This document shows positions 1 through 64,000 of a DNA stretch of 64,000 nucleotides, in pieces. Numbering within the stretch: the first letter of the stretch is position 1; every line of letters begins with the position of its first letter. The translations under genes were made by a program, and so were the position numbers. Location of the stretch: assembly GCF_000973105.1 (NCBI RefSeq), contig NC_015844.1, positions 620,001 to 684,000 of the forward strand. Reading direction: 5' to 3'. This DNA is from Zobellia galactanivorans. GTDB taxonomy: Bacteria > Bacteroidota > Bacteroidia > Flavobacteriales > Flavobacteriaceae. The notes under the pieces are model-generated. The model searched no databases. It saw only the letters and a program-made list of their open reading frames with translations, and was not told the DNA's origin.

Positions 1-185
1 GCTTTGGAGCCATTCAAAAAGAACTGGAAAACAGGGAGATTGAAATCTTATCCTCCGGATTCGAGCGCATTCCACAAGTGACCAAGCAGCTTTCAGAGGA
101 AGAAGCTGCCGATGTCGAGAAGCTTTTAGAAAAAATAGAGGAAGACGACGATGTTCAGAACGTCTACCATACAATGCAAGAATAG
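1..185 (+). CDS. YebC/PmpR family protein, C-terminal part
   Basis: This is the last 60 residues of a gene that enters from the left edge; the reading frame starts at base 3. The visible segment runs from FGAIQKELENREIEI through SSGFERIPQV to a Glu-rich end, VEKLLEKIEEDDDVQNVYHT, which is the typical C-terminus of YebC/TACO1 proteins. Full-length members are about 235-250 residues. The family was long annotated as transcriptional regulators, and newer work links it to translation of proline-rich stretches. Which role applies here cannot be read from the fragment. A hairpin terminator follows the stop. Confidence 0.85.
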   Translation, partial: FGAIQKELENREIEILSSGFERIPQVTKQLSEEEAADVEKLLEKIEEDDDVQNVYHTMQE

Positions 186-214
186 CATTCGATAACGAAA
201 GTTATTTCACATAT

Positions 215-246
215 TAAAAAAGCGGTCCGATAGGCCGCTTTTTTAA
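215..246 (+). terminator. Intrinsic terminator after yebC
   Basis: An A-run leads into the stem AAGCGGTC, a short loop, and the complementary GGCCGCTT followed by a T-run. It lies 30 bases past the yebC stop and ahead of the convergent acyltransferase. The A-run before the stem means it could also work on the minus strand. Confidence 0.8.
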
Positions 247-301
247 TAGGGTAAACCTAAGTTTGTATGATGCGAAAAAAACTTTTCTTCCTTAGCACAC
301 C

Positions 302-841
302 TTATGGCTGCCGTGGTATCTTTCCGACCACACCTTTAAAGAAGTCTTCATAAACCTTAAAATCGGCGTCTTTATCATCGGTAGTATACAAAGGTTCTGA
401 AATCTTGACCTGTTTTTTACCAAAATCAAAGGCCACCAGCACAACGGGCACTTGGGCTCCTTTGGCGATATAATAAAACCCGGTTTTCCATTTATCCACT
501 TTTTTCCGGGTACCTTCAGGAGCAATGGTCAATCTAAATTTCTTCCGCTCTTGGAATACCTTTACTGTGGCCGAAACCATATCGTTATTCTTACTACGAT
601 CAATGGGCTCTCCTCCCAACTTCCTAAATATAAAACCGAAAGGAAAGGCAAAGAGACTTTTTTTACCGACAAAATTGATAGGTTCATTCCATATTTTCCG
701 TATCAACAAACCGAGAAAAAAATCGACATAACTGGTATGTGGAACAACGGCGATGACAAACTTGTCTAAATGACCTGGAAATGTACCGACCATCTTCCAG
801 CCCATCAGCTTGAAATAAATAAAACGGGCCAATCTTTGCAT
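302..841 (-). CDS. PlsC-like acyltransferase (lysophospholipid acyltransferase family)
   Basis: This 179-residue protein carries the two hallmark motifs of the glycerophospholipid acyltransferase family. The catalytic H-x4-D motif is HTSYVD at residues 35-40, and APEGTR ends at residue 112 and would bind the phosphate of the acceptor. It is shorter than PlsC itself (about 240), matching the small 1-acyl-glycerol-3-phosphate acyltransferase group common in Bacteroidota. It probably adds an acyl chain to a lysophospholipid or aminolipid at the inner membrane. The acceptor is not predictable. A second, different member of the family sits at 52132-52947. Confidence 0.82.
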   Translation of the reverse strand: MQRLARFIYFKLMGWKMVGTFPGHLDKFVIAVVPHTSYVDFFLGLLIRKIWNEPINFVGKKSLFAFPFGFIFRKLGGEPIDRSKNNDMVSATVKVFQERKKFRLTIAPEGTRKKVDKWKTGFYYIAKGAQVPVVLVAFDFGKKQVKISEPLYTTDDKDADFKVYEDFFKGVVGKIPRQP

Positions 842-919
842 AGAGGAAACTTTAAATTAAAGAAAAATACGGATAGGCATCAAAATGCCATGACCACTTT
901 CCCTTAAGCGGCAGGAAAG

Positions 920-2047
920 TTATATTTTTTCATAAATAGACCTCAACTTTTCAGGAGTAATGGTTTCCCGCCAGTTCTTACCTAAGGCGTTTTCCCATAA
1001 GGGAACCATATTCATGGCAACGGAAATCATTGTCTCAAAATCGGCATCACTTAGGTTGGCACAAACCCCTTGCGGCAATGCTATATCGTGCTTTTGCCTC
1101 ATTTCGTGAAAAAGGGCCACGCCTTCAGGATAAAACTCCTCCAAGTGTTGAAACACCAAACAATTGCCAATACCATGTTTAACCCCCAACAAATAGCCGA
1201 GACCGTAACTCATCGCATGGGCTACACCCACCTGTGAATAGGCTATGCTCATACCCCCGTGCCATGATGCCATCATTAATTTATCACGCGATTCTTCAGG
1301 GGATAAACTCCCTAAATAGACTTCTTTACAGAGTTCCAAGGCCTTTTCGCCATAACTTTGGCTAAAGGCGTTCAGGTAAGTTCCCGTCAATGACTCGATA
1401 CAGTGGATATAACAATCCATACCCGTATAGAACCACTGCTCTTTGCTGACCCCTTGGGTCAAATCGGGATCTAAAAGCACTTGGTCAAAAGTGGTATGAT
1501 CGGAATTGATTCCTAATTTCTTTTCGGGCCCCAAGAGTACGGTAGTTCTAGAAACCTCGGCACCCGTACCGCTTATGGTAGGTATTCCGGCATGGAAAAC
1601 GGCAGGTTTATGAACCAAATCCCAACCTTGATAGTCAGAAGAACTACCGTTGTTCGTTAGCAAGATGGCCACGGCCTTTGCCAAGTCAAGCAATGTTCCG
1701 CCACCGATTCCGACGATACCGGAAGGCAATTCCCCGAATTCGGCCTTGATTTTATCGACCAAGACATCTACCTGGGTCGTTTTCGGCTCTTCTTCCGCCG
1801 AAATAAAAATAATCTGATCATTAAAAATTAAAGGGATTCTTTTGGCCAATTCGGTATTCTCAAAAACATCATCGACCAAAAAAATAAACGGTGCTTCGGA
1901 ATGCTTCCTTCTCGGCATTAAAATAGCTCCCAATTGATCAAAACTCCCCCTTCCGAATACCACCCTGGGTACCATTGGAAAATTCTTATATTCAGTATTC
2001 ACATTAATTGTTTCGGGCTTACGCCCCATATCTTTTTTAACCTCCAT
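920..2047 (-). CDS. kdnB: Iron-containing alcohol dehydrogenase, KdnB-like 3-deoxy-manno-octulosonate 8-oxidase
   Basis: This 375-residue protein is a group III (iron) alcohol dehydrogenase. It has a nucleotide-binding GIGGGTLLDLAKA near residues 114-126, and metal-ligand histidines in GMDCYIHCIES, VGVAHAMSYGLG and VKHGIGNC. The N-terminal FPMVPRVVFGRGSFDQLG resembles KdnB of Shewanella. That enzyme oxidises C8 of Kdo so that the aminotransferase KdnA can make 8-amino-Kdo for lipopolysaccharide. The assignment is strengthened by kdsB two genes upstream in the same operon, with gaps of a few bases. No KdnA candidate is present in the window. The alternative is an unrelated alcohol dehydrogenase, but the Kdo context makes this less likely. 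Confidence 0.75.
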   Translation of the reverse strand: MEVKKDMGRKPETINVNTEYKNFPMVPRVVFGRGSFDQLGAILMPRRKHSEAPFIFLVDDVFENTELAKRIPLIFNDQIIFISAEEEPKTTQVDVLVDKIKAEFGELPSGIVGIGGGTLLDLAKAVAILLTNNGSSSDYQGWDLVHKPAVFHAGIPTISGTGAEVSRTTVLLGPEKKLGINSDHTTFDQVLLDPDLTQGVSKEQWFYTGMDCYIHCIESLTGTYLNAFSQSYGEKALELCKEVYLGSLSPEESRDKLMMASWHGGMSIAYSQVGVAHAMSYGLGYLLGVKHGIGNCLVFQHLEEFYPEGVALFHEMRQKHDIALPQGVCANLSDADFETMISVAMNMVPLWENALGKNWRETITPEKLRSIYEKI

Positions 2048-2051
2048 AGTC

Positions 2052-2753
2052 TTATTTCAAATACCCCAAAATATCTGTCAATCTATTTATTTTCAGATAT
2101 TTATAATCATCCTCATTTACTTTGACCTCTTCGTGCTGCCAGGTGGTATGAAAAGGAACGTGAACCGCTTGGGCCCCAATATTCACAAGGGGAAGAACAT
2201 CCGATTTCAAAGAGTTTCCGATCATAAGAAATTCGTTTACATCGATCTGCAAATGGTTCAACAAATGTAGATAGTTTTCTTCTTTTTTATCGCTCAAAAC
2301 CTCCACATGTTGAAAAAATTCAGAAAGTCCCGATCGTTCCAATTTGCGTTCTTGATCCAATAAGTCTCCTTTGGTCAGTACTATTAACCGATAATTTCCG
2401 CTCAATTTACGTAAAACTTCCCTTACGCCCCCTAACAATTCTACAGGTTGCCTTAGCATCTCTTTGCCAATATTCAAGATTTCGCCGATCGTTGCCTGCG
2501 AAACCCTATTGTTCGACAGTTCCAATGCCGATTCTACCATTGAAAGCATAAATCCCTTAACCCCGTAACCGTAAAGCTCAAGGTTTTTGATTTCCATTCT
2601 GAACAACTCTTGATCAATGGTATTCATGGTTTCGTACCCTTCGAGAAGCTTGCCAAACTTTGTTTCGGCCTCCCTAAAATAGGTTTCATTTACCCATAGC
2701 GTATCATCGGCATCAAAACCGACGACCTTAATATTACTATAGTCTACTTCCAT
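2052..2753 (-). CDS. HAD family hydrolase between kdsB and kdnB
   Basis: This 233-residue protein has the haloacid dehalogenase signature: FDADDT at residues 13-18 (nucleophile D14, acid/base D16), LTKGD as motif II and a motif IV region around [10 protein letters not shown] helical insert between motifs I and II suggests a C1-type cap. It overlaps the end of kdsB by 10 bases and is followed four bases later by kdnB, so all three are probably co-transcribed. A sugar-phosphate phosphatase role in the Kdo pathway is plausible but inferred. It is longer than, and lacks the compact form of, the Kdo-8-phosphate phosphatase KdsC, so I do not name it so. Confidence 0.8.
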
Positions 2754-3472
2754 GCCTGTTGTGCTCTTTTCAAATCTTCAGGGGTATCGATTTCTATTCC
2801 GGAAACCGTGGTTTCCACCATCTTAATTTTTTTGCCGTACTCCAAATAACGTATGGCCTCTATCTTTTCTATGGCCTCCAAGGGCAGCATCGGCAACCTT
2901 TGAAAGTCCATCAAGGCCCGTTTTCTAAAGGCATAGATACCTTTGTGCTTATAATATATGCTCTCTATATCTTTATTTCTAGGATAAGGAATAGGCGAAC
3001 GTGAAAAATACAATGCAAAATTTCGGTTGTCGACTATAACCTTGACCGTATTAGGGTTGCTTATTTCCTCTTCATCGGTAATACGTACCATTAACGAAGC
3101 TAAGTCGATTTCTTTATCGGGATCCTGCTTAAACACCTCCAATACCCCTGCCAGGCTCTCGCGATCGGTAAAAGGTTCATCCCCCTGAACATTGACAATG
3201 ATATCAACATGCATATCGGTAACGGCCTCGGCAATACGGTCACTACCACAATCATGCTCTTTTTGGCTCATTAAGGCTTGGCCACCAGCACTTATAATGG
3301 TATTGTAAATAACATCGCTATCGGTTACAACGAATACCTCGTCGAAGAGCATGGTTTTTAGCGCAGCTTCATATGTTCGTAATATAACCGGCTTACCCGA
3401 AAGGTCCTGCATCAACTTTGCCGGAAATCGCGATGCGGCATAACGGGCCGGTATCATGGCTATTATCTTCAC
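2744..3472 (-). CDS. kdsB: 3-deoxy-manno-octulosonate cytidylyltransferase
   Basis: This 242-residue protein matches KdsB, which couples CTP to Kdo to give CMP-Kdo, the donor for the inner core of lipopolysaccharide. Visible motifs are [13 protein letters not shown] near the N-terminus (nucleotide binding), [17 protein letters not shown] (metal and CTP binding) and [10 protein letters not shown] near the end. The length is usual for the family. It is the first gene of a kdsB-HAD-kdnB operon on the minus strand, so its real substrate may be 8-amino-Kdo rather than Kdo, as known for Shewanella KdsB. The start codon follows a short AT-rich leader without a clear ribosome binding site. Confidence 0.93.
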
Positions 3473-3563
3473 TTTACTATAGTATTATCGTTAACTACAT
3501 ATTTTATACTTCATGCCTACGGCCAAAACATCCGTTGGCATAAGCTTACCGCTCAAACAGTAT

Positions 3564-4133
3564 CTATCTTTTTGTCCTAGGCCTTAGTTTTCTATAGATC
3601 CTAAAAATCAAAGCTAAAATGATAACCACCAAAAATGCGGCCAAAATAGGAGCGAATATAGAGGCCGTGGTCACGACTAAGGCGGTACCCGTCTCTACCG
3701 TCGAAACCAAGGGATTTCCCAATCCTCCGGTGGTAGCCGTCGAAGCCAATCTACTGGTCGCCCCTGCCCCTTTAATGGCCGTAGCGGTACCGCCACCGGC
3801 TATTATGGCCAAAGACCAAGTAACCACGGGATCAAGATCTGCCACGGTAGACACCATTACAGCTGTACCCGCAATAGCGGCCAAAGGTACCGCAAAGCTA
3901 TCTAAAACATTATCTACCCAAGGGATAAAGTAGGCGAAAATTTCCACAAACGTGGCGACGCCCAGCGTAATCAAAGCCGCTAAACTACCGATCCACTGCC
4001 AGCTCTCATTCAACTCCCAGACCCCTGTGTACGAGGCCAGACTCAAGGCAAAAAGCGGCAAGAATACACGAAAGCCTACCGAAGCGGCCAAGCCTACCCC
4101 TAAAAAAATACTGATAATGGTATCTGATGTCAT
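3564..4133 (-). CDS. DUF4126 domain membrane protein
   Basis: This 189-residue, strongly hydrophobic protein has about four to five membrane segments. Glycine- and alanine-rich stretches such as IIAGGGTATAIKGAGATSR are typical of DUF4126 proteins. The C-terminus ends in a basic cytoplasmic tail (RIYRKLRPRTKR). No catalytic residues are evident and the function is unknown. It is monocistronic in appearance: 91 bases separate its end from the start of kdsB, and about 105 bases separate its start from the helicase gene upstream. Confidence 0.8.
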   Translation of the reverse strand: MTSDTIISIFLGVGLAASVGFRVFLPLFALSLASYTGVWELNESWQWIGSLAALITLGVATFVEIFAYFIPWVDNVLDSFAVPLAAIAGTAVMVSTVADLDPVVTWSLAIIAGGGTATAIKGAGATSRLASTATTGGLGNPLVSTVETGTALVVTTASIFAPILAAFLVVIILALIFRIYRKLRPRTKR

Positions 4134-4238
4134 CTCAACTAAAATTATTTCATTCCGCCATTCGACCCGCTAAGCCAAGGCCTCCCCCTTCAGCGGCAAA
4201 CCGATTTAAAACTAGCGCTTTACCAAGACGAATTTAGC

Positions 4239-5687
4239 CTATTCCGAATCAACAAAAAAATCGTCCTTAAATCCGATAAGGTACAATTGTTTTTTGGCCC
4301 TTGTAACAGCCGTATACAACCAACGTAAATACTCTTTATCCACACCGTTCGGCAAGTAGGGCTGCTCCACGAAAACCGTATTCCACTGCCCCCCCTGTGA
4401 CTTATGGCAGGTGATGGCATAGGAAAACTTGACCTGTAGCGCATTAAAATACTTATTGTTCTTTACTCCCAAAAACTTCTTGTACTTTGAACTTTCGTTG
4501 GCGTAATCCTTCATTACCTCCTGATACAACCTATTGCCCTCTTCATAGGGCAACGAAGGTGTTTCGGCCTTTATGGTATCTAACAGAAGTACCGTTTCAA
4601 AAGGTTTCTGATTAGGATAATCTACCATTTGCACCTTCACTTCGGCAAACCGGAAGCCGTACAGTTCCTTAATGGCAAAAATTTCAAGCACCTCTATGAT
4701 ATCCCCATTGGCAATAAAACCTGCCTCCGTATTCGGACTCAGCCAAAAATAGTTGTTTTTGACCACCATCATATAATCACCCACCGCCAACTCGTTCTCT
4801 AGAAACAAGATGCGACTGCGAATGTTTTCATTGTAGAGGTTGGCCCTTTTATTGGAGCGCACGATAAATGCGGTCTCTTCCTTTCCATTTTCCGAATAAC
4901 TGTTGTCAATGGCTTCCTGTATCTCATATCCGTCAACGAGCCTGACGATATCCTTATAGTTATCGAGGTGAAATTGGAAATTTTCAAAGAAACTTCCTTG
5001 TAATTGTTCACGAAGCAGGGTGGCGTTAACCAAAATTCCGGAATTTTCAGCTTGGCGCACCACCTCGTCAAGTTCCAATCGTATCACTTCCTTATTATAA
5101 TTCAAGGCCAGTTTATCGGGATCCAAGGCCGGACTCAAATCTAAATGCACCGGCGGCAACTGGGCGGTATCACCGATTAAAATAAGTTTACAGTTATGTC
5201 CTGAATACACGAACTGTATCAGGTCATCTAACAAAGAACCGTTACCAAAGAGCTTTGAATCGGTGGGTGCATCGGGTATCATAGACGCTTCATCAACGAT
5301 AAAGATAGTGTTGCGGTGCTTGTTGGGCGCCAAGACGAACTGTATCCCCCCACCCCCCTGTTTCTTAGGGAAGTATATCTTTCTATGGATCGTAAAGGAT
5401 TGCGTATTGGCGTAGTTTGACATTACCTTGGCCGCACGCCCCGTCGGGGCCATAAGTACGGCTTTCATAGTGGTTTTCCACAGGCTGTTGACCAAGGTGC
5501 CGACCAGGGTGGTTTTACCCGTACCCGCAAAGCCTTTTAGAAGAAATACGTCCTCCTTTCGCTTTGAAAGTATAAAGATGGCCAACTTTTCTAAGGCTAT
5601 GGCCTGCTTCAGCGTAGGTTCGTGTGGAAATTTTTCCTTTAGAATTTTATAAAAAGATGCATCGGTCAACATTGTCATAGACCTCAA
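4239..5687 (-). CDS. RecD-like ATP-dependent DNA helicase (AAA_30/UvrD_C_2)
   Basis: This protein of about 480 residues is a superfamily 1 helicase. Walker A is GFAGTGKTTL near residue 55, Walker B IVDEAS near residue 130, then GDTAQLPPV (motif III), and near the C-terminus ITCHKSQGGQW and LYTAVTRAKKQLYLIG (motifs V and VI, UvrD_C_2). It is shorter than RecD of RecBCD, and no recB or recC is nearby. It therefore belongs to the stand-alone RecD-like helicases common in Bacteroidota, probably acting in DNA repair or replication-fork processing. Three start codons lie within 15 bases; the second or third, giving MLTDASFYKIL, matches relatives best (start near 5672). Confidence 0.85.
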   Translation of the reverse strand: MRSMTMLTDASFYKILKEKFPHEPTLKQAIALEKLAIFILSKRKEDVFLLKGFAGTGKTTLVGTLVNSLWKTTMKAVLMAPTGRAAKVMSNYANTQSFTIHRKIYFPKKQGGGGIQFVLAPNKHRNTIFIVDEASMIPDAPTDSKLFGNGSLLDDLIQFVYSGHNCKLILIGDTAQLPPVHLDLSPALDPDKLALNYNKEVIRLELDEVVRQAENSGILVNATLLREQLQGSFFENFQFHLDNYKDIVRLVDGYEIQEAIDNSYSENGKEETAFIVRSNKRANLYNENIRSRILFLENELAVGDYMMVVKNNYFWLSPNTEAGFIANGDIIEVLEIFAIKELYGFRFAEVKVQMVDYPNQKPFETVLLLDTIKAETPSLPYEEGNRLYQEVMKDYANESSKYKKFLGVKNNKYFNALQVKFSYAITCHKSQGGQWNTVFVEQPYLPNGVDKEYLRWLYTAVTRAKKQLYLIGFKDDFFVDSE

Positions 5688-5715
5688 ATATAAACAGGAT
5701 TTTTGGGCGAAAAAC

Positions 5716-5745
5716 TTTTGCGATTGAAAAAAAATTGTAGATTTG
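5716..5745 (+). promoter_or_regulatory. Bacteroidota-type promoter for the 5780 operon
   Basis: TTTTG at 5716-5720 is the -33 element and TAGATTTG at 5738-5745 the -7 element (consensus TAnnTTTG), with a 17-base spacer. The predicted transcription start near 5751 gives a leader of about 30 bases before the ATG at 5780. Confidence 0.7.
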
Positions 5746-5779
5746 TGACAACCACTAAAATATAATTAACACTTAAGAA

Positions 5780-6433
5780 ATGAAGACCATAATTCAAATT
5801 GTACTGTGGATAGCTTGTATAGGTTTGGGATACCTTATATACCAATCAGTTACAGGGCCCATCGAATTCAATAAAGTGAAGGAAGAACGTTTCGGGCAGG
5901 TTATCGCCAAATTGAAAGACATTAAAAATGCGCAGGAGGCCTACAAAACAGTCAACAGAAAATACGCTAACGACTTTAACAGTTTGATTAAGTTTATCGA
6001 TACTGCTCATTATACCATTACCCAGCAGAGAGATTCATCTTATATGGAATTCGATAAGACTTACGGCATCGATATGCTTAGAGAAGTGAGAATTATAGAC
6101 ACCCTAGGTACGGTATCGGTTAAAGACTCACTTTTCAAAAGTGACAACCGCTATAAAACCCTAATGGAAGTACCTTTTGCAAAAGGTGGTGAGAAATTCG
6201 AAATGAAAGCTTCGATTCTTACTAAAGGAAATTACAAAGCCCCTGTTTTTGAAGCTAAGGTTGACAAGGCTGTTGTATTGTATGACCAGCCTGAAACCCT
6301 CCTTAAGAAAGAAAAAGCCGAAGTTGGTGTTGAAGAAGTAAACGGACCTTTTATCAAAGTTGGATCTTTAGACGAAGTCAGTACCAACGGAAACTGGCCC
6401 CCTATATATGACAAAAAAGGAGACAAAAAATAA
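5780..6433 (+). CDS. Membrane-anchored protein of unknown function
   Basis: This 217-residue protein starts with one hydrophobic segment (about residues 4-23, IIQIVLWIACIGLGYLIYQS). A soluble part follows, with KLKDIKNAQEAYKTVNRKYA near residues 45-65, a pattern reminiscent of pilin-like or membrane-anchored proteins of Bacteroidota. The rest is rich in charged residues and lacks a recognised domain. It is the first gene of an operon with DUF3822 and rsmD: the next gene begins 26 bases before this one ends. A clear promoter lies upstream. I do not recognise a function. Placement with DUF3822 is conserved in flavobacteria, so the two may act together. Confidence 0.75.
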   Translation: MKTIIQIVLWIACIGLGYLIYQSVTGPIEFNKVKEERFGQVIAKLKDIKNAQEAYKTVNRKYANDFNSLIKFIDTAHYTITQQRDSSYMEFDKTYGIDMLREVRIIDTLGTVSVKDSLFKSDNRYKTLMEVPFAKGGEKFEMKASILTKGNYKAPVFEAKVDKAVVLYDQPETLLKKEKAEVGVEEVNGPFIKVGSLDEVSTNGNWPPIYDKKGDKK

Positions 6434-7241
6434 CACTGGAGAACTAGTGGAAGATTTCAAAAAACTGTCCATTCAAGTTAGCTTGAATGGACTTTCTTTT
6501 TGTGTCCTCAATACTGTAGAAAATTCCATTGTAAGTGCCGAGAGCGTAGTCTTTGCCAAAAGATTGACGCCCTACGAGGTATTAAAGCGCTTAAAACTTC
6601 TCTTCTCCACCCACAAAATAGAACAAGACCAGTATTCAGAAGTTGTGGTAGTCCACCGCAACACTCTCTTTAGCCTAGTACCCAAACCCTTGTTCAACGA
6701 AGAAGAACTGGCCAACTACCTAAAGTTCAACACCAAAATACTGGCCAATGACCACTTGGCCTATGATGAACTCGATAGCTTTGATATCATCAATGTCTAT
6801 GTTCCTTTTGTAAACATCAACAATTACATTTACGACCTTTTCGGCGAATTTACTTTTAAGCATAACGGAACCGTATTAGTAGAATCATTGATGAACACCC
6901 ATATGGCTTCAAAAGAGCCCACCTGTTATGTTCTTATCTCGGAACAACAGATGGATGTCACCATAATCTCCGGAAAGAAACTTTTACTCTACAACAGTTT
7001 TACCTTCATCACCAAAGAAGACTTTTTATACTACCTGCTTTTTACCTTAGAGCAACTTGAACTCGATACCGAGTCGGTCTTCATAAAGCTTTTCGGTCAG
7101 ATCGAAGAAGGCGATGACATCTACACGCTTTGCTACAATTACGCAAAGAACGTCTCGATATTTTTCCCTTCCTTCTCTGAGCACCCCCATTTAAACTCTA
7201 AAGAAGAGACCATAGATTTCACCGTTATAAACGCTTTTTAA
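6408..7241 (+). CDS. DUF3822 family protein
   Basis: This 277-residue protein lacks a signal peptide or membrane segment. It resembles DUF3822, a Bacteroidota family with an actin-like ATPase-type fold suspected from segments such as LSFCVLNTVENSIVSAES and CYVLISEQQMDVTIISGKKL, which look like the paired beta-strand lobes of that fold. No catalytic role is established. It overlaps the preceding gene by 26 bases and shares the last base of its stop with the ATG of rsmD, showing translational coupling. If the first in-frame Met is not used, a start a few codons later would reduce the overlap. Confidence 0.78.
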   Translation: MTKKETKNNTGELVEDFKKLSIQVSLNGLSFCVLNTVENSIVSAESVVFAKRLTPYEVLKRLKLLFSTHKIEQDQYSEVVVVHRNTLFSLVPKPLFNEEELANYLKFNTKILANDHLAYDELDSFDIINVYVPFVNINNYIYDLFGEFTFKHNGTVLVESLMNTHMASKEPTCYVLISEQQMDVTIISGKKLLLYNSFTFITKEDFLYYLLFTLEQLELDTESVFIKLFGQIEEGDDIYTLCYNYAKNVSIFFPSFSEHPHLNSKEETIDFTVINAF

Positions 7242-7795
7242 TGCGCATCATTTCAGGCACACATAAGGGTAAGCGAATAAGCGCCCCCAAAAAACTTCCG
7301 GTTCGCCCCACCACGGATATGGCCAAGGAGGCCCTATTCAACATTTTGAACAACCGCTATTATTTTGACGAGCTCACCGTAGTAGATCTTTTTTCGGGCA
7401 CCGGAAATATCAGCTATGAATTCGCCTCCCGGGGCACCAAAAACATAAGCGCGGTAGATGCCGATTATGGCTGCGTAAAATTTATCAACGACACCTCCGA
7501 CGCCCTTGAGATGGGTATTGCCGCATTTAAAAGCGATGTTTTTACCTATCTTGAAAAATCGCGGGAAAAGGCGACCATCATATTTGCCGACCCTCCTTAT
7601 GACCTTCCTATAGAGTCCTTTGAAAAAATTCCCCAAAAGGTATTCGAAAACGGCCTATTGCTAGACAACGGACTACTCATCATTGAGCACTCGAGCCACA
7701 TGGACCTATCACATCTTGAACATTTTGTGGAAAAAAGAAAGTACGGAGGTAGCATTTTTAGCTTTTTTGCCTGGCCCGAACCAGTCACCCTCTAA
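7241..7795 (+). CDS. rsmD: RsmD family 16S rRNA guanine-N2 methyltransferase
   Basis: This 184-residue protein matches RsmD, which methylates G966 of 16S rRNA (E. coli numbering) during small-subunit assembly. It begins MRIISGTHKGKRI, the family's N-terminal signature. The S-adenosylmethionine site is DLFSGTGNISYEFASRG (about residues 50-66), and the catalytic motif is ADPPYDL near residue 118. Its ATG overlaps the stop of the DUF3822 gene. The RNase P RNA lies just downstream on the opposite strand. Confidence 0.9.
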   Translation: MRIISGTHKGKRISAPKKLPVRPTTDMAKEALFNILNNRYYFDELTVVDLFSGTGNISYEFASRGTKNISAVDADYGCVKFINDTSDALEMGIAAFKSDVFTYLEKSREKATIIFADPPYDLPIESFEKIPQKVFENGLLLDNGLLIIEHSSHMDLSHLEHFVEKRKYGGSIFSFFAWPEPVTL

Positions 7796-7808
7796 ACCAA
7801 AAATAAAA

Positions 7809-8115
7809 AAAGCAGGCCATAAGCCGGATTCTGTCAAGCCCCGAGGGACTTCCCTATCATTTATCTAGTACCAACATTACTGCTGGCCTCTAACCGCCTA
7901 CCCTTCGGCTCGGGCGTGCAACCCTCAAGCACCGATTTACATGGCGTTTCACCGCATAGAGTTTACCTGGTTTCACTACAGCATTACCTGTACATACTTT
8001 CTGCTGCACTTGTCCTTTCCGTTAAACGGACGACGGGCGTTACCCGCTATGCTGCACTATGGTGTCCGGACTTTCCTCTCCCGTTTTCACGGCAGCGATA
8101 AGGCGACCTGCTCAA
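7809..8115 (-). ncRNA. rnpB: RNase P RNA (bacterial type A)
   Basis: Read on the minus strand, the sequence contains GAGGAAAGTCCGGACACCAT (conserved 5' core with half of P4), GTGCAGCATAGCGGGTAA, the internal AGGTAATGCTG, GAGGGTTGCACGCCCGAG, and ends in AGAATCCGGCTTATGGCCTG. The outer arms AGCAGGTC (near 8112) and GGCCTGCT (near 7811) pair as helix P1 and set both ends within a few bases. A T-rich run follows the 3' end at 7800-7810. This is the catalytic RNA that trims tRNA 5' leaders. It is convergent with rsmD and divergent from dnaX. Confidence 0.95.
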
Positions 8116-8119
8116 CCTG

Positions 8120-8127
8120 CAAAATTA
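8120..8127 (-). promoter_or_regulatory. -7 promoter element for rnpB
   Basis: On the minus strand this is TAATTTTG, a full match to TAnnTTTG, ending about 6 bases before the predicted 5' end of RNase P RNA. No clear -33 element is seen. Confidence 0.6.
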
Positions 8128-8192
8128 GAACAATTGTTGATAAATAAAGACTTTATCTTGTCGAAATAAAACCCTCTTACCAATCCTATTTT

Positions 8193-8200
8193 TATATTTG
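8193..8200 (+). promoter_or_regulatory. -7 promoter element for dnaX
   Basis: TATATTTG is a full match to TAnnTTTG, 40 bases ahead of the TTG start of dnaX. No convincing TTG element lies at the expected distance upstream, so only half of the promoter is supported. Confidence 0.5.
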
Positions 8201-8239
8201 CACATTCGAGTGAACGTAAATTCTAAACCGTAGTTTCTT

Positions 8240-10063
8240 TTGGAACCCTTTATTGTATCGGCACGTAAATATAGACCCCAGACATTTAGGGATGTTGTGG
8301 GACAACAGGCCATTACCAATACCCTCACCAATGCCATTGAACACAATCATTTGGCACAGGCCCTTTTATTCTGTGGCCCTAGGGGAGTTGGTAAAACTAC
8401 CTGTGCGCGTATTTTGGCCAAACAGATCAATTCAGATGGTACCGAACGTGAAGGTGAAGATTTTGCCTTCAATATTTTTGAGCTCGATGCCGCTTCGAAC
8501 AACTCGGTAGACGATATCCGTAACCTTATCGACCAGGTACGTATCCCGCCCCAAGTCGGCAAATACAAAGTATATATCATCGATGAGGTGCATATGCTCT
8601 CGCAATCGGCTTTCAACGCTTTTCTAAAAACCCTGGAAGAGCCACCAAAACACGCCATTTTCATTTTGGCGACCACAGAGAAGCACAAAATTATACCTAC
8701 GATACTTTCGCGTTGTCAAATTTTTGATTTCAAGCGAATTACCGTCAAAGACGCCGCCGAATACCTAAAATACATAGCCGAAAACCAAGGCATTGTTGCA
8801 GATGACGACGCCTTGCACATTATAGCCCAAAAAGCGGACGGTGCCATGAGGGACGCCCTCTCCATTTTTGACAGGGTCGTTAGTTTTTCAGGAAAGGAAT
8901 TGACGAGAAAAGCCGTTACAGAGAACCTTAACGTTCTTGACTACGACACCTATTTCTCGGCAACCGATTTGATTTTAGAACACAACATTCCCCAATTATT
9001 GCTTTTGTTCAACAAAACCTTGTCACTAGGTTTTGACGGCCATCACTTTATCAGTGGCCTTGCTTCGCATTTCAGGGACCTTATGGTATGTCAGCACCAA
9101 GACACCATAAACCTGCTAGAAGTTGGCGACGTAGCCAAACAGAACTATCTAGAGCAATCAAAGAAGACCTCTAACCGCTTCCTATTGCAAGCCTTGAACA
9201 TTGCCAACGATTGCGACCTCAAGTACAAGACCAGTAAGAACCAGCGGCTGCTGGTAGAACTTACCCTGATGAAATTAGCCTCTATTGATTTTGAGGCTGA
9301 AAAAAAAAATTCTGAACACGACATCTTAACAGGCCCTAGCCCTGACTTTATCGCTCCCGCTTCTTTTTTTAAGGGGAACAATGCCCTACAAAAAAAACCA
9401 AAGGAAAGCACCGCCCAAGAACAATCGCCAGCAGCGCCCCCTACCCCCGTAGAAGCAAAGAACAAGGAAGAGCAAACCCATTATCGGCCCCAAGAAAGCC
9501 CGAAAGAAGTTCCGAGTTCGGATGCTGTGGTAGAACCCAAGCCCGAAACCGAACCCCAACCGGAAACACCTCCGATAAAAAAACTCAATATCGGTGGCGG
9601 CAAAAGGGTATCAGGACTCTCCCTTTCAAGCTTAAAGATCAAAAAAGAGCACGAGCTAAGCCGAAAAGACGAGACCATTGACGAAAGTAAGCTACCCAAA
9701 GACCCATTTACCGAAGAGGAAATGCAGAAGCACTGGGCCGATTTTGTCGATAAAATCGATTTGGAGGGCAAGAAAATATTAGCTTCCAACCTCAATGCCG
9801 ATGTACCGAAACTGCTTCAAGAAAAAACCATTTGGATCGAGCTTCCCAACGGCACTATGAAAAAGGAGATTGAGCGAGAGCAATACGACCTGATGGAGTA
9901 TCTGAGAAAAAAACTCAACAACTACTTTATTGAACTAAAAATAACCGTAAACGAAACCGTAGCCAAAAAGTTCGCGTTTACCCCAGAAGAAAAATATCAA
10001 AAATTACGGGAGAAAAACCCCGCCATAGATTTGCTGCGCCAAACTTTTGACCTAGACCTTTAA
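8240..10063 (+). CDS. dnaX: DNA polymerase III subunit gamma/tau
   Basis: This 607-residue clamp-loader ATPase has Walker A GPRGVGKTT at residues 46-54, Walker B VYIIDEVHMLS, the sensor/SRC region ILATTEKHKIIPTILSRCQ, and a long tau-like tail rich in Pro, Glu and Lys after residue 350. The start is TTG at 8240; it gives MEPFIVSARKYRPQTF, the expected N-terminus, and no ATG fits. The usual four-cysteine zinc module between Walker A and the DAAS motif is absent and replaced by an acidic stretch (SDGTEREGEDFAFN). The last 12 bases overlap the convergent TMEM220 gene. I see no obvious slippery A-run that would produce gamma by frameshifting. Confidence 0.95.
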   Translation: MEPFIVSARKYRPQTFRDVVGQQAITNTLTNAIEHNHLAQALLFCGPRGVGKTTCARILAKQINSDGTEREGEDFAFNIFELDAASNNSVDDIRNLIDQVRIPPQVGKYKVYIIDEVHMLSQSAFNAFLKTLEEPPKHAIFILATTEKHKIIPTILSRCQIFDFKRITVKDAAEYLKYIAENQGIVADDDALHIIAQKADGAMRDALSIFDRVVSFSGKELTRKAVTENLNVLDYDTYFSATDLILEHNIPQLLLLFNKTLSLGFDGHHFISGLASHFRDLMVCQHQDTINLLEVGDVAKQNYLEQSKKTSNRFLLQALNIANDCDLKYKTSKNQRLLVELTLMKLASIDFEAEKKNSEHDILTGPSPDFIAPASFFKGNNALQKKPKESTAQEQSPAAPPTPVEAKNKEEQTHYRPQESPKEVPSSDAVVEPKPETEPQPETPPIKKLNIGGGKRVSGLSLSSLKIKKEHELSRKDETIDESKLPKDPFTEEEMQKHWADFVDKIDLEGKKILASNLNADVPKLLQEKTIWIELPNGTMKKEIEREQYDLMEYLRKKLNNYFIELKITVNETVAKKFAFTPEEKYQKLREKNPAIDLLRQTFDLDL

Positions 10064-10414
10064 TCGTCTTTTTACATACCGTTCACGCCACATATAAGTG
10101 AACATAACCAAGGCCACAATCAGTAGACCACAAGCTTCCCGGCCTCTTTCAATATTTTCGATATTACCTTCACCAATGGTAAAACCTTCAAATTTTTCGG
10201 GCCAAGAAACAATGGCTCCTATCAAATAAAGCATTCCCAAGACAGCCGCCACGGAAAATTTCAACCTATCCATAGCGAACAATAGCGAAGCTATCGCGGC
10301 AAGGCCATAAATACCATACCATAAAAAGGCATCGGGGTCGTTATTCTGAACATAGGCCGACCATAGAAACAAGGCCGTAAACACAAAGCCCAGTAGTTTA
10401 AAAAAATACCTCAT
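10052..10414 (-). CDS. TMEM220-type transmembrane protein at the end of the ebo operon
   Basis: This 120-residue protein has about four membrane segments and an ASVQNN-like motif, SAYVQNNDPDAFLWYGIYG, near residues 19-37. That motif is the signature of the TMEM220 family. The C-terminus is basic (RERYVKRRLKV) and likely cytoplasmic. Its ATG overlaps the eboF stop by four bases, so it is translated with the ebo genes and may be a seventh part of that system. Its 3' end overlaps dnaX by 12 bases. Family function is unknown. Confidence 0.78.
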   Translation of the reverse strand: MRYFFKLLGFVFTALFLWSAYVQNNDPDAFLWYGIYGLAAIASLLFAMDRLKFSVAAVLGMLYLIGAIVSWPEKFEGFTIGEGNIENIERGREACGLLIVALVMFTYMWRERYVKRRLKV

Positions 10415-11790
10415 ATATCTTCGGTTACATGGTTTTTTAAGATCTGGTATACATCGGTCGCTTCAATAGCATCGTCGAAAGTAGCGTTGATCTGATCGGT
10501 AACCAAAATAGGAAAATCAGCCTTATCTTCCGGAATCCTACCATGCGACCCCTTTACCAAGGTGGCATCCAAGGGTATAATGTTCATTACCGTCCTGAAT
10601 CCCAATTTCTTCTTCAATAATTTACCGATAACCTTGGCCATCACCAATTTATCCTTAGGGTCCGTCAACATTTCCACTGGATCATAACCCGGTTTTTTAT
10701 GAATATCCACCATACGCGCATAGTCGGGAGCCTTAGCATCATCTAACCAAAAATAGTAGGTAAACCATGAGTCCGCATCGGCCACAACCACAAGGTCTCC
10801 ACAACGTTCATGTTGTAAATTGACCTTTTGCAATTCTTCCCCTGTCAATACCATTTCTACCCCCGAAACCGACTCCAACAAAGCCTTAACTTCCAACTTT
10901 ACCGAAGGGTCGTTCAAATAAACATGGGCTATTTGGTGGTCCGCTACCGCAAAGGCCTTGCTCTGCCCGGCATCCAACAACTCCAATCCGCGTTCTTCCC
11001 GTATGGCGATATAGCCTTTGGAACGCAGGATCCTGTTCAAATGAATAGGATTGCTCACATCGGTAATACCATATTCAGATAGCAATACAATACGTGCATT
11101 GCGCTGTTGAAAATGCGTCACCAACTGCTCCACCACCCCATCTATTTCCTTAAGGTCCTTTTTGATCTTGGTAAAATCAAGGCCGTGACGTTGCAAATTG
11201 TAATCTAAATGTGGAAGGTAAACCAATGACAGGGTCGGGTTATGCATCTCATCGGTACGTATGGCTGCATCGGCAATCCATTTACTCGATTTAATGGAAG
11301 TTTTCGGCCCCCAAAATTGGAATAAAGGGAAGGTACCCAACTCTTCCTGCAAGGTATCCCTCAGTTCAGGGGGATACGAATACACATCGGGAATCTTTCG
11401 CCCATCCGCCAAGTAATTGGGCCGTGGCGTTAAACTATAATCTACATTAGAGTACATATTATACCACCAGAAATGGTTGGCACAGGTAAAATGTTCATCT
11501 TCCCTTTTTAACTCGTCCCAAAGCTTTTCGCTCTGCACCAATTTATTCGATTGACGCCAGAATTTCACCTCGCATTCCTCTTTAAAATACCAGCCATTCC
11601 CCACTACACCGTGTTCAGACGGGGTTTTCCCGGTCAGATAGGTAGACTGGACCGAACAAGTTACCGCTGGTAAAACAGGACTGATATAGGCCGACTTGCC
11701 TTTTTTTAAAAAAGACTCAATAAAGGGGGTATGCTCCCCGATAAGACGTTGGGTAAGACCCACAACATTGATCACTAGCGTTTTTTTCAT
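10411..11790 (-). CDS. eboF: Ebo cluster alkaline-phosphatase-superfamily protein EboF
   Basis: This 459-residue protein is of the type I phosphodiesterase/nucleotide pyrophosphatase group. The N-terminal metal site begins VINVVGLT. The nucleophile threonine is expected in SPVLPAVTCSVQSTYLTG, and further ligands are in YLPHLDYNLQ, LLSEYGITDV and LVKGSHGRIPED. It lacks a signal peptide, so it should act in the cytoplasm. It follows eboE by three bases and overlaps the TMEM220 gene by four. In ebo clusters this gene accompanies a prenyltransferase and a sugar-phosphate cyclase homologue, so it may hydrolyse a phosphodiester or pyrophosphate of the shared metabolite. That substrate is unknown. 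Confidence 0.85.
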   Translation of the reverse strand: MKKTLVINVVGLTQRLIGEHTPFIESFLKKGKSAYISPVLPAVTCSVQSTYLTGKTPSEHGVVGNGWYFKEECEVKFWRQSNKLVQSEKLWDELKREDEHFTCANHFWWYNMYSNVDYSLTPRPNYLADGRKIPDVYSYPPELRDTLQEELGTFPLFQFWGPKTSIKSSKWIADAAIRTDEMHNPTLSLVYLPHLDYNLQRHGLDFTKIKKDLKEIDGVVEQLVTHFQQRNARIVLLSEYGITDVSNPIHLNRILRSKGYIAIREERGLELLDAGQSKAFAVADHQIAHVYLNDPSVKLEVKALLESVSGVEMVLTGEELQKVNLQHERCGDLVVVADADSWFTYYFWLDDAKAPDYARMVDIHKKPGYDPVEMLTDPKDKLVMAKVIGKLLKKKLGFRTVMNIIPLDATLVKGSHGRIPEDKADFPILVTDQINATFDDAIEATDVYQILKNHVTEDI

Positions 11791-11793
11791 CTT

Positions 11794-12987
11794 CTAAAAC
11801 TTTTCTACAAACCAATCGATTTCCCTAATGATAGACTCTGAAAGGTCTTTTTTTAAAGCTGCCGGAAGCACATCCCAAGTATAGGTCTCTATTTCCAAAT
11901 GTTCTGAAACGGGATGCTTCTTTACATACTCCATCACCTTTAGAATATGGTCTTGGGTCGAATCCAACGCACCAAAACGTTCTAAAAATATAGGCACATG
12001 AAAATGCGCCCGCAATTCTTGAAATTCCTTTTTATCCTTAAGAACAATAGGTAGGTCGTTATAGGTCACCACCTTTCCCCCAATTTTCTCGGTAACCTGA
12101 TGGAGATAGGTAGGCTCATCAAAAAGCGTCAAAGCCTTCCATATTTCATCGTTCCCCGAAGGGTTCGACAGAATCTTCAAAGCGGCACTTACCTGTATTT
12201 TCCCGATAACTATTCCCGCTTCAGCGAATTTTTCAAAGGTATCGGTCGGCTCCTCAAAAGCCAATGAAAAATGACAGATATCGTAGCATACGGTTAGGTG
12301 ACGACGTATCATTTTTTCGGCCGTTTCCACATCGACCCCGAGCTTTTCGACAATTACCGATGTACCGATAGGCAAAAGATAATCTGCAAAAAAGCCTAGC
12401 ACCTCGTCACTGTTCTCCAACATTCCGTCGGGCTCAGGTTCTATATCAAGATGCAAATATTTTCCGGTCTGCCGCTCTATTTCATTGAGATGCATGGCCA
12501 CCTCTATCATATTTTTCGCCCCGGTTTCAAAAGCCGATTTCACAGCGTCTTCCGTAGCATGCCAATATTTATAACTAACGGGAGAAGTGGAAATTCCCCC
12601 AGAAATACCATCAGGAAGCAAGGCCGCCAACTGATCGAACATTCGTTTGGTATAGGTGAGGCGTTCCGGTGTCGTCCAATCGGGCGCATGAACATCGTCT
12701 TTGACCCGCTCGTTATGAAAGTTCCCATAAGGAAAACCGTTCATGGTAAAAACATATACCTGGTTTTCGGCCATCCATTGCTTAAACTCCTCTAGGTTTC
12801 CATCCATATCGAGCTCCTCACTCGCCTTATTAGACAACCGTAAGCCCAAGCCAAAAGGCTTATCGGGAGACACTTTGCCCCTTATCTGTGGAACGTGTTC
12901 TTTAAGACTATCAAAAGTGGTCTTCCAATCGAATCCGGGATGGATATTGGTACAATACGTAAGTTGAAAATTATTATCTATGCGCAA
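11794..12987 (-). CDS. eboE: Ebo cluster metabolite traffic protein EboE (TIM barrel)
   Basis: This 397-residue protein looks like a xylose-isomerase-like TIM barrel. It has LTYCTNIHPG near the start, YVFTMNGFPYGNFHNERVK near residues 78-96, LHLDIEPEPDG near residue 178, and CYDICHFSLAFEEP near residue 235, which carry the Glu, Asp and His residues of a metal centre. These segments identify EboE of ebo clusters. It lies one base downstream of eboD and three bases upstream of eboF. The reaction is not known; the fold suggests isomerisation or epimerisation of a sugar-like compound. Confidence 0.87.
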   Translation of the reverse strand: MRIDNNFQLTYCTNIHPGFDWKTTFDSLKEHVPQIRGKVSPDKPFGLGLRLSNKASEELDMDGNLEEFKQWMAENQVYVFTMNGFPYGNFHNERVKDDVHAPDWTTPERLTYTKRMFDQLAALLPDGISGGISTSPVSYKYWHATEDAVKSAFETGAKNMIEVAMHLNEIERQTGKYLHLDIEPEPDGMLENSDEVLGFFADYLLPIGTSVIVEKLGVDVETAEKMIRRHLTVCYDICHFSLAFEEPTDTFEKFAEAGIVIGKIQVSAALKILSNPSGNDEIWKALTLFDEPTYLHQVTEKIGGKVVTYNDLPIVLKDKKEFQELRAHFHVPIFLERFGALDSTQDHILKVMEYVKKHPVSEHLEIETYTWDVLPAALKKDLSESIIREIDWFVEKF

Positions 12988-12988
12988 G

Positions 12989-14149
12989 CTACTCTACTTT
13001 AAGTTTAGAAATTTCGTTTACTACGTCCAATGCTTTTTTCATGACCTCCCGGTCAATTTCATGAACGTCGTGTTTTACACCGATATCCGAAATCAGGGTA
13101 ATCGTAAGCACACCGCCCAAGTGTTCCCTAAATTCCTCAATTCCGTTAAGCAGTTCGTCTACCTCCTTCGCGGAAGCCAACGGAAAACTCAAGTCGAAAC
13201 CAATGTTCTGAAAGACGCGTACAATGCGGTTTAAGTCGGCTTCGTTTATCAGACCGATCAAATGGGCATAAGCCACATCCAAAACAATACCTTTTGCAAC
13301 GGCCTCACCGTGGCGAAGCGCGTAATTGGTCATATATTCCAATTTATGGGCCGCCCAATGTCCGAAATCAAGAGGTCGGGACGATCCGCTTTCAAAAGGA
13401 TCCCCTCCTTGGGCGATATGGTGCATATGCATTTCGGCACACCTATAAATGGTATATTGCATGGCTTCCATATTTCTATCGCGCAAGAGGTGTGCGTTTT
13501 TCTCTAAGTATTCAAAAAAGACGGCATCTTTGATCAATGCCACTTTTAAGGCTTCAGAAATACCGGCGATCCAATCGCGTTGCTCTAAAGTCTTAAGGAA
13601 GTCCGTATCGTTAATAATAGCATAAGGAGGCGCAAAGGTTCCTATAAAATTCTTCTTTCCGAAGGCATTTACGCTATTCTTTACCCCCACGGCAGAATCA
13701 TCTTGGGAAAGCACGGTCGTTGGTATTCGAATCAATTTCACCCCTCTATGCGCTATAGCAGCGGCATATCCCGTCATATCAATAACGGCACCCCCACCTA
13801 TAACCACAACAAAAGAATGGCGGCAAATGGCATACTCACTAACGGCCTTTAGAATATCTTCGACCTGACCTTGATCGTTCTTACACGCCTCGCCCCCTTG
13901 AACCACCATACTTTTCATATGCACCAAGTTTTCTTGGTAGTTCTGGCAGTAGGTCTCTATGCTCTTTACAAGTTGTGGATGGGCAAGCGCTACGCCATCA
14001 TCAATTACAAAAAGCAGTTTTACGGGCTCGTTTTTGTATTCTTTTATAATATCCCTGAACAGGGTATTCGTAGTCCCAAAAAGGTTTTCTGTAAAATAGA
14101 GGCCATATCGATAGGAAACCTCAAACTTCTGCTCTATAGTTTTAAACAT
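12989..14149 (-). CDS. eboD: Ebo cluster 3-dehydroquinate synthase homologue EboD
   Basis: This is a sugar-phosphate cyclase family protein. The start at 14149 gives 386 residues beginning MFKTIEQKFEVSYRYGLYFT; the frame is open further upstream, but that extension has no family likeness and would run into eboC. Motifs are VVIGGGAVIDMTGYAAA (NAD site), RIPTTVLSQDDSAVGVKNSV, GISEALKVALIKD, and metal-site histidines in LDFGHWAAHKLE and LRHGEAVAKG. Compared with AroB, the His-rich region reads GHWAAH rather than GHTFGH. It is therefore a divergent cyclase, nearer the 2-epi-5-epi-valiolone synthase type, and not the housekeeping shikimate enzyme. Product unknown. Confidence 0.87.
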   Translation of the reverse strand: MFKTIEQKFEVSYRYGLYFTENLFGTTNTLFRDIIKEYKNEPVKLLFVIDDGVALAHPQLVKSIETYCQNYQENLVHMKSMVVQGGEACKNDQGQVEDILKAVSEYAICRHSFVVVIGGGAVIDMTGYAAAIAHRGVKLIRIPTTVLSQDDSAVGVKNSVNAFGKKNFIGTFAPPYAIINDTDFLKTLEQRDWIAGISEALKVALIKDAVFFEYLEKNAHLLRDRNMEAMQYTIYRCAEMHMHHIAQGGDPFESGSSRPLDFGHWAAHKLEYMTNYALRHGEAVAKGIVLDVAYAHLIGLINEADLNRIVRVFQNIGFDLSFPLASAKEVDELLNGIEEFREHLGGVLTITLISDIGVKHDVHEIDREVMKKALDVVNEISKLKVE

Positions 14150-14183
14150 TGTATTTCTTTTGAACGTCAATAATAAATTGACC

Positions 14184-15086
14184 TTAGGTAACGGCAAATA
14201 ATTTAGACAAGCCCATTGAAACGGGCAGTAATGCCAATATGCACAATCCGTACCACCAATCGGAAAATGCAACGGCGATAGATGAATCGAGTAAAATTAG
14301 CGCTATGACTCCCGCCATAACGGCTTTTTTGATATTCTCGGGAGAGTTAACGGTATATGCCTTTATCAAAGGCCTAAAAACCGTGAACGCAAACAATACC
14401 AAAAACAATAACGGAAATATACGGGCATCCGTATACAAAAAGGCTATGGATGCCACAGCCAAAACAACCGTAGCATAAAGCACGCCTGCCAATACGATAT
14501 GGTTTTTGTTTTTTCCGTGTACTTCCCCCCTACTTATGAGGGTAATGGCAAATATATAAACGATAGGGATGAGGGCCATAAACCAATAATCGAAGTTGCC
14601 CAGAACGGACATACCCAACAGCAAGTTTACCCCCCTGCATAGCCCCATACTCAAGGGCCCGAAGAAATCATATCTTTTAGCGACCGCATCGTATAGCAAA
14701 ATGGCCAAAGCCAGTGCCAAGGCTACGATACCCGACAGCTGGGAAACCAAAAAGGCCAGTCCTACGCCGATGGTCAAAGTAAGCCCTCCATATATGGCGG
14801 CCGAACGCAATGGCACTACACCACTAGGTATAGGCCGTTCGGGCCGTTCGACCTTATCGAGTTTAAAATCAAAAACATCGTTAAGGATTACCCCTCCGGC
14901 ATAAAGAAAGACGGACGAGAATACCAAATACACGACATTCAGGAAAACACTAGACCCTATAAAATCGCTTTGAACACCCCCTACAAAAACACCCCCAATA
15001 GCCACACCGGCCAATATATCGGCCGCGGCCGTAGGCAAATTAGCTGGTCTTGCCAAGCGAGCATAGCCAAGAAACGTGCGATTCAT
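14184..15086 (-). CDS. eboC: Ebo cluster UbiA-type prenyltransferase EboC
   Basis: This 300-residue integral membrane protein has about eight to nine hydrophobic segments. The aspartate-rich prenyl-diphosphate site of the UbiA family is NDVFDFKLDKVERPERPI (about residues 89-106). The N-terminus is LGYARLARPANLPTAAADI, another family signature. The UbiA family joins isoprenoid chains to aromatic or sugar acceptors in the membrane. In the ebo cluster, EboC is the only clear membrane enzyme and is thought to attach a lipid carrier to the metabolite. It shares one base with the end of eboB; eboD begins 34 bases downstream. Confidence 0.88.
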   Translation of the reverse strand: MNRTFLGYARLARPANLPTAAADILAGVAIGGVFVGGVQSDFIGSSVFLNVVYLVFSSVFLYAGGVILNDVFDFKLDKVERPERPIPSGVVPLRSAAIYGGLTLTIGVGLAFLVSQLSGIVALALALAILLYDAVAKRYDFFGPLSMGLCRGVNLLLGMSVLGNFDYWFMALIPIVYIFAITLISRGEVHGKNKNHIVLAGVLYATVVLAVASIAFLYTDARIFPLLFLVLFAFTVFRPLIKAYTVNSPENIKKAVMAGVIALILLDSSIAVAFSDWWYGLCILALLPVSMGLSKLFAVT

Positions 15087-15994
15087 TATGTAATCTGGTC
15101 TGAATCTATTCGAGGTTCTTGCCCCCTCAAAACGCTATTATCATTAAAAAGCTGGGCCTGATTGATTCCCTTAGGGTTCAACCAATGCTCTTCCTTCATT
15201 TTACCATTGGAACCAAAGATATCCAAGGCATTTTGGTAGCAAGTCTTTACCACGTCCTCACGGGCTATACCTCTTTTCAACATAAGGTTAGCGGTCTTCG
15301 GTACGGCCAAAGGATCACTAACGCCCCAATCTGCAGAGCTATCGACAATAATATTGTCACTGCCATATTTTTTAACCACCTCTACCATGCGTTCATTGCC
15401 CATTTTGGTTTTGGGGTAAATGGTAAACGCAGCGATAAAACCTCTATCAAGCACATCTTTTACGGTTTCTTCGTTGTTATGGTCAATAACCACCTTAGAG
15501 GGATCAAGGCCATGTTCCAAACAAACCTCCATACTTTTTAACGTACCGGCTTTTTTATCACGGTGTGGCGTATGTACCTGAACGACCATACCCAGTTCTT
15601 TGGCCATTTCCAATTGCAGGCGAAAATACTTGTCTTCTGCCGGGGTTTGATCGTCATAACCGATTTCACCAATAGCCACCACATTTTGCTTATGTACATA
15701 CAAGGGCAAAAGCTCTATGACCTGTTCTGCCAAGGCCTCGTTATTGGCCTCTTTTGAATTCAGCCCTATGGTGCAATAATGTTGAATACCAAATTGGCTT
15801 GCCCTAAAAGGCTCCCAACCGACCAGGCTACTGTAATAATCTTGAAAAGAGCCTACTTGTGTTCTTGGTTGGCCCAACCAGAACGAAGGTTCTATTATAG
15901 CCACTACTCCGGCCGCGGCCATAGCTTCATAATCATCAGTAGTCCGCGATGACATATGCACATGCGGGTCGATTATCATCATTTTATCTTCCAT
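15086..15994 (-). CDS. eboB: Ebo cluster TatD-like metal-dependent hydrolase EboB
   Basis: This 302-residue protein has the TatD/amidohydrolase layout: IIDPHVHMSS near residue 8 (H-x-H metal pair), AIGEIGYDD near residue 106, VQVHTPHRDKK near residue 138, VVIDHNNEETV near residue 168 and VDSSADWG near residue 217 (final Asp). These are the positions of a binuclear metal centre. It starts two bases after eboA ends and shares its last base with eboC. Hydrolysis of an unknown ebo metabolite is likely. It is distinct from the DNase TatD by its ebo context and divergent middle part. Confidence 0.86.
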   Translation of the reverse strand: MEDKMMIIDPHVHMSSRTTDDYEAMAAAGVVAIIEPSFWLGQPRTQVGSFQDYYSSLVGWEPFRASQFGIQHYCTIGLNSKEANNEALAEQVIELLPLYVHKQNVVAIGEIGYDDQTPAEDKYFRLQLEMAKELGMVVQVHTPHRDKKAGTLKSMEVCLEHGLDPSKVVIDHNNEETVKDVLDRGFIAAFTIYPKTKMGNERMVEVVKKYGSDNIIVDSSADWGVSDPLAVPKTANLMLKRGIAREDVVKTCYQNALDIFGSNGKMKEEHWLNPKGINQAQLFNDNSVLRGQEPRIDSDQIT

Positions 15995-15995
15995 A

Positions 15996-16853
15996 TTAAG
16001 CTTTTATATTATTCCAGGTAATTTTTTCATTCGCCACTTCTGACTGCAATTGAGGGTAGTGTGCCAATAATTCTTTGGCCTTCGGCACTTCGGAATTATA
16101 ACAACACAGTGCCGCCACCTTGTTTTCTACAGGATTGTCACTTGTGAACAGGCCTTGCATATCCTTTAGGAGATTGTCGTCTAAAAATGCCGCTACAGGC
16201 CTCCAGAACAAGGGTTCGATTTCTCGGGAAGCCGCCCATCGTTCATGGGCATAATCCGATATAATACGGGCCAAATCTTTATTGGCACGCTCATCAATAC
16301 TCAAAATATTGGAAAGATCCAATTGCATAAAAGCCGCTTTCAAGTACATTTGGTTCCATTGCTGATCGTTGAAGTATTTTGCAGGATAGGGGTTCTGCAT
16401 GCTAATAGCCTCAAAAATCGTAGCTATATTGGTTCGCAAAGCCTCCACTGCCGTTTGCTTGTAGTTTTCGGCGTCGGGCAAAAGCATCAAATACTTTAAA
16501 AACGTCTCGAGTTCGCCCGTATCGGCCACCTGAATCAGGTTGGCCACTTTTGGCGTAAAAAAAGCAGCATCGGCTTTCAGCACCTCTATCAAGAGATAGA
16601 TTCTCGCTATCTCTAGGGTGCTTGCATTTTGTGTTCGCAGATACGCGGTTACTTCATCGGTATCGGAGCCCAGTTGCAAAGCTTTGTTCGCATCTATTTT
16701 ACTGGCCAATAAACTATAGGTCATATAAAGTTCCTTAGCGGAACTCGAACCTACAATTAACTCTAACTTTGAATGTAACCATGATTTCGTTTCAGGGTCT
16801 AGATTGCTATTCAGCAAAGACCTTAGTCCTTGGTCTAATTTGGTAAATTTCAT
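15996..16853 (-). CDS. eboA: EboA domain-containing protein
   Basis: The start at 16853 (MKFTKLDQGLRSLL) gives 285 residues and is preferred to an upstream in-frame Met. The protein is mostly helical, with no signal peptide or membrane segment. It contains KIDANKALQL, ARIYLLIEVLKAD and, in the C-terminal part, ERWAASREIEPLFWRPVAAF followed by KVAALCCYNSEVPKAKEL, the characteristic EboA stretch that resembles HEAT-like helical repeats. It leads the operon; eboB starts two bases after its stop. EboA has no known enzymatic activity and may be an assembly or scaffold protein for the cluster. Confidence 0.87.
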   Translation of the reverse strand: MKFTKLDQGLRSLLNSNLDPETKSWLHSKLELIVGSSSAKELYMTYSLLASKIDANKALQLGSDTDEVTAYLRTQNASTLEIARIYLLIEVLKADAAFFTPKVANLIQVADTGELETFLKYLMLLPDAENYKQTAVEALRTNIATIFEAISMQNPYPAKYFNDQQWNQMYLKAAFMQLDLSNILSIDERANKDLARIISDYAHERWAASREIEPLFWRPVAAFLDDNLLKDMQGLFTSDNPVENKVAALCCYNSEVPKAKELLAHYPQLQSEVANEKITWNNIKA

Positions 16854-16933
16854 AATCTGTTTTTCGGGTTTCTTGACAAGTGGTAACAACCCTGTTCTTT
16901 ATGTGATTTGGCTCCATAAAAAACAACTAATCA

Positions 16934-16941
16934 CAAAACTA
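16934..16941 (-). promoter_or_regulatory. -7 promoter element of the ebo operon
   Basis: On the minus strand this reads TAGTTTTG, matching TAnnTTTG. The predicted start of transcription is near 16928, giving a leader of about 75 bases before eboA. It lies in the 178-base gap between divergent eboA and miaE. A -33 element is not clear. Confidence 0.5.
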
Positions 16942-17031
16942 ATTATTCTTTAGGGGAAACTTGATATTTTAGATGCTAAATTCTAGTTATACTTTACAAA
17001 GATTCTTGCTAATTTTACGAAAAATTGAATT

Positions 17032-17613
17032 ATGCTAGGCCTAAAGCTACCGACCGACCCAAGATGGGTGAATATTGTTGAGAAAAATATCGATGAAATA
17101 CTGACCGACCATGCCTATTGCGAACAAAAGGCAGCGAGCACGGCCATATCGTTGATCATAGGTTTTCCCGAATATACCGAATTGGTAGAAGAAATGATCG
17201 CACTTTCCCGCGAAGAGATGGCCCACTTTAAAATGGTACACGACCGCATTATTGCCCGTGGCCAGGTTTTGGGTCGCGACAGAAAGGACGAATATGTGAA
17301 TAAATTGACGCAATTTTTCCCAAAAGGAGGTAGTCGTACCCATCAATTGGTACACCGGCTTTTATATGCCGCCTTGATAGAAGCCCGAAGTTGCGAACGT
17401 TTCAGGTTGCTTTCCGAAGAACTCGAAGACAAGGAACTGGCCGAGTTTTATCACAAATTAATGGTAAGCGAAGCCGGCCACTATACGATGTTCCTTAAAT
17501 TTGCACGTCAATACGGTGACCGTGCCGAAGTTGACCAAAAATGGCAGGCCCTATTAGATTACGAAGCCGAGATTATGAAAGACCTCGGAAAAAAAGAAAG
17601 TATCCACGGTTAA
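17032..17613 (+). CDS. miaE: tRNA-(ms2io6A37)-hydroxylase
   Basis: This 193-residue di-iron protein matches MiaE, which hydroxylates the isopentenyl side chain of 2-methylthio-N6-isopentenyladenosine at tRNA position 37. Iron ligands are visible as EQKAAS near residue 31, SREEMAHFKMVHDRI (E-x2-H) near residue 66, EARSCERF near residue 121 and SEAGHYTMF (E-x2-H) near residue 152. The length and N-terminus, MLGLKLPTDPRWVNI, match the family. It is divergent from eboA and ends at a strong terminator. MiaE needs MiaA and MiaB products, which are not in this window. Confidence 0.93.
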   Translation: MLGLKLPTDPRWVNIVEKNIDEILTDHAYCEQKAASTAISLIIGFPEYTELVEEMIALSREEMAHFKMVHDRIIARGQVLGRDRKDEYVNKLTQFFPKGGSRTHQLVHRLLYAALIEARSCERFRLLSEELEDKELAEFYHKLMVSEAGHYTMFLKFARQYGDRAEVDQKWQALLDYEAEIMKDLGKKESIHG

Positions 17614-17617
17614 GACC

Positions 17618-17656
17618 AACCTCTGCCATATACGTTATAGCAGAGGCTTTTTTTTA
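17618..17656 (+). terminator. Terminator between miaE and ppk1
   Basis: The 7-base arms CCTCTGC and GCAGAGG are separated by 13 bases and followed by a run of T. It starts a few bases after the miaE stop. The T-run includes the convergent ppk1 stop codon. Confidence 0.85.
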
Positions 17657-19759
17657 CTCCGTTGTAGTAGGTATATCAGAACCTAATTTATCCCTGTAAT
17701 AGTCGTACATAGCGAACTGCGACCTTAGTTTCGGTTTATTGTTCACACGATAGGCATTATCTTGGGCCTCATTGAACACCCTGGCCTTTACATTATCGTT
17801 CCACGATATTTCAAAAGTATCGATCAGCTCATTTTTTACATCTTCATCATAGATAGGACACCCTACCTCTACCCTATTCTCTAGGTTACGCGTCATAAAA
17901 TCGGCCGAAGAAATAAACACCCTCGGATCCCCATCATTACAGAAAATAAACAAACGCGGATGCTCTAAAAACTTATCCACTATACTGATGGCCTCGATAT
18001 TCTCGCTCATACCCTTTATGCCCGGTATCAGACAACAGATACCCCGTACGATCAGTTGAATTTTAACACCGGCATTACTAGCCTTGTACAACATATCGAT
18101 CATCTTGTACGACGTAAAACTGTTCATCTTGATCTTGATATACGCCTCTTTACCCTCTTTTGCGTTATTTATCTCTTTCTGAATCAACTTTTTAAAGAAA
18201 CTTTTAGTATAGTGGGGAGACACGATCAAGTGCCTGTATTTATTGATCTTATATGTTGTTTCAAAGAAATCGAAAACCTTGTTCAACTCCTTTAAAATAG
18301 GTTCGTTTGCCGTAAACAAGGTATAATCGGTATAGATACGGGCCGTAGACTCGTTGAAGTTTCCGGTACTGATAAAACCGTAGCGCTTTATGAGTCCGTT
18401 TTCCTCCCGCTCGATCATACAAATTTTACTATGCACTTTCAGGCCTGGTACACCAAAAATCAGTTTTACACCTTCTGCCTGTAATTCTTCGGCATACCTA
18501 ATGTTGGCTTGTTCATCAAAGCGAGCGCGCAACTCGATCTGCAAGGTCACCTGCTTTCCGTTCTTCACTGCGTTGGAAAGGCAAGCCGCCACTTGAGAAT
18601 CGTTGGCCAGGCGATAAACGGTAATCTTGATGGTCTTTACCTTAGGGTCCAATGCCGCTTCCCTTAAAAACTTAAGCACATAGGAAAAGGTGTGGTAGGG
18701 CGTGTACTGCAGATAGTCCTTCTCTGCTATCTTTTCAAGCAAACTACCTTCTAAAGGCAATCCTTTTACGGGTAAGGGTGCTATTTTCTCGTACATAAGA
18801 TCTTCCCTTCCCAAACTAGGAAAGCCCATATAGTCCCTTTTATTGTGGTAGCGACCGCCAGGTATAACACTATCGGCATCTTCGATTCCCATTTTATCCT
18901 TAAGAAAATCAAGGGTATCGGTCTCTATATTCTTATCGTAGACGAAACGTACGGGATCACTGATTTTCCTATGCTCTACACTTGAGTATATCTTCTCTAT
19001 AAAACTTTTACTCAAGTCGTTATCGATATCAAGCTCGGCATCTCTGGTAATCTTGATCATGTGAGATGATATGGACTTATAATCGAACATCGGAAAAACG
19101 CTGTCCATACAATACCGAATGACATCGTCTAGAATAATAATATAGTTCTTATTGCCCTCTTTGGGAAGCACCACAAAACGGTCTATTCCCTTCGGAATTT
19201 CTATAAGCGCATACCGTTTCTCCTTCTTCTCATAGGTTCGCTTGGTACGATCATCGCTCTTTAACACCATTTTAATGGCCAAGTATGCCGCCGTATCCTT
19301 CAACATCGGAAACTCAGCCAAGTCGTTGAGAATTATGGTCATCAATTGAGGACTCACCTTTTGGATGAAGTACTTTCTAACGAACTCCCCTTGCTTCTCA
19401 GTGAGTTCATTTTCATTCAACAAAAAGATATCCTGTTCCTCCAGTTCGTTTTCTATCTTCTTAAGAATCTCAACACTCTTACGTTGCTGTTCGATTACGA
19501 ATTTGGTGATCTCTTCCAACAAATCTTTGGCCTTTTCTCCTCCCAAAACACTCTTTCCCGACTTTCCTGCCTCAAAAATTCGCTTTACCGTAGCGTAGCG
19601 TACCTTGAAGAACTCATCAAGGTTGTTAGAGAAAATACCCAAAAACCGAAGTCGTTCGATCAGTGGCACATTTTCATCCTCACATTCTTGAAGCACCCTT
19701 TCATTAAATCGTAACCAACTGATTTCTCGATTTATATATTTCGTTTTTGTTTTAATCAT
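17654..19759 (-). CDS. ppk1: Polyphosphate kinase 1
   Basis: This 701-residue protein is a full-length Ppk1, which polymerises the gamma phosphate of ATP into inorganic polyphosphate. The N-terminal domain begins YINREISWLRFNERVLQE, and the catalytic core carries ITVYRLANDSQVAACL and IELRARFDEQANI. The phosphorylated histidine lies in PGLKVHSKICMI near residue 441, and the second phospholipase-D-like site is in the EHPRLFIFCNDGDPRVFISSADFM region. The gene begins one base before the sixA stop, so the two are co-transcribed. Ppk1 makes polyphosphate used in stress tolerance and phosphate storage. Confidence 0.95.
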   Translation of the reverse strand: MIKTKTKYINREISWLRFNERVLQECEDENVPLIERLRFLGIFSNNLDEFFKVRYATVKRIFEAGKSGKSVLGGEKAKDLLEEITKFVIEQQRKSVEILKKIENELEEQDIFLLNENELTEKQGEFVRKYFIQKVSPQLMTIILNDLAEFPMLKDTAAYLAIKMVLKSDDRTKRTYEKKEKRYALIEIPKGIDRFVVLPKEGNKNYIIILDDVIRYCMDSVFPMFDYKSISSHMIKITRDAELDIDNDLSKSFIEKIYSSVEHRKISDPVRFVYDKNIETDTLDFLKDKMGIEDADSVIPGGRYHNKRDYMGFPSLGREDLMYEKIAPLPVKGLPLEGSLLEKIAEKDYLQYTPYHTFSYVLKFLREAALDPKVKTIKITVYRLANDSQVAACLSNAVKNGKQVTLQIELRARFDEQANIRYAEELQAEGVKLIFGVPGLKVHSKICMIEREENGLIKRYGFISTGNFNESTARIYTDYTLFTANEPILKELNKVFDFFETTYKINKYRHLIVSPHYTKSFFKKLIQKEINNAKEGKEAYIKIKMNSFTSYKMIDMLYKASNAGVKIQLIVRGICCLIPGIKGMSENIEAISIVDKFLEHPRLFIFCNDGDPRVFISSADFMTRNLENRVEVGCPIYDEDVKNELIDTFEISWNDNVKARVFNEAQDNAYRVNNKPKLRSQFAMYDYYRDKLGSDIPTTTE

Positions 19760-20245
19760 CTATCTAAGGTCTTTGGGAAAAATTGTCTGTTTAGTTGTTC
19801 CTTTTTGAACCGATTTCCAAAAATCCACATTAAAATCAAGGTGTACCAGTCCACTAGTAGAAACGTTGTCAATATAGGTATTTCCCAAAGAATTGGCAAC
19901 ATAGGTAAAGGCATGATTATGCCCGAAGACCAAAACGGAATCAAGGGCATCATCAAGCTTTTCGACAAAATCAAAGACCGACTCACCTGAAAAGTCATAA
20001 AGCTCGTCAGTAACCTCCACTTTAGCCAAGGGCAGGCCCAATTGCCTCATAAAAATCATACAAGTATGCAAAGCCCTATTGGCGGGGCTTGAGAAAACCT
20101 TATCGATTTTTACGGCTTGTGGTTTAAAGGCGGAAGACACCTTAAGGGCGTCTCTAATCCCTCTTTCCTGTAAGGGGCGATCCCTATCGCCTACTGAATA
20201 ATCCCATGAAGATTTGCCGTGTCTGACCAATACCAATGTTTTCAT
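19760..20245 (-). CDS. SixA-type histidine phosphatase family protein
   Basis: This 161-residue member of the histidine phosphatase superfamily has the catalytic LVRHGKSSWD (R8, H9, G10), SSPANRALHTC and VFGHNHAFT (second histidine). This compact form is the SixA type, whose E. coli member dephosphorylates phosphohistidine on signalling proteins. It lies directly upstream of ppk1 with no gap. Since Ppk1 works through a phosphohistidine, the pairing is suggestive, but any link is inference. The gene is preceded by about 60 bases of AT-rich sequence after pdxH. Confidence 0.88.
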   Translation of the reverse strand: MKTLVLVRHGKSSWDYSVGDRDRPLQERGIRDALKVSSAFKPQAVKIDKVFSSPANRALHTCMIFMRQLGLPLAKVEVTDELYDFSGESVFDFVEKLDDALDSVLVFGHNHAFTYVANSLGNTYIDNVSTSGLVHLDFNVDFWKSVQKGTTKQTIFPKDLR

Positions 20246-20305
20246 TTAACCAAAATTTAAAGTTTAAAAATGTTTTGACATCGCCCCTTACATGTCTCTC
20301 TGCTT

Positions 20306-20953
20306 TTAGGGAGCCAAACGCTCCATTTTCCAATCCAGTTGATCCACCAACACATACCTTATACGGTCGTGTAAACGATTGGGCCTACCTTGCCAAAACT
20401 CAATCGATTGGGGCCTGACCAAGTATCCACCCCAGTGTTCGGGCCTAAGAATCTCTTTGTTTTCGTACTCGCGTTCGAGTGCCTTCAACTTGGTTTCCAA
20501 GATTTCCCGGGAAGGAATAACCGAACTTTGATCTGAAACCAAGGCCCCTAGTTTACTTCCGTCAGGACGTGACTCAAAATAACCGTCCGATAAATTTTTT
20601 GCAATTTTTTCGGCCTTTCCCTTAATAATGACCTGCCTTTCCATATTCGGCCAAAAAAAGGATACACATACATTCGGGTTGGCCGCAATGGCCTTTCCCT
20701 TTTCGCTATTATAGTTGGTGTAAAATATAAAGCCTTCGTAAGTGAACTTCTTCAACAACACCACCCTGCTCTTCGGAAAGCCATCCAAACCAATTGTAGA
20801 TACCGTCATGGCATTGGGTTCATCTACACCTTCCGAAGCCTCGGTTTCATGAAACCATTTTTGAAAGAGCTCCATGGGGTTTTCCGAAATAGCGCCTTCT
20901 AAAAGGGCACTTTTTTCGTATGACTTACGATAATCACCTAAATCTTTTTGCAT
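20306..20953 (-). CDS. pdxH: Pyridoxamine 5'-phosphate oxidase
   Basis: This 215-residue FMN enzyme of vitamin B6 synthesis oxidises pyridoxamine or pyridoxine phosphate to pyridoxal phosphate. Visible features are NAMTVSTIGLDGFPKSRVVLLK (FMN and substrate binding), FYTNYNSEKGKAI, VSFFWPNMERQVIIKGKAEK and the C-terminal IEFWQGRPNRLHDRI, which carries the conserved RLHDR. The length is normal. It may be in the same transcript as rnz, which ends 69 bases upstream. Confidence 0.94.
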   Translation of the reverse strand: MQKDLGDYRKSYEKSALLEGAISENPMELFQKWFHETEASEGVDEPNAMTVSTIGLDGFPKSRVVLLKKFTYEGFIFYTNYNSEKGKAIAANPNVCVSFFWPNMERQVIIKGKAEKIAKNLSDGYFESRPDGSKLGALVSDQSSVIPSREILETKLKALEREYENKEILRPEHWGGYLVRPQSIEFWQGRPNRLHDRIRYVLVDQLDWKMERLAP

Positions 20954-21022
20954 AATCTTATTACTGAAATCTGTTCAACCAAAGTTCAGCAAAAGATTTT
21001 TAACGCAAAAATAGGAAGGATA

Positions 21023-21928
21023 CTAAAACTCAAAAAACTTACCATCATCGGCAAGTTCTACATCAGGGAAGACTTCCGAGGCTTCTTGCCTAAAAAGCCC
21101 GATCGATTTGTAACGTGTAGAATAATGCCCCAAAATAAGTCGTTCTACATGGGCCGATTTCGCGATTGCTGCCGCTTGCTTGGCCGTACTATGCTTGGTT
21201 TTTACCGCCAAGTCGGCCTCAGACTCCAAGAAAGTAGATTCGTGGTACAGTGCCGTAGCATGGTCAATTTGCCCCACAATATCAGGCTTGTAGGCCGTAT
21301 CGCTACAATAGGCATAACTCTTGGGTTTCGGCGGATCAAAGCTCAACAAGGCATTCGGCAAAACGGTACCGTCGTCCATGGTTACATCGCGCCCATTTTT
21401 AATATTTTGAAAATAGGCCTTATCGACCTTATACTTAGCTACGGCTTCTACACTCAGCTTTCGCTCGCCCAATTTTTCCTTAAAAAGAAAACCATTGGTA
21501 TACACCCTATGGGTCAAGGGAACGGTCTCTACACTTACCTTGTCATCCTCAAAAATAACTTCGGGTCCGGCACTTGTCAGTTCATGAAAATGGATATGGT
21601 AGTTTGTCCACGAATCACCCAACTTTAATAAGAGCGTAATGGCGTCCTTGATACCTTTGGGGCCGTAAATATGTAATTCCTTCTCCCTGCCCAACAGCCT
21701 AAAAGTAGAGACCAATCCGGGCAGGCCAAAAAAGTGGTCGCCGTGCAAGTGCGAAATAAAAATATGGTTGATGCGGGAAAATTTGAGCTTAAGTTTGCGC
21801 AATTGCACCTGTGTTCCTTCCCCGCAATCGATGAGAAACATGTGGTTCCCTATTTCGAGTACCTGTGAAGTGGGGTTGGTCAAGGTTCTCGGGGTGGCTG
21901 CGTAGCAACCTAGAATGTGCAATTTCAT
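21023..21928 (-). CDS. rnz: Ribonuclease Z
   Basis: This 301-residue metallo-beta-lactamase-fold endonuclease trims the 3' trailer of tRNA precursors. The zinc-binding HxHxDH motif is ISHLHGDHFFGLPGL (about residues 57-71), with the later DTAYKPDI and LILGHYSTRY carrying further zinc ligands. The N-terminal LGCYAATPRTLTNPTSQVLE matches the RNase Z form rather than the CPSF group. It lies seven bases downstream of the DUF3291 gene, in an operon that also carries pyrB and pyrR. Confidence 0.95.
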   Translation of the reverse strand: MKLHILGCYAATPRTLTNPTSQVLEIGNHMFLIDCGEGTQVQLRKLKLKFSRINHIFISHLHGDHFFGLPGLVSTFRLLGREKELHIYGPKGIKDAITLLLKLGDSWTNYHIHFHELTSAGPEVIFEDDKVSVETVPLTHRVYTNGFLFKEKLGERKLSVEAVAKYKVDKAYFQNIKNGRDVTMDDGTVLPNALLSFDPPKPKSYAYCSDTAYKPDIVGQIDHATALYHESTFLESEADLAVKTKHSTAKQAAAIAKSAHVERLILGHYSTRYKSIGLFRQEASEVFPDVELADDGKFFEF

Positions 21929-21935
21929 TTTGTTG

Positions 21936-22409
21936 TTAGTTCTTGGGCGAATATTTCAAAGCGTCTTCAGCTGAAAATTGCCCTTTAAAACTAAAGGCGT
22001 ACGGAGACTCGCCGTGTGTATTAAGATAGTTTAAGCGTTGTTTTGCCTCTTCGGGCGTAGGCACATGTCCTTTTTCTATATACCAAAGGCACATATGCAT
22101 ATCGGCCATACTGTGAAACCATTCCTTTTTTCGCTTGAGCACACCGGCATGTTGTGAGGCGTACGTAAAATTGAACAAGGCTTCCTTGGATTCCCAAACG
22201 GACATATTGATGATCAAGAAATCATCTTCAAAGACCCGCAAGGCCGTTGCGTTGTTTTCATCACCCTTTAATCTCCAAATAAACCCCGTACTCTTATCGG
22301 CAATACCGTTGATACGATCCAAATCTTTGACGAAATCGGCCATTACCGGGCTGTCGATAGGTGCAAGCATTCTTGCGATGTTTACTTGAGATAGGTGATA
22401 GTCACTCAT
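21936..22409 (-). CDS. DUF3291 domain-containing protein
   Basis: This 157-residue soluble protein has the DUF3291 pattern: LSQVNIARMLAPIDSPVMADF at the start, GFIWRLKGDE near residue 43, MSVWESKEALFNFTY near residue 75, and WFHSMADMHMCLWYIEKG near residue 97. The fold is a dimeric alpha-beta barrel related to mono-oxygenases of the YdhR or ABM type. Enzyme function is not proven. Its ATG overlaps the stop of the STAS-like gene by four bases, and rnz follows seven bases later. Confidence 0.85.
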   Translation of the reverse strand: MSDYHLSQVNIARMLAPIDSPVMADFVKDLDRINGIADKSTGFIWRLKGDENNATALRVFEDDFLIINMSVWESKEALFNFTYASQHAGVLKRKKEWFHSMADMHMCLWYIEKGHVPTPEEAKQRLNYLNTHGESPYAFSFKGQFSAEDALKYSPKN

Positions 22410-22738
22410 AAATCTAGATCTCTTTCTATTTCTTCCATTTCAATGATATCGTGCGCCTCTTGAATAGTGGGCACAACAATAATCTTATCGGGCACTTCTT
22501 CGTACGACACCTTATCGGTGACCAGTACAAATGATTTTTTCGATTTTCTATGCGCTTCAGATATCTGCAGAAACTCTAGAACATCGCCGGCATTCAACTT
22601 TGAAAAGGAAAAAAGGTTAACAATTATATTATCGTTCTTAATCTTAGGATAAGCATCTTTTAGGTTTTTCAAAAAAACTGAAAGTGTGGTATTTTCTTGA
22701 AAAACGATGGTGGTTGAACCGTCTGAATCGAAAATCAT
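22406..22738 (-). CDS. Small STAS-like protein upstream of rnz
   Basis: This 110-residue protein lacks a signal peptide. The pattern ILNVNLFSFSKL-like core, a helix LNAGDVLEFLQISEAHR, the strand KKSFVLVTD and the end VVPTIQEAHDIIEMEEIERDL resemble a STAS/anti-sigma-antagonist fold. The serine phosphorylation site typical of such proteins is not obvious. It lies between pyrB (7 bases upstream) and DUF3291 (4-base overlap). In other flavobacteria this small gene sits next to rnz and is often given that name by position. I do not assign a function. Confidence 0.65.
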   Translation of the reverse strand: MIFDSDGSTTIVFQENTTLSVFLKNLKDAYPKIKNDNIIVNLFSFSKLNAGDVLEFLQISEAHRKSKKSFVLVTDKVSYEEVPDKIIVVPTIQEAHDIIEMEEIERDLDL

Positions 22739-22745
22739 ACTTATA

Positions 22746-23672
22746 TCATTTAATTTTTGAAGCTAACAAATAAATCACTGCCATACGAACCGCTACACCA
22801 TTTTCTACTTGGTTCAAGATAATACTTTGTTTTGAATCGGCCACATCGCTCGTAATTTCCACTCCCCTATTAATTGGTCCGGGATGCATAATAACGATTT
22901 CCTTATCTAAACTATCGAGCATTTTCTTGTTTACCCCGAACTGTTGGGTATACTCCCTAGTGGTGGGGAAGTAGCTGATATCCAAACGCTCGTTCTGTAT
23001 GCGCAGCATATTGGCCACGTCGCACCATTCAAGCGCCTTTCTCAAATCGGTCTCTACACTTACCCCAAGCGACTCAATATATTTGGGCAACAAAGTCTTA
23101 GGGCCACAGACCTTAACCTCGGCACCTTGCAATTTTAAGGCAAAAATATTTGACAGGGCCACCCTAGAGTGAAGAATATCACCAACAATAACAACTTTCT
23201 TACCTGCCACATCACCGAGTTTTTCACGAATGGAGTAAGAGTCCAACAATGCCTGTGTCGGGTGCTCATGGGCCCCGTCACCCGCATTTACAATACTCGC
23301 GTTCACGTGTTTGGACAAAAAAATGCCCGCCCCGGGGTTCGGATGGCGCATGACCACCATGTCGACCTTCATCGAAAGAATATTGTTAACGGTATCTATA
23401 AGGGTTTCCCCTTTTTTTACCGATGATTGGCCCGCCGAAAAGTTAATGACATCCGCCGACAATCTTTTTTCGGCAAGTTCAAAAGATAATTTGGTTCGCG
23501 TACTGTTCTCAAAAAAGATATTGGCAATGGTAATGTCACGTAGTGACGGTACTTTTTTGATGGAACGGTTGATTACCTCTTTAAAATGATCGGCGGTCTC
23601 AAATATGAGATGAATATCTTTTTCATTTAGATATTTGATTCCTAATAAGTGTTTTACACTCAGTTCCGCCAT
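22746..23672 (-). CDS. pyrB: Aspartate carbamoyltransferase catalytic subunit
   Basis: This 308-residue protein makes N-carbamoyl-aspartate from carbamoyl phosphate and aspartate, the second step of pyrimidine synthesis. Key motifs are FENSTRTKLSFELA (carbamoyl phosphate binding), GDGAHEHPTQALLDSY, and HPGPINRGVEI near the C-terminus. No pyrI-type regulatory gene follows, so the enzyme is the simple, unregulated trimer type. pyrR lies two bases upstream, giving a pyrR-pyrB operon. Confidence 0.96.
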   Translation of the reverse strand: MAELSVKHLLGIKYLNEKDIHLIFETADHFKEVINRSIKKVPSLRDITIANIFFENSTRTKLSFELAEKRLSADVINFSAGQSSVKKGETLIDTVNNILSMKVDMVVMRHPNPGAGIFLSKHVNASIVNAGDGAHEHPTQALLDSYSIREKLGDVAGKKVVIVGDILHSRVALSNIFALKLQGAEVKVCGPKTLLPKYIESLGVSVETDLRKALEWCDVANMLRIQNERLDISYFPTTREYTQQFGVNKKMLDSLDKEIVIMHPGPINRGVEITSDVADSKQSIILNQVENGVAVRMAVIYLLASKIK

Positions 23673-23674
23673 TG

Positions 23675-24214
23675 TTATTTATTTATCAAATATATCACGT
23701 CTTCACCGTCGTTCTCCTTCCAGAGCACCTTAACTTTTTCATCGTTGATAGCATCGACTTGACGCCCCCTGTAATTGGGCTGAATAGGCAAGTGCCTACT
23801 GAACCGTCTATCGATAAGGGTCAACAACTCTATTTCCGAAGGCCTGCCGAAAGACTGGATGGCCGTAAGGGCCGAACGAATACTCCGCCCGGTATACAGA
23901 ACATCATCAATAAGGACGACCTTTTTATCTTCGACCAAAAAGTCGATTTTGGTCTTGGTTGCCTCCAAGGTCTTATCGCCCCTCCTAAAATCGTCCCTAT
24001 AGAAGGTAATATCAAGAAAACCTGATTTAATTTCCTTTACACCATATTCCTCCTTCAATATTTTGGTCAATCTTTCCGCCACGAAGGTGCCCCTAGGCTG
24101 TATACCTATGAGTACGGTGTCTTTAAAATCAAGGTGATTTTCGAGGAGTTGACATGCCAAACGATGGAGTATGATGTTTATTTCTTTTTCAGAAAGAAGT
24201 ACTTTTTGCCCCAT
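23675..24214 (-). CDS. pyrR: Bifunctional pyr operon regulator / uracil phosphoribosyltransferase
   Basis: This 179-residue PRTase-fold protein has the PRPP-binding motif KVVLIDDVLYTGRSIRSAL (about residues 92-110) and IGIQPRGTFVAERL. In Gram-positive bacteria PyrR binds leader RNA of pyr genes and promotes termination when UMP is high. In Bacteroidota that RNA role is less clear, and the leader here is too short (about 17 bases) for a classical attenuator. It is followed two bases later by pyrB. A good -7 promoter element lies just upstream. Confidence 0.93.
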   Translation of the reverse strand: MGQKVLLSEKEINIILHRLACQLLENHLDFKDTVLIGIQPRGTFVAERLTKILKEEYGVKEIKSGFLDITFYRDDFRRGDKTLEATKTKIDFLVEDKKVVLIDDVLYTGRSIRSALTAIQSFGRPSEIELLTLIDRRFSRHLPIQPNYRGRQVDAINDEKVKVLWKENDGEDVIYLINK

Positions 24215-24237
24215 ACTGCTTTGTTGGTTTAGCTTGA

Positions 24238-24245
24238 CAAAAATA
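24238..24245 (-). promoter_or_regulatory. -7 promoter element for pyrR-pyrB
   Basis: Minus strand reads TATTTTTG, matching TAnnTTTG, 24 bases ahead of the pyrR ATG. The expected -33 TTG is not clear. The implied leader is very short, so PyrR-dependent attenuation is unlikely here. Confidence 0.5.
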
Positions 24246-24383
24246 GCGATTTCTAGTTAGAAAAAAAGAGTCTTTACAAATGTATCGGTTTTTCTTTTCA
24301 CATATGAAGCTTCTTTTTCCGCCCTTTTTAGCCTTACAAAGCCACAACTCATGCCTAATGAAGTGGTTAACCCAAAAATAAAT

Positions 24384-24421
24384 CAAAAAAAAATCTCCGC
24401 AACCCATTGGGCTACGGAGAT
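24384..24421 (-). terminator. Intrinsic terminator of rpsA
   Basis: On the minus strand ATCTCCG and CGGAGAT form the stem with a 15-base loop, followed by a run of T. It lies about 25 bases past the rpsA stop codon, as expected for a strongly expressed ribosomal gene. Confidence 0.85.
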
Positions 24422-24444
24422 CTGTAATCTATAAGTGAAAAGAC

Positions 24445-26277
24445 TTATTTAGTCTTACCTTCCATCTTATCTTTCAAAGCTTGCAATTGCTCGTTAGCAT
24501 CACCTAAAGTAGGTTTAGCCTCGTCTGCAGCTGCAGCAGCTTTCTTCTGAGCGGCTTTGATGTTACGCTGCTCTTCTTCACGGAAAATAGCGGTGTGGCT
24601 TGCAACAACCCTTTTAAAGTCTTTGTTGAACTCAATAATCTTGAATTCAGCCTCTTCGCCTTTACCAAGCTTGCTTCCGTCTTCTTTTTCCAAGTGACGT
24701 TGCGGTACAAATGCCGTAATGTCTTCGTTAAAGTCGATGGTAGCACCTTTATCAACGATATCGGTAATGGCCGCCGTGTGAGAAGTTCCGACTGCAAATT
24801 CAGCCTCATACTTATCCCATGGGTTTTCAGTTGTCTGTTTGTGACCTAAGCTAAGCTTACGACCTTCAACATCCAACTCCAATACCTCAACCTCCATTTT
24901 GTCTCCAACGGATACAAATTCAGATGGGTGCTTGATTTTCTTCGTCCAAGAAAGGTCAGAAATGTAGATCAAACCGTCGATACCTTCTTCCATTTCAACA
25001 AAAACGCCGAAGTTGGTAAAGTTTCTTACGATACCTGTGTGTCTTGAACCAACAGGGTATTTCGTAGTAATATCAGTCCATGGGTCTGGCGTCAATTGCT
25101 TGATACCAAGAGACATTTTACGATCCTCACGATCTAATGTCAACACCACAGCTTCGACCTCATCACCAACGTTTACGAAGTCTTGGGCAGAACGCAAGTG
25201 CGTAGACCATGACATTTCAGAAACGTGGATCAAACCTTCAACACCTTCAACAACCTCGATAAACGCACCGTAATCAGCGATTACAACTACTTTACCTTTT
25301 ACTTTGTCTCCAATTTTGATTTCGTCGCTCAAGGCATCCCAAGGATGTTTCTCCAATTGCTTCATACCCAACTGGATTCTAGATTTGTTCTCATCAAAAT
25401 CAAGTATAACAACGTTGATTTTCTGATCCAATTCCACAACCTCGTTCGGGTGGTTGATACGGCTCCAAGAAAGGTCGGTAATGTGCACCAAACCATCAAC
25501 ACCACCAAGGTCAACGAACACACCGTAAGAAGTGATGTTTTTCACAACACCTTCTAACACCTGTCCTTTTTCCAATTGGCTGATGATCTCTTTCTTCTGC
25601 TCTTCGATATCGGCTTCGATCAAGGCTTTGTGAGATACTACAACGTTCTTGAATTCGTGGTTGATCTTAACCACTTTGAATTCCATTGTCTTACCTACGT
25701 ATTGATCGTAGTCACGAATAGGCTTCACATCGATTTGAGAACCTGGCAAGAACGCTTCGATGCCAAAAACATCAACGATCATACCACCTTTAGTTCTACA
25801 CTTAACGAAACCACTAACAATTTCTTCTTTATCGTGGGCCGCATTCACACGGTCCCAAGCCATAATAGTTCTGGCCTTTCTGTGCGAAAGTACCAATTGG
25901 CCACTTTTATCTTCACGTATATCGATAAGAACTTCAACCTTATCACCCACTTTTAAGTTTGGGTTGTAACGGAATTCGTTCAACGAAATAACACCTTCAG
26001 ATTTGGCATTGATGTCTATGATCGCCTCACGGTCGGTCAAATAGACGACTTTACCTTCAACTACCTCTTCATCGGCAGTGTCTACGAAGTTTTCAGCTAC
26101 CAACTTTTCAAATTCCTCTAATTTAGAGTCATCTACTCGTTCGATACCTTCTTCGTACTTGTCCCAATCAAAATTTTCCAAAAATTCTTTTGGATCTTGT
26201 TTCGGAGCTTGTTCTTTTACTTCTTGTTTTGCTTCGGCAGTTTCTTCTACCTGAGCTGTTGTTTTTTCTTCAGCCAT
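24445..26277 (-). CDS. rpsA: 30S ribosomal protein S1
   Basis: This 610-residue protein contains a tandem series of S1 RNA-binding domains, seen as the repeated pattern VKNITSYGVFVDLGGVDGLV, VVIADYGAFIEVVEGVEGLI and VRNFTNFGVFVEMEEGIDGL with HxSDLSW-like ends. An acidic Glu/Lys-rich N-terminal extension of about 60 residues and an Ala/Lys-rich tail follow the Bacteroidota form. S1 brings mRNAs to the small ribosomal subunit. That matters here because Shine-Dalgarno sequences are weak in this group. It is monocistronic, with its own promoter, leader and terminator. Confidence 0.96.
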   Translation of the reverse strand: MAEEKTTAQVEETAEAKQEVKEQAPKQDPKEFLENFDWDKYEEGIERVDDSKLEEFEKLVAENFVDTADEEVVEGKVVYLTDREAIIDINAKSEGVISLNEFRYNPNLKVGDKVEVLIDIREDKSGQLVLSHRKARTIMAWDRVNAAHDKEEIVSGFVKCRTKGGMIVDVFGIEAFLPGSQIDVKPIRDYDQYVGKTMEFKVVKINHEFKNVVVSHKALIEADIEEQKKEIISQLEKGQVLEGVVKNITSYGVFVDLGGVDGLVHITDLSWSRINHPNEVVELDQKINVVILDFDENKSRIQLGMKQLEKHPWDALSDEIKIGDKVKGKVVVIADYGAFIEVVEGVEGLIHVSEMSWSTHLRSAQDFVNVGDEVEAVVLTLDREDRKMSLGIKQLTPDPWTDITTKYPVGSRHTGIVRNFTNFGVFVEMEEGIDGLIYISDLSWTKKIKHPSEFVSVGDKMEVEVLELDVEGRKLSLGHKQTTENPWDKYEAEFAVGTSHTAAITDIVDKGATIDFNEDITAFVPQRHLEKEDGSKLGKGEEAEFKIIEFNKDFKRVVASHTAIFREEEQRNIKAAQKKAAAAADEAKPTLGDANEQLQALKDKMEGKTK

Positions 26278-26398
26278 TTGCTGATGTTCAATTTGTATTC
26301 CACGACGTCACAAGAGTTAAACAATGATCGTAGAAGTTGTTATATGTCAATTTTTCATCTATCCTTTTTTCTCTTGATGACTTTGCAAAAAAGGTGTG

Positions 26399-26429
26399 CA
26401 AAAATACATCTTTTTTATTAGTCTACCAA
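26399..26429 (-). promoter_or_regulatory. Promoter of rpsA
   Basis: On the minus strand the -33 element TTG (26427-26429) and the -7 element TATTTTTG (26399-26406) are separated by 20 bases. The predicted transcription start near 26392 leaves a leader of about 115 bases before the rpsA ATG. The leader is long enough for S1 to regulate its own translation, though no strong hairpin stands out. Confidence 0.65.
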
Positions 26430-26547
26430 CCCTTAGGCCCAAGCATTCCCGTTTAAGCCATATTTTATACCATTTTATACATAAAACACTGGATTTATCG
26501 TTATCTTAGAAATTCAAATATTAACCATTAGAAAAAAGAAATCAATT

Positions 26548-26928
26548 ATGAGTGTTAAAGCAAAATATCAAGAGGTTTTAAATCTTGGTGAGCAACTAGG
26601 TATAAAGAATGGCGACGTTAAGGAAGAAAGCGGCGTTTTAAAGATAAAAGGAGAAGCCGGAACCCAATACGAAAAAAACCTATTATGGGACAAAATCAAG
26701 CAATTGGGCGGTGAAAATCCTTCTGACGTACAGGCGAATATTACGGTTTCCGATACTTCGGTCTACCACAGACATACCGTCAAAAGCGGCGAATCTTTGA
26801 GCAAAATTGCCAAGCAATATTATGGTGACCCAATGAAGTACAAGCAAATCTTTGCGGCCAATACGGGCGTACTTGACAATCCTGATGTAATTCACCCAGA
26901 TCAAGTTCTTGTTATTCCGAATATCTAA
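26548..26928 (+). CDS. LysM domain protein related to Kbp/YgaU
   Basis: This 126-residue cytoplasm-type protein has no signal peptide. Residues about 1-65 look like a short BON-like domain, with NGDVKEESGVLKIKGEAGTQ. Residues about 75-126 are a LysM domain, HTVKSGESLSKIAKQYYGDP, ending in DQVLVIPNI. The BON plus LysM pair without a signal is the layout of E. coli Kbp (YgaU), a potassium-binding protein. The role here is inferred from architecture only. The gene is divergent from rpsA and ends in a two-way terminator. Confidence 0.85.
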   Translation: MSVKAKYQEVLNLGEQLGIKNGDVKEESGVLKIKGEAGTQYEKNLLWDKIKQLGGENPSDVQANITVSDTSVYHRHTVKSGESLSKIAKQYYGDPMKYKQIFAANTGVLDNPDVIHPDQVLVIPNI

Positions 26929-26946
26929 GGATAAACCGAAGGAAAA

Positions 26947-26985
26947 TAAAAAACCTGTCAGAAACAAATCTGACAGGTTTTTTTA
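26947..26985. terminator. Bidirectional terminator between the LysM gene and cmk
   Basis: The 9-base arms CCTGTCAGA and TCTGACAGG are flanked by an A-run on the left and a T-run on the right, so it can stop both convergent transcripts. The T-run holds the cmk stop codon. Confidence 0.88.
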
Positions 26986-27675
26986 TGCTCTTTCTATAAA
27001 ACGCCTGGCTATGCTCAACAAGCGCTCGAACTGTTCTTTCAAGCCCATATCGCTATTGTCGAACTCAATGGCATCATCGGCTTTCCGCAGTGGGGAAAAC
27101 TCACGGTTGGAGTCGATGTAATCCCGTTTCTGTACATTTTCGAGTACTTCTTCGTAAGAGACCTTCTCCCCCCTATCCAACAGCTCCTTGTACCTACGGG
27201 TAGCACGTGCCTGGGGCGATGCGGTCATAAAGACCTTGAGCTCGGCATCGGGAAAGACCACGGTACCGATATCCCTACCGTCCATAACCACGCCTTTTTC
27301 CTTGCCCATCTCCTTTTGCATCTCTACCAGTTTGTAGCGCACCTGTTCAATTTCCGCTACTCGGCTCACATAATTAGAGACCTCGAGCGTACGTATCTGT
27401 TTCTCGATGTTTTCCCCGTTAAGGTACATTTCCGAGAACCCCAATGCTTCATTGGGTTCGAACCGCAATTTTATTTTGGGAAGCAATTGTACCAAATCTT
27501 CCAGTTTTTCGCTTTCACCTCCTATAAAACCGTTACGCATGGCGAACAAGGTTACCGCCCTGTACATGGCCCCTGTATCTACATAAACATAACCTAGGGC
27601 CTTGGCCAATTGTTTGGCCAAGGTACTTTTACCGGTAGAAGAAAAGCCATCGATGGCAATCGTAATCTTAGACAT
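26983..27675 (-). CDS. cmk: Cytidylate kinase
   Basis: This 230-residue protein phosphorylates CMP and dCMP. The P-loop is DGFSSTGKSTLAKQLAKALG near residues 9-28, followed by VDTGAMYRAVTLFA, and the substrate-binding region VVMDGRDIGTVVFPDAELKVF. The length is typical. It begins one base from the lon stop, so it is likely co-transcribed downstream of lon. Flavobacterial genomes often place cmk beside rpsA or lon. Confidence 0.95.
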   Translation of the reverse strand: MSKITIAIDGFSSTGKSTLAKQLAKALGYVYVDTGAMYRAVTLFAMRNGFIGGESEKLEDLVQLLPKIKLRFEPNEALGFSEMYLNGENIEKQIRTLEVSNYVSRVAEIEQVRYKLVEMQKEMGKEKGVVMDGRDIGTVVFPDAELKVFMTASPQARATRRYKELLDRGEKVSYEEVLENVQKRDYIDSNREFSPLRKADDAIEFDNSDMGLKEQFERLLSIARRFIERA

Positions 27676-30143
27676 TAGAGTTTTTTAGCATTCTTAACCT
27701 TTTGCCCTGTAATAGCAATATCTATTACTTCGTGCATATCGGTAACATAATGGAATTTGAGACCCTTAAGATACTCTTTTTTTATTTCCAAGATATCCTT
27801 TTCGTTGTCTTTGCAAAGAATAATCTCCTTGATTCTGGCCCGTTTGGCCGCTAGGATTTTTTCTTTGATACCCCCCACTGGCAAGACCTTGCCACGAAGC
27901 GTAATCTCCCCGGTCATGGCCAGGCTCTTCTTCACTTTCTTTTGTGTAAACAATGAAACCAGTGAGGTCAACATGGTTACACCGGCACTTGGCCCGTCTT
28001 TTGGGGTAGCCCCTTCCGGCACGTGAATATGCACATTGTACTTATCGAACACTTCTGAATCGATGCCAAATCTTTCGGCATTCGATTTAATATATTCCAT
28101 AGCGATCGTTGCCGATTCCTTCATCACCTTACCCAAATTACCGGTAATGTTCAAGGCGCCCTTTCCTTTTGACAGAATGGATTCGATAAAAAGAATATCC
28201 CCTCCAACACTTGTCCACGCAAGGCCGGTTACAACCCCTGCAATATCGTTATTCTCGTACTTATCGCGTTCCAAGCGGGCAGGCCCCAATACCTTTTCAA
28301 CAATCGCATTGGTAACCTTTACCTCGTACTCTTCTTCAATGGCGATATTCTTGGCCGCATAGCGCACCATTTTGGCAATCTGTTTCTCTAATGAACGTAC
28401 ACCCGATTCACGCGTATACCCTTCAACGATCTTCTCTAATTGCGGCTTGCCTATCGTCAGGTCTTTTGAAGTAAGACCGTGCTCCTTCAATTGCTTCGGA
28501 AGCAAATGTCGTTTGGCAATTTCCACTTTTTCCTCAATGGTATAGCCCGTAACGTTTATTATCTCCATTCGATCACGAAGTGCGGGTTGAATGGTAGACA
28601 AGTTGTTGGCCGTGGCAATGAACATTACTTTTGACAAGTCGTAGCCCATTTCAAGGAAATTGTCGTAAAACTCATTGTTCTGCTCCGGATCCAAAACTTC
28701 CAACATGGCGGACGACGGGTCGCCTTGATGACTACTAGAGAGTTTATCTATCTCATCAAGAATAAAGACCGGGTTGGAAGTACCCGCCTTTTTAAGGCTT
28801 TGTACGATCCTACCGGGCATGGCCCCGATATAGGTTTTACGGTGTCCGCGTATTTCCGCTTCATCCCTTAATCCACCCAAGGATATCCTTACGTATTCAC
28901 GTCCCAAAGCTTCGGCAACCGATTTCCCCAAAGAGGTCTTACCCACCCCAGGAGGGCCGTAAAGACATAATATGGGGGATTTCATATCATTCCTCAATTT
29001 TAGAACCGCCAGATACTCGATAATCCTTTGTTTGACATCTTCCAATCCGTAATGATCACGGTCCAATATTCGCTGGGCCCTTTTCAAATCGAATTTATCC
29101 TTTGAAAACTCGTTCCAAGGCAAATCCAAAAACAGGTCTAAATAGTTTCTTTGGATCGAATATTCCGCCACTTGCGGATTCATTCGTTGCATCTTTGACA
29201 ATTCCTTATCAAAATGCTCCTTGACCTTATCATCCCACTTTTTCTTTTTGGCCTTCTTGCGCATCTCGAAGATTTCATCATCATGTGAAACCCCTCCCAA
29301 TTCTTCCTGAATGGTCTTCATTTGCTGATGCAAGAAATATTCGCGCTGTTGTTGGTCCATATCGTTACGCACCTTCGATTGAATATCGTTCTTGAGCTCC
29401 AATTTCTGTAGCTCAAGGTTCATATGCTTTAAGGTGGCAAGGGCACGCTCTTGTAGGTTGTTGATTTCAAGAAGTTCTTGCTTATCGTCTACATTGAGGT
29501 TCAAGTTGCTCGAAACAAAATTGATCAAGAACGAATTGCTTTGAATGTTCTTTATAGCGAAAGAAGCTTCACTCGGGATATTGGGATTATCTCGAATAAT
29601 ACGAAGCGCCAAATCTTTGATCGACTCTATAATCGCCAAAAATTCGGGATCGTTATGATCAGGTCTCTCTTCCGAGGTTTCCCTAACGGTAGCGGTTATA
29701 TATGGCTTCTCGGTTAATACCTCGGCCACTTCAAAACGCTTTTTCCCTTGTAAGATTACGGTCGTATTCCCATCGGGCATTTTGAGCACCCTTAGGATCC
29801 GTGCCACCGTACCCAATACATTAATATCGTTAACGGTGGGTTTTTCGGTATCCTTATCTTTTTGCGACACCACACCTATTACCTTCGAACCGTTGTTCGC
29901 ATCTTTGATCAAGTTGATCGAACTATCCCTTCCCGCGGTAATAGGAATAACCACCCCAGGAAAGAGTACCGTGTTACGAAGCGGAAGTATCGGAAGTGTT
30001 TCTGGCAACACCTCGTTGCTCATTTCCTCTTCATCCTCAGAGGTCAAAAGTGGTATTAGCTCAGCATCTTCATCGATGGACTGTAGCGACATATTGTCAA
30101 AATTCGTGAATTTAGAATCTCCCATAGTATCAATTGCGGTCAT
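27675..30143 (-). CDS. lon: ATP-dependent Lon protease
   Basis: This 822-residue protein has the three-part Lon layout. The N-terminal substrate-binding domain (about 45-250) begins [19 protein letters not shown]. The AAA+ domain has [15 protein letters not shown] near residue 399 and FILDEIDKL, and the C-terminal serine protease domain has PKDGPSAG near residue 718 (catalytic Ser) and [12 protein letters not shown] near residue 759 (catalytic Lys). It degrades misfolded and regulatory proteins in the cytoplasm. Two in-frame ATGs near the start, at 30143 and 30125, cannot be separated by a ribosome binding site. The gene is divergent from the sigma factor at 30328. Confidence 0.96.
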
Positions 30144-30327
30144 TCTGTCATTTTATTGACAGAACCCTTAGTTATCTATTTACATCATATTCATCAAAAG
30201 CGCCTTACCTATTGGCCAAACAAAGCCTAGCGCCTTTTCTATCGCTCCATAATGGTCAATTCTTATGCCAGACCGAAAAAACCACGGCGAAATTATTTTT
30301 ATGACAAACTGTAACAATCCATACCTT

Positions 30328-30912
30328 ATGATCATCTATAAAGAAACCATTCACTTTTTGAGCCAACAAAGAGAACATATCGATACATTGTTACAACAGT
30401 GTCTTGACGGGAACCAAAGTGCCCAGCTTGAAGTTTATAACCGCTATTACAAAGCCATGTACAATACGGCTTTGCGGATTATAAAACAAAGCGATGAAGC
30501 CGAAGACATTATGCAGGAATCGTTTTTGAACGCGTTCACGAAACTGCACACATTCAAAGGTGAGGTCACATTTGGTTCTTGGTTAAAACGGATTGTAATC
30601 AACAACAGTATCTACCATTACAGAAAACGTTCAAAAAAGAACGAGGTTGCCCTGGAAGATGTGTTACACAAGGTCGAAGACAATGAAGTAGATGCTAGCG
30701 GCCCCCATGAGTTTACGGAACTGAAGGCTCAAAAAGTGATGGAAACCATGAAGCGGCTTAAAGACAACTATCGAATTTCTTTGACCTTATATCTTATTGA
30801 AGGTTATGATTATGAGGAGATTTGCGAAATAATGAATATGAGTTATGCCAATTGCAGAACGACTATTTCAAGGGCCAAAGAAAGCCTTAGAAATAAATTG
30901 ATACAAGCTTGA
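30328..30912 (+). CDS. RNA polymerase sigma factor (sigma-70 family, ECF)
   Basis: The start at 30328 (MIIYKETIHFLSQQREHID) gives 194 residues; longer in-frame starts exist upstream but are less likely. Region 2 is LEVYNRYYKAMYNTALRIIK, with DEAEDIMQESFLNAF and TFGSWLKRIVINNSI. Region 4 is SLTLYLIEGYDYEEICEIMN, with SYANCRTTISRAKESL as the DNA-recognition helix. The next gene, four bases later, encodes a membrane-anchored protein that looks like its anti-sigma factor. Together with two exported proteins it forms a four-gene operon, suggesting an envelope-stress circuit. Confidence 0.9.
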   Translation: MIIYKETIHFLSQQREHIDTLLQQCLDGNQSAQLEVYNRYYKAMYNTALRIIKQSDEAEDIMQESFLNAFTKLHTFKGEVTFGSWLKRIVINNSIYHYRKRSKKNEVALEDVLHKVEDNEVDASGPHEFTELKAQKVMETMKRLKDNYRISLTLYLIEGYDYEEICEIMNMSYANCRTTISRAKESLRNKLIQA

Positions 30913-30915
30913 CCT

Positions 30916-31473
30916 ATGAAAAAAGATAATATAGACCACCTTTTTGAAGACCTGAACGGTTCATTTGACCATGAAACCCCGGCAGCAGGCCATGAACTGA
31001 GGTTTCTTCAAAAATTGAACGCCCAAAAGGGTTCGATCAGTTTGAAGACCCAAAAAAGAACATGGTACAGACCCATGGGCATTGCCGCCTGTTTACTGGT
31101 ACTCCTTGCGCTCGGAATAGGCCTTTTTCGGCCCGAGCCCTCCTTAGAGGAAAAAGTGGCCAAAATATCACCGGAGATTTCAAGAACCGGATTTTATTTC
31201 GCCAGCCTGATCGAAGAGCAGGTAAACGAGCTACAAAACGAAACCTCCCCCGAAACAAAGAAAATCGTAGATGACACTATGGTTCAGCTCAATAAATTGG
31301 AAGCCGATTACAAACAACTGGAAGAAGACCTTATCAATGGGGGCAATAGCAAGGCCATTCTAAGCGCCATGATTACCAATTTCCAGACCCGCATCAATCT
31401 TTTGGAAGATGTTCTCGACACCATTGAAACTATTAAAAATTTAAAAAAATACGATGACAGCACAACAATATAA
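30916..31473 (+). CDS. Putative anti-sigma factor, single-pass membrane protein
   Basis: This 185-residue protein has a cytoplasmic N-terminal part of about 50 residues with HELRFLQKLNAQKG, a membrane segment near residues 53-70 (GIAACLLVLLALGIGLF), and a periplasmic part with predicted coiled coil (VDDTMVQLNKLEADYKQLEED). The order of cytoplasmic N-terminus, one membrane span and helical periplasmic domain, and its place four bases after a sigma factor, fit an anti-sigma factor. No zinc-binding anti-sigma motif is present, so the call rests mainly on position. It overlaps the next gene by 20 bases. Confidence 0.7.
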   Translation: MKKDNIDHLFEDLNGSFDHETPAAGHELRFLQKLNAQKGSISLKTQKRTWYRPMGIAACLLVLLALGIGLFRPEPSLEEKVAKISPEISRTGFYFASLIEEQVNELQNETSPETKKIVDDTMVQLNKLEADYKQLEEDLINGGNSKAILSAMITNFQTRINLLEDVLDTIETIKNLKKYDDSTTI

Positions 31474-32545
31474 AACCTTAGTCCTTTTGTTTTTGACCCT
31501 ACCCCTCTACTTGTTTCCCCACGAGGGCAAGCTCAAGGGGCGCTACACCAAGGAAAAGACCATCAAGAAAGAATTTGAGGTCAACAGCGATGCCCTCTTG
31601 GAGGTCAACAACAGCTACGGAAACCTTAATATCACTTCTTGGAACGAGAACCGCATCCTCATAGAGGTACATATCAAAACGAGCAGTAACAACGAAGAAA
31701 AGGCCCAAGAAAAATTAGACCAAATTTCCGTCGATTTCGACGCCAGCAATAGTGTTGTCTCGGCAAGGACCATATTTAACGACCACAAAAGTAGCTGGGG
31801 TTGGAGCTGGGGAAAAAGCAGCAATGTAAACATGCAGATCAACTACACGATCAAGCTACCGATAAAGAGCAGTGTAGACCTTGACAACGACTATGGCAGC
31901 ATAAACCTCGACCGAATAGACGGACACGCCAAAATAAGTTGCGATTATGGCCGCTTGGATATCGGAGAGCTCAGGGGCCGGAACAACCAATTGAATTTTG
32001 ATTACACCTCTAAATCAACCATTTCATATATAAACAGCGGAAAAATATCGGCAGATTACTCGGGGTTCAATATAGCGAAAGCCGGAAACCTGACCATAAG
32101 TGCCGATTACACCAATAGTTCGGTCGAACAAATGGAAAACCTGCAATATTCGAGTAATTACGGTAAGATTGAAATAGGCGAAGTCAAAAACGTACAAGGT
32201 TCGGGAGATTACATCAATGTACAATTAGGAAGCGTTCACGGCAACCTCGATATTTCGGCCGACTATGGTTCCCTAAAAATAAGCCGTTTATCGGAAGATG
32301 CGGGCAACGTAGAGATCAGGGCCGATTATACCAGCATAAAAATTGGCTATGCCCCCGATTATCGATTTAATTTTGAAATCAAAACCTCATATGCCGGAGT
32401 GAGCGGTATAGACGATTTTGAAATCAATATCAGGGAAGAAAAAAACACAAGTACCTATTACAAGGGCTTTCACGGCTCGCCACAGGGAACCAATTCGCTT
32501 TCTGTCGTGAGCAACTACGGAGGCATCTCATTCTTTAGAAATTAA
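31454..32545 (+). CDS. Exported DUF4097-like repeat protein
   Basis: This 363-residue protein has a signal peptide, LVLLFLTLPLYLFPHEG. The mature part is built of short repeated strands with SADYG/SADYT-type motifs, for example LDNDYGSINLDRIDGHAKI, ISADYSGFNIAKAGNL and LDISADYGSLKISRL. This is the repeat pattern of DUF4097 and related right-handed beta-helix proteins. It lies inside the sigma/anti-sigma operon and is followed 34 bases later by the head-GIN gene of similar architecture. It is likely periplasmic or surface-exposed. The function is not known. Confidence 0.75.
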   Translation: MTAQQYKTLVLLFLTLPLYLFPHEGKLKGRYTKEKTIKKEFEVNSDALLEVNNSYGNLNITSWNENRILIEVHIKTSSNNEEKAQEKLDQISVDFDASNSVVSARTIFNDHKSSWGWSWGKSSNVNMQINYTIKLPIKSSVDLDNDYGSINLDRIDGHAKISCDYGRLDIGELRGRNNQLNFDYTSKSTISYINSGKISADYSGFNIAKAGNLTISADYTNSSVEQMENLQYSSNYGKIEIGEVKNVQGSGDYINVQLGSVHGNLDISADYGSLKISRLSEDAGNVEIRADYTSIKIGYAPDYRFNFEIKTSYAGVSGIDDFEINIREEKNTSTYYKGFHGSPQGTNSLSVVSNYGGISFFRN

Positions 32546-32579
32546 CACATCATCAAAATCATATTTAAAACAGAAAGTC

Positions 32580-33302
32580 ATGAAAAATTTAATCTTAGTA
32601 AGTGTAGCCTTCATAAGTTTTTCCTGCTCGGCACAATGGGGCAAGAGCGTTAAGGGCAACGGCCACATGGTCAGCATAGAACGCACGGTCGGCAACTATG
32701 ACGCCATTGCCGTATCGGGCTGGTTCGATGTTGACCTCGTAAGCGGAAGCGAGGGCGAACTGACCATCAAAGGCGAAGAAAACCTATTGAAACATATCAT
32801 TACAAAAGTAGATCACGGCAAGCTGGTCATCAAGGTTGAACGCGGTGTAAACCTAAAACCTTCTTTACGCAATAAAAGCATACAGATAAAAGTGCCGGTA
32901 GAAAGTATAGACGCCCTAAGTCTATCGGGTTCGGGCGACATTGTAGGCCATCTCCCCCTAAAGACACCTCAACTCAAAACATCGATGTCGGGTTCAGGCG
33001 ACATTACCCTTGACGTAGATACGGATACCCTGACCGCCACCATGTCGGGGTCCGGCGATATGAACCTCTCAGGAAACACCCATCATTTTGAAGCCAGTAT
33101 TTCAGGTTCGGGCGACATCAAGGCCTACGAGCTGGAGGCCGATATCGTGGAAGCCACGGTTTCGGGATCGGCCGATATCAAGGTCACGGCCAATGAAAAA
33201 TTAAAGGCAAGGGTTTCAGGCTCGGGAGATATCAGCTATCGCGGCAACCCGAAAAAGGTAGACAGCAAAGTATCGGGGTCGGGCGACATTTCAAAAGAAT
33301 AA
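32580..33302 (+). CDS. Head-GIN domain protein (DUF2807), exported lipoprotein candidate
   Basis: This 240-residue protein begins with a lipoprotein-type signal, LVSVAFISFSCSAQWG, with the cysteine near residue 16. The body matches the DUF2807 head-GIN family: YDAIAVSGWFDVDLVSGSEG near residue 40, followed by many copies of SGSGD spaced 15-20 residues apart, forming a predicted beta-helix. It ends the four-gene operon of a sigma factor, an anti-sigma factor and two exported repeat proteins. In Bacteroidota such operons are common, and the exported proteins may be the targets or sensors of the sigma circuit. Confidence 0.85.
   Translation: MKNLILVSVAFISFSCSAQWGKSVKGNGHMVSIERTVGNYDAIAVSGWFDVDLVSGSEGELTIKGEENLLKHIITKVDHGKLVIKVERGVNLKPSLRNKSIQIKVPVESIDALSLSGSGDIVGHLPLKTPQLKTSMSGSGDITLDVDTDTLTATMSGSGDMNLSGNTHHFEASISGSGDIKAYELEADIVEATVSGSADIKVTANEKLKARVSGSGDISYRGNPKKVDSKVSGSGDISKE
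32922..33295 (+). repeat. SGSGD-coding tandem motif repeats
   Basis: Inside the DUF2807 gene about seven copies of SGSGD, with one SGSAD variant, recur every 15-20 codons. The DNA coding for them (for example TCGGGTTCGGGCGACATT and TCGGGGTCGGGCGACATT) is nearly identical between several copies. Such repeats can lose or gain units by recombination. Each unit presumably adds one turn to the beta-helix. Confidence 0.8.
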
Positions 33303-33335
33303 CACATCAAAAAACGAGTATAACAGTCATCGATC

Positions 33336-33360
33336 AAGCCTCTTTTTAAGGGGCTTTTTT
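33336..33360 (+). terminator. Terminator of the sigma-GIN operon
   Basis: Arms AAGCCTC and GGGGCTT, with one G-U pair, are followed by a T-run. The MFS stop codon on the other strand lies within the loop. Confidence 0.75.
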
Positions 33361-34671
33361 ATTGACCCGTGTCAAGAGAATCATCCCCACTAGAAAAAAC
33401 AGTCCCAAGAAAATAATTGAATACCTAATGCTTCCCGTAAGCTGTGCAATGTACCCATAGCTCAACATCCCGATAACAATCCCTATTTTTTCGGAGACAT
33501 CGTAAAAGCTAAAATAAGAAGTGGTATCTACCGCATCTTCCGGCAAGAGCTTAGAATAGGTTGACCTAGAAAGGGACTGTATACCCCCCATCACAAGACC
33601 AACGGCCGAAGCCGTGATATAAAATTCCATCGGCGTCGTAATCGTATAGGCAAAAACGCAAATGATGATCCAAATAACATTTAATACAATCAATGTATTG
33701 ATATTCCCAAAACGCGTTGAACAACGTGAGGTTACGTAAGCCCCTAAAACCGCAACGATTTGAATCAGCAAAATACTCACAATGAGTCCCGTAGTGGAAT
33801 CGGTCTTGCCCCAATCAAGTTCTTCTATACCAAAATACGTAGCCACCAACATAATGGTCTGCACGGCCATACTGTATACAAAAAATGCACCCAAATACCT
33901 TTTTAACGGTATATTGGCCTTGATCTTTGACCAAATCAATTTCAATTCCTTAAACCCGTTGAACAGAATATCCTTGGTAAAATTTTCCTTTTTATTTCCT
34001 TTTGGCAAGTGGTAGTAGGTATACTGACTAAAACCGATCCACCACAAACCGGTCAATACAAATGAAAGCCGGGTCGGTGTAGATTCATCCTCAAAACCGA
34101 AGGTGTCAAACTTTAAGATCATCGCCAAACAAATAACCAAAAGCAATACACTACCGATATAGCCCAAAGAATACCCTTTGGCACTAATGGCATCTTGCTG
34201 TTCGGGAAAAGCAATATCGGGCAGATACGAGTTATAGAATACCAAGCTCGACCAAAAACCGATCAATGCCATAAAATAACACAGCAAACCAAACCAAAGG
34301 TGGTCCATATTAAACCAATAAAGTCCGATAGACGAGAAGGCCCCCAAATAGCAAAAGAATTTCATGAACATTTTCTTGTTCCCTACATAATCTGCTATCC
34401 CACTTAAAAGCGGACTCAAAAAGGAGACCATCAAAAATGCGGCTGCCGTCACATAACTGATCAAAGTATCGTTATTAAAATCGATGCCCAAGAAACGGAC
34501 CGTGTCGTCAAGCACTTTACCGTCTTCGTCTTTCACCAAAGTGAGTGCCCCATAAAAGATAGGAAATATGGCAGATGAGATTACCAGGTTGTAAACTGAA
34601 TTGGCCCAATCATAGAAAGCCCAAGCATTCAGGAGTTTTTTACTTCCTTTTGGAAGGATAGTTTTTGGCAT
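33346..34671 (-). CDS. UMF1-family MFS transporter
   Basis: This 441-residue protein has about twelve membrane segments. The N-terminal AWAFYDWANSVYNLVISSA is the signature of the UMF1/Atg22-like MFS family, and LVMGGIQSLSRSTYSKLLPE near residue 360 is a further conserved piece. It probably acts as an inner-membrane permease, but the substrate is unknown. The end overlaps the terminator of the convergent sigma operon. A terminator of the M48 gene lies just upstream of its start. Confidence 0.88.
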   Translation of the reverse strand: MPKTILPKGSKKLLNAWAFYDWANSVYNLVISSAIFPIFYGALTLVKDEDGKVLDDTVRFLGIDFNNDTLISYVTAAAFLMVSFLSPLLSGIADYVGNKKMFMKFFCYLGAFSSIGLYWFNMDHLWFGLLCYFMALIGFWSSLVFYNSYLPDIAFPEQQDAISAKGYSLGYIGSVLLLVICLAMILKFDTFGFEDESTPTRLSFVLTGLWWIGFSQYTYYHLPKGNKKENFTKDILFNGFKELKLIWSKIKANIPLKRYLGAFFVYSMAVQTIMLVATYFGIEELDWGKTDSTTGLIVSILLIQIVAVLGAYVTSRCSTRFGNINTLIVLNVIWIIICVFAYTITTPMEFYITASAVGLVMGGIQSLSRSTYSKLLPEDAVDTTSYFSFYDVSEKIGIVIGMLSYGYIAQLTGSIRYSIIFLGLFFLVGMILLTRVNKKAP

Positions 34672-34683
34672 AATGGTATCAAT

Positions 34684-34714
34684 AAAAAAACCGTTCTTTT
34701 TTAAGAACGGTTTT
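34684..34714 (-). terminator. Terminator of the M48 protease gene
   Basis: On the minus strand the perfect 10-base arms AACCGTTCTT and AAGAACGGTT are followed by a T-run. It separates the M48 gene from the MFS gene downstream. Confidence 0.85.
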
Positions 34715-34737
34715 AAATATACAATAATTGCAATTAT

Positions 34738-35550
34738 TTACTTTTGAAACGAGGTTACCCCAAACTTCTTGGCCTCGGCCCTGGCCGCTGGCGCCCATTC
34801 CGTAAGGTTATTGATCCTTGTATCGTTCGACGGGTGGGTACTCATAAACTCAGGTGGAGCCTCTCCCCCACTGTTGGCCTTCATTCGCTTCCACAGTTCA
34901 GCAGCTTCTGCGGGGTCATACCCTGCAATGGCCATAATCTGTAGACCGATACGGTCCGCTTCGGTTTCATGGCTTCGACTAAAAGGCAACATCACCCCCA
35001 CTTGGGAACCAACAGCATAAGCTTGATTGAACATATCTCTTTTTTCAGGGTCTTGTATGGCGACGCTACCGGCCACAGCGCCCAATTGCTGCAATGTACC
35101 GGCACTCATACGCTGTGCCCCGTGATCGGCCAAGGCATGAGCCACCTCATGACCCATTACCACGGCAATACCTGCCTCTCCCTTACAAATGGGCAAGATA
35201 CCGGTATAAAAAACAATTTTCCCGCCGGGCATACACCAAGCATTGACCGTTTCGTCATTTACTAGGTTATACTCCCATTGATAATCTTTGAGATAACCCG
35301 AATAACCATTGGCGGTCAACCATCTTTCCGCAGCAGACGATATGCGCTGGCCTACCTTCGTGATCATTTTAGCATCGGCCGTATTCTCTACCACCTTGTT
35401 TTCCGTCAAGAATTGATCATACTGGGCAAATGCAGTCGGAAAAATTTGACTGTTTGGATAAAAATTCAATACTTTTTTACCTGTAAACGGATTCGTTTTA
35501 CAAGCTGCTACCCCTAAAAACAGGGCGAAAACTAAAATTATCTTTCTCAT
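34738..35550 (-). CDS. M48 family metalloprotease, lipoprotein
   Basis: The start at 35550 gives MRKIILVFALFLGVAACKTNPFTGKK, a lipoprotein signal with the lipobox cysteine near residue 17. The zinc site is VMGHEVAHALADHG near residue 133 (HExxH), and a downstream glutamate is likely in RSHETEADRIGLQIM. The family (BepA/LoiP-like) degrades or helps fold outer-membrane and periplasmic proteins. An upstream in-frame ATG would add 10 non-signal residues and is not preferred. The gene is followed by a strong terminator. GH31 lies upstream on the same strand, but about 30 bases of spacing leave the operon question open. Confidence 0.93.
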   Translation of the reverse strand: MRKIILVFALFLGVAACKTNPFTGKKVLNFYPNSQIFPTAFAQYDQFLTENKVVENTADAKMITKVGQRISSAAERWLTANGYSGYLKDYQWEYNLVNDETVNAWCMPGGKIVFYTGILPICKGEAGIAVVMGHEVAHALADHGAQRMSAGTLQQLGAVAGSVAIQDPEKRDMFNQAYAVGSQVGVMLPFSRSHETEADRIGLQIMAIAGYDPAEAAELWKRMKANSGGEAPPEFMSTHPSNDTRINNLTEWAPAARAEAKKFGVTSFQK

Positions 35551-35585
35551 TATGGTCGTGTTTAGATCCGTAAAATACAAAAATC

Positions 35586-37985
35586 TTATTTTGCGGTAAT
35601 ACGCAATTGAGTAAAGTCTTTGTTTACGATTATAATATTCCCCCCATTCGGCATAACGTCTTCAATAGCCACTTTTTCGTTGTCGAGCTGAACCTCTCCT
35701 ATTTTGAACGGGAGTCCGTGTAACTTGATCTTAAACGTTTCATAGTTTGTAATGAAGGCCCCATCCTTAAATTGTTGAATGGTCAATTCATTTGTCTTAC
35801 CTAAAAGCTTAAAGTTTCTCAAGCTATATTTTCCGTTTTCGTAAGCATAACCATCACCTGCATCTTCATAAACGGTAGAGTTTTCGGCCCCTTCCGCAAA
35901 ATAAACATCCAATACCAGCTCTTTGATCTCAAGCTCGCCCACATACTGCTGTACAGGATATTTTGGAATAATGGCCCCGGCCTTTATGAACAAGGGTATC
36001 TTATCGATGTCGGCAACGACCCATTTTTCTTTTCCACCCTCTACGACCTCATCGTTCCAAAAATTATACCAATTGCCACGAGGAATGTACATTCTTCGTC
36101 CTTTTGCATTGGGCTCTTGAATCGGGCAGACCAAAATCTGCTCCCCAAAAATAAACTCATCGGTTCTGAAATGGGTCTGTGTATCTTCTTGGTCGTAACA
36201 TACGATAGGAAGCAACATCGGGGTGCCTTCTTTTGAGTACCTCCAGAACATCGTGTAGAGATAAGGCAATAATTCGTACCTCAATTCGATGAACTTTCTA
36301 ACAATATCGGTGATTTCCTTTCCAAACGACCAAGGTTCCTGGTCGCCGTGATCCCCACTGGAGTGTACCCTACAGAAGGGGTGGAAAATACCCAATTGGA
36401 TCCATCGGGCAAAAAGTTCGCCGTTGGGTTGCTCGGCAAAGCCCCCTATATCGGACCCAACAAAGGAATAACCACTCATACACATTCGTTGCATCTGTAC
36501 ATTGGCGATCCACAAATGTTCCCACGTAGCTACATTATCTCCCGTCCATGTCGAGGCAAAACGCTGTGTACCCGAATAAGCGGCCCTAGTGATGACCAAA
36601 GGCCGTTTGGGGTATACATATCTTTTGACCCCTTCGTAGGTCGCCCTTACCATTTGCATTCCATAAACATTATGGGCCTTTCTATGGCTACTGGGGTGGC
36701 CGTCGTAATCATGACGGGTATCGAGCGGAGCTGTCTTTGTAGGCACCTCCATAACCGCAGGTTCGTTCATGTCGTTCCAAACGGCATGAACGCCTATCTC
36801 GGCCATAAATTCTTTATAGAGTTCGGCCCACCACTCGCGAACTTCAGGATTGGTAAAATCAGGGAAGTTACATTCCCCTGGCCAAACCTTACCTTTCATT
36901 CTTGGGCCATCGGCACGCTTACAGAAGTAATCGTTTTCAACCGCTTCCTGGTATACCCAGTAGTCTTTATCTATTTTAATACCCGGATCGATCATGACCA
37001 CGGTCTTAAACCCATCTTCGCTAAGTTCATTGATCATACGTTTCGGATCGGGAAACCTGGTCTTGTCCCAAGTAAAACACCTAAATCCATCCATATAATC
37101 GATATCCAAATAAATGGCATCACAGGGAATTTTAAGATCCCTGAACTGCTTGGCTATATCTTTTACGTTACTCTCTGGGAAATAGCTCCATTTTGACTGG
37201 TGATAGCCCATAGCCCATAAAGGAGGAAGCTCTGGCGCCCCGGTCAGGTTTGTATAGGCCTTGACCACTTTGTGCATTTCGGGGCCATAGAAGAAATAGT
37301 AGTTCATTTCTCCCCCATCGGCCCAGAAACTGGTAGTGGAACGACGTTCATGGGCAAAATCGAAATCGGTTCTGAAACTGTTGTCAAAGAAAATACCATA
37401 CGATTGGCCATTATGTAGGCCAATGTAAAACGGTATCGCTTTGTAAAGTGGATCTTGATCCTTACCGTAGGCATATTGATCGGTAACCCAGTTACAAACC
37501 CTTTTCCCCTTAAGGTTACTGTGCGTAGCCTTATCGCCCATACCGTAAAAGCTTTCGGTATTTTGGGTGATCTTGCTCATTTTAACGGTGTTGCCCCCGT
37601 ATTCGTAGTTCTCCTCCCAATGAAAACCCAATTCGTCTTCATTGATGATATTACCCTTGAGATCCGATACTTGGGTACGTAAGGTTTTCTTATCTACAAG
37701 CACCTTGAGCCTTGCGGTCTCAATAATATATTCCGTTTGGTTCTCCGTACAGTCGAGATGACTGTATCCCCGACTTGCGTTAGGATCTACCGCATATGAA
37801 AAATCAGGTTGAAAGGCATGCTCGGTAGCATATCTGAACCTGATCGTTCTATCTTGAATTACGGTAATTTCTAAGACCACTCCGTTTTCAGTGGTAAAAT
37901 AGAATTTATCTTTATCCCTCACATAATCTACAATATGATTTGGATAGAGATTCCCTTTATATTCTAGCTCAGTATTGGTTATCAT
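35586..37985 (-). CDS. Glycoside hydrolase family 31 alpha-glucosidase
   Basis: This 799-residue protein has an N-terminal beta-sandwich, then the catalytic barrel with AVWNDMNEPAVME (nucleophile Asp near residue 403) and TWTGDNVATWEHL (acid/base Asp near residue 481). C-terminal beta domains follow. No signal peptide is evident, so it should act in the cytoplasm. It lies about 100 bases downstream of glgB on the same strand. Family members cleave terminal alpha-1,4 or alpha-1,6 glucosyl or xylosyl links, so it probably degrades maltodextrins or glycogen fragments. The exact bond preference is not visible. Confidence 0.92.
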   Translation of the reverse strand: MITNTELEYKGNLYPNHIVDYVRDKDKFYFTTENGVVLEITVIQDRTIRFRYATEHAFQPDFSYAVDPNASRGYSHLDCTENQTEYIIETARLKVLVDKKTLRTQVSDLKGNIINEDELGFHWEENYEYGGNTVKMSKITQNTESFYGMGDKATHSNLKGKRVCNWVTDQYAYGKDQDPLYKAIPFYIGLHNGQSYGIFFDNSFRTDFDFAHERRSTTSFWADGGEMNYYFFYGPEMHKVVKAYTNLTGAPELPPLWAMGYHQSKWSYFPESNVKDIAKQFRDLKIPCDAIYLDIDYMDGFRCFTWDKTRFPDPKRMINELSEDGFKTVVMIDPGIKIDKDYWVYQEAVENDYFCKRADGPRMKGKVWPGECNFPDFTNPEVREWWAELYKEFMAEIGVHAVWNDMNEPAVMEVPTKTAPLDTRHDYDGHPSSHRKAHNVYGMQMVRATYEGVKRYVYPKRPLVITRAAYSGTQRFASTWTGDNVATWEHLWIANVQMQRMCMSGYSFVGSDIGGFAEQPNGELFARWIQLGIFHPFCRVHSSGDHGDQEPWSFGKEITDIVRKFIELRYELLPYLYTMFWRYSKEGTPMLLPIVCYDQEDTQTHFRTDEFIFGEQILVCPIQEPNAKGRRMYIPRGNWYNFWNDEVVEGGKEKWVVADIDKIPLFIKAGAIIPKYPVQQYVGELEIKELVLDVYFAEGAENSTVYEDAGDGYAYENGKYSLRNFKLLGKTNELTIQQFKDGAFITNYETFKIKLHGLPFKIGEVQLDNEKVAIEDVMPNGGNIIIVNKDFTQLRITAK

Positions 37986-38085
37986 GTATTGAGTATTTAA
38001 AGACTAACAAAAAAAAGACTTTAAACCTTAATAACGAAATGATTTTACATCCATTTACGAACTATTATCATTATAATAGGCCCGA

Positions 38086-39996
38086 CTATTGAAAAATAAC
38101 AATCCCCAATGGCGGAATGGTCATTTCTACCGATTGTTCACGCCCGTGCCAAACCTTTTTCTGAATGGCCGATATATTGGGCTGAACGCCCGACCCACCG
38201 TACTTTTCGTCATCACTGTTCAAAATAACTTTCAACTTTCCAGAAGATTTGGGTATACCCACCCTGTAGTTTTCCCTTAGAACCGGGGTAAAATTACAGG
38301 CGATGAATATATCGTCTTTGGTGTCATGCCCCCGTCGAATATAGGTCAACACCGAGTTTTCATGGTCTCCGTAATCGATCCACTGAAAACCATCGGGACT
38401 GAACTGTTTTTGGTACAGGGCCGGAAAGTCCCTATACACCTTGTTCAGATCTTTTATCAATTCTTGTACGCCCGAATGCACTTTGTACTGGGTAAGATGC
38501 CAATCTAACCCCTTTTGAAAGTTCCACTCGCTGGTCTGCCCAAATTCGCCCCCCATAAAAATAAGGTTCGTGCCCGGGTGCGTAAACATATAACCGAACA
38601 TCAAACGCAGATTGGCAAAACGCTGCCATTCATCACCTGGCATACGATACACCAACGATTGTTTGCCATACACCACCTCATCGTGCGAAAAGGGTAGCAT
38701 AAAGTTTTCGGTAAAGGCATAGGTCATACTGAACGTAAGATCGTTCTGGTGGTGTTTTCGGTATATCGATTCTTTTTTAAAATATTCCAAGGTATCGTGC
38801 ATCCACCCCATCATCCACTTCATACCAAAACCAAGGCCTCCGTACATTACGGGTTTTGACACCCCTGAAAATGCCGTTGATTCTTCGGCAATGGTCTGCA
38901 CATCGGGAAAACTGCCGTAAACTGCCTCATTAAATTCCCTAATGAAAGACAAGGCCTCAAGGTTTTCGTTATTTCCGTACATATTCGGCTCCCATTCCCC
39001 TTCCTCACGAGAGTAATCAAGATAGAGCATAGAAGCCACCGCATCGACACGTAAGGCGTCGGCATGGTAGTGATCCAACCAAAACAGGGCGTTACTGATC
39101 AAAAAGGCCCGCACCTCGTTTCTTCCATAATTAAAGATCAAACTCTTCCAATCGGGATGGTAGCCCCTTCTTCTATCTGGATGTTCATACAAATGCGACC
39201 CATCAAAGAAACCAAGGCCGTGGGCATCCTCAGGAAAATGAGAAGGAACCCAATCCAATATCACTCCTATTTCAGCTTGGTGCAATGCATCTACCAATAA
39301 TTTAAAGCCTTCAGGGTCACCGAATCTTGAAGTCGGCGCAAAATATCCCGTTAACTGATAGCCCCATGAAGGATCGTACGGATACTCCATTATCGGCATG
39401 AATTCAATATGGGTAAAGCCCATTTCCTTAACATAGGCCACTAAGTCTTTGGCCATTTGCCCGTAAGTGAGAAAATTTCCGTCCTTATCGCGTTTCCAAG
39501 AACCTAAATGCACTTCGTATACCGAAAACGGGGCATCTAGCGCATTTTTTTTCTTTCGTACGTTCTCCATCCACTTCTTATCCTTCCACTGGTAGTCTTG
39601 CTCCCATACGATAGAAGCGGTTTTAGGCGGGTGTTCACAATAACGGGCAAAAGGATCGGCCTTTTCCGTAACGGCCCCATGATTGTTCGAATAGATCTTG
39701 TACTTGTAAAGTTCACCCACCCCTATATCGGGTATAAAACCTTCCCAAATACCACTCCCGTCCCAACGAACGTTGAGCATATGCTTTTCATCATCCCAAT
39801 CATTGAAGTTCCCGATAACGGATACCGAGCGTGCCGATGGCGCCCAAACGGCAAAATAAGTTCCTTTGACCCCTTCAAATTCTACAAGGTGGGAACCTAA
39901 TTTTTCGTACAATCTAAAATGCTTTCCCGACTTAAAAAGATCAATATCAAATTCGGAAAAAAGACTGAAAACGGTAACTTGCGGCATAGTGTTCAA
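38086..39996 (-). CDS. glgB: 1,4-alpha-glucan branching enzyme
   Basis: This 636-residue protein has an N-terminal CBM48-type domain (GTYFAVWAPSARSVSVIGNFND near residue 43) and a GH13 barrel. Catalytic motifs are ADALRVDAVASMLYLDY (nucleophile Asp near residue 317), TIAEESTAFSGVSKP (acid/base Glu near residue 370) and LPFSHDEVVYGK (third Asp). This is the standard GlgB layout, introducing alpha-1,6 branches into glycogen. The length fits the short bacterial type. The usual glgC and glgA genes are not in this window. Confidence 0.95.
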   Translation of the reverse strand: MNTMPQVTVFSLFSEFDIDLFKSGKHFRLYEKLGSHLVEFEGVKGTYFAVWAPSARSVSVIGNFNDWDDEKHMLNVRWDGSGIWEGFIPDIGVGELYKYKIYSNNHGAVTEKADPFARYCEHPPKTASIVWEQDYQWKDKKWMENVRKKKNALDAPFSVYEVHLGSWKRDKDGNFLTYGQMAKDLVAYVKEMGFTHIEFMPIMEYPYDPSWGYQLTGYFAPTSRFGDPEGFKLLVDALHQAEIGVILDWVPSHFPEDAHGLGFFDGSHLYEHPDRRRGYHPDWKSLIFNYGRNEVRAFLISNALFWLDHYHADALRVDAVASMLYLDYSREEGEWEPNMYGNNENLEALSFIREFNEAVYGSFPDVQTIAEESTAFSGVSKPVMYGGLGFGMKWMMGWMHDTLEYFKKESIYRKHHQNDLTFSMTYAFTENFMLPFSHDEVVYGKQSLVYRMPGDEWQRFANLRLMFGYMFTHPGTNLIFMGGEFGQTSEWNFQKGLDWHLTQYKVHSGVQELIKDLNKVYRDFPALYQKQFSPDGFQWIDYGDHENSVLTYIRRGHDTKDDIFIACNFTPVLRENYRVGIPKSSGKLKVILNSDDEKYGGSGVQPNISAIQKKVWHGREQSVEMTIPPLGIVIFQ

Positions 39997-40184
39997 ATAT
40001 TTTAGGTAGTTAAGACAAATCTAAGCAACTTTACAAAAAAAGCTTTAGCTTATTGCCGATTAACTTTGAATCGATAATTCAATGTTACAAATAAAAAGAT
40101 ACGAATAATATAAAAAGTGGAACACTTTTTGAAAACATCTTTTACATTCTGCCAATATGGCTCATATTATTAAATTACGGAATT

Positions 40185-40757
40185 ATGAAAAAAACACTTC
40201 TTTTACTCGGCACATTTGTTACCCTATTCTTTATTTCATGTGAAGGCCCAACAGGTCCTCGGGGATATGACGGACTTGATGGCCGTGATGGGGCTGACGG
40301 TTTAGATGGCCGTGAAGCCCAAGTTTTTGAAGTAGAGGATGTAGATTTTAACTATATCGCCGAAAACAATTTATACGAAACCATTCTCGTCTTTGAAGAT
40401 TTCACCAGTTTCGAAGTCTTACCAAACGACGCCGTGCTCGTATACCAATACGATAGAACGGTTGAATTTGAAGACGGCAATTTAAATGATGTTTGGAATT
40501 TAATCCCACAGACCTTCTTTTATGAAGAGGGCAGTATTCAATTTGTACCGGGGCACACCACAAAAGACGTAGAGATCCTTATCACAGGAAACTTCGACCT
40601 TTCCGACCTGAGCACCGATATTACCCAAGGACAGATTTTTAGGTTCGTGATCGTTCCCGGACAAGCGGCCGCCAAAATGGATAAAAGCAGTATCACCGCC
40701 GTAATGGGCAGCCTTGGCCTTACCGAAGAGGATGTTAAAAAAATGTCCTTGAAGTAA
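40185..40757 (+). CDS. Lipoprotein with a collagen-like Gly-X-Y segment
   Basis: This 190-residue protein begins with a lipobox signal, LGTFVTLFFISCEGPTGP, with the cysteine at residue 19. Directly after it comes an eight-triplet Gly-X-Y stretch (about residues 21-44): GPTGPRGYDGLDGRDGAD, then GLDGRE. The remaining 145 residues are acidic and rich in beta-strand patterns, with no recognised domain. Collagen-like triplets in bacteria can form a trimeric stalk that lifts a head domain off the membrane. That layout is inferred here. Its transcript ends at a hairpin about 30 bases past the stop. Confidence 0.78.
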   Translation: MKKTLLLLGTFVTLFFISCEGPTGPRGYDGLDGRDGADGLDGREAQVFEVEDVDFNYIAENNLYETILVFEDFTSFEVLPNDAVLVYQYDRTVEFEDGNLNDVWNLIPQTFFYEEGSIQFVPGHTTKDVEILITGNFDLSDLSTDITQGQIFRFVIVPGQAAAKMDKSSITAVMGSLGLTEEDVKKMSLK

Positions 40758-40783
40758 AGCGCTTCCCCCATTTCAGAAAAAAC

Positions 40784-40813
40784 AAGCCCCGTTCTAAAAA
40801 GTACGGGGTTTTT
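40784..40813 (+). terminator. Terminator of the collagen-like lipoprotein gene
   Basis: The arms CCCCG and CGGGG, with flanking A and T runs, form a hairpin followed by TTTTT. It lies about 30 bases past the stop. Confidence 0.65.
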
Positions 40814-40928
40814 ACTTTTTTGCAAGGAAACGAAAATCGACCCTAAAACTTAAGGCAAATACCATTAAATTTGAAAGGAAGAGCCGTATGGCCCGTCTAA
40901 GCCCTAACATCTTAATATCACGGATACC

Positions 40929-41432
40929 ATGTATAAAAATATAATTTTCGGACTCTGCCTCGTATTTATCGGGTGCAAGGGCAACAGTCAAAAAAAAGAA
41001 ACCGCCGGGCAGACCGCCCCAAAAAAAGAACAGCGTTTTAGCGTTGTAAAAACGGAAGCGGAATGGCAGAAGGAGTTGACCGAGGCCGAATTCTATGTTC
41101 TACGAAAGGCGGCAACCGAAAATCCCTTCAGCAGCGATTTGTTGGAGAACAAAGAAGAAGGCACCTATGTATGCGCGGCCTGCGGTACCGAGCTGTTCAA
41201 GAGTAGTACCAAGTTCAAATCAGGTACGGGTTGGCCCAGTTTTTACGAAGAAATAAAAGGAAACGTTGCCTATGACGTAGATTACAAAATCGGTTACAAA
41301 CGAACCGAGGAACATTGCGCGACCTGCGGAGGCCATTTAGGACATGTTTTTGAGGATGGACCGGAACCAACGGGACTAAGACATTGCGTTAACGGCGTGG
41401 CCCTCGATTTTGTTCCCGCCAAAAAAGATTGA
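40929..41432 (+). CDS. msrB: Exported peptide-methionine (R)-S-oxide reductase
   Basis: This 167-residue protein has a lipoprotein signal (GLCLVFIGCKGNSQ, cysteine near residue 16), so it is likely anchored in the periplasm. The MsrB domain starts with KELTEAEFYVLRKAATE. The zinc site consists of CAAC and CATC pairs, with TGWPSFYE and the catalytic cysteine in RHCVNGVALDF. It repairs the R form of methionine sulfoxide. The reductant is likely an exported thioredoxin-like partner, not seen here. The layout is normal for Bacteroidota, which often export MsrB. Confidence 0.93.
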   Translation: MYKNIIFGLCLVFIGCKGNSQKKETAGQTAPKKEQRFSVVKTEAEWQKELTEAEFYVLRKAATENPFSSDLLENKEEGTYVCAACGTELFKSSTKFKSGTGWPSFYEEIKGNVAYDVDYKIGYKRTEEHCATCGGHLGHVFEDGPEPTGLRHCVNGVALDFVPAKKD

Positions 41433-41487
41433 CACCAAAGGTAGCATATAGATCATAGGATGCTATGGCACAAAGACAAATGACGAT

Positions 41488-42015
41488 ATGAGCTATCAAG
41501 AACACTTTTTAAACAGCGCCATTTCTGAATTTCGGAAATATAAGGGCATGGGCGACAAAACCTTTGCCCAGCTATCCAACGAAGACCTCTTATGGCAGCC
41601 TAGCGAACACTCCAACTGCATTTCACAGATCGTCAAACACATGGTGGGCAACATGCTCAGTAGGTGGACCAACTTTCTCACCGAGGACGGGGAAAAATCG
41701 TGGCGCAATCGCGAAAGCGAATTCGAAGCCCCCTACATGACCAAAAGCGAAATGTCGACCGCCTGGGAAGCGGGATGGCAATGCCTTTTTAACGCCTTGG
41801 ACTCCGTGTCTCCGGAAAATTTCGACCATCCGATAAAAATAAGAAACGAAAGCCACAGCATCGTTGAAGCCATACATAGGCAACTGGCCCATTATAGTGG
41901 CCATGTAGGGCAAATTGTATTACTGGCAAAAATACGAAAGGGCGAAAACTGGGTTTCCCTTTCCATTCCCAAAGGCGGCTCGGAGCAGTTCAACAGAACC
42001 ATGTTCAACAACTAA
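41488..42015 (+). CDS. DUF1572/DinB-like protein
   Basis: This 175-residue soluble protein has the DUF1572 pattern: LNSAISEFRKYKGMGDKTFA near the start, IVKHMVGNMLSRWTNFLTEDG near residue 47, and RQLAHYSGHVGQIVLLAK near residue 135. Histidines in the two latter motifs match the three-His metal site of the DinB superfamily, a four-helix bundle. The reaction is unknown; relatives are linked to thiol transfer. It lies 55 bases after msrB in the same direction. Confidence 0.85.
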   Translation: MSYQEHFLNSAISEFRKYKGMGDKTFAQLSNEDLLWQPSEHSNCISQIVKHMVGNMLSRWTNFLTEDGEKSWRNRESEFEAPYMTKSEMSTAWEAGWQCLFNALDSVSPENFDHPIKIRNESHSIVEAIHRQLAHYSGHVGQIVLLAKIRKGENWVSLSIPKGGSEQFNRTMFNN

Positions 42016-42116
42016 GCTGTTATGCACACCACAAAATGTTGGTTTTACACTATACCAAACTTGTCCTTTTTAGCACTAGACTTCAATTTTCGTATTAATC
42101 TTTCCGTTTGGTTTTG

Positions 42117-42124
42117 TACTTTTG
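42117..42124 (+). promoter_or_regulatory. -7 promoter element for lpdA
   Basis: TACTTTTG matches TAnnTTTG, about 55 bases ahead of the lpdA ATG. No TTG lies at the ideal distance upstream; TTTG at 42107-42110 is too close. Confidence 0.5.
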
Positions 42125-42179
42125 CACCTGCTTAGCTAAGGCGGGCTTTTAAATTTAGAACAGCAAAAAAATAAAAAAT

Positions 42180-43571
42180 ATGAGCAATTTCGATGTTATT
42201 GTTTTGGGTAGCGGACCTGGAGGATATGTTACCGCCATTAGAGCCTCACAATTAGGTTTTAAAACGGCCATTATCGAGAAAGAAAGTTTAGGTGGTGTTT
42301 GTTTGAATTGGGGTTGTATACCTACCAAGGCATTATTGAAATCGGCTCAGGTTTTTAATTATCTAAAACACGCGGAAGATTACGGCCTTTCCGCTGAAAA
42401 TGTAGATAAGGATTTTGATGCCGTAGTAAAGAGAAGCCGAGGCGTTGCCGAAGGTATGAGCAAAGGTGTTCAGTTCTTGATGAAGAAGAACAAAATCGAA
42501 GTCATCAAAGGCTATGGTACCTTAAAGGCCGGCAAAAAGGTTTCTGTTAAAGATGCCGATGGCAAAGAAACCGAATACAGTGCCGATCACATTATCATTG
42601 CTACGGGTGCCCGTAGCCGCGAATTACCTAGTTTACCCCAAGATGGTAAAAAAATTATTGGGTATCGCGAGGCTATGACCTTAAAAGAACAACCAAAATC
42701 TATGGTTGTTGTAGGTAGTGGTGCCATCGGTATTGAATTCGCCTATTTCTATAACGCCATGGGTACGGAGGTAACCGTAGTAGAATATCTACCCAACATT
42801 GTTCCTGTTGAAGACGAGGATATCTCAAAACAATTAGAACGCAGCTTAAAAAAATCCGGCATAAAAATAAAAACCTCTGCAGAGGTTACTTCTGTTGACA
42901 CTTCCGGTGACGGCATAAAAGCAACCGTAAAAACGGCTAAAGGCGAAGAGGTTATAGAGGCCGATATCGTTCTTTCCGCCGTTGGTATCAAAACCAATAT
43001 CGAAAACATAGGTCTTGAGAATGTTGGCATTTCTACCGACAGGGACAAAATATTAGTAAACAATTACTACCAGACCAACATACCAGGTTACTACGCTATT
43101 GGCGACGTAACCCCAGGTCAGGCCTTGGCTCACGTTGCCTCTGCCGAAGGTATTCTTTGTGTTGAAAAGATTGCCGACATGCATGTTGAGCCTTTAGATT
43201 ACGGCAACATTCCCGGATGTACATATTGTTCTCCCGAGATTGCATCCGTAGGTCTTACCGAAAAACAAGCAAGGGAAAAAGGATTGGATATCAAAGTTGG
43301 TAAATTTCCTTTCTCGGCCAGTGGTAAAGCAAAAGCAGCTGGTACTCCTGATGGTTTCGTAAAAGTTATTTTTGACGCCAAATATGGTGAGTGGTTAGGA
43401 TGCCACATGATTGGTGCCGGTGTAACCGATATGATCGCCGAAGCCGTTGTAGCCAGAAAACTTGAAACTACCGGCCATGAAATCTTAAAAGCGGTACACC
43501 CTCACCCAACAATGAGTGAAGCCGTTATGGAAGCTGTAGCTGCCGCCTACGACGAGGTGATACACCTGTAA
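42180..43571 (+). CDS. lpdA: Dihydrolipoyl dehydrogenase
   Basis: This 463-residue flavoenzyme reoxidises lipoyl groups of the pyruvate and 2-oxoglutarate dehydrogenase complexes. It has an N-terminal FAD site VLGSGPGGYVTAI, the redox-active disulfide GGVCLNWGCIPTKALL (two cysteines five apart), an NAD site VVGSGAIGIEFAYFYN and the C-terminal HPHPTMSEAVMEA with the catalytic His-Glu pair. Codon choice here is plainer and more AT-rich than in neighbours, as expected of a highly expressed gene. The E1 and E2 genes are not adjacent. A long hairpin follows the stop. Confidence 0.96.
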   Translation: MSNFDVIVLGSGPGGYVTAIRASQLGFKTAIIEKESLGGVCLNWGCIPTKALLKSAQVFNYLKHAEDYGLSAENVDKDFDAVVKRSRGVAEGMSKGVQFLMKKNKIEVIKGYGTLKAGKKVSVKDADGKETEYSADHIIIATGARSRELPSLPQDGKKIIGYREAMTLKEQPKSMVVVGSGAIGIEFAYFYNAMGTEVTVVEYLPNIVPVEDEDISKQLERSLKKSGIKIKTSAEVTSVDTSGDGIKATVKTAKGEEVIEADIVLSAVGIKTNIENIGLENVGISTDRDKILVNNYYQTNIPGYYAIGDVTPGQALAHVASAEGILCVEKIADMHVEPLDYGNIPGCTYCSPEIASVGLTEKQAREKGLDIKVGKFPFSASGKAKAAGTPDGFVKVIFDAKYGEWLGCHMIGAGVTDMIAEAVVARKLETTGHEILKAVHPHPTMSEAVMEAVAAAYDEVIHL

Positions 43572-43589
43572 TAGACAGAATAAATTACC

Positions 43590-43633
43590 AATGGGCCTAT
43601 AAGACCGTGTCGAACACGTCTCATAGGCCCATT
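43590..43633 (+). terminator. Long hairpin after lpdA
   Basis: The perfect 11-base arms AATGGGCCTAT (43590-43600) and ATAGGCCCATT (43623-43633) enclose a second pairing of CGTGT with ACACG. The stem is long and GC-rich but there is no T-run after it. It may be a terminator or an mRNA 3' protecting structure. Confidence 0.7.
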
Positions 43634-43674
43634 ATTACATCTTTAAACGAACTTATTTAAAAAATCCATTCCGT

Positions 43675-43965
43675 ATGCTAAGTTTTTTTCGGGTTATAGC
43701 TATTTTAGAAGGTATCTCTTATTTGGCCCTATTCGCCGTTACCATGCCGTTAAAATATTTGGCAGATTTACCCATGCCCAACAAATATGTAGGGTATGCA
43801 CACGGCGCATTGTTCATCGCCTATATCATTTTGGCGGTTGTTCTTTGGATGGAAAAAAAATGGAGCCTCAAAAAAGGAATCATCCTACTTGTAGCTTCCC
43901 TCCTTCCCTTTGCCACTTTCTATGTGGAAAAAAAGTACTTGAACGAAGACGCTACATTGGCATAA
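43675..43965 (+). CDS. DUF3817 membrane protein
   Basis: This 96-residue protein has about three membrane segments. The pattern FRVIAILEGISYLALFAVTM near the start and YVGYAHGALFIAYII in the middle is the DUF3817 signature, often with a conserved His-Gly. It resembles the integral-membrane YdzA family. Function unknown. It follows the lpdA hairpin by about 40 bases in the same direction. Confidence 0.85.
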   Translation: MLSFFRVIAILEGISYLALFAVTMPLKYLADLPMPNKYVGYAHGALFIAYIILAVVLWMEKKWSLKKGIILLVASLLPFATFYVEKKYLNEDATLA

Positions 43966-43982
43966 GATTCCCTTCCGCCGAA

Positions 43983-44501
43983 TTACCTGAAATGTCTTGC
44001 AGATAAAAAGGTATAGACAAAGCCCATGGTAATGGTAGACCAGGTACTATCATTTATCGTGATACCTGTGTACGAAAAGTTGAGTTCCGATGTTGGCCCG
44101 ACTTGGAAACCTATTTGTGGTCGGTAGTAAAATCCGCCATCGTTTCCTTTGTTCAAACCAAAGGCATTTCCAATATCCCCTCCAATAGAAAAAGTTTTTG
44201 CCGGCCACAATCTAATCGAAGCCGCAAGTGGTAAAAACTGAACGCTAGGGTAGTCAATAGTAACATTCTGCCCCGTAAACGTTTCGGCAAAGCCGTGAAT
44301 GATACCGGCTTTTACCCCTAAGTCAAATACTTTGTTCGGAGCCCACATATAGCCTACATCGGCACCGATAACAACACTAACATAATCGTTGTACTCTCCA
44401 AGCGGCATACCAGCTTGTGCCCCGATTTTAAAGCCTTCTTGGGCAAATAGTGAAATACAGGAAAAAGTCAGGGTCAGGAATAAACAAAAAGATTTGATCA
44501 T
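43983..44501 (-). CDS. Small outer-membrane beta-barrel protein
   Basis: This 172-residue protein has a signal peptide (SFCLFLTLTFSCISLFAQEG, cut after the Ala-Gln) and a mature part of alternating strands: FKIGAQAGMPLGEYNDY, VIGADVGYMWAP, VQFLPLAASIRLWPAKTF and IGFQVGPTSELNF. The predicted eight-stranded barrel fits the porin-like outer membrane beta-barrel family of Bacteroidota. It is convergent with the DUF3817 gene. Function unknown; barrels of this size are usually structural or adhesive. Confidence 0.82.
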   Translation of the reverse strand: MIKSFCLFLTLTFSCISLFAQEGFKIGAQAGMPLGEYNDYVSVVIGADVGYMWAPNKVFDLGVKAGIIHGFAETFTGQNVTIDYPSVQFLPLAASIRLWPAKTFSIGGDIGNAFGLNKGNDGGFYYRPQIGFQVGPTSELNFSYTGITINDSTWSTITMGFVYTFLSARHFR

Positions 44502-44680
44502 GGCAATTTAAGATTTGGTTTGTTTGGATCGCTTTATAAGCTAGAGGCTAAACGAAGGTTTTTATCCTTTTGTTGCAACAACAAACCAAAAATCGATGTG
44601 CGACAAACGATGAAACGCTTTCAAATAAGTTTCCCTTAAACCAAAAAACTGCCTAAAACAGGTCTGAACAAGCCATTAGG

Positions 44681-45097
44681 CTATTTTAAAAAACTCTGAA
44701 TGGCCAAATCATAGCTCTGAAGACCAAAGCCAAGAATCACCCCTTTTGCAACGGGCGAGATGTAAGATACGTGCCTAAATTCTTCGCGCTTATGGGTATT
44801 GGAAATATGGACCTCCACCACAGGTGTCGTAACCGCCTTTATAGCATCGCCAATACCTACGGAAGTGTGCGTATAGGCTGCGGCATTCAAGACAATACCG
44901 TCATAAGAAAAACCTACTTCCTGTATTTTCCCAATAAGTTCACCTTCTATATTCGATTGAAAATATTCGAGCTGAACGTCTTTGAACTTAAACTGTAAAT
45001 CAGCAAAATAATCTTCAAAAGTTTTGTTACCGTATACCTCTGGTTCGCGCTTGCCCAACAGATTCAGGTTAGGGCCGTTGATAATGATTAATTTCAT
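44681..45097 (-). CDS. aroQ: Type II 3-dehydroquinate dehydratase
   Basis: This 138-residue protein converts 3-dehydroquinate to 3-dehydroshikimate. The motifs IINGPNLNLLGKREPEVYG (residues 4-22, including the flexible active-site loop with Arg18 and Tyr21), NAAAYTHTSVGIGDAI and EVHISNTHKREEFRHVS match AroQ. It is divergent from xerD with the outer-membrane gene at 45191-45778 in between; that gene is read in the same direction and ends at a terminator before aroQ. Confidence 0.95.
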   Translation of the reverse strand: MKLIIINGPNLNLLGKREPEVYGNKTFEDYFADLQFKFKDVQLEYFQSNIEGELIGKIQEVGFSYDGIVLNAAAYTHTSVGIGDAIKAVTTPVVEVHISNTHKREEFRHVSYISPVAKGVILGFGLQSYDLAIQSFLK

Positions 45098-45142
45098 ATT
45101 CCAAAAATAAACTTTTTAATGTGATTTTTAATCCAGACAATG

Positions 45143-45168
45143 AAAAACGGCCGCTTTAGGCGGCCGTT
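45143..45168 (-). terminator. Terminator between the 45191 gene and aroQ
   Basis: The perfect 9-base arms AACGGCCGC and GCGGCCGTT with a 5-base loop are followed on the minus strand by a short T-run. It stops the upstream gene's transcript before aroQ. Confidence 0.82.
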
Positions 45169-45190
45169 ATATTTATATGGGTCTTGTCAA

Positions 45191-45778
45191 TTACAGGAAG
45201 TATACGGCCCCTATCGACACTCCGGCATTATAGGCTTTGGTAATTTCCAATACTTTGGAAAGCCCTAGACCTATTCTAAGCTGAAAATAGAAATTTTCAT
45301 CCATTCGGTAACCGCCCCCTATGTTCAAGCCTAATTCAAGAGACTCGGTATCTTGTGACTGAAGGTCCTCTTCCCAGTTATCCGCCAAGAGCAAACCTAC
45401 TTGAGGCCCCAGCTCTACCGCTATTTCATCGGTAATATGGTATTTTCCCATAACCGGTATTTGCAAATAGACCAAATTGGCATTGGAAGGCCCTAAATCG
45501 GCACCTTGTAAAGAAAATAACAACTCTGGCTGCACATAAAAATCATCCATAACAGGTATTTCTACCACACCTCCGACATAAGCCCCCACCCTGGCCGAAA
45601 TGCCATCGAACTCACTACCACGCCATGTGGTGAAATTGATTCCGGTTTTTCCCCCGAAGGAAATATCTCCTGTATTCATTCCTCCCGACGGGCCGGTACC
45701 CTGAATTACGGTTTGTGCAACGCTACTTTGTACTCCAAAAAAAACTAACGCCAGAATAGCGCAAAACTTAATTTTCAT
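45191..45778 (-). CDS. Outer membrane beta-barrel protein, porin-like
   Basis: The start at 45778 gives MKIKFCAILALVFFGVQSSVAQ, a clear signal peptide; the frame extends 33 bases further upstream without a signal. The mature 175 residues have repeated strand patterns such as VGAYVGGVVEIPVMDDFYVQ, ELGPQVGLLLADNW and MDENFYFQLRIGLGLSK, ending in AVYFL, a typical beta-barrel C-terminus. This is the OMP_b-brl_2 type common in Bacteroidota. Function unknown. Confidence 0.83.
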   Translation of the reverse strand: MKIKFCAILALVFFGVQSSVAQTVIQGTGPSGGMNTGDISFGGKTGINFTTWRGSEFDGISARVGAYVGGVVEIPVMDDFYVQPELLFSLQGADLGPSNANLVYLQIPVMGKYHITDEIAVELGPQVGLLLADNWEEDLQSQDTESLELGLNIGGGYRMDENFYFQLRIGLGLSKVLEITKAYNAGVSIGAVYFL

Positions 45779-46022
45779 GATTACAATGGTTTTTGTGAAC
45801 GCTATTTTCATTAGTCGTCACCCCTTATTTTTACAAAAAAAAAACAGACTTTAAGACCAAGGCAACAACAACGAAAACTAGCATTGGTTCGTTATTATAT
45901 CGTAACCAAAGATAGAAAACTTTATATACTGTCAGTTATTTAGCTCATTTTTTGATTTTAATTTTTACATCCCCTTATAAAAAACGGATTGCCGTAAACC
46001 CTGCAATGGTTAACTTTACCCT

Positions 46023-46919
46023 ATGAATTGGCATGAAGCGCTTCAAGACTACCAACATTACCTAAAAATAGAACGGGGCCTATCGAAAAACTCGATTACC
46101 AACTACACTTTGGACATTACCAAGCTCATGGGTTTTCTAGATGCGAGTTCCTTAAGCGATAGCCCTGTAAAAATCAAAAAGGAAGTTTTACAGCAGTTCG
46201 TCTATCAGGTGGCGAAGACCATGAACCCAAGGTCACAGGCACGTATTATATCAGGACTCAAAAGTTTTTTCAACTATTTGGTTTTTGAAGACTATAGGGA
46301 CGACAATCCGATGGACCTGATCGAATCACCCAAGATAGGCCGCAAACTACCGGATACCCTATCGGAAGATGAGATCAACGCCCTAATCGAAGCAATAGAC
46401 CTTTCAAAACCCGAAGGCGAGCGGAATCGTGCCATGCTCGAAACACTCTACGGGTGCGGACTCAGGGTATCGGAACTAATCAACCTTAAAATCTCGGACC
46501 TGTTTTTTGAGGAAGACTTCATAAAAGTGACGGGTAAAGGAGACAAACAGCGTTTTGTTCCGATTAGCCCCGTCAACAAAAAATACATTGCTATTTACAG
46601 AAAGGAGATACGGGTTCACCAAAACATTCAAAAGGGGTTTGAAGACATCCTTTTCCTAAACCGTAGGGGGCGACAGCTTACCCGTGCCATGGTCTTTACC
46701 ATCATCAAACAACTGGCGGTAAAAATAGACCTAAAAAAAAGCATTAGCCCCCATACTTTCAGACATTCATTTGCCACTCACCTCTTACAAAACGGGGCCG
46801 ATCTAAGGGCCATTCAACAGATGTTGGGGCACGAAAGTATTACCACTACCGAGGTGTACGTACATGTAGACCGCACACACCTGACCGATGTCATGAACAA
46901 ATACCACCCGAGAAAGTAG
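46023..46919 (+). CDS. xerD: Site-specific tyrosine recombinase XerD
   Basis: This 298-residue protein has an N-terminal SAM-like domain starting with LQDYQHYLKIERGLSKNSI and a catalytic domain with the full set of active residues: CGLRVSELINL (Arg), KVTGKGDKQRFVP (Lys), HTFRHSFATHLL (His-x2-Arg), LGHESITTTEVYVHV (His and nucleophile Tyr). It resolves chromosome dimers at dif with XerC. Its housekeeping length, full catalytic set and neighbourhood argue against a mobile integrase. No dif-like site was found in this window. Confidence 0.93.
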   Translation: MNWHEALQDYQHYLKIERGLSKNSITNYTLDITKLMGFLDASSLSDSPVKIKKEVLQQFVYQVAKTMNPRSQARIISGLKSFFNYLVFEDYRDDNPMDLIESPKIGRKLPDTLSEDEINALIEAIDLSKPEGERNRAMLETLYGCGLRVSELINLKISDLFFEEDFIKVTGKGDKQRFVPISPVNKKYIAIYRKEIRVHQNIQKGFEDILFLNRRGRQLTRAMVFTIIKQLAVKIDLKKSISPHTFRHSFATHLLQNGADLRAIQQMLGHESITTTEVYVHVDRTHLTDVMNKYHPRK

Positions 46920-46925
46920 AGGGCA

Positions 46926-47432
46926 TTAAAATTTAATTTTGCTTTTTATCGACAACAAACTCGGCATTCCGTAAGTACCTATATTCGATTTATTGAAGTT
47001 CAAATCGTGATTAACTTCCATCATCACATTTTTATTGATGTCGTAGCCAACACCGTTCGTCATGATATAACGTGGCCTGGGTGCATTTGCACCATGCTTA
47101 TCCAATTCCCGTTCCATTGCAGCCCCGTTTACGAAGTACAGCCTATCGCTAACATAATTTTTTAGTCTCACCGATACCTTTTGAACATCAAAGGTCCTAT
47201 AGGTGTCATAGTAATTCTGTAGCTCAACCATGAATTTTTCGTCAAATTCATAGCCTATCAAAAACTCCGAGTGCATTTCATTATCCATAAAAACCGGATA
47301 AGAATATGCACTTGTATTGAAGTTCGAATTTTCCGTAAGGGGTTCAACACCCTGTAGTGTCTTTTCGGGAGTTTGACACTTTCCAATGGCTACAATAAAA
47401 AATATGAATGCAATTCTGATCAATGTAATCAT
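46926..47432 (-). CDS. Exported protein of unknown function
   Basis: This 168-residue protein has a signal peptide (IRIAFIFFIVAIGKCQT). The mature part contains YEFDEKFMVELQNYYDT, VSVRLKNYVSDRLYFVNG and NKNVMMEVNHDLNF, alternating strands like those of a small outer-membrane protein, and ends in an aromatic residue (KSKIKF). I do not recognise a family. It is convergent with xerD, with six bases between the stops. Confidence 0.6.
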   Translation of the reverse strand: MITLIRIAFIFFIVAIGKCQTPEKTLQGVEPLTENSNFNTSAYSYPVFMDNEMHSEFLIGYEFDEKFMVELQNYYDTYRTFDVQKVSVRLKNYVSDRLYFVNGAAMERELDKHGANAPRPRYIMTNGVGYDINKNVMMEVNHDLNFNKSNIGTYGMPSLLSIKSKIKF

Positions 47433-47654
47433 AGCTTGGTTTTGTCATTATAAATATAAGCATACCCCGGGCCAAAAATGGCTGATTTTGACAATTTTAA
47501 CCTTTGGGTGAAGCCCAAAAAAGCACCTCATTTTCACTTTAAACGCTGTTTTACAGGAAATTTATAAACCGAAAACGTTGTAGTTTAGCCCCATACGCCT
47601 ACCCCCTCTTTTATTGAATCTACAAGTTCTATATTTAAAAAATAAATAAAGCAC

Positions 47655-49349
47655 ATGTACGAAAACACCGAACGAAAATGGTGGAAAGAAGGTATAGTCT
47701 ATCAAATCTACCCAAGAAGTTTTCAAGATACCACCGGTAACGGTATTGGCGACCTACAGGGCATCATTAAAAGACTCGATTATATAAAAAGCCTAGGTGT
47801 CGATATCATTTGGCTGAATCCCGTTTACACTTCCCCCAACGACGATAACGGCTATGATATTTCAAACTATAGGGATATTATGGGCGAGTTCGGAACCATG
47901 GAAGACATGGACGAGCTTATGTCCGAAATGAAAAAAAGGGACCTACGCCTGGTCATGGACCTTGTTGTAAACCACAGTAGCGATGAACATCAATGGTTTG
48001 TTGAATCGCGAAAATCAAGAGACAACCCTTACCGCGACTACTATCATTGGTGGCCCGCCGAAAAAGGCACTCCCCCAAAACGTTTTAGTTATTTTGACAT
48101 AGACAGCAATGCGTGGAAGTATGACGCACCTAGCGATTCATATTACCTACACTACTACTCGGCCAAACAACCCGACCTCAAATGGGAAAACCCCAAAGTA
48201 AGGGAAGAAGTCTACGACCTTATGAAATTTTGGTTCGACAAAGGCATAGACGGTTTCCGTATGGATGTGATTTCAACCATTTCAAAAGACACCGATTACC
48301 CCGAGCTTCCTGAAAAGTACAAGGGCGATTTTATTCCGTACTACGCCGAAGGCCCCCACTTGCACGAGTACCTGCAGGAAATGAATGAAAAAGTTTTGAG
48401 CAAGTATGATGTCATGACGGTTGGCGAGGCTCCCGGTGTTCGAAAAGAACAGGCCTTAGACTTTGTTGATGAAGACCGAAACGAACTCAATATGTTCTTT
48501 CATTTTGACCTTATGGGCCTTGACCGTGAACCCGGGGAGACCTTTAAGATGAGAAAAGAACCTTGGAAACTCACCGAATTTAAACGGATATTCACGGAAT
48601 GGGACGAAGTCTTTGTCAAAAAAGGATGGGGAAGCCTTTACTTAAACAACCACGATTTCCCCCGCAGTGTCAGCCGTTGGGGAAGCGACTCTAAGGCGCA
48701 TTGGAAACACTCGGCCACCCTATTACAAACCTTTCTGCTCTCAATGCGCGGAACCCCCTATTTTTTGTATGGAGAGGAAATAGGAATGACCAACATAAAA
48801 TTTGACCGTATAACCGACTATCAAGACATTAACACCCTGACCCGCTACGAAAGCATAAAAAAGTCCGGCGGTGACCTGGAAGCTTTTATCAAAAACGAAA
48901 AAGATGCCGGAAGGGACAATGCCCGAACTCCCATGCAATGGAATACCGAGCCCCATTCGGGCTTTACCGTAAAAAAACCTTGGTTAAAGGTGAATGAAAA
49001 TTACAAGGAAGGTATCAACGTTGCAACACAAGAATCGGATAAAGACTCGGTACTCAATTACTTCAGGAACATGGTTCAAGTGCGAAAAGACCATCTCGGA
49101 CTAGTCTATGGCACCTACCGCTTATTGCTTAAAGACAACGAAAAGGTATATGCTTATGCCCGGGAATGGCAAGGGGAACAATTTTTAGTCCTCCTCAACT
49201 TTTCAACCGAACCCAGTTCGGTAAGCATAAATGAATTTTCATTTGAAAAGGCACGCCTCATCATTTCGAACAATCAGGCCGAAAACACCCAAATCGGAAA
49301 CAATTTTGAACTAGCCCCTTATCAAGCTTCGATTTATAAGGTCTTTTGA
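47655..49349 (+). CDS. GH13 alpha-glucosidase (oligo-1,6-glucosidase type)
   Basis: This 564-residue protein begins WWKEGIVYQIYPRSFQDTTG and has the four GH13 motifs: MDLVVNHSS, DGFRMDVIS (nucleophile D204), TVGEAPG (E258) and NNHDFPRS (D334). QPDLKWENP near residue 172 is the family-specific segment of oligo-1,6-glucosidase and related enzymes. No signal peptide is seen, so it acts in the cytoplasm on short alpha-glucans taken up by the cell. Maltase, isomaltase or trehalose-6-phosphate hydrolase activity cannot be distinguished. Its last 16 bases overlap the convergent NDH-2 gene. Confidence 0.88.
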   Translation: MYENTERKWWKEGIVYQIYPRSFQDTTGNGIGDLQGIIKRLDYIKSLGVDIIWLNPVYTSPNDDNGYDISNYRDIMGEFGTMEDMDELMSEMKKRDLRLVMDLVVNHSSDEHQWFVESRKSRDNPYRDYYHWWPAEKGTPPKRFSYFDIDSNAWKYDAPSDSYYLHYYSAKQPDLKWENPKVREEVYDLMKFWFDKGIDGFRMDVISTISKDTDYPELPEKYKGDFIPYYAEGPHLHEYLQEMNEKVLSKYDVMTVGEAPGVRKEQALDFVDEDRNELNMFFHFDLMGLDREPGETFKMRKEPWKLTEFKRIFTEWDEVFVKKGWGSLYLNNHDFPRSVSRWGSDSKAHWKHSATLLQTFLLSMRGTPYFLYGEEIGMTNIKFDRITDYQDINTLTRYESIKKSGGDLEAFIKNEKDAGRDNARTPMQWNTEPHSGFTVKKPWLKVNENYKEGINVATQESDKDSVLNYFRNMVQVRKDHLGLVYGTYRLLLKDNEKVYAYAREWQGEQFLVLLNFSTEPSSVSINEFSFEKARLIISNNQAENTQIGNNFELAPYQASIYKVF

Positions 49350-50659
49350 TTTTTGAACAAAGAATAATCACGCTGATAGGGACGTATAATCAATCGTGCC
49401 TCCCTATCAAAGCGTACATAATTGTAGACCCAGTTTACAAAAACCACTACCCTGTTTCTAAACCCGATAAGAAAAAAGAGGTGTATGAACATCCATATGA
49501 ACCAGGCAAAAACCCCTTGAAACTTATAATGTTTTAGATCCACCACGGCCTTGTTTCGACCTACCGTGGCCATGCTACCCTTGTCTTTATACACAAAAGG
49601 CTCCATGGCTTCGTCATGAACCAAACGCAATAGGTTTTCACCCAGGTTACGCCCCTGTTGAATGGCAGGCTGCGCCATCATCGGGTGCCCTTGAGGGGTA
49701 GCGTCTGTCTGCATACAAGCTATATCGCCAATGGCAAAAATACGATCATGACCGATCACTTGATTAAACTCATTAACCTTTAAACGGTTGCCGCCCGCTA
49801 GAATTTCCTTGGCATCCAGCCCGGCGATAGGCACGCCTTTTACCCCGGCGGCCCACACCAAAGTGGCCGCTTCAAACTTCAGTTCCGTTTTTGTCAAAGC
49901 CGTTTTACCATCATAAGTGGTAACCCGTGTATTTTTCCAGATATTGACCCCAAGGCTTTCTAGAAAATCCTCTGCCTTTTTCGAAGCATTATCGCTCATT
50001 CCCTTCAATATCCGGTCCCCCGATTGCACGAGGTTGATCTGCGCCCTACGGGTATCTAGATCCGGATAATCTTTAGGAAGGATCCCTTTCTTGATTTCGG
50101 CCAAGGCACCGGCCAGCTCCACTCCCGTAGGTCCGCCCCCTACGATTACGAAGTTCATCAACGCATCGCGCTCATGCAAATCATCGGTCAATAGTGCTTG
50201 TTCAAAATTCTCGAGTATAAGACTCCTAAGGTTCAACGATTGCGGAATGGTCTTCATGGCCATACCGTTGAGCTCAATTTCGGTATTGCCAAAAAAATTA
50301 GTGGTAGAACCTGCGGCAATGACCAAATAATCATAGGACAACTGACCGATATTGGTAACGATAACCTTTGATTCGGGCCTCACTTGCTGTACTTCGGCCA
50401 AGCGAAAGTAAAAGTTGCTGTAGTCTTGTAAAATCTTCCGGATCGGATAAGCTATGGAGTCAGGCTCAAGCCCTCCCGTGGAAACCTGATACAGCAAGGG
50501 TTGAAACGTATGATAGTTGTTTTTGTCAAGAAGCACGACTTGCACTTCTTTTTTTTTGCTCAATTTCTTGGCCAAGGCCACTCCCCCGAAACCACCACCA
50601 ACAATTACGATACGCGGTAGACTCAATTTAGGGATGTTAAGTGCATCTATATCTGACAT
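49334..50659 (-). CDS. ndh: Type II NADH dehydrogenase (NDH-2)
   Basis: The start at 50659 (MSDIDALNIPKLSLP) gives 441 residues. The FAD site is VIVGGGFGGVALAKKLSKK and the NADH site NFVIVGGGPTGVELAGALAE near residue 170. The C-terminal region FAWFIWMFIHLFFLIGFRN is the amphipathic part that holds such enzymes on the membrane. It passes electrons from NADH to quinone without pumping protons. The end of the gene overlaps the convergent GH13 gene by 16 bases. Confidence 0.9.
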   Translation of the reverse strand: MSDIDALNIPKLSLPRIVIVGGGFGGVALAKKLSKKKEVQVVLLDKNNYHTFQPLLYQVSTGGLEPDSIAYPIRKILQDYSNFYFRLAEVQQVRPESKVIVTNIGQLSYDYLVIAAGSTTNFFGNTEIELNGMAMKTIPQSLNLRSLILENFEQALLTDDLHERDALMNFVIVGGGPTGVELAGALAEIKKGILPKDYPDLDTRRAQINLVQSGDRILKGMSDNASKKAEDFLESLGVNIWKNTRVTTYDGKTALTKTELKFEAATLVWAAGVKGVPIAGLDAKEILAGGNRLKVNEFNQVIGHDRIFAIGDIACMQTDATPQGHPMMAQPAIQQGRNLGENLLRLVHDEAMEPFVYKDKGSMATVGRNKAVVDLKHYKFQGVFAWFIWMFIHLFFLIGFRNRVVVFVNWVYNYVRFDREARLIIRPYQRDYSLFKNQKTL

Positions 50660-50985
50660 ATTCCAAAATATGGGCAAAATTAATCATTCAATACTTACCC
50701 CACGGGCAAACCACAGGTTTTATTCCTTTAGGACAAATTAAAACGTAAGAAATTTCATTTCACTATGTAGTGAAATAAAGTTTATTTAACTTTAACTAAA
50801 ATTCAAAAATGTAACTTTTAAAAATAATCACATCCATCGGACAGTATCATATCACCTTAAAAATCAATGATCTTGATCCCATTTTCAAAAACAACATCTT
50901 CAATCACAGCTTAAAATAACCAAATTGACGCTGTAACAATTAATCCTTTAGTGCTACTAATAGTCTAACAACCTACCAACTTGGA
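50660..50985. promoter_or_regulatory. Intergenic region with palindrome at 50757-50776
   Basis: This 326-base gap between divergent ndh and the sigma factor gene is AT-rich and without a gene. It contains a perfect 9-base inverted repeat, ATTTCACTA and TAGTGAAAT around a TG spacer (50757-50776), a good candidate operator. No full TAnnTTTG promoter was found on either strand near the genes, and I see nothing else. Confidence 0.5.
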
Positions 50986-51480
50986 GTGAACAAAGAACTG
51001 GAACATCAATTTGTTACGGAGCTTGAGAACAATCAAAACATTGTTCACAAGGTTTGCACATTGTATACCCATGATAGGGATTCGCATAAAGACCTGTTTC
51101 AAGAAATTACGATACAGCTCTGGAAAGCATACCCTAAATTCAGGGGCGAATCGAAATTCAGTACGTGGATGTACCGTGTAGCGTTGAATACGGCAATTAC
51201 CCTGTACCGAAAGTCGAAAAGACGTGTTCAGACCCAAGATTATGAGTCCGTAATCTTTAAGATAAAAGCCGACGAATACGACAGTACGGAAGAAGAACAG
51301 TTAAAGCTCATGTACAAGGCGGTAAAGCAACTAGGCGATATAGACAAGGCCTTGGTCTTTCTATACCTAGAAGACAAAGACTATCGCGAAATAAGTGAAA
51401 CCCTCGGTATCAGCGAGGTAAATGCACGAGTGAAGATGAATAGGATCAAGACAAAATTAAGAACGATATTGAATCCTTAA
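50986..51480 (+). CDS. RNA polymerase sigma factor (ECF type)
   Basis: This 164-residue protein starts with GTG at 50986. Region 2 includes VCTLYTHDRDSHKDLFQEIT and WKAYPKFRGESKFSTWMYRV. Region 4 includes ALVFLYLEDKDYREISETLG and ISEVNARVKMNRIKTKLR. It is followed four bases later by a gene for a four-pass membrane protein with no recognised domain, which may hold the sigma factor at the membrane. A 20-base palindrome lies about 210 bases upstream. The gene it controls is not clear from the window. Confidence 0.88.
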   Translation: MNKELEHQFVTELENNQNIVHKVCTLYTHDRDSHKDLFQEITIQLWKAYPKFRGESKFSTWMYRVALNTAITLYRKSKRRVQTQDYESVIFKIKADEYDSTEEEQLKLMYKAVKQLGDIDKALVFLYLEDKDYREISETLGISEVNARVKMNRIKTKLRTILNP

Positions 51481-51484
51481 GGAT

Positions 51485-52135
51485 ATGATGGACGAACTGG
51501 AACTTTTAAAGAAAGACTGGCAAAAGAAGAACGACCAGCTTCCTAAGTTGACCTATAACGAAATACATAAAATGACATGGAAGAAATCCTCTTCCATTGT
51601 TAAATGGATACTGATTATCAGCATCCTAGAAATCATATTACCCAATTTACTGTACCTGATTCCTTCCTTTAGGAAAAGTATGAGCATTTACGATAACACC
51701 ATTGTAGACCAATGCTTCGTCGCCATGACCGTCATCTACTACCTGGTAGTATTCTACTTCGTTTTCCTCTTTTACAAAAGATATAAGGAAATATCGGTTC
51801 TCGATAGTGCCAAGGGTCTGATGCGAAAAATTATCAAAACCCGAAGAACGGTAAAATATTACGTAATTTTCTCATTATCCACCATACTCATATTTATAGG
51901 CCTGGTAATCATAGGCATCTATCTCAACGATAGTTTTATGGATAACTTTTCGGAAATGGCCGCAAATACCAAAGACGTTTCCCCTGAAAAGTTAAAGACC
52001 ACCCTAATGGTATCAATGGCGATTATAGGCGTAGTCATGATAGCGTTTTTCGGCGGGGTATACTTTTTGCTCTACGGACTACTCTTGCGCAAGCTCAAGC
52101 GCAACTACAAAGAACTAAAAAGACTTGAAATCTAA
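51485..52135 (+). CDS. Membrane protein paired with the sigma factor
   Basis: This 216-residue protein has a polar N-terminal segment of about 35 residues (LELLKKDWQKKNDQLPKLT), four membrane segments and a positively charged C-terminal tail (RKLKRNYKELKRLEI). The start lies four bases after the sigma gene, so it is very likely in the same transcript. The cytoplasmic N-terminus could bind the sigma factor, but no anti-sigma motif is visible. Flavobacterial relatives are sometimes annotated as carotene oxygenase, which the sequence does not support. It overlaps the convergent acyltransferase end by four bases. Confidence 0.75.
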   Translation: MMDELELLKKDWQKKNDQLPKLTYNEIHKMTWKKSSSIVKWILIISILEIILPNLLYLIPSFRKSMSIYDNTIVDQCFVAMTVIYYLVVFYFVFLFYKRYKEISVLDSAKGLMRKIIKTRRTVKYYVIFSLSTILIFIGLVIIGIYLNDSFMDNFSEMAANTKDVSPEKLKTTLMVSMAIIGVVMIAFFGGVYFLLYGLLLRKLKRNYKELKRLEI

Positions 52136-52947
52136 ACTTTATGCCGATTACGGAACCTTCGGAGTTCGTTCTCTTCTTCGTAGGCCATGAGGTCTTCCTT
52201 GGAAATAACCTTTAAAAACGATGGGTGTTGTTCAATGGCATACTCCAATTTTTCGATGATGGAGTCGAAAGATTCGTTCTCGTAATCGATATCCAAGGGT
52301 TCCTTGATAACCATAGACTGTAGAATTCCCTTTTTCTTGATCCGGAGTCCCTTTTTATCGAAGGAACGTCTAAACCCGTCAATAACTACGGGAACGACAA
52401 CGGGCCTATATTTTTTGATGATGTGTGCGGTACCTTTTCTCAGGGGTTTCCAAGGCGTGGTAGTACCTTGTGGGAAGGTAATAACCCAACCATCGTTCAA
52501 GGCTTTTCCTATATTGGAAATATCGCTCATTTTCACCTGCCTTTTTACATCCTTACCTTCTGAACGCCAAGTCCGCTCTACACTTACAGACCCTGCATAG
52601 GCAAAAATCTTGGTCAAAAGACTTTTCTTCATGGTTTCGGCAGCGGCCACATAGTACATGTTCAACTTGGGTTGCCAAATATAGCCCACGTTCTTGATGT
52701 TATTATCGCGGCCCTTGAGACTTGCATTGAATACGTGGAACATAGCCACTACATCGGCAAAATAGGTCTGGTGGTTACTTACAAAAAGAACGTTCTTGTC
52801 AGGTAACGACCGAATGATCTCAGAACCTTCGACATCAAGACTGTTAAAGCGCTTGTATCGCGAGTGGGTCATAAGTCCCAAAACACGAATAAGCCATTTT
52901 TTCAGAAATAAAATATGCCCGAACGGATTTTCTTTGAATATGCCCAT
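52132..52947 (-). CDS. PlsC-like acyltransferase with variant second motif
   Basis: The start at 52947 (MGIFKENPFGHILFLKK) gives 271 residues. The H-x4-D site is FVSNHQTYFADVV. In place of the usual EGTR motif the sequence reads FPQGTTTPWKPLRKGT, where Arg is lost and Gln replaces Glu. The length fits 1-acyl-glycerol-3-phosphate acyltransferases. A change at the phosphate-binding motif suggests a non-standard acceptor, such as an aminolipid precursor. It is convergent with the membrane gene, with a four-base overlap. The nudix gene lies 25 bases upstream on the same strand. Confidence 0.85.
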   Translation of the reverse strand: MGIFKENPFGHILFLKKWLIRVLGLMTHSRYKRFNSLDVEGSEIIRSLPDKNVLFVSNHQTYFADVVAMFHVFNASLKGRDNNIKNVGYIWQPKLNMYYVAAAETMKKSLLTKIFAYAGSVSVERTWRSEGKDVKRQVKMSDISNIGKALNDGWVITFPQGTTTPWKPLRKGTAHIIKKYRPVVVPVVIDGFRRSFDKKGLRIKKKGILQSMVIKEPLDIDYENESFDSIIEKLEYAIEQHPSFLKVISKEDLMAYEEENELRRFRNRHKV

Positions 52948-52972
52948 AGATTGCAAAAATACGAATTTACCC

Positions 52973-53617
52973 CTATAAAACCTGTTGTAACAAGGTCTTG
53001 ATTTCACTTAGCATCATTCCGGTAGCTCCCCAAACTGTATAACCATTTAATTTAAAGGCAGGTACGGGCACATCGGTCGCATAGGAAGTAGTAAGGTTTT
53101 CGGTAAAAACATTGGCGTCGTCCATAAAATCGGCCAAACGGACCTCTACCAATTCCTCTACCTCGGTATCTTGCTTGGTAAAAGGCTCGGGACGCATGTA
53201 GAGCCCCATATAGGGTCGAACCTCAAAATTACTGGGCGGAATGTAAATTTCGGTAAGCGATTTTACAATTTCAATATGATTCGGGTTTACGCCTACTTCC
53301 TCATAGGTTTCCCGCAATGCCGTAGCCCTCATATCCCTATCATTTTCCTCTACCTGTCCGCCAGGAAAACCGATTTGGTTGGAGTGCACATCCTTTGGAT
53401 GGCTCTTTCTCAAAATAAGCAAAAAGCGGGTCAAGTTGACCTCATCAGGATAGAAAAGCGCCATAACGGCAGCTTTTTTGGTGTTTGCCGACTTTTTACG
53501 GGCGGCCTGCAAGTCTTCCAGCCTAAATTGAGGGGCCATTTTTAAATGCGAAGCTTCACCGGGTAAGGGTAGATTCTTTATTTTTGGTATTCGTATGGAG
53601 AAATCATCAAAATTCAT
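52973..53617 (-). CDS. Nudix hydrolase, CoA pyrophosphatase type
   Basis: The start at 53617 gives 214 residues beginning MNFDDFSIRIPKIKNLPLPG; an open frame extends 67 codons upstream but lacks family likeness. The nudix box (GX5EX7REUXEEXGU) begins GGQVEENDRDMRATALRETY and continues EEVGV. IGFPGGQ and HPKDVHSNQ precede it, the form seen in CoA pyrophosphatases (NudL). It should split CoA to 3',5'-ADP and phosphopantetheine. The ATG overlaps the ATG of the divergent cyclophilin gene within one CATG. Confidence 0.88.
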   Translation of the reverse strand: MNFDDFSIRIPKIKNLPLPGEASHLKMAPQFRLEDLQAARKKSANTKKAAVMALFYPDEVNLTRFLLILRKSHPKDVHSNQIGFPGGQVEENDRDMRATALRETYEEVGVNPNHIEIVKSLTEIYIPPSNFEVRPYMGLYMRPEPFTKQDTEVEELVEVRLADFMDDANVFTENLTTSYATDVPVPAFKLNGYTVWGATGMMLSEIKTLLQQVL

Positions 53618-54329
53618 GACAATCAAAAGTTCTTTTACAGTAACAATATTACTACTTATTTTTCTGGCCTCATGTAGGGAAAATCCTAAAGAAAAGGTAA
53701 AAACGCCCCCGACCCGGACAGCAAGCAAAAAAGATTCGGTAACCGTAGACACTTCCGAAACGAAAAAAGAAGAGGAATTTGTGCTCACCGAAGACAATGC
53801 CATCGATTTTTTCTTCAATTACCAAAAAGACCTAAAAGCCGACAAAGTAAAAATAACTACCCGTTTCGGCAGCTTTACGGTGCAGCTTTACGATAATGTT
53901 CCCTACCACAAGGCCAATTTTATATACCTCGCACGCAAAGGGTATTTCGACAACACCCAATTTCATCGGGTGGTGAAGAATTTCATTATTCAAGGCGGCA
54001 ACTCAGACGATAGGTTAACAGGGCAAAAAAGAGGTAAGATCGGACGGTATCTTTTACCTCCAGACACACGAAAAGGCCACCGCCACCACAGGGGAACTAT
54101 TTCAATGCCGAGTAGTGAAATAGACAACCCACATATGTTGGCATCGCCCTACGAATTCTTTATCGTGGTCACCGACCCGGGCTCATACCATCTAGACGGC
54201 GACTTTACACCCTTTGGAAAAGTCATACAGGGCATGGACGTGGTGGATGCCATTAACCAAGTAGAAACCGGTGATGGCGATTGGCCCTCACAGAACATTT
54301 ACATTCAAAAAGCAGAGGTCATAGAATAG
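53616..54329 (+). CDS. Cyclophilin-type peptidylprolyl isomerase, lipoprotein
   Basis: The start at 53616 gives 237 residues with a lipoprotein signal, SFTVTILLLIFLASCREN, with the lipobox cysteine near residue 20. An ATG at 53595 would add 7 residues and keep the signal, so the start is uncertain. The cyclophilin domain (about 80-237) has YHKANFIYLARKGYFDNTQF, FHRVVKNFIIQGG and FTPFGKVIQGMDVVDAI. It assists folding of exported proteins by isomerising X-Pro bonds in the periplasm. It is divergent from the nudix gene with no spacing at all. Confidence 0.92.
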   Translation: MTIKSSFTVTILLLIFLASCRENPKEKVKTPPTRTASKKDSVTVDTSETKKEEEFVLTEDNAIDFFFNYQKDLKADKVKITTRFGSFTVQLYDNVPYHKANFIYLARKGYFDNTQFHRVVKNFIIQGGNSDDRLTGQKRGKIGRYLLPPDTRKGHRHHRGTISMPSSEIDNPHMLASPYEFFIVVTDPGSYHLDGDFTPFGKVIQGMDVVDAINQVETGDGDWPSQNIYIQKAEVIE

Positions 54330-54342
54330 TCCGTTCAGCAAC

Positions 54343-54960
54343 TTAACTTTCGATTTTCCTGTAAATATTGGGCAGTGCTATACCGAATTTAACCGCCAAT
54401 AATCGGGTAACAATGATAATCAGGATGGCCGCAACATAGGCATAGGCACCGTCAAAGGGCAACAGTACCAAAACAAAATAACTGATTCCCCCCAAAATAC
54501 AGGCGGTAGCATATATTTCCTTCCTTCTGAAAATGACCGGAATTTCATTGCAAAGCATATCGCGAATAACACCCCCAAAACACGCGGTAATGGTACCCAA
54601 AGCTATACACATTACGGGCAAGAGATCTATTGCCAAGCCTTTTTCTATACCCAACATCGTAAAAAGGCCTATGCCTATTGTATCGAATAAGAACAGGGTT
54701 TTTCTTAAGTATTTCAATTGGCGAACAAAAATAACCGAAAAGATGACCGCCCCGGTAATTACGGTAATGTAGATAGGCTCACGCATCCAAAGTACGGGCG
54801 TATTGCCAATGAGCACATCACGAAGGGTACCACCACCCACCGCGGTAACGAAGGCTACGATAAAAATTCCGAACAAGTCGAGTTTTTTGTCCATGGCCAC
54901 CAAGACCCCGGAAATAGCAAAAGCTATGGTGCCCAAAATATCAATTAGAAAATAAAACAT
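54343..54960 (-). CDS. TRIC-like cation channel family protein (UPF0126)
   Basis: This 205-residue membrane protein has about seven hydrophobic segments and two tandem halves. Each carries a TRIC/YicG signature: FVTAVGGGTLRDVLIGNTPVLWM near residue 38 and TITACFGGVIRDMLCNEIPVIF near residue 123. The conserved GGG..RD and FGG..RD segments match bacterial TRIC channels that conduct potassium. Inner-membrane location is expected. It is convergent with the cyclophilin gene. Confidence 0.9.
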   Translation of the reverse strand: MFYFLIDILGTIAFAISGVLVAMDKKLDLFGIFIVAFVTAVGGGTLRDVLIGNTPVLWMREPIYITVITGAVIFSVIFVRQLKYLRKTLFLFDTIGIGLFTMLGIEKGLAIDLLPVMCIALGTITACFGGVIRDMLCNEIPVIFRRKEIYATACILGGISYFVLVLLPFDGAYAYVAAILIIIVTRLLAVKFGIALPNIYRKIES

Positions 54961-55020
54961 GCATTACAGGGTATTTCTGAGTCAATTCCGTTCACCCCCA
55001 GACAAAAGCTATTACCATTT

Positions 55021-55737
55021 CTAGAGTTGCTGAGTGTAGTAGCTGTAATCCTTGACCACTACATCTACAAAATCAATAGGTTTCATATCGGTCGTAATTT
55101 GTGCCACCTTTTTAATTTGATCGCTCAAAGATACGATTACATTATGATTTCCCTTCCGTTTTGCCGATTCGTAAAGCTCTTTAATCGTTTGCATCTCGCT
55201 ATCTTTAAATACCGTCACTTGGGGAAATTGTGGGGTATAATCCTCAGGCAGGTCACGTAGCAGGGTATCGCTTAACGAAATTCGTTTTTTTTCACTGATT
55301 ACGGTGGTACCGGCGGCTATATCCCCAACACGCTGACCATTGCCCCGAAACAGAATGGTAAGAACGGCAACACCGCCCGAGCTGAGCACCACATCAATAA
55401 TCCTTAAGATCCACCGAACGAAATAACTGGAAAAACCGGGCTTTGAACCATCTAACTTTACCACTCGGATCTTCATAAGGGCCTTTCCTACGGTGCGCCC
55501 ATCGGTAAAAGTTTCAAGGAGCACATAATACAAAAATGCGGGCAGGCTCAAAAGTAGATATAGGGCCCACATATCATTGAAATCCAAATCCATGGCAAGC
55601 AACATTACAACAGCAAGTACGGTATAAGCGATGATAACAAAACTATCAACGAGGTAGGCCAACATACGTTCCCCGAGGTGTGCGGTATTCTGGTTTATGG
55701 TTATATTTTGGGCCGTTTCTATTTGAAATTGTTCCAT
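55021..55737 (-). CDS. RDD family protein
   Basis: This 238-residue protein starts with GERMLAYLVDSFVIIAYTVL, the first half of the RDD domain, with Arg and Asp in the first helix, and continues with TDGRTVGKALMKIRVVKLDG. About four membrane segments are predicted, followed by a soluble tail that ends in YSYYTQQL. The family takes part in Na+/H+ exchange or membrane stress in some bacteria, but the role here is not known. It is divergent from the spoIIM gene with only 32 bases between the start codons. Confidence 0.88.
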   Translation of the reverse strand: MEQFQIETAQNITINQNTAHLGERMLAYLVDSFVIIAYTVLAVVMLLAMDLDFNDMWALYLLLSLPAFLYYVLLETFTDGRTVGKALMKIRVVKLDGSKPGFSSYFVRWILRIIDVVLSSGGVAVLTILFRGNGQRVGDIAAGTTVISEKKRISLSDTLLRDLPEDYTPQFPQVTVFKDSEMQTIKELYESAKRKGNHNVIVSLSDQIKKVAQITTDMKPIDFVDVVVKDYSYYTQQL

Positions 55738-55748
55738 AGTTTCGTTTC

Positions 55749-55764
55749 TTTGGTATAAACCAAA
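55749..55764. promoter_or_regulatory. Inverted repeat between RDD and spoIIM starts
   Basis: Arms TTTGGT and ACCAAA around a 4-base spacer lie in the 32-base gap between two divergent ATGs. It could be a shared operator. The element is short, so it may also be chance. Confidence 0.35.
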
Positions 55765-55769
55765 CGTTA

Positions 55770-56729
55770 ATGCGCGAGGCCGCCTTTGTAAAACAAAATA
55801 AAGACAAATGGGCTACTTTTGAAAGTACCCTGACCAACAAAACGAAGTTGACGCCCGATAAATTGTCCGATCTTTATATAGAGATCACCGACCACCTCAG
55901 CTACGCCAAAACTTTTTATCCGGGAAGCAACACAGAGCTCTATTTAAACAATCTGGCCTCCCAGGCCCATCAAAAGATTTACAAGACCAAACGCGAACCC
56001 AAAAATCGAATACTCGAATTCTGGAAAACGGAATTTCCGAAAATGTTCTTCTACCACCAAAGGGAGTTACGCATTTCTTTTTTGGTCTTTCTGTTCTTTA
56101 GTATGGTCGGAGCCTTTTCTGCGGCCAACGAAGGTACTTTTGTAAGATCGATATTAGGCGATGCCTATGTAAACATGACGCTCGAAAATATTGAAAAGGG
56201 CGACCCTATGGCGGTCTACAAGCAAATGGGCGAATTCAACATGTTCTTGGGCATCACCATCAACAATATACGCGTGGCCCTTATGGCCTTTGCCTACGGT
56301 ATTATGCTAGGAATAGGCACTTTGTATATTATGATGCATAATGGTATTATGCTAGGCAGCTTTCAGTACTTTTTTTACGAAAAAGGATTGTTATGGGAAT
56401 CGGTACGTACCATTTGGATACACGGCACCATAGAAATATCGGTCATCATCATTGCCGGTTGCGCCGGACTTGTATTGGCCAATGGCATTCTTTTTCCGGG
56501 GACCTACACGCGAATTGAATCGTTTAAAATAGGGGTTCGCAACGGACTGAAAATTATGGTGAGTACAATCCCCTTCTTTATCATAGCGGGCTTTCTCGAA
56601 GGTTTTGTCACCCGACATACCGAAATGCCCGACTTTCTTGCCATTTGCATTATTTTGGCCTCTTTGGCACTAATTTTATTTTACTACGTTATATACCCTA
56701 TACGACTGCATAAAAGACCAAATCCATGA
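55770..56729 (+). CDS. Stage II sporulation protein M-like membrane protein
   Basis: This 319-residue protein begins MREAAFVKQNKDKWATFEST, a well conserved start. Its N-terminal 110 residues are soluble and are followed by about five to six membrane segments with NNIRVALMAFAYGIMLGIGT and GTIEISVIIIAGCAGLVLAN, the SpoIIM/DUF95 signature. It opens a six-gene operon ending in DUF58. SpoIIM acts in septal peptidoglycan breakdown in sporulating bacteria; flavobacteria do not sporulate, and the role here is unknown. It overlaps the next gene by four bases. Confidence 0.88.
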   Translation: MREAAFVKQNKDKWATFESTLTNKTKLTPDKLSDLYIEITDHLSYAKTFYPGSNTELYLNNLASQAHQKIYKTKREPKNRILEFWKTEFPKMFFYHQRELRISFLVFLFFSMVGAFSAANEGTFVRSILGDAYVNMTLENIEKGDPMAVYKQMGEFNMFLGITINNIRVALMAFAYGIMLGIGTLYIMMHNGIMLGSFQYFFYEKGLLWESVRTIWIHGTIEISVIIIAGCAGLVLANGILFPGTYTRIESFKIGVRNGLKIMVSTIPFFIIAGFLEGFVTRHTEMPDFLAICIILASLALILFYYVIYPIRLHKRPNP

Positions 56730-57598
56730 AACAATACATAGAGTTCAAAAAACAACGGGAGATGGGCCAAATCTTATCCGACACCTTTGCTTTTTTGAGA
56801 AACGATTTCAAATCATTTTTCACTACTTTCTTCAAACTGGTCGGCCCCTATCTTGTGGCCATGATCATTTGCTACGGATTTTACCTGTACCAAACAGGGG
56901 ATTTTATTCAGAGAAATGACGCCCTCTCCTCTTCAATGGGTGTTCCCTTTCTTTTCTTCACCGTTACGCTCGCCTTTCTCATTGCCCTGATCACTTCGTA
57001 CATAATGGCACAGGCCACCACCATTTTCTATATTAAGTCGTACATTAAGAACGAGGGCAATATCGATTTTGATGAAATAAAGCAAAACGTTTACGACTCG
57101 TTTTGGAAGTTTATCGGACTAGGTTTTTTAGTAGCTATCTGTGCAGGATTCGGTTTTCTTTTCTGCCTTATACCCGGTATCTATGTGTACGTGCCCCTAT
57201 CTTTATCATTTTGTCTACTCGCCTTTGAAAACAAAGGAGTTTCAGACGCTTTTAGCGACAGTTTCAAACTGGTCAAGGATTACTGGTGGATCACCTTTGC
57301 CTCGCTCTTCGTGGTGGGCATTATCGTTATGGTTACCGGCTATGCCTTTGCCTTGCCCGGTACAATTTACAACTATGCCAAAATGGGAATATTATCAGGT
57401 GAAATAGACGTCGAAAATTTTGGGGTCGCCGACCCGATATCCATCGCTTTGGGCAGTATGAGTATATTTGCCCAATTTCTTTTGAATATCATATCCGTTG
57501 TGGCAGGCGTTTTGATCTATTTTGACCTGAACGAAAAAAAGAACTTTACCGGCACCTATGAACGTATAAAAAATCTCGGCCGAACCTTCGAAGAATAA
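56726..57598 (+). CDS. Membrane protein, glycerophosphodiesterase-like membrane domain family
   Basis: This 290-residue protein has about six membrane segments. A polar N-terminus, QREMGQILSDTFAFLRNDFK, precedes them, and the middle contains FCLIPGIYVYVPLSLSFCLL with ENKGVSDAFSDSFKLVKDYWW. These are features of the multi-pass domain also found next to glycerophosphodiester phosphodiesterases. No catalytic part is present. It overlaps spoIIM by four bases and precedes the DUF4129 gene by two, so it is an operon member. Function unknown. Confidence 0.75.
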   Translation: MKQYIEFKKQREMGQILSDTFAFLRNDFKSFFTTFFKLVGPYLVAMIICYGFYLYQTGDFIQRNDALSSSMGVPFLFFTVTLAFLIALITSYIMAQATTIFYIKSYIKNEGNIDFDEIKQNVYDSFWKFIGLGFLVAICAGFGFLFCLIPGIYVYVPLSLSFCLLAFENKGVSDAFSDSFKLVKDYWWITFASLFVVGIIVMVTGYAFALPGTIYNYAKMGILSGEIDVENFGVADPISIALGSMSIFAQFLLNIISVVAGVLIYFDLNEKKNFTGTYERIKNLGRTFEE

Positions 57599-57600
57599 AT

Positions 57601-58341
57601 ATGCCAAAAACGTTTTTCTTTTTTTGTTTTGCCCTGTGTTGTTCCATGGCCTTTGCCACACCGCAGGACTCACTGAAGATTTCGTACGACTCCGAGCCAC
57701 TGAAGGTCAAAAAAATCAGTGATGCCGATTTGCTTCCTTACCAAAATGACAAGGCGTTCAATTACGAAACCTTTGAAGCCGAAGCCACTTGGTGGGACGA
57801 TTTTAAAAGTTGGCTCGGTAATCTAATGCTTCGAACACTAGAGCTTATCTTCGGCGTTGGAAAAGCCTCGGGCATTCTGGCGGGACTCATACGGCTTGCT
57901 CCCTATTTACTTTTAGGCCTATTGATCTATATTCTGATACGTTTTTTTCTTAACATCAATGCAAGGGCCCTTCAAGAGGCCCAAAAAAACCAATCCCTGG
58001 TTTCGATTTCCGAAGAGGAACATATCATTAAAAACGAGAACATCCACGACCTTATACAACAGGCCCTCTCAAAAAATGATTTTCGACTGGCGGTGCGCTA
58101 TTCCTACCTACACCTGCTCAAATTGATGAGCGAAAAAGAACTGATTGCCTGGGAACCCCAGAAAACCAATGACGACTACCTACGGGAAATATCAAAATCA
58201 GACCTCAAAGATCCGTTCACCCATATCACCCGTTTGTACAATTTTACATGGTATGGTGATTTCCCCATAGACGAAACAGGATACCAAAGGGCAAGGCAAA
58301 CATTTTTATCCATAGAAAAATCGGTACAAAAAAATGGATAA
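57601..58341 (+). CDS. DUF4129 domain-containing protein
   Basis: This 246-residue protein has a signal peptide (FFFCFALCCSMAFATPQ), a periplasmic part with ATWWDDFKSWLGNLM, one membrane segment near residues 98-115 (APYLLLGLLIYILIRFFL), and a cytoplasmic C-terminal DUF4129 region with FRLAVRYSYLHLLKLMSEKE. The last motif is shared by proteins that work next to MoxR and transglutaminase-like proteins. It follows the preceding gene by two bases and overlaps DUF4350 by eight. Confidence 0.82.
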   Translation: MPKTFFFFCFALCCSMAFATPQDSLKISYDSEPLKVKKISDADLLPYQNDKAFNYETFEAEATWWDDFKSWLGNLMLRTLELIFGVGKASGILAGLIRLAPYLLLGLLIYILIRFFLNINARALQEAQKNQSLVSISEEEHIIKNENIHDLIQQALSKNDFRLAVRYSYLHLLKLMSEKELIAWEPQKTNDDYLREISKSDLKDPFTHITRLYNFTWYGDFPIDETGYQRARQTFLSIEKSVQKNG

Positions 58342-59557
58342 AAAAGGCCTTAAATACATCATTATTGCCGTTGGCACCTTGGTACTGCTGATGCTTTTCC
58401 AATACAACCGGCCTAAAGAGATAAACTGGAGCGACTCCTATGTAGCCAAGCACAAAATACCCTACGGCACCTATGTCTTGAACGATGTGATGCAAGGTCT
58501 TTTCCAAGATCGGATACAGCAGGTAAACCTATCGCCCTTTGAGTTTCTATCGACGAACAAAGAAGCTTCGGGCACCTACTTTTTCGTAAACAACTCCGTC
58601 AATTTTGGCGATACCGAACTCTTCGCCCTTTTAGATTGGACCACCCATGGGAATACCCTTTTCATTGCTTCGGAAAATTTTGAGCAGACACTTTTAGACA
58701 CCCTCAACCTTAATACGGCAAGCCTTTTTAATGAGTTTGGGAATATACGTTCATATCGGCACAAACTGGTCAACCCCAATCTAAAACCAGAAAACGCATA
58801 TCCCTTTAAAAAAGACGATTACGCCACCTATTTCGATGCGTACAAAAACGAAATCACAACCGTCTTAGGTACGGTTTCCAACGAGAACAATACCGAAACC
58901 CCGGGCTTCGGCAACGTCATCAAAATAGCTTATGGCAAAGGAGAAATCGTGCTCAGCACATTCCCCAAAGCCTTTACCAATTATTTTATCTTAAAGGACG
59001 ACAACAAACAGTATACGGCGGGCCTACTCTCTTACCTAGACGACACCCGTACCATTTACATAGACAACCATCATAAAGCCGGAAAAGGGGTCTACACGTC
59101 TCCCATGCACGTTTTTTTGAGCACCAAGGAATTTAAATGGGCCTATTATCTCGTATTGATAGGAGTCGTCATGTACGTATTTTTTGAAGGAAAGCGCAAA
59201 CAAAGGGCCATACCCATCGTCACCCCCCTCAAAAACCAAACCCTGGCCTTTACCCGCACCATCGCCGACATGTATTTTGAAAAAGGGGAACGAAAACAAA
59301 TTGCACAACATAAGATCGTCCATTTTTTAGAATACCTTCGGTCACATTTTTATCTGAATACTGCGGAAAGGACAGACGATTTCTTTAAAAACTTGGCCTC
59401 ACGAAGCCACCATACCCAAGATGAGATCGCTTCGCTTTTTTCGCTTATAGATCAGGTGGAAGCCAAAGCGAACCTGACCGACACCGAATTACAACAATTG
59501 AATACGGCTATAGAAAAATTCAAAAACAAAGCACATGGAAGAAACGCACGACCCTAA
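58334..59557 (+). CDS. DUF4350 domain-containing protein
   Basis: This 407-residue protein has an N-terminal membrane segment (YIIIAVGTLVLLMLFQY), a large periplasmic part with SYVAKHKIPYGTYVLNDV and WTTHGNTLFIASENF, a second membrane segment near residue 277 (YYLVLIGVVMYVFFEGKRK), and a cytoplasmic tail with coiled-coil features. DUF4350 is common in bacterial MoxR clusters and often resembles a ThuA-like or GATase-like fold. It overlaps the DUF4129 and moxR genes by 8 and 23 bases. The role is not known. Confidence 0.82.
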   Translation: MDKKGLKYIIIAVGTLVLLMLFQYNRPKEINWSDSYVAKHKIPYGTYVLNDVMQGLFQDRIQQVNLSPFEFLSTNKEASGTYFFVNNSVNFGDTELFALLDWTTHGNTLFIASENFEQTLLDTLNLNTASLFNEFGNIRSYRHKLVNPNLKPENAYPFKKDDYATYFDAYKNEITTVLGTVSNENNTETPGFGNVIKIAYGKGEIVLSTFPKAFTNYFILKDDNKQYTAGLLSYLDDTRTIYIDNHHKAGKGVYTSPMHVFLSTKEFKWAYYLVLIGVVMYVFFEGKRKQRAIPIVTPLKNQTLAFTRTIADMYFEKGERKQIAQHKIVHFLEYLRSHFYLNTAERTDDFFKNLASRSHHTQDEIASLFSLIDQVEAKANLTDTELQQLNTAIEKFKNKAHGRNARP

Positions 59558-60533
59558 CGAAGAACTCCACTTCAACAACCGAATTCCGTTAGACGAACTG
59601 AAAAACGCTGTTGAACAAATAAAAAAAGAACTCTCAAAAGTCATTATCGGACAAGATAATTTTATAGAACTTTTGATCGTATCACTTTTGGTAGACGGCC
59701 ACGTCCTTATAGAAGGGGTGCCCGGGATTGCCAAGACGGTTACGGCCAAACTCTTTGCCAAAACCCTGAAAACCGATTTTAGCCGGATCCAGTTTACCCC
59801 TGACCTAATGCCCAGTGACATTCTCGGCACCTCCATTTTCAATGTAAAACAGTCGGAATTCGAATACAAAAAAGGTCCTATATTTTCAAATATCGTTTTG
59901 ATCGACGAAATCAACCGTGCCCCTGCCAAAACCCAAGCCGCCATGTTCGAGACCATGGAGGAAAGACAGATTACCATGGACGGCCAGACCTATAAAATGG
60001 ATCGGCCCTTTATGGTATTGGCCACCCAAAACCCCATTGAACAAGAAGGCACCTATGCCCTTCCCGAAGCACAACTAGACCGATTTCTGTTTAAAATAAA
60101 GGTAGATTATCCTTCTCTGGAAGAAGAGGTCTTGATCATTAAGAGCCACCATGAACGAAAAGGAGCCATAGCCAAAGAAACAATCAATGGTGTAGTGAGC
60201 CCCGATGAACTGAACGAATACAAAAACAAGATCCAAGAGGTTATCGTTGAGGAAAAGGTTATCAAATATATTGCGGACATTATCACCAAAACGAGAAACC
60301 ACCCCCATTTATATTTAGGCGGCTCGCCTAGGGCGTCGATTGCCACTTTAAATGCGGCCAAGGCCTTTGCCGCGATCAATGGAAGGGATTTTGTAACACC
60401 AGAAGATGTCAAAAAAGCACTTGTACCCGTACTCAACCACCGGGTCATTCTAACGCCTGAACGCGAAATGGAAGGCATGACCACCGAAAGCGTGGTACAA
60501 ATGATAACCGAGTCGGTGGAAATCCCGAGGTAA
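59535..60533 (+). CDS. MoxR family AAA+ ATPase
   Basis: This 332-residue ATPase has Walker A GVPGIAKT at residues 61-68, Walker B VLIDEINRAP at residues 121-130, sensor-type FMVLATQNPIEQEGTY, and a C-terminal part with LYLGGSPRASIATLNAAKAF, all typical of MoxR. Such ATPases act as chaperones that insert metals or mature protein complexes. It is translated from inside the end of DUF4350 and followed two bases later by DUF58, its usual partner. No von Willebrand type gene follows. Confidence 0.95.
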   Translation: MEETHDPNEELHFNNRIPLDELKNAVEQIKKELSKVIIGQDNFIELLIVSLLVDGHVLIEGVPGIAKTVTAKLFAKTLKTDFSRIQFTPDLMPSDILGTSIFNVKQSEFEYKKGPIFSNIVLIDEINRAPAKTQAAMFETMEERQITMDGQTYKMDRPFMVLATQNPIEQEGTYALPEAQLDRFLFKIKVDYPSLEEEVLIIKSHHERKGAIAKETINGVVSPDELNEYKNKIQEVIVEEKVIKYIADIITKTRNHPHLYLGGSPRASIATLNAAKAFAAINGRDFVTPEDVKKALVPVLNHRVILTPEREMEGMTTESVVQMITESVEIPR

Positions 60534-60535
60534 AT

Positions 60536-61867
60536 ATGCAGTTTTTAAGATCGCTCTACATACATAACGTTTTCTTTCGGTATATCGCCCTACTTGCCGC
60601 CTGCTTTATCATGAGCTATTGGCTTCCCGTACTTTACCCCATTGCCTGGCTTTTGACCATGCTATTGGCAGCCCTACTGCTCTTTGACCTGTACCTGCTC
60701 TACTCCGTCCCCAAAGCTATCCGGGGCCTGCGGACACTTCCCAAAAAGCTATCGAACAGCGACGAAAACCCCATCACCATACAATTTGAAAACCTCTACC
60801 CTTTCACCTCCTACCTATCTATCATAGACGAGCTTCCGATACAGTTCCAAAAACGTGATTTTGAATACCGAACACAATTAAAAAAAGGTGAAAAACGAGA
60901 ACACCGATACACTGTACGCCCCGTTGAACGCGGCGAATATGTGTTCGGCCACCTGAACATCTATGCTTCTTCCCCACTTAGGATCATCAAACGAAGATTC
61001 GTATTTCAAAATGATCAAATGGTGCCGGTCTATCCCAGCATCATTCAGATGCAGCAGTACGATTTCTTGGCCATGAACAACCGCCTCACGGAAGTGGGAC
61101 TCAAAAAGATACGTCGGATCGGGCACACCCAAGAATTTGAGCAAATCAAGGAATACGTTCTAGGTGACGATTACAGGACCGTAAACTGGAAGGCCACCGC
61201 CAAAAACAACCAGTTGATGGTCAATCAATACCAAGATGAACGTTCACAACCTATCTATTCCGTTATTGACACCGGACGTGTCATGAAAATGCCCTTTAAC
61301 GGCCTAAAACTCTTAGATTATGCCATCAACTCCGCTTTGGCCTTTTCAAATGTTGCCCTAAAACGAAACGACAAAACGGGCATGATCACTTTTTCAAAGA
61401 AAATAGAATCCTTTGTTCCGGCAATTCAGAAAATTACCCACCTCAACACTATACTTGAAAAGCTTTACCACATCAATACCGAATTTACCGATGCCGATTA
61501 CGGCATGCTGTATGCCCATATAAAACGCAATGTCAACCAACGCAGTTTACTGCTCTTGTACACCAACTTTGAACACATATCCGCCCTGAAAAGGCAACTT
61601 CCCTTTTTAGTGGCCATTGCCAAAAAACACCTTCTTGTGGTCATATTTTTTGAGAACACCGAACTGGAAGAACTCATATCAAAAGAGGCAGAAGACCTTC
61701 AGGGCATCTACCATAAAACCATTGCCGAAAAATTCTCGCTCGAAAAACGACTGATGCAAAAAGAACTTCAAAAATACGGAATACAGACTATTCTTACGCG
61801 ACCTGAAAAGCTTACCGTCAACACTATTAACACCTATTTAGAGATTAAGGCACGCGGACTTCTATAA
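60536..61867 (+). CDS. DUF58 domain-containing protein
   Basis: This 443-residue protein has two N-terminal membrane segments (FRYIALLAACFIMSYWLP and AWLLTMLLAALLLFDLYLLY). A beta-rich part with HRYTVRPVERGEYVFGHLNI follows, then the DUF58 core EYVLGDDYRTVNWKATAKNN (about residues 205-224), which leads into a von Willebrand A-like domain with YSVIDTGRVM. It is the last gene of the operon and forms the standard MoxR partner. Its function is linked to envelope or stress maturation in other bacteria. Confidence 0.92.
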   Translation: MQFLRSLYIHNVFFRYIALLAACFIMSYWLPVLYPIAWLLTMLLAALLLFDLYLLYSVPKAIRGLRTLPKKLSNSDENPITIQFENLYPFTSYLSIIDELPIQFQKRDFEYRTQLKKGEKREHRYTVRPVERGEYVFGHLNIYASSPLRIIKRRFVFQNDQMVPVYPSIIQMQQYDFLAMNNRLTEVGLKKIRRIGHTQEFEQIKEYVLGDDYRTVNWKATAKNNQLMVNQYQDERSQPIYSVIDTGRVMKMPFNGLKLLDYAINSALAFSNVALKRNDKTGMITFSKKIESFVPAIQKITHLNTILEKLYHINTEFTDADYGMLYAHIKRNVNQRSLLLLYTNFEHISALKRQLPFLVAIAKKHLLVVIFFENTELEELISKEAEDLQGIYHKTIAEKFSLEKRLMQKELQKYGIQTILTRPEKLTVNTINTYLEIKARGLL

Positions 61868-61920
61868 AACTTAAGGTTTTCAATTAAATTGATTTTACAA
61901 ATAAATTTTTCATAAGATTT

Positions 61921-61952
61921 CAACAGTTTATCCCCAAAAATTCTGTTGATAA
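61921..61952. other. Inverted repeat with DnaA-box-like sequences
   Basis: TTATCCCCA (61928-61936) differs from the DnaA box TTATCCACA by one base. TGTTGATAA (61944-61952) is the inverse of TTATCAACA, also one mismatch. They lie within an inverted repeat of CAACAG (61921-61926) and CTGTTG (61943-61948) in AT-rich DNA. No dnaA or dnaN is near, so an origin is not claimed. Confidence 0.3.
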
Positions 61953-62091
61953 CTTTTTGGAGGAAAAACAGCAATTTGTCAACCCTTATTCTGCTTATAT
62001 ATCATCGACAAAATGCACACCTAATAACCTTAGTTTATACCTCTAGACGAAATACCACGGCAAAAATTATAGTATTATTCTGTAAATTGCA

Positions 62092-62102
62092 CCCCCCCCC
62101 CC
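62092..62102 (+). repeat. Eleven-base C tract upstream of the 62163 gene
   Basis: A run of 11 C lies 60 bases ahead of an ATG, straight after TGTAAATTGC, which resembles a -7 element (TAnnTTTG with one T missing). The rest of the region is AT-rich, so a run of this length is unexpected. Such tracts change length by slippage and can switch transcription. A hairpin, GGTAT and ATACC, follows it. Confidence 0.7.
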
Positions 62103-62162
62103 ACGGTATGCGGAATACCACAGAGAAAAACTATACGACGAACCAAACCTACTAGAACAGGA

Positions 62163-62696
62163 ATGAAAGAAACACTTCCACGATTTGCGAAATCATCAAA
62201 GAACATCGTAAATTTTTCAGATAAAAAACCAAAGTATAGGTTTCGTCTTGTCGATTTCAAAAACAAAGATTACAAAACCGATCTTTTATTATGTCAGACC
62301 CAATGCAATTTAGAAATCCTACCTAAAGGGGTTATGATAGTAGGGAATTTTGATGGCAACGACAACATCATCCCCTTGCTGAAAGACGAAATACGCTCAA
62401 TTAGCTTGATCAGAGGAAAGGAAACCATTGATACATTCTGCTTATCGCCCATGCATATTTTACTCAAATTGGGCATCCCTAGTAGCATCTCGCGCTATTT
62501 TAAAGTATACCCATCGGAACACAAGATTACGGAGACCCAGGTCGTCATCAAATGTGATGAATACCAACTAAAGCTGATAACCAGCGGTAACGACTACGGT
62601 AAGCTACTCCGAATTTTCAAAAAGGCGGGATATACAGACGAATTAAACCTTGTTCAAAAACCGACATTAAGTCTTTTGAACTACAATCTTTATTAG
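62163..62696 (+). CDS. Unknown protein, PH-like fold suspected
   Basis: This 177-residue soluble protein without a signal peptide has a strand-rich pattern: KYRFRLVDFKNKDYKTDLLL, LEILPKGVMIVGNFDGN, IRSISLIRGKETIDTFCLS, HILLKLGIPSSISRYF and VVIKCDEYQLKLITSGND, ending in a helix LLRIFKKAGY. The order of strands and a final helix resembles bacterial PH-like domains. I do not recognise a named family. The upstream region holds an 11-base C tract that may affect expression. It stands alone between the DUF58 operon and the DUF3500 gene. Confidence 0.65.
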   Translation: MKETLPRFAKSSKNIVNFSDKKPKYRFRLVDFKNKDYKTDLLLCQTQCNLEILPKGVMIVGNFDGNDNIIPLLKDEIRSISLIRGKETIDTFCLSPMHILLKLGIPSSISRYFKVYPSEHKITETQVVIKCDEYQLKLITSGNDYGKLLRIFKKAGYTDELNLVQKPTLSLLNYNLY

Positions 62697-62840
62697 TTTT
62701 CTACTATTTTAACAGCTTTTCAATATTGGCTTTCTTCACAAAAAGCACACTATAGCAAGTTTTAGGTCGAGTCTGTCCGCCAATTCAATTGAGTTCCCTA
62801 AATTTAGGGGATACCAGCACCTTTTAGCCAGACAAAAACC

Positions 62841-63860
62841 ATGACCGTCAAACAAAACCTAGTATCGCTGCTTGCCCTGGTTGCTTTTCAAATAGGACAA
62901 GCCCAAGAACTACATACGCTAGCGGAAACCTTTCTTCTTTCATTGACCGATGAACTACGCCAAGAAGCCCAGTTCAAACTAAGCGATGACGAACGTTTCA
63001 ATTTCAACTATATACCCCTAGAAAGAAAAGGCCCCACCTTCAAAGACTTTGACCCGGTTCAAAAAGAGGCCGCCCTGGCCTTGTTAAAAACATCGCTAAG
63101 TAAGGAAGGCTTACGTAAAACCTCTGAGATCATGGCCCTTGAAGACGTTTTGGCCGTCATCGAAAAGAAGCAACTCACTATGCCCGATGGATCCCCGATG
63201 CGGGATGCCCTTAACTACCATTTTTGCATTTTCGGAAACCCCACAGCCAAGGACTTTTGGGGCTGGCGTTTTGAAGGACATCACCTATCGTTGAACTTTG
63301 TAGCTTCCAAAGGAACCATCCTGTCGGCCACACCTTCCTTTATGGGCTCCAATCCGGGCATCGTGCCGCACGGAAAATCCAAGGGAAAACAAGTGCTTCA
63401 AAAGGAGACCGAAATGGGGTTTTCATTTGTTCACTCCTTATCAGAACAACAACTTGCCCAAGCCCTGTTTTCCGAAAAGGCACCCTACGAAATAATCACC
63501 GGTAACCAAAGAACCGTATCTCAACCAGAGCCTAGCGGAATTTCGTTCACCGATTTATCCAAAGCGCAAAAAAACCTCTTCCTAAACCTATTGGACCTCT
63601 ATTTGGGCAACTACGAAGCCAAGTTTTCAAAATCGCTAAAGTCCAAAATTGAAGAGGCCGGCATCAACACGCTTTCCTTTAGCTGGGCCGGAAGCCTAAA
63701 ACCCGGAAAAGGACACTATTACCGTATTTACGGACCAACCATACTTATAGAATACGACAATACCCAAAACAATGCCAACCATGTGCACACCGTAGTCCGC
63801 GACCTGACCAATGATTTCGGCCAAGATATTTTAAAACGGCACTACGAGCACAGCCATTAA
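62841..63860 (+). CDS. DUF3500 domain-containing exported protein
   Basis: This 339-residue protein has a signal peptide (NLVSLLALVAFQIGQAQE, cut after Ala-Gln). The body matches DUF3500: LSDDERFNFNYIPLERKG near residue 47, DALNYHFCIFGNP near residue 126, GWRFEGHHLSLNF near residue 140, and the C-terminal YYRIYGPTILIEYDNTQNNA near residue 293, ending in NHVHTVVRDLTNDFGQDIL. The histidine-rich ends may bind metal. The function is unknown. The gene is 26 bases ahead of a DinB gene in the same direction. Confidence 0.88.
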   Translation: MTVKQNLVSLLALVAFQIGQAQELHTLAETFLLSLTDELRQEAQFKLSDDERFNFNYIPLERKGPTFKDFDPVQKEAALALLKTSLSKEGLRKTSEIMALEDVLAVIEKKQLTMPDGSPMRDALNYHFCIFGNPTAKDFWGWRFEGHHLSLNFVASKGTILSATPSFMGSNPGIVPHGKSKGKQVLQKETEMGFSFVHSLSEQQLAQALFSEKAPYEIITGNQRTVSQPEPSGISFTDLSKAQKNLFLNLLDLYLGNYEAKFSKSLKSKIEEAGINTLSFSWAGSLKPGKGHYYRIYGPTILIEYDNTQNNANHVHTVVRDLTNDFGQDILKRHYEHSH

Positions 63861-63885
63861 ACCTCGGATCCTAAATTTTGAGAAG

Positions 63886-64000
63886 ATGCAAAACCCAAAA
63901 CCTGAAGTCTGGCTTCGCGGCCCTATTCCGGAAATACCCGCACTACTACAACCCGCGGCACACGCCCTGTTACAATCTTGCGAGGAAATAGAACGCTACC
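63886..64000 (+). CDS. DinB family protein, N-terminal part
   Basis: The first 38 codons of a gene that leaves the window at the right edge. The visible N-terminus, NPKPEVWLRGPIPEIPALLQ followed by PAAHALLQSCEEIERY, matches the start of the DinB/YfiT-like thiol-dependent family, where PAAHAL carries the first conserved histidine. It lies 26 bases after DUF3500, so the two may be co-transcribed. Confidence 0.78.
   Translation, partial: MQNPKPEVWLRGPIPEIPALLQPAAHALLQSCEEIERY

Follow-up and report, generated by a model that had tools for sequence, protein, structure and literature searches.

Organization of the ebo operon

The window analyzed here, a 64-kb stretch of the Zobellia galactanivorans genome, carries a complete EboA to EboF set on the minus strand, in the order A to F (positions 10411-16889), followed on the same strand by the gene of a TMEM220-family membrane protein (10052-10414; PF15071, 89.3 bits against a cut-off of 27). 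The first gene, eboA (15996-16889, minus strand), has a TTG start with an in-frame ATG at 16853 and matches NF035938. On the same strand, eboB (15086-15994) encodes a metal hydrolase of the TatD/amidohydrolase superfamily (PF01026, 68.2 bits), eboC (14184-15086) a UbiA-superfamily prenyltransferase, eboD (12989 to about 14149 with its ATG start, in an open frame that extends to 14272) a member of the sugar phosphate cyclase superfamily other than AroB (PF01761/PF24621 by profile search), eboE (11794-12987) a xylose-isomerase-like TIM barrel, and eboF (10411-11790) a member of the alkaline-phosphatase/phosphodiesterase superfamily with an altered metal site (PF01663, 212.8 bits). Searches of the Pfam and NCBIfam libraries returned no EboB- or EboF-specific model. 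The TMEM220 gene overlaps eboF by 4 bases and eboC overlaps eboB by 1, while eboF/eboE, eboE/eboD and eboB/eboA are 3, 1 and 1 bases apart; the exception is eboD/eboC, at 28 bases or 34 with the ATG start of eboD.

An earlier note on this DNA had proposed a complete cluster in one tight operon with gaps mostly under 5 bases or overlapping, and gene calls, order, gaps and profiles all agree with it. The enzyme families that it listed (UbiA, sugar-phosphate cyclase homologue, TIM barrel and TatD-like hydrolase) were recovered by profile, that of EboE also by predicted fold. Its coordinates, which began at 10052, took in the co-directional TMEM220 gene, but its description did not include that gene. 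Judged from its sequence, the locus is a typical ebo operon for Bacteroidota, ABCDEF in type and extended by a TMEM220 gene. The ebo cluster itself has already been described; new here are the TMEM220 link, the loss of metal ligands in EboF and the fold match of EboE.

Ahead of eboA lies a conserved -7 promoter box of the Bacteroidota type, TAGTTTTG, which begins at window position 16941 (16934-16941, minus strand), as the earlier note had reported. Of 83 related regions between eboA and miaE, a set that includes near relatives and counts some genomes twice, 64 contain its TAnnTTTG pattern, against a mean of 13.7 and a maximum of 22 in 100 dinucleotide shuffles. The full TTG-N17-23-TAnnTTTG pair occurs in only 7 of the 83 (mean 2.4 and maximum 5 in 50 shuffles) and was not found in the window itself. 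The ebo operon is probably transcribed from a single promoter. Together with TMEM220 it sits as a block between two plus-strand genes outside the operon, the convergent dnaX (8240-10063; identified by Pfam, syntenic in relatives) and the divergent miaE (17032-17613; PF06175, 149.6 bits). In 8 of 30 miaE loci, all 8 from genomes without EboE, these two flanking genes lie no more than about 20 bases apart.

EboD and EboC are distinct from housekeeping enzymes

Under one reading, aromatic amino acid synthesis gave rise to the cluster as a side branch, with EboD acting as another 3-dehydroquinate synthase. This reading draws on the model that EboD passes (NF004852, 555.6 bits), whose NCBIfam name is 3-dehydroquinate synthase, on a solved-structure search in which DHQ synthases were the best chains and ranked ahead of ValA, and on most catalytic residues being common to EboD and AroB. 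EboD keeps R137, D153, K159, K168, N169, E201, K204, H266, H270 and H282 (136 sequences, gaps set aside), the cyclase metal ligands among its retained features. However, EboD scores 235 bits with the aroB model TIGR01357, under the cut-off of 305, which a genuine aroB elsewhere in the genome (G000:C1:5240394-5241395) passes with 333.5 bits. D263 and H243 replace the N and K of AroB, and the AroB DKK motif has become R/E-H with E344 and H345 invariant; in the alignment, R260 is one column off the AroB arginine, and H345 is beside the AroB KK pair, not on it. EboD also forms a clade of its own in a published tree. We consider a second 3-dehydroquinate synthase highly improbable, and by profile and motif EboD is distinct from the AroB of this genome. 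An aspartate at the position of D263 also occurs in sedoheptulose 7-phosphate cyclases such as ValA, and D263 may be one element of an EEVS-type fingerprint at the substrate site of EboD. The cyclase may not always be needed, because at least one genome (G368) lacks EboD by profile and holds the other five ebo genes.

EboC passes the equivalog model NF035940 with 372.7 bits (cut-off 250), and the 14 other UbiA-type models listed for it all stayed under their cut-offs. The earlier note had considered assignment of eboC to a housekeeping MenA/UbiA, and of eboD to AroB with no EboA or EboE match; the searches returned neither result, with both EboA (by domain) and EboE matched. Residues D70, D73 and D77 (DxxDxxxD), Y62 and R151 are invariant among 129 EboC sequences (gaps set aside), and Y62 and R151 are the counterparts of Tyr56 and Arg145 of UbiA-297 by a constant offset of six. 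The closest solved relative by sequence is the DGGGP synthase 6m31. Loci in which eboC is missing (L264, L265, L267 and L269), or in which eboA to eboC are missing (L249 and L258), were considered as losses of eboC, and this was dismissed since EboC scores over the cut-off elsewhere in all four and in both genomes, respectively.

In vitro, 8-hydroxyquinoline-2-carboxylic acid (8-HQA) is farnesylated by the EboC enzymes of Zobellia uliginosa, Maribacter and Algoriphagus, and quinaldic acid additionally by that of Maribacter (PMC9235831). In that study, 8-HQA belonged to a substrate panel chosen by the experimenters, and the acceptors assayed were aromatic only, with 6 of 14 accepted and no product from phenols and catechols. 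Bacteroidota EboC is thus not uncharacterized, because three homologues farnesylate 8-HQA in vitro; the statement in the earlier note that no metabolite is known for the Bacteroidota version holds for in vivo products and not for the assayed enzyme. A cyclitol is a poor fit to such aromatic acceptors, unless its ring is aromatized by EboE or EboB.

Structural features of EboE, EboA, EboB and EboF

EboE passes equivalog NF035939 (487.1 bits, cut-off 250). A sequence-profile search found no solved relative, its two heat shock factor 1 matches (E 0.19) being taken as chance. The AlphaFold2 model (pLDDT 93.2) has 3dx5, AsbF, as best Foldseek match (E 1e-7), and AsbF, Art22, xylose isomerase, IolI, YcjR and IolE are its closest folds, with a query TM of 0.45-0.52 for the named chains placing these matches at fold level only. 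The predicted fold of EboE is thus nearest to 3-dehydroshikimate dehydratase and to sugar or cyclitol isomerases. AsbF, the 3-dehydroshikimate dehydratase, makes an aromatic acid.

EboA matches the domain model NF035938 with 153 bits (cut-off 50), and reaches 165.9 bits with the narrower family NF035937, under its cut-off of 320. Its AlphaFold2 model is all helical (pLDDT 94.6); we call it a helical repeat and no more, because Foldseek gave no match at E<=0.001, the hits being weak and many of them HEAT/ARM-type repeats. In EboB, whose closest solved relative by sequence is 3guw, the metal motif is intact, with H11, H13, E110, H141, H172 and D222 invariant in 132/132 sequences.

EboF, in contrast, departs from the canonical Type I phosphodiesterase two-metal site. 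Where the canonical site has D, T, D, H, D, H and H, all 133 EboF sequences have V10, T44, D196, Q200, E239, Y240 and H416 (the last equivalent by motif only), so that a canonical D, H, D and H are replaced by V10, Q200, E239 and Y240 in 133/133. The 'phosphodiesterase-like protein' of the earlier note is right by family (PF01663) and wrong by active site, and the loss of most two-metal ligands speaks against an ordinary phosphodiesterase.

TMEM220 as a possible seventh component

Members of the TMEM220 family were found in 29 of 31 EboE-containing Flavobacteriaceae genomes vs. 14 of 168 without EboE (one of the 14 under the curated cut-off). Phylum-wide the counts were 24/31 vs. 26/364, and at genus level 15/18 vs. 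15/152, this one table being the only handling of shared ancestry, with genome size uncorrected. A same-strand TMEM220 gene lies 3' of eboF in 66 of 80 named loci. It could be argued that TMEM220 simply resides between dnaX and miaE and has no relation to ebo, which only came to lie next to it. A dnaX-TMEM220-miaE arrangement without ebo was seen in 5 loci examined, a second Flavobacteriaceae group has TMEM220 in loci that by eye resemble sugar-oxidoreductase clusters, some of them containing ebo and others lacking it, and outside the family TMEM220 adjoins ebo in only 3 of 27 loci. Same-strand adjacency at unrelated sites counts against such a resident: the 66 loci with TMEM220 3' of eboF include metagenome-assembled genomes labelled Neomarinimicrobiota (L206, L207) that lack the dnaX flank, TMEM220 lies 5' of eboA in 4 of 30 family loci as well as in L257 and L262, and one cluster with shuffled genes (L250) has it 5' of eboE; the genus-level co-occurrence weighs on the same side. 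We regard an unrelated resident as unlikely, if still worth weighing. A purely dnaX-locus effect accounts for the linkage in part; the association is still sustained by unlinked co-occurrence throughout the phylum and by the further arrangements. In the tree, ebo-less copies from the dnaX locus are nested among ebo-linked copies, and therefore some independent use or slow decay is suggested. Taken together, the relatives point to TMEM220 as the seventh gene of the ebo operon, one that may sometimes survive the loss of ebo.

The protein has about 120 residues and, by eye, four helices, and the family conserves the polar residues of QxND(P)D...W and ExxRE. Its size prompted a comparison with flippases of the small multidrug resistance (SMR) type; homology was rejected, with an hhalign probability of 2.3% for PF00893 (controls: EboC 1.2%, shuffled 0.1-0.2%), and a loose analogy was kept. 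Human TMEM220 is poorly characterized and was tied to glycoprotein secretion in one screen (PMC6979480). That TMEM220, through these polar residues, is the missing step in membrane handling of the prenylated ebo product and EboF at the same time a repurposed, non-canonical protein and not a phosphodiesterase is a combined proposal that we find quite unlikely to hold in full.

A possible pathway and its product

The product and role of ebo in Z. galactanivorans can be approached by inference from these data. EboD could cyclize a C7 sugar phosphate of the sedoheptulose 7-phosphate type to a ring, which EboE and EboB might dehydrate, isomerize or trim in the cytoplasm before EboC, in the inner membrane, would link it to a chain of the farnesyl type. 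EboA, as a helical-repeat protein, may hold the enzymes together, EboF may bind rather than hydrolyze a phosphate-bearing partner or act by another mechanism, and TMEM220 may assist with membrane placement or movement of the product. Once prenylated, the ring would aid transfer to the periplasm of small metabolites that are probably aromatic, as mutants suggest for Nostoc, the one system in which such a role is known: there each of five single deletions (eboA, B, C, E and F) keeps the scytonemin monomer cytoplasmic (PMC6282210). This whole pathway, from C7 ring to carrier and with TMEM220 included, is put forward tentatively, at a little less than an even chance. The prenylated cyclitol-like carrier of the earlier note had already been hypothesized in the literature (PMC5133447, PMC6282210); it gains limited further support from the residues of EboD, and the aromatic acceptors of EboC fit it poorly.

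A different end product could be a secreted or membrane farnesylated aromatic, either a quinoline-type or a cyclitol-derived meroterpenoid, that serves as deterrent, antioxidant or metal ligand, with the Nostoc transport defect being secondary. The farnesylation of 8-HQA by EboC of three Bacteroidota, Zobellia included, and of quinaldic acid by the Maribacter enzyme would suit such a compound, as would AsbF as best fold match of EboE. In Pseudomonas, hits in the eboA, D and E homologues make the bacterium edible to nematodes (PMC6282210); the earlier note had written of 'edge' behaviour, but EDB is named for 'edible'. A scan of ten neighbouring genes found no metabolite pathway in need of an export helper, which also favours a product of the operon's own; it found no quinoline pathway either, and 8-HQA came from the experimenters' panel. 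Furthermore, no ebo-specific compound was detected in Nostoc, where the monomer was mislocalized (PMC6282210). We judge a farnesylated aromatic end product to be rather doubtful. The changed metal site of EboF, taken with the clues from EboD and EboE, narrows the ebo chemistry to a C7 ring possibly dehydrated before prenylation, and such dehydration would fit the preference of EboC for aromatic acceptors.

Comparison with known ebo systems

The ebo cluster is widespread. In the published lipid-carrier model a capsule ABC permease is borrowed, and apart from the prenyltransferase the system itself contributes no step at the membrane; TMEM220, to which linkage and co-occurrence led, is a candidate for such a step. 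The Nostoc punctiforme cluster (Klicki 2018, PMC6282210), for which a lipid carrier was proposed, shares eboA, B, C, E and F with the operon described here. It is tied to the scytonemin operon and has eboD outside the cluster proper, whereas the ten neighbours here include no metabolite genes. The EDB cluster of Pseudomonas fluorescens NZI7 has a full ebo cluster like the present one (PMC6282210), but it also contains further genes, and homologues of the CPS ABC permease lie directly upstream of it; the ten neighbours scanned here include none of these. The UbiA-297/EboC enzymes of Maribacter, Z. uliginosa and Algoriphagus (PMC9235831) are related to the EboC studied here by family, Asp-rich motif, Tyr/Arg counterparts and, for Z. 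uliginosa, genus; that paper lists eboA to eboE for these systems, and the sections consulted do not treat eboF and TMEM220, both of which are present here. The ABCDEF-type operon known from bacteria and from the plastids of eustigmatophytes (Yurchenko 2016, PMC5133447), with Bacteroidetes named as the most represented phylum, has the same six genes, order and protein families. The TMEM220 gene, which the main text of that paper does not mention, follows eboF here, so that one operon of a marine flavobacterium holds the whole ebo and TMEM220 set.

The ebo Operon and Its Surroundings

The ebo operon of the window, in a host genome of one contig (5,521,712 bases), is a real and complete example of an already known kind of system. 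Gene calls and profile matches identified six minus-strand genes at 10411-16889, in the order eboA to eboF that the earlier note had claimed, and the curated cut-offs were passed by two equivalog models, EboC (NF035940) and EboE (NF035939), and by the EboA domain model (NF035938). The tight packing proposed for the operon was also confirmed, with intergenic gaps of -1 to 3 bases save for eboC-eboD, where the gap is 28 bases (34 counted from the eboD ATG). A seventh minus-strand gene, matched by the Pfam profile of TMEM220 (PF15071, 10052-10414), overlaps the 3' end of eboF by 4 bases.

The -7 element that had been noticed ahead of eboA was found on the minus strand at 16941 and recurs in relatives. 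Of 83 eboA-miaE intergenic regions from relatives, 64 contain TAnnTTTG, where 100 shuffles gave 13.7 on average and never more than 22, and 7 contain the full pair of a -33 TTG and the -7 box (on average 2.4 and at most 5 in 50 shuffles). This set of regions is non-independent, with close relatives among its members and some genomes entered twice. Nine of ten scanned neighbor genes matched Pfam families (helicase, DUF3822, methyltransferase, dnaX, polyphosphate kinase, histidine phosphatase, pyridoxamine oxidase, tRNase Z-like and carbamoyltransferase) and one had no match; no natural-product gene was seen among these ten by Pfam.

Distribution of ebo Clusters and the dnaX-miaE Interval

Among the matches listed, the best named match of the window EboE was from Zobellia russellii (83% identity), followed by one at 71%, which makes Zobellia very probably the genus of the host. 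EboE was detected by profile in 31 of 199 genomes of the same family, and in 31 of 395 genomes (18 of 170 genera) sampled across the phylum; a match in the control genome of Haloferax volcanii fell below the cut-off. Of 30 family loci, 29 keep the A-B-C-D-E-F order on a single strand, as do 82 of a further 108, a count that includes two loci with fragmentation (L159, L271). In L159, from Maribacter litopenaei, eboA, eboF and dnaX are all broken into fragments, which suggests assembly frameshifts or decay. Seven loci, all of family f24 (L245, L247, L251, L255, L256, L260, L261), are split, with eboC-B-A and eboD-E-F on opposite strands, and six loci were without eboC (L249, L258, L264, L265, L267, L269), all six genomes encoding an EboC over the cut-off elsewhere.

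The exact order miaE, eboA-F, TMEM220, dnaX was found in 55 of the 108 further loci. Among miaE loci from the best-scoring 30 of 172 genomes with a miaE match, for which 1.5 kb of flank was covered and many genomes have two miaE-like genes, dnaX and miaE lay at most about 20 bases apart in eight, dnaX-like frames stopped ~575 bases before miaE in one (L107), ebo genes adjoined miaE in two, and dnaX was not recognized within 1.5 kb in 19. EboE was absent by profile from all nine genomes with dnaX beside miaE. TMEM220 stands alone between dnaX and miaE in five loci (L097, L101, L103, L104, L105), and a lone intact eboE occupies the interval in the one-contig genome G021 (L059:9055-10254), where profile searches found neither EboC nor EboD over the cut-off and no TMEM220 match; this eboE is either a relic or reflects eboE-only use. 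Because loci exist with dnaX and miaE abutting, with TMEM220 alone or with eboE alone, the dnaX-miaE interval is a site of gain or loss of the ebo block, whole or partial. In genome G018 the ebo block (L032) and a dnaX-TMEM220-miaE site (L097) lie on different contigs, and thus the block can move without TMEM220.

Association of TMEM220 With ebo Genes

TMEM220 was present in 29 of 31 EboE-positive vs. 14 of 168 EboE-negative genomes of the family sample and in 24 of 31 vs. 26 of 364 of the phylum sample, where one EboE-negative genome per sample (G079, G280) fell below the curated cut-off yet was counted positive; by genus the counts were 15 of 18 vs. 15 of 152. Counting same-strand copies no more than 150 bases from an ebo gene, TMEM220 was linked in 24 of the 30 family loci and 66 of the 80 named ones but in only 4 of 28 phylum-sample loci (of these four, L272 belongs to the same family), with contig ends interrupting some loci scored as lacking it. 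Most linked copies lie 3' of eboF, including those in two MAGs labelled Neomarinimicrobiota (L206, L207); others lie 5' of eboA (L031, L033, L034, L045, L257, L262) or, in a shuffled cluster, 5' of eboE (L250). In a tree of 42 sequences, dnaX-locus copies without ebo were nested among ebo-linked copies, and flavobacterial 5'-of-eboA copies among unlinked ones, so the linkage has changed repeatedly. Nine residues (Q23, N25, D26, D28, W32, E89, R92, E93, G96) were kept in 95-100% of 105 TMEM220 sequences. In a literature search, four papers mentioned two or more of TMEM220, eboA, eboF, eboC and UbiA-297 (the Bacteroidota EboC-family prenyltransferase), and TMEM220 was in none of the four. By association in sequence data, TMEM220 is a candidate for a part in ebo function. 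In a second Flavobacteriaceae group (L031, L034, L045) and in L093, L094 and L098, TMEM220, with or without ebo, sits amid sugar-type genes, named by eye as GFO/IDH/MocA oxidoreductases, a GMC oxidoreductase, DUF1080, sugar isomerases and a TonB receptor.

Conserved Residues and Proposed Pathway

An assignment of EboD to AroB, named in the earlier note as a refuting outcome, was not obtained: the AroB model was passed by a separate aroB of the same genome and failed by the window EboD. The best model match of EboD (12989-14149) was NF004852 (PRK06203), whose name, 3-dehydroquinate synthase, looks like a misnomer for this protein. An alignment of 136 EboD sequences, one of them truncated and many drawn from related genomes, showed ten invariant residues, with gaps disregarded, that align with those of DHQ synthase (R137, D153, K159, K168, N169, E201, K204, H266, H270, H282; numbering two residues longer than the ATG-start protein). 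Invariant D263 and H243 are Asn and Lys in the AroB of the same genome and in solved DHQ synthases, and the Lys-Lys pair of AroB is replaced by R343 (88%) and invariant E344, followed by invariant H345. Asp at the position of D263 may be shared with ValA-type S7P cyclases. EboB kept H11, H13, E110, H141, H172 and D222 in all 132 sequences. A phylogeny-based prediction of S7P for EboD appears in excerpts of PMC5133447.

The predicted EboE model is a TIM barrel (pLDDT 93.2), with best Foldseek matches including AsbF, Art22, xylose isomerase, IolI, YcjR and IolE (E 1e-7 to 2e-5, query TM 0.45-0.52). Since E183, E185, D236, H239, Q265, H330, E365 and E367 are invariant in 38 sequences, several of them at strand ends, it is plausible that EboE has a typical metal site. 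The predicted EboA model is entirely helical, had no clear structural match by Foldseek, and is consistent with the scaffold idea in excerpts of PMC6282210. Across 133 EboF sequences, canonical residues of the superfamily's two-metal site are replaced, all invariantly (Asp by V10, His by Q200, Asp by E239, His by Y240), and T44, D196 and H416 are likewise invariant; alignment with four same-genome paralogues supports the column placement of the first six of these seven positions, and H416 is assigned by a GSHG motif only. These replacements weaken the idea, put forward in part of PMC5133447, that EboF is a putative hydrolase acting on a substrate that contains phosphate.

As described in sections of PMC6282210, Nostoc mutants lacking eboA, B, C, E or F retain the scytonemin monomer in the cytoplasm, and a cyclitol and lipid carrier is proposed there. 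In sections of PMC9235831, the EboC enzymes from Maribacter, Z. uliginosa and Algoriphagus are reported to farnesylate 8-hydroxyquinoline-2-carboxylic acid. The EboC DxxDxxxD motif, Y62 and R151 were kept in 129 sequences, the latter two residues matching Tyr56 and Arg145 of UbiA-297 (PMC9235831) by a six-residue numbering offset alone. Combining both papers with the present data, our preferred reading, in which we infer each step past family assignment, is that EboD would form a ring, EboE and EboB would reshape it, and EboC would prenylate the product, while TMEM220 might assist in the membrane. The present analysis extends the known picture of ebo systems with the association of TMEM220, the finding on the EboF active site and sharper guesses at the chemistry.
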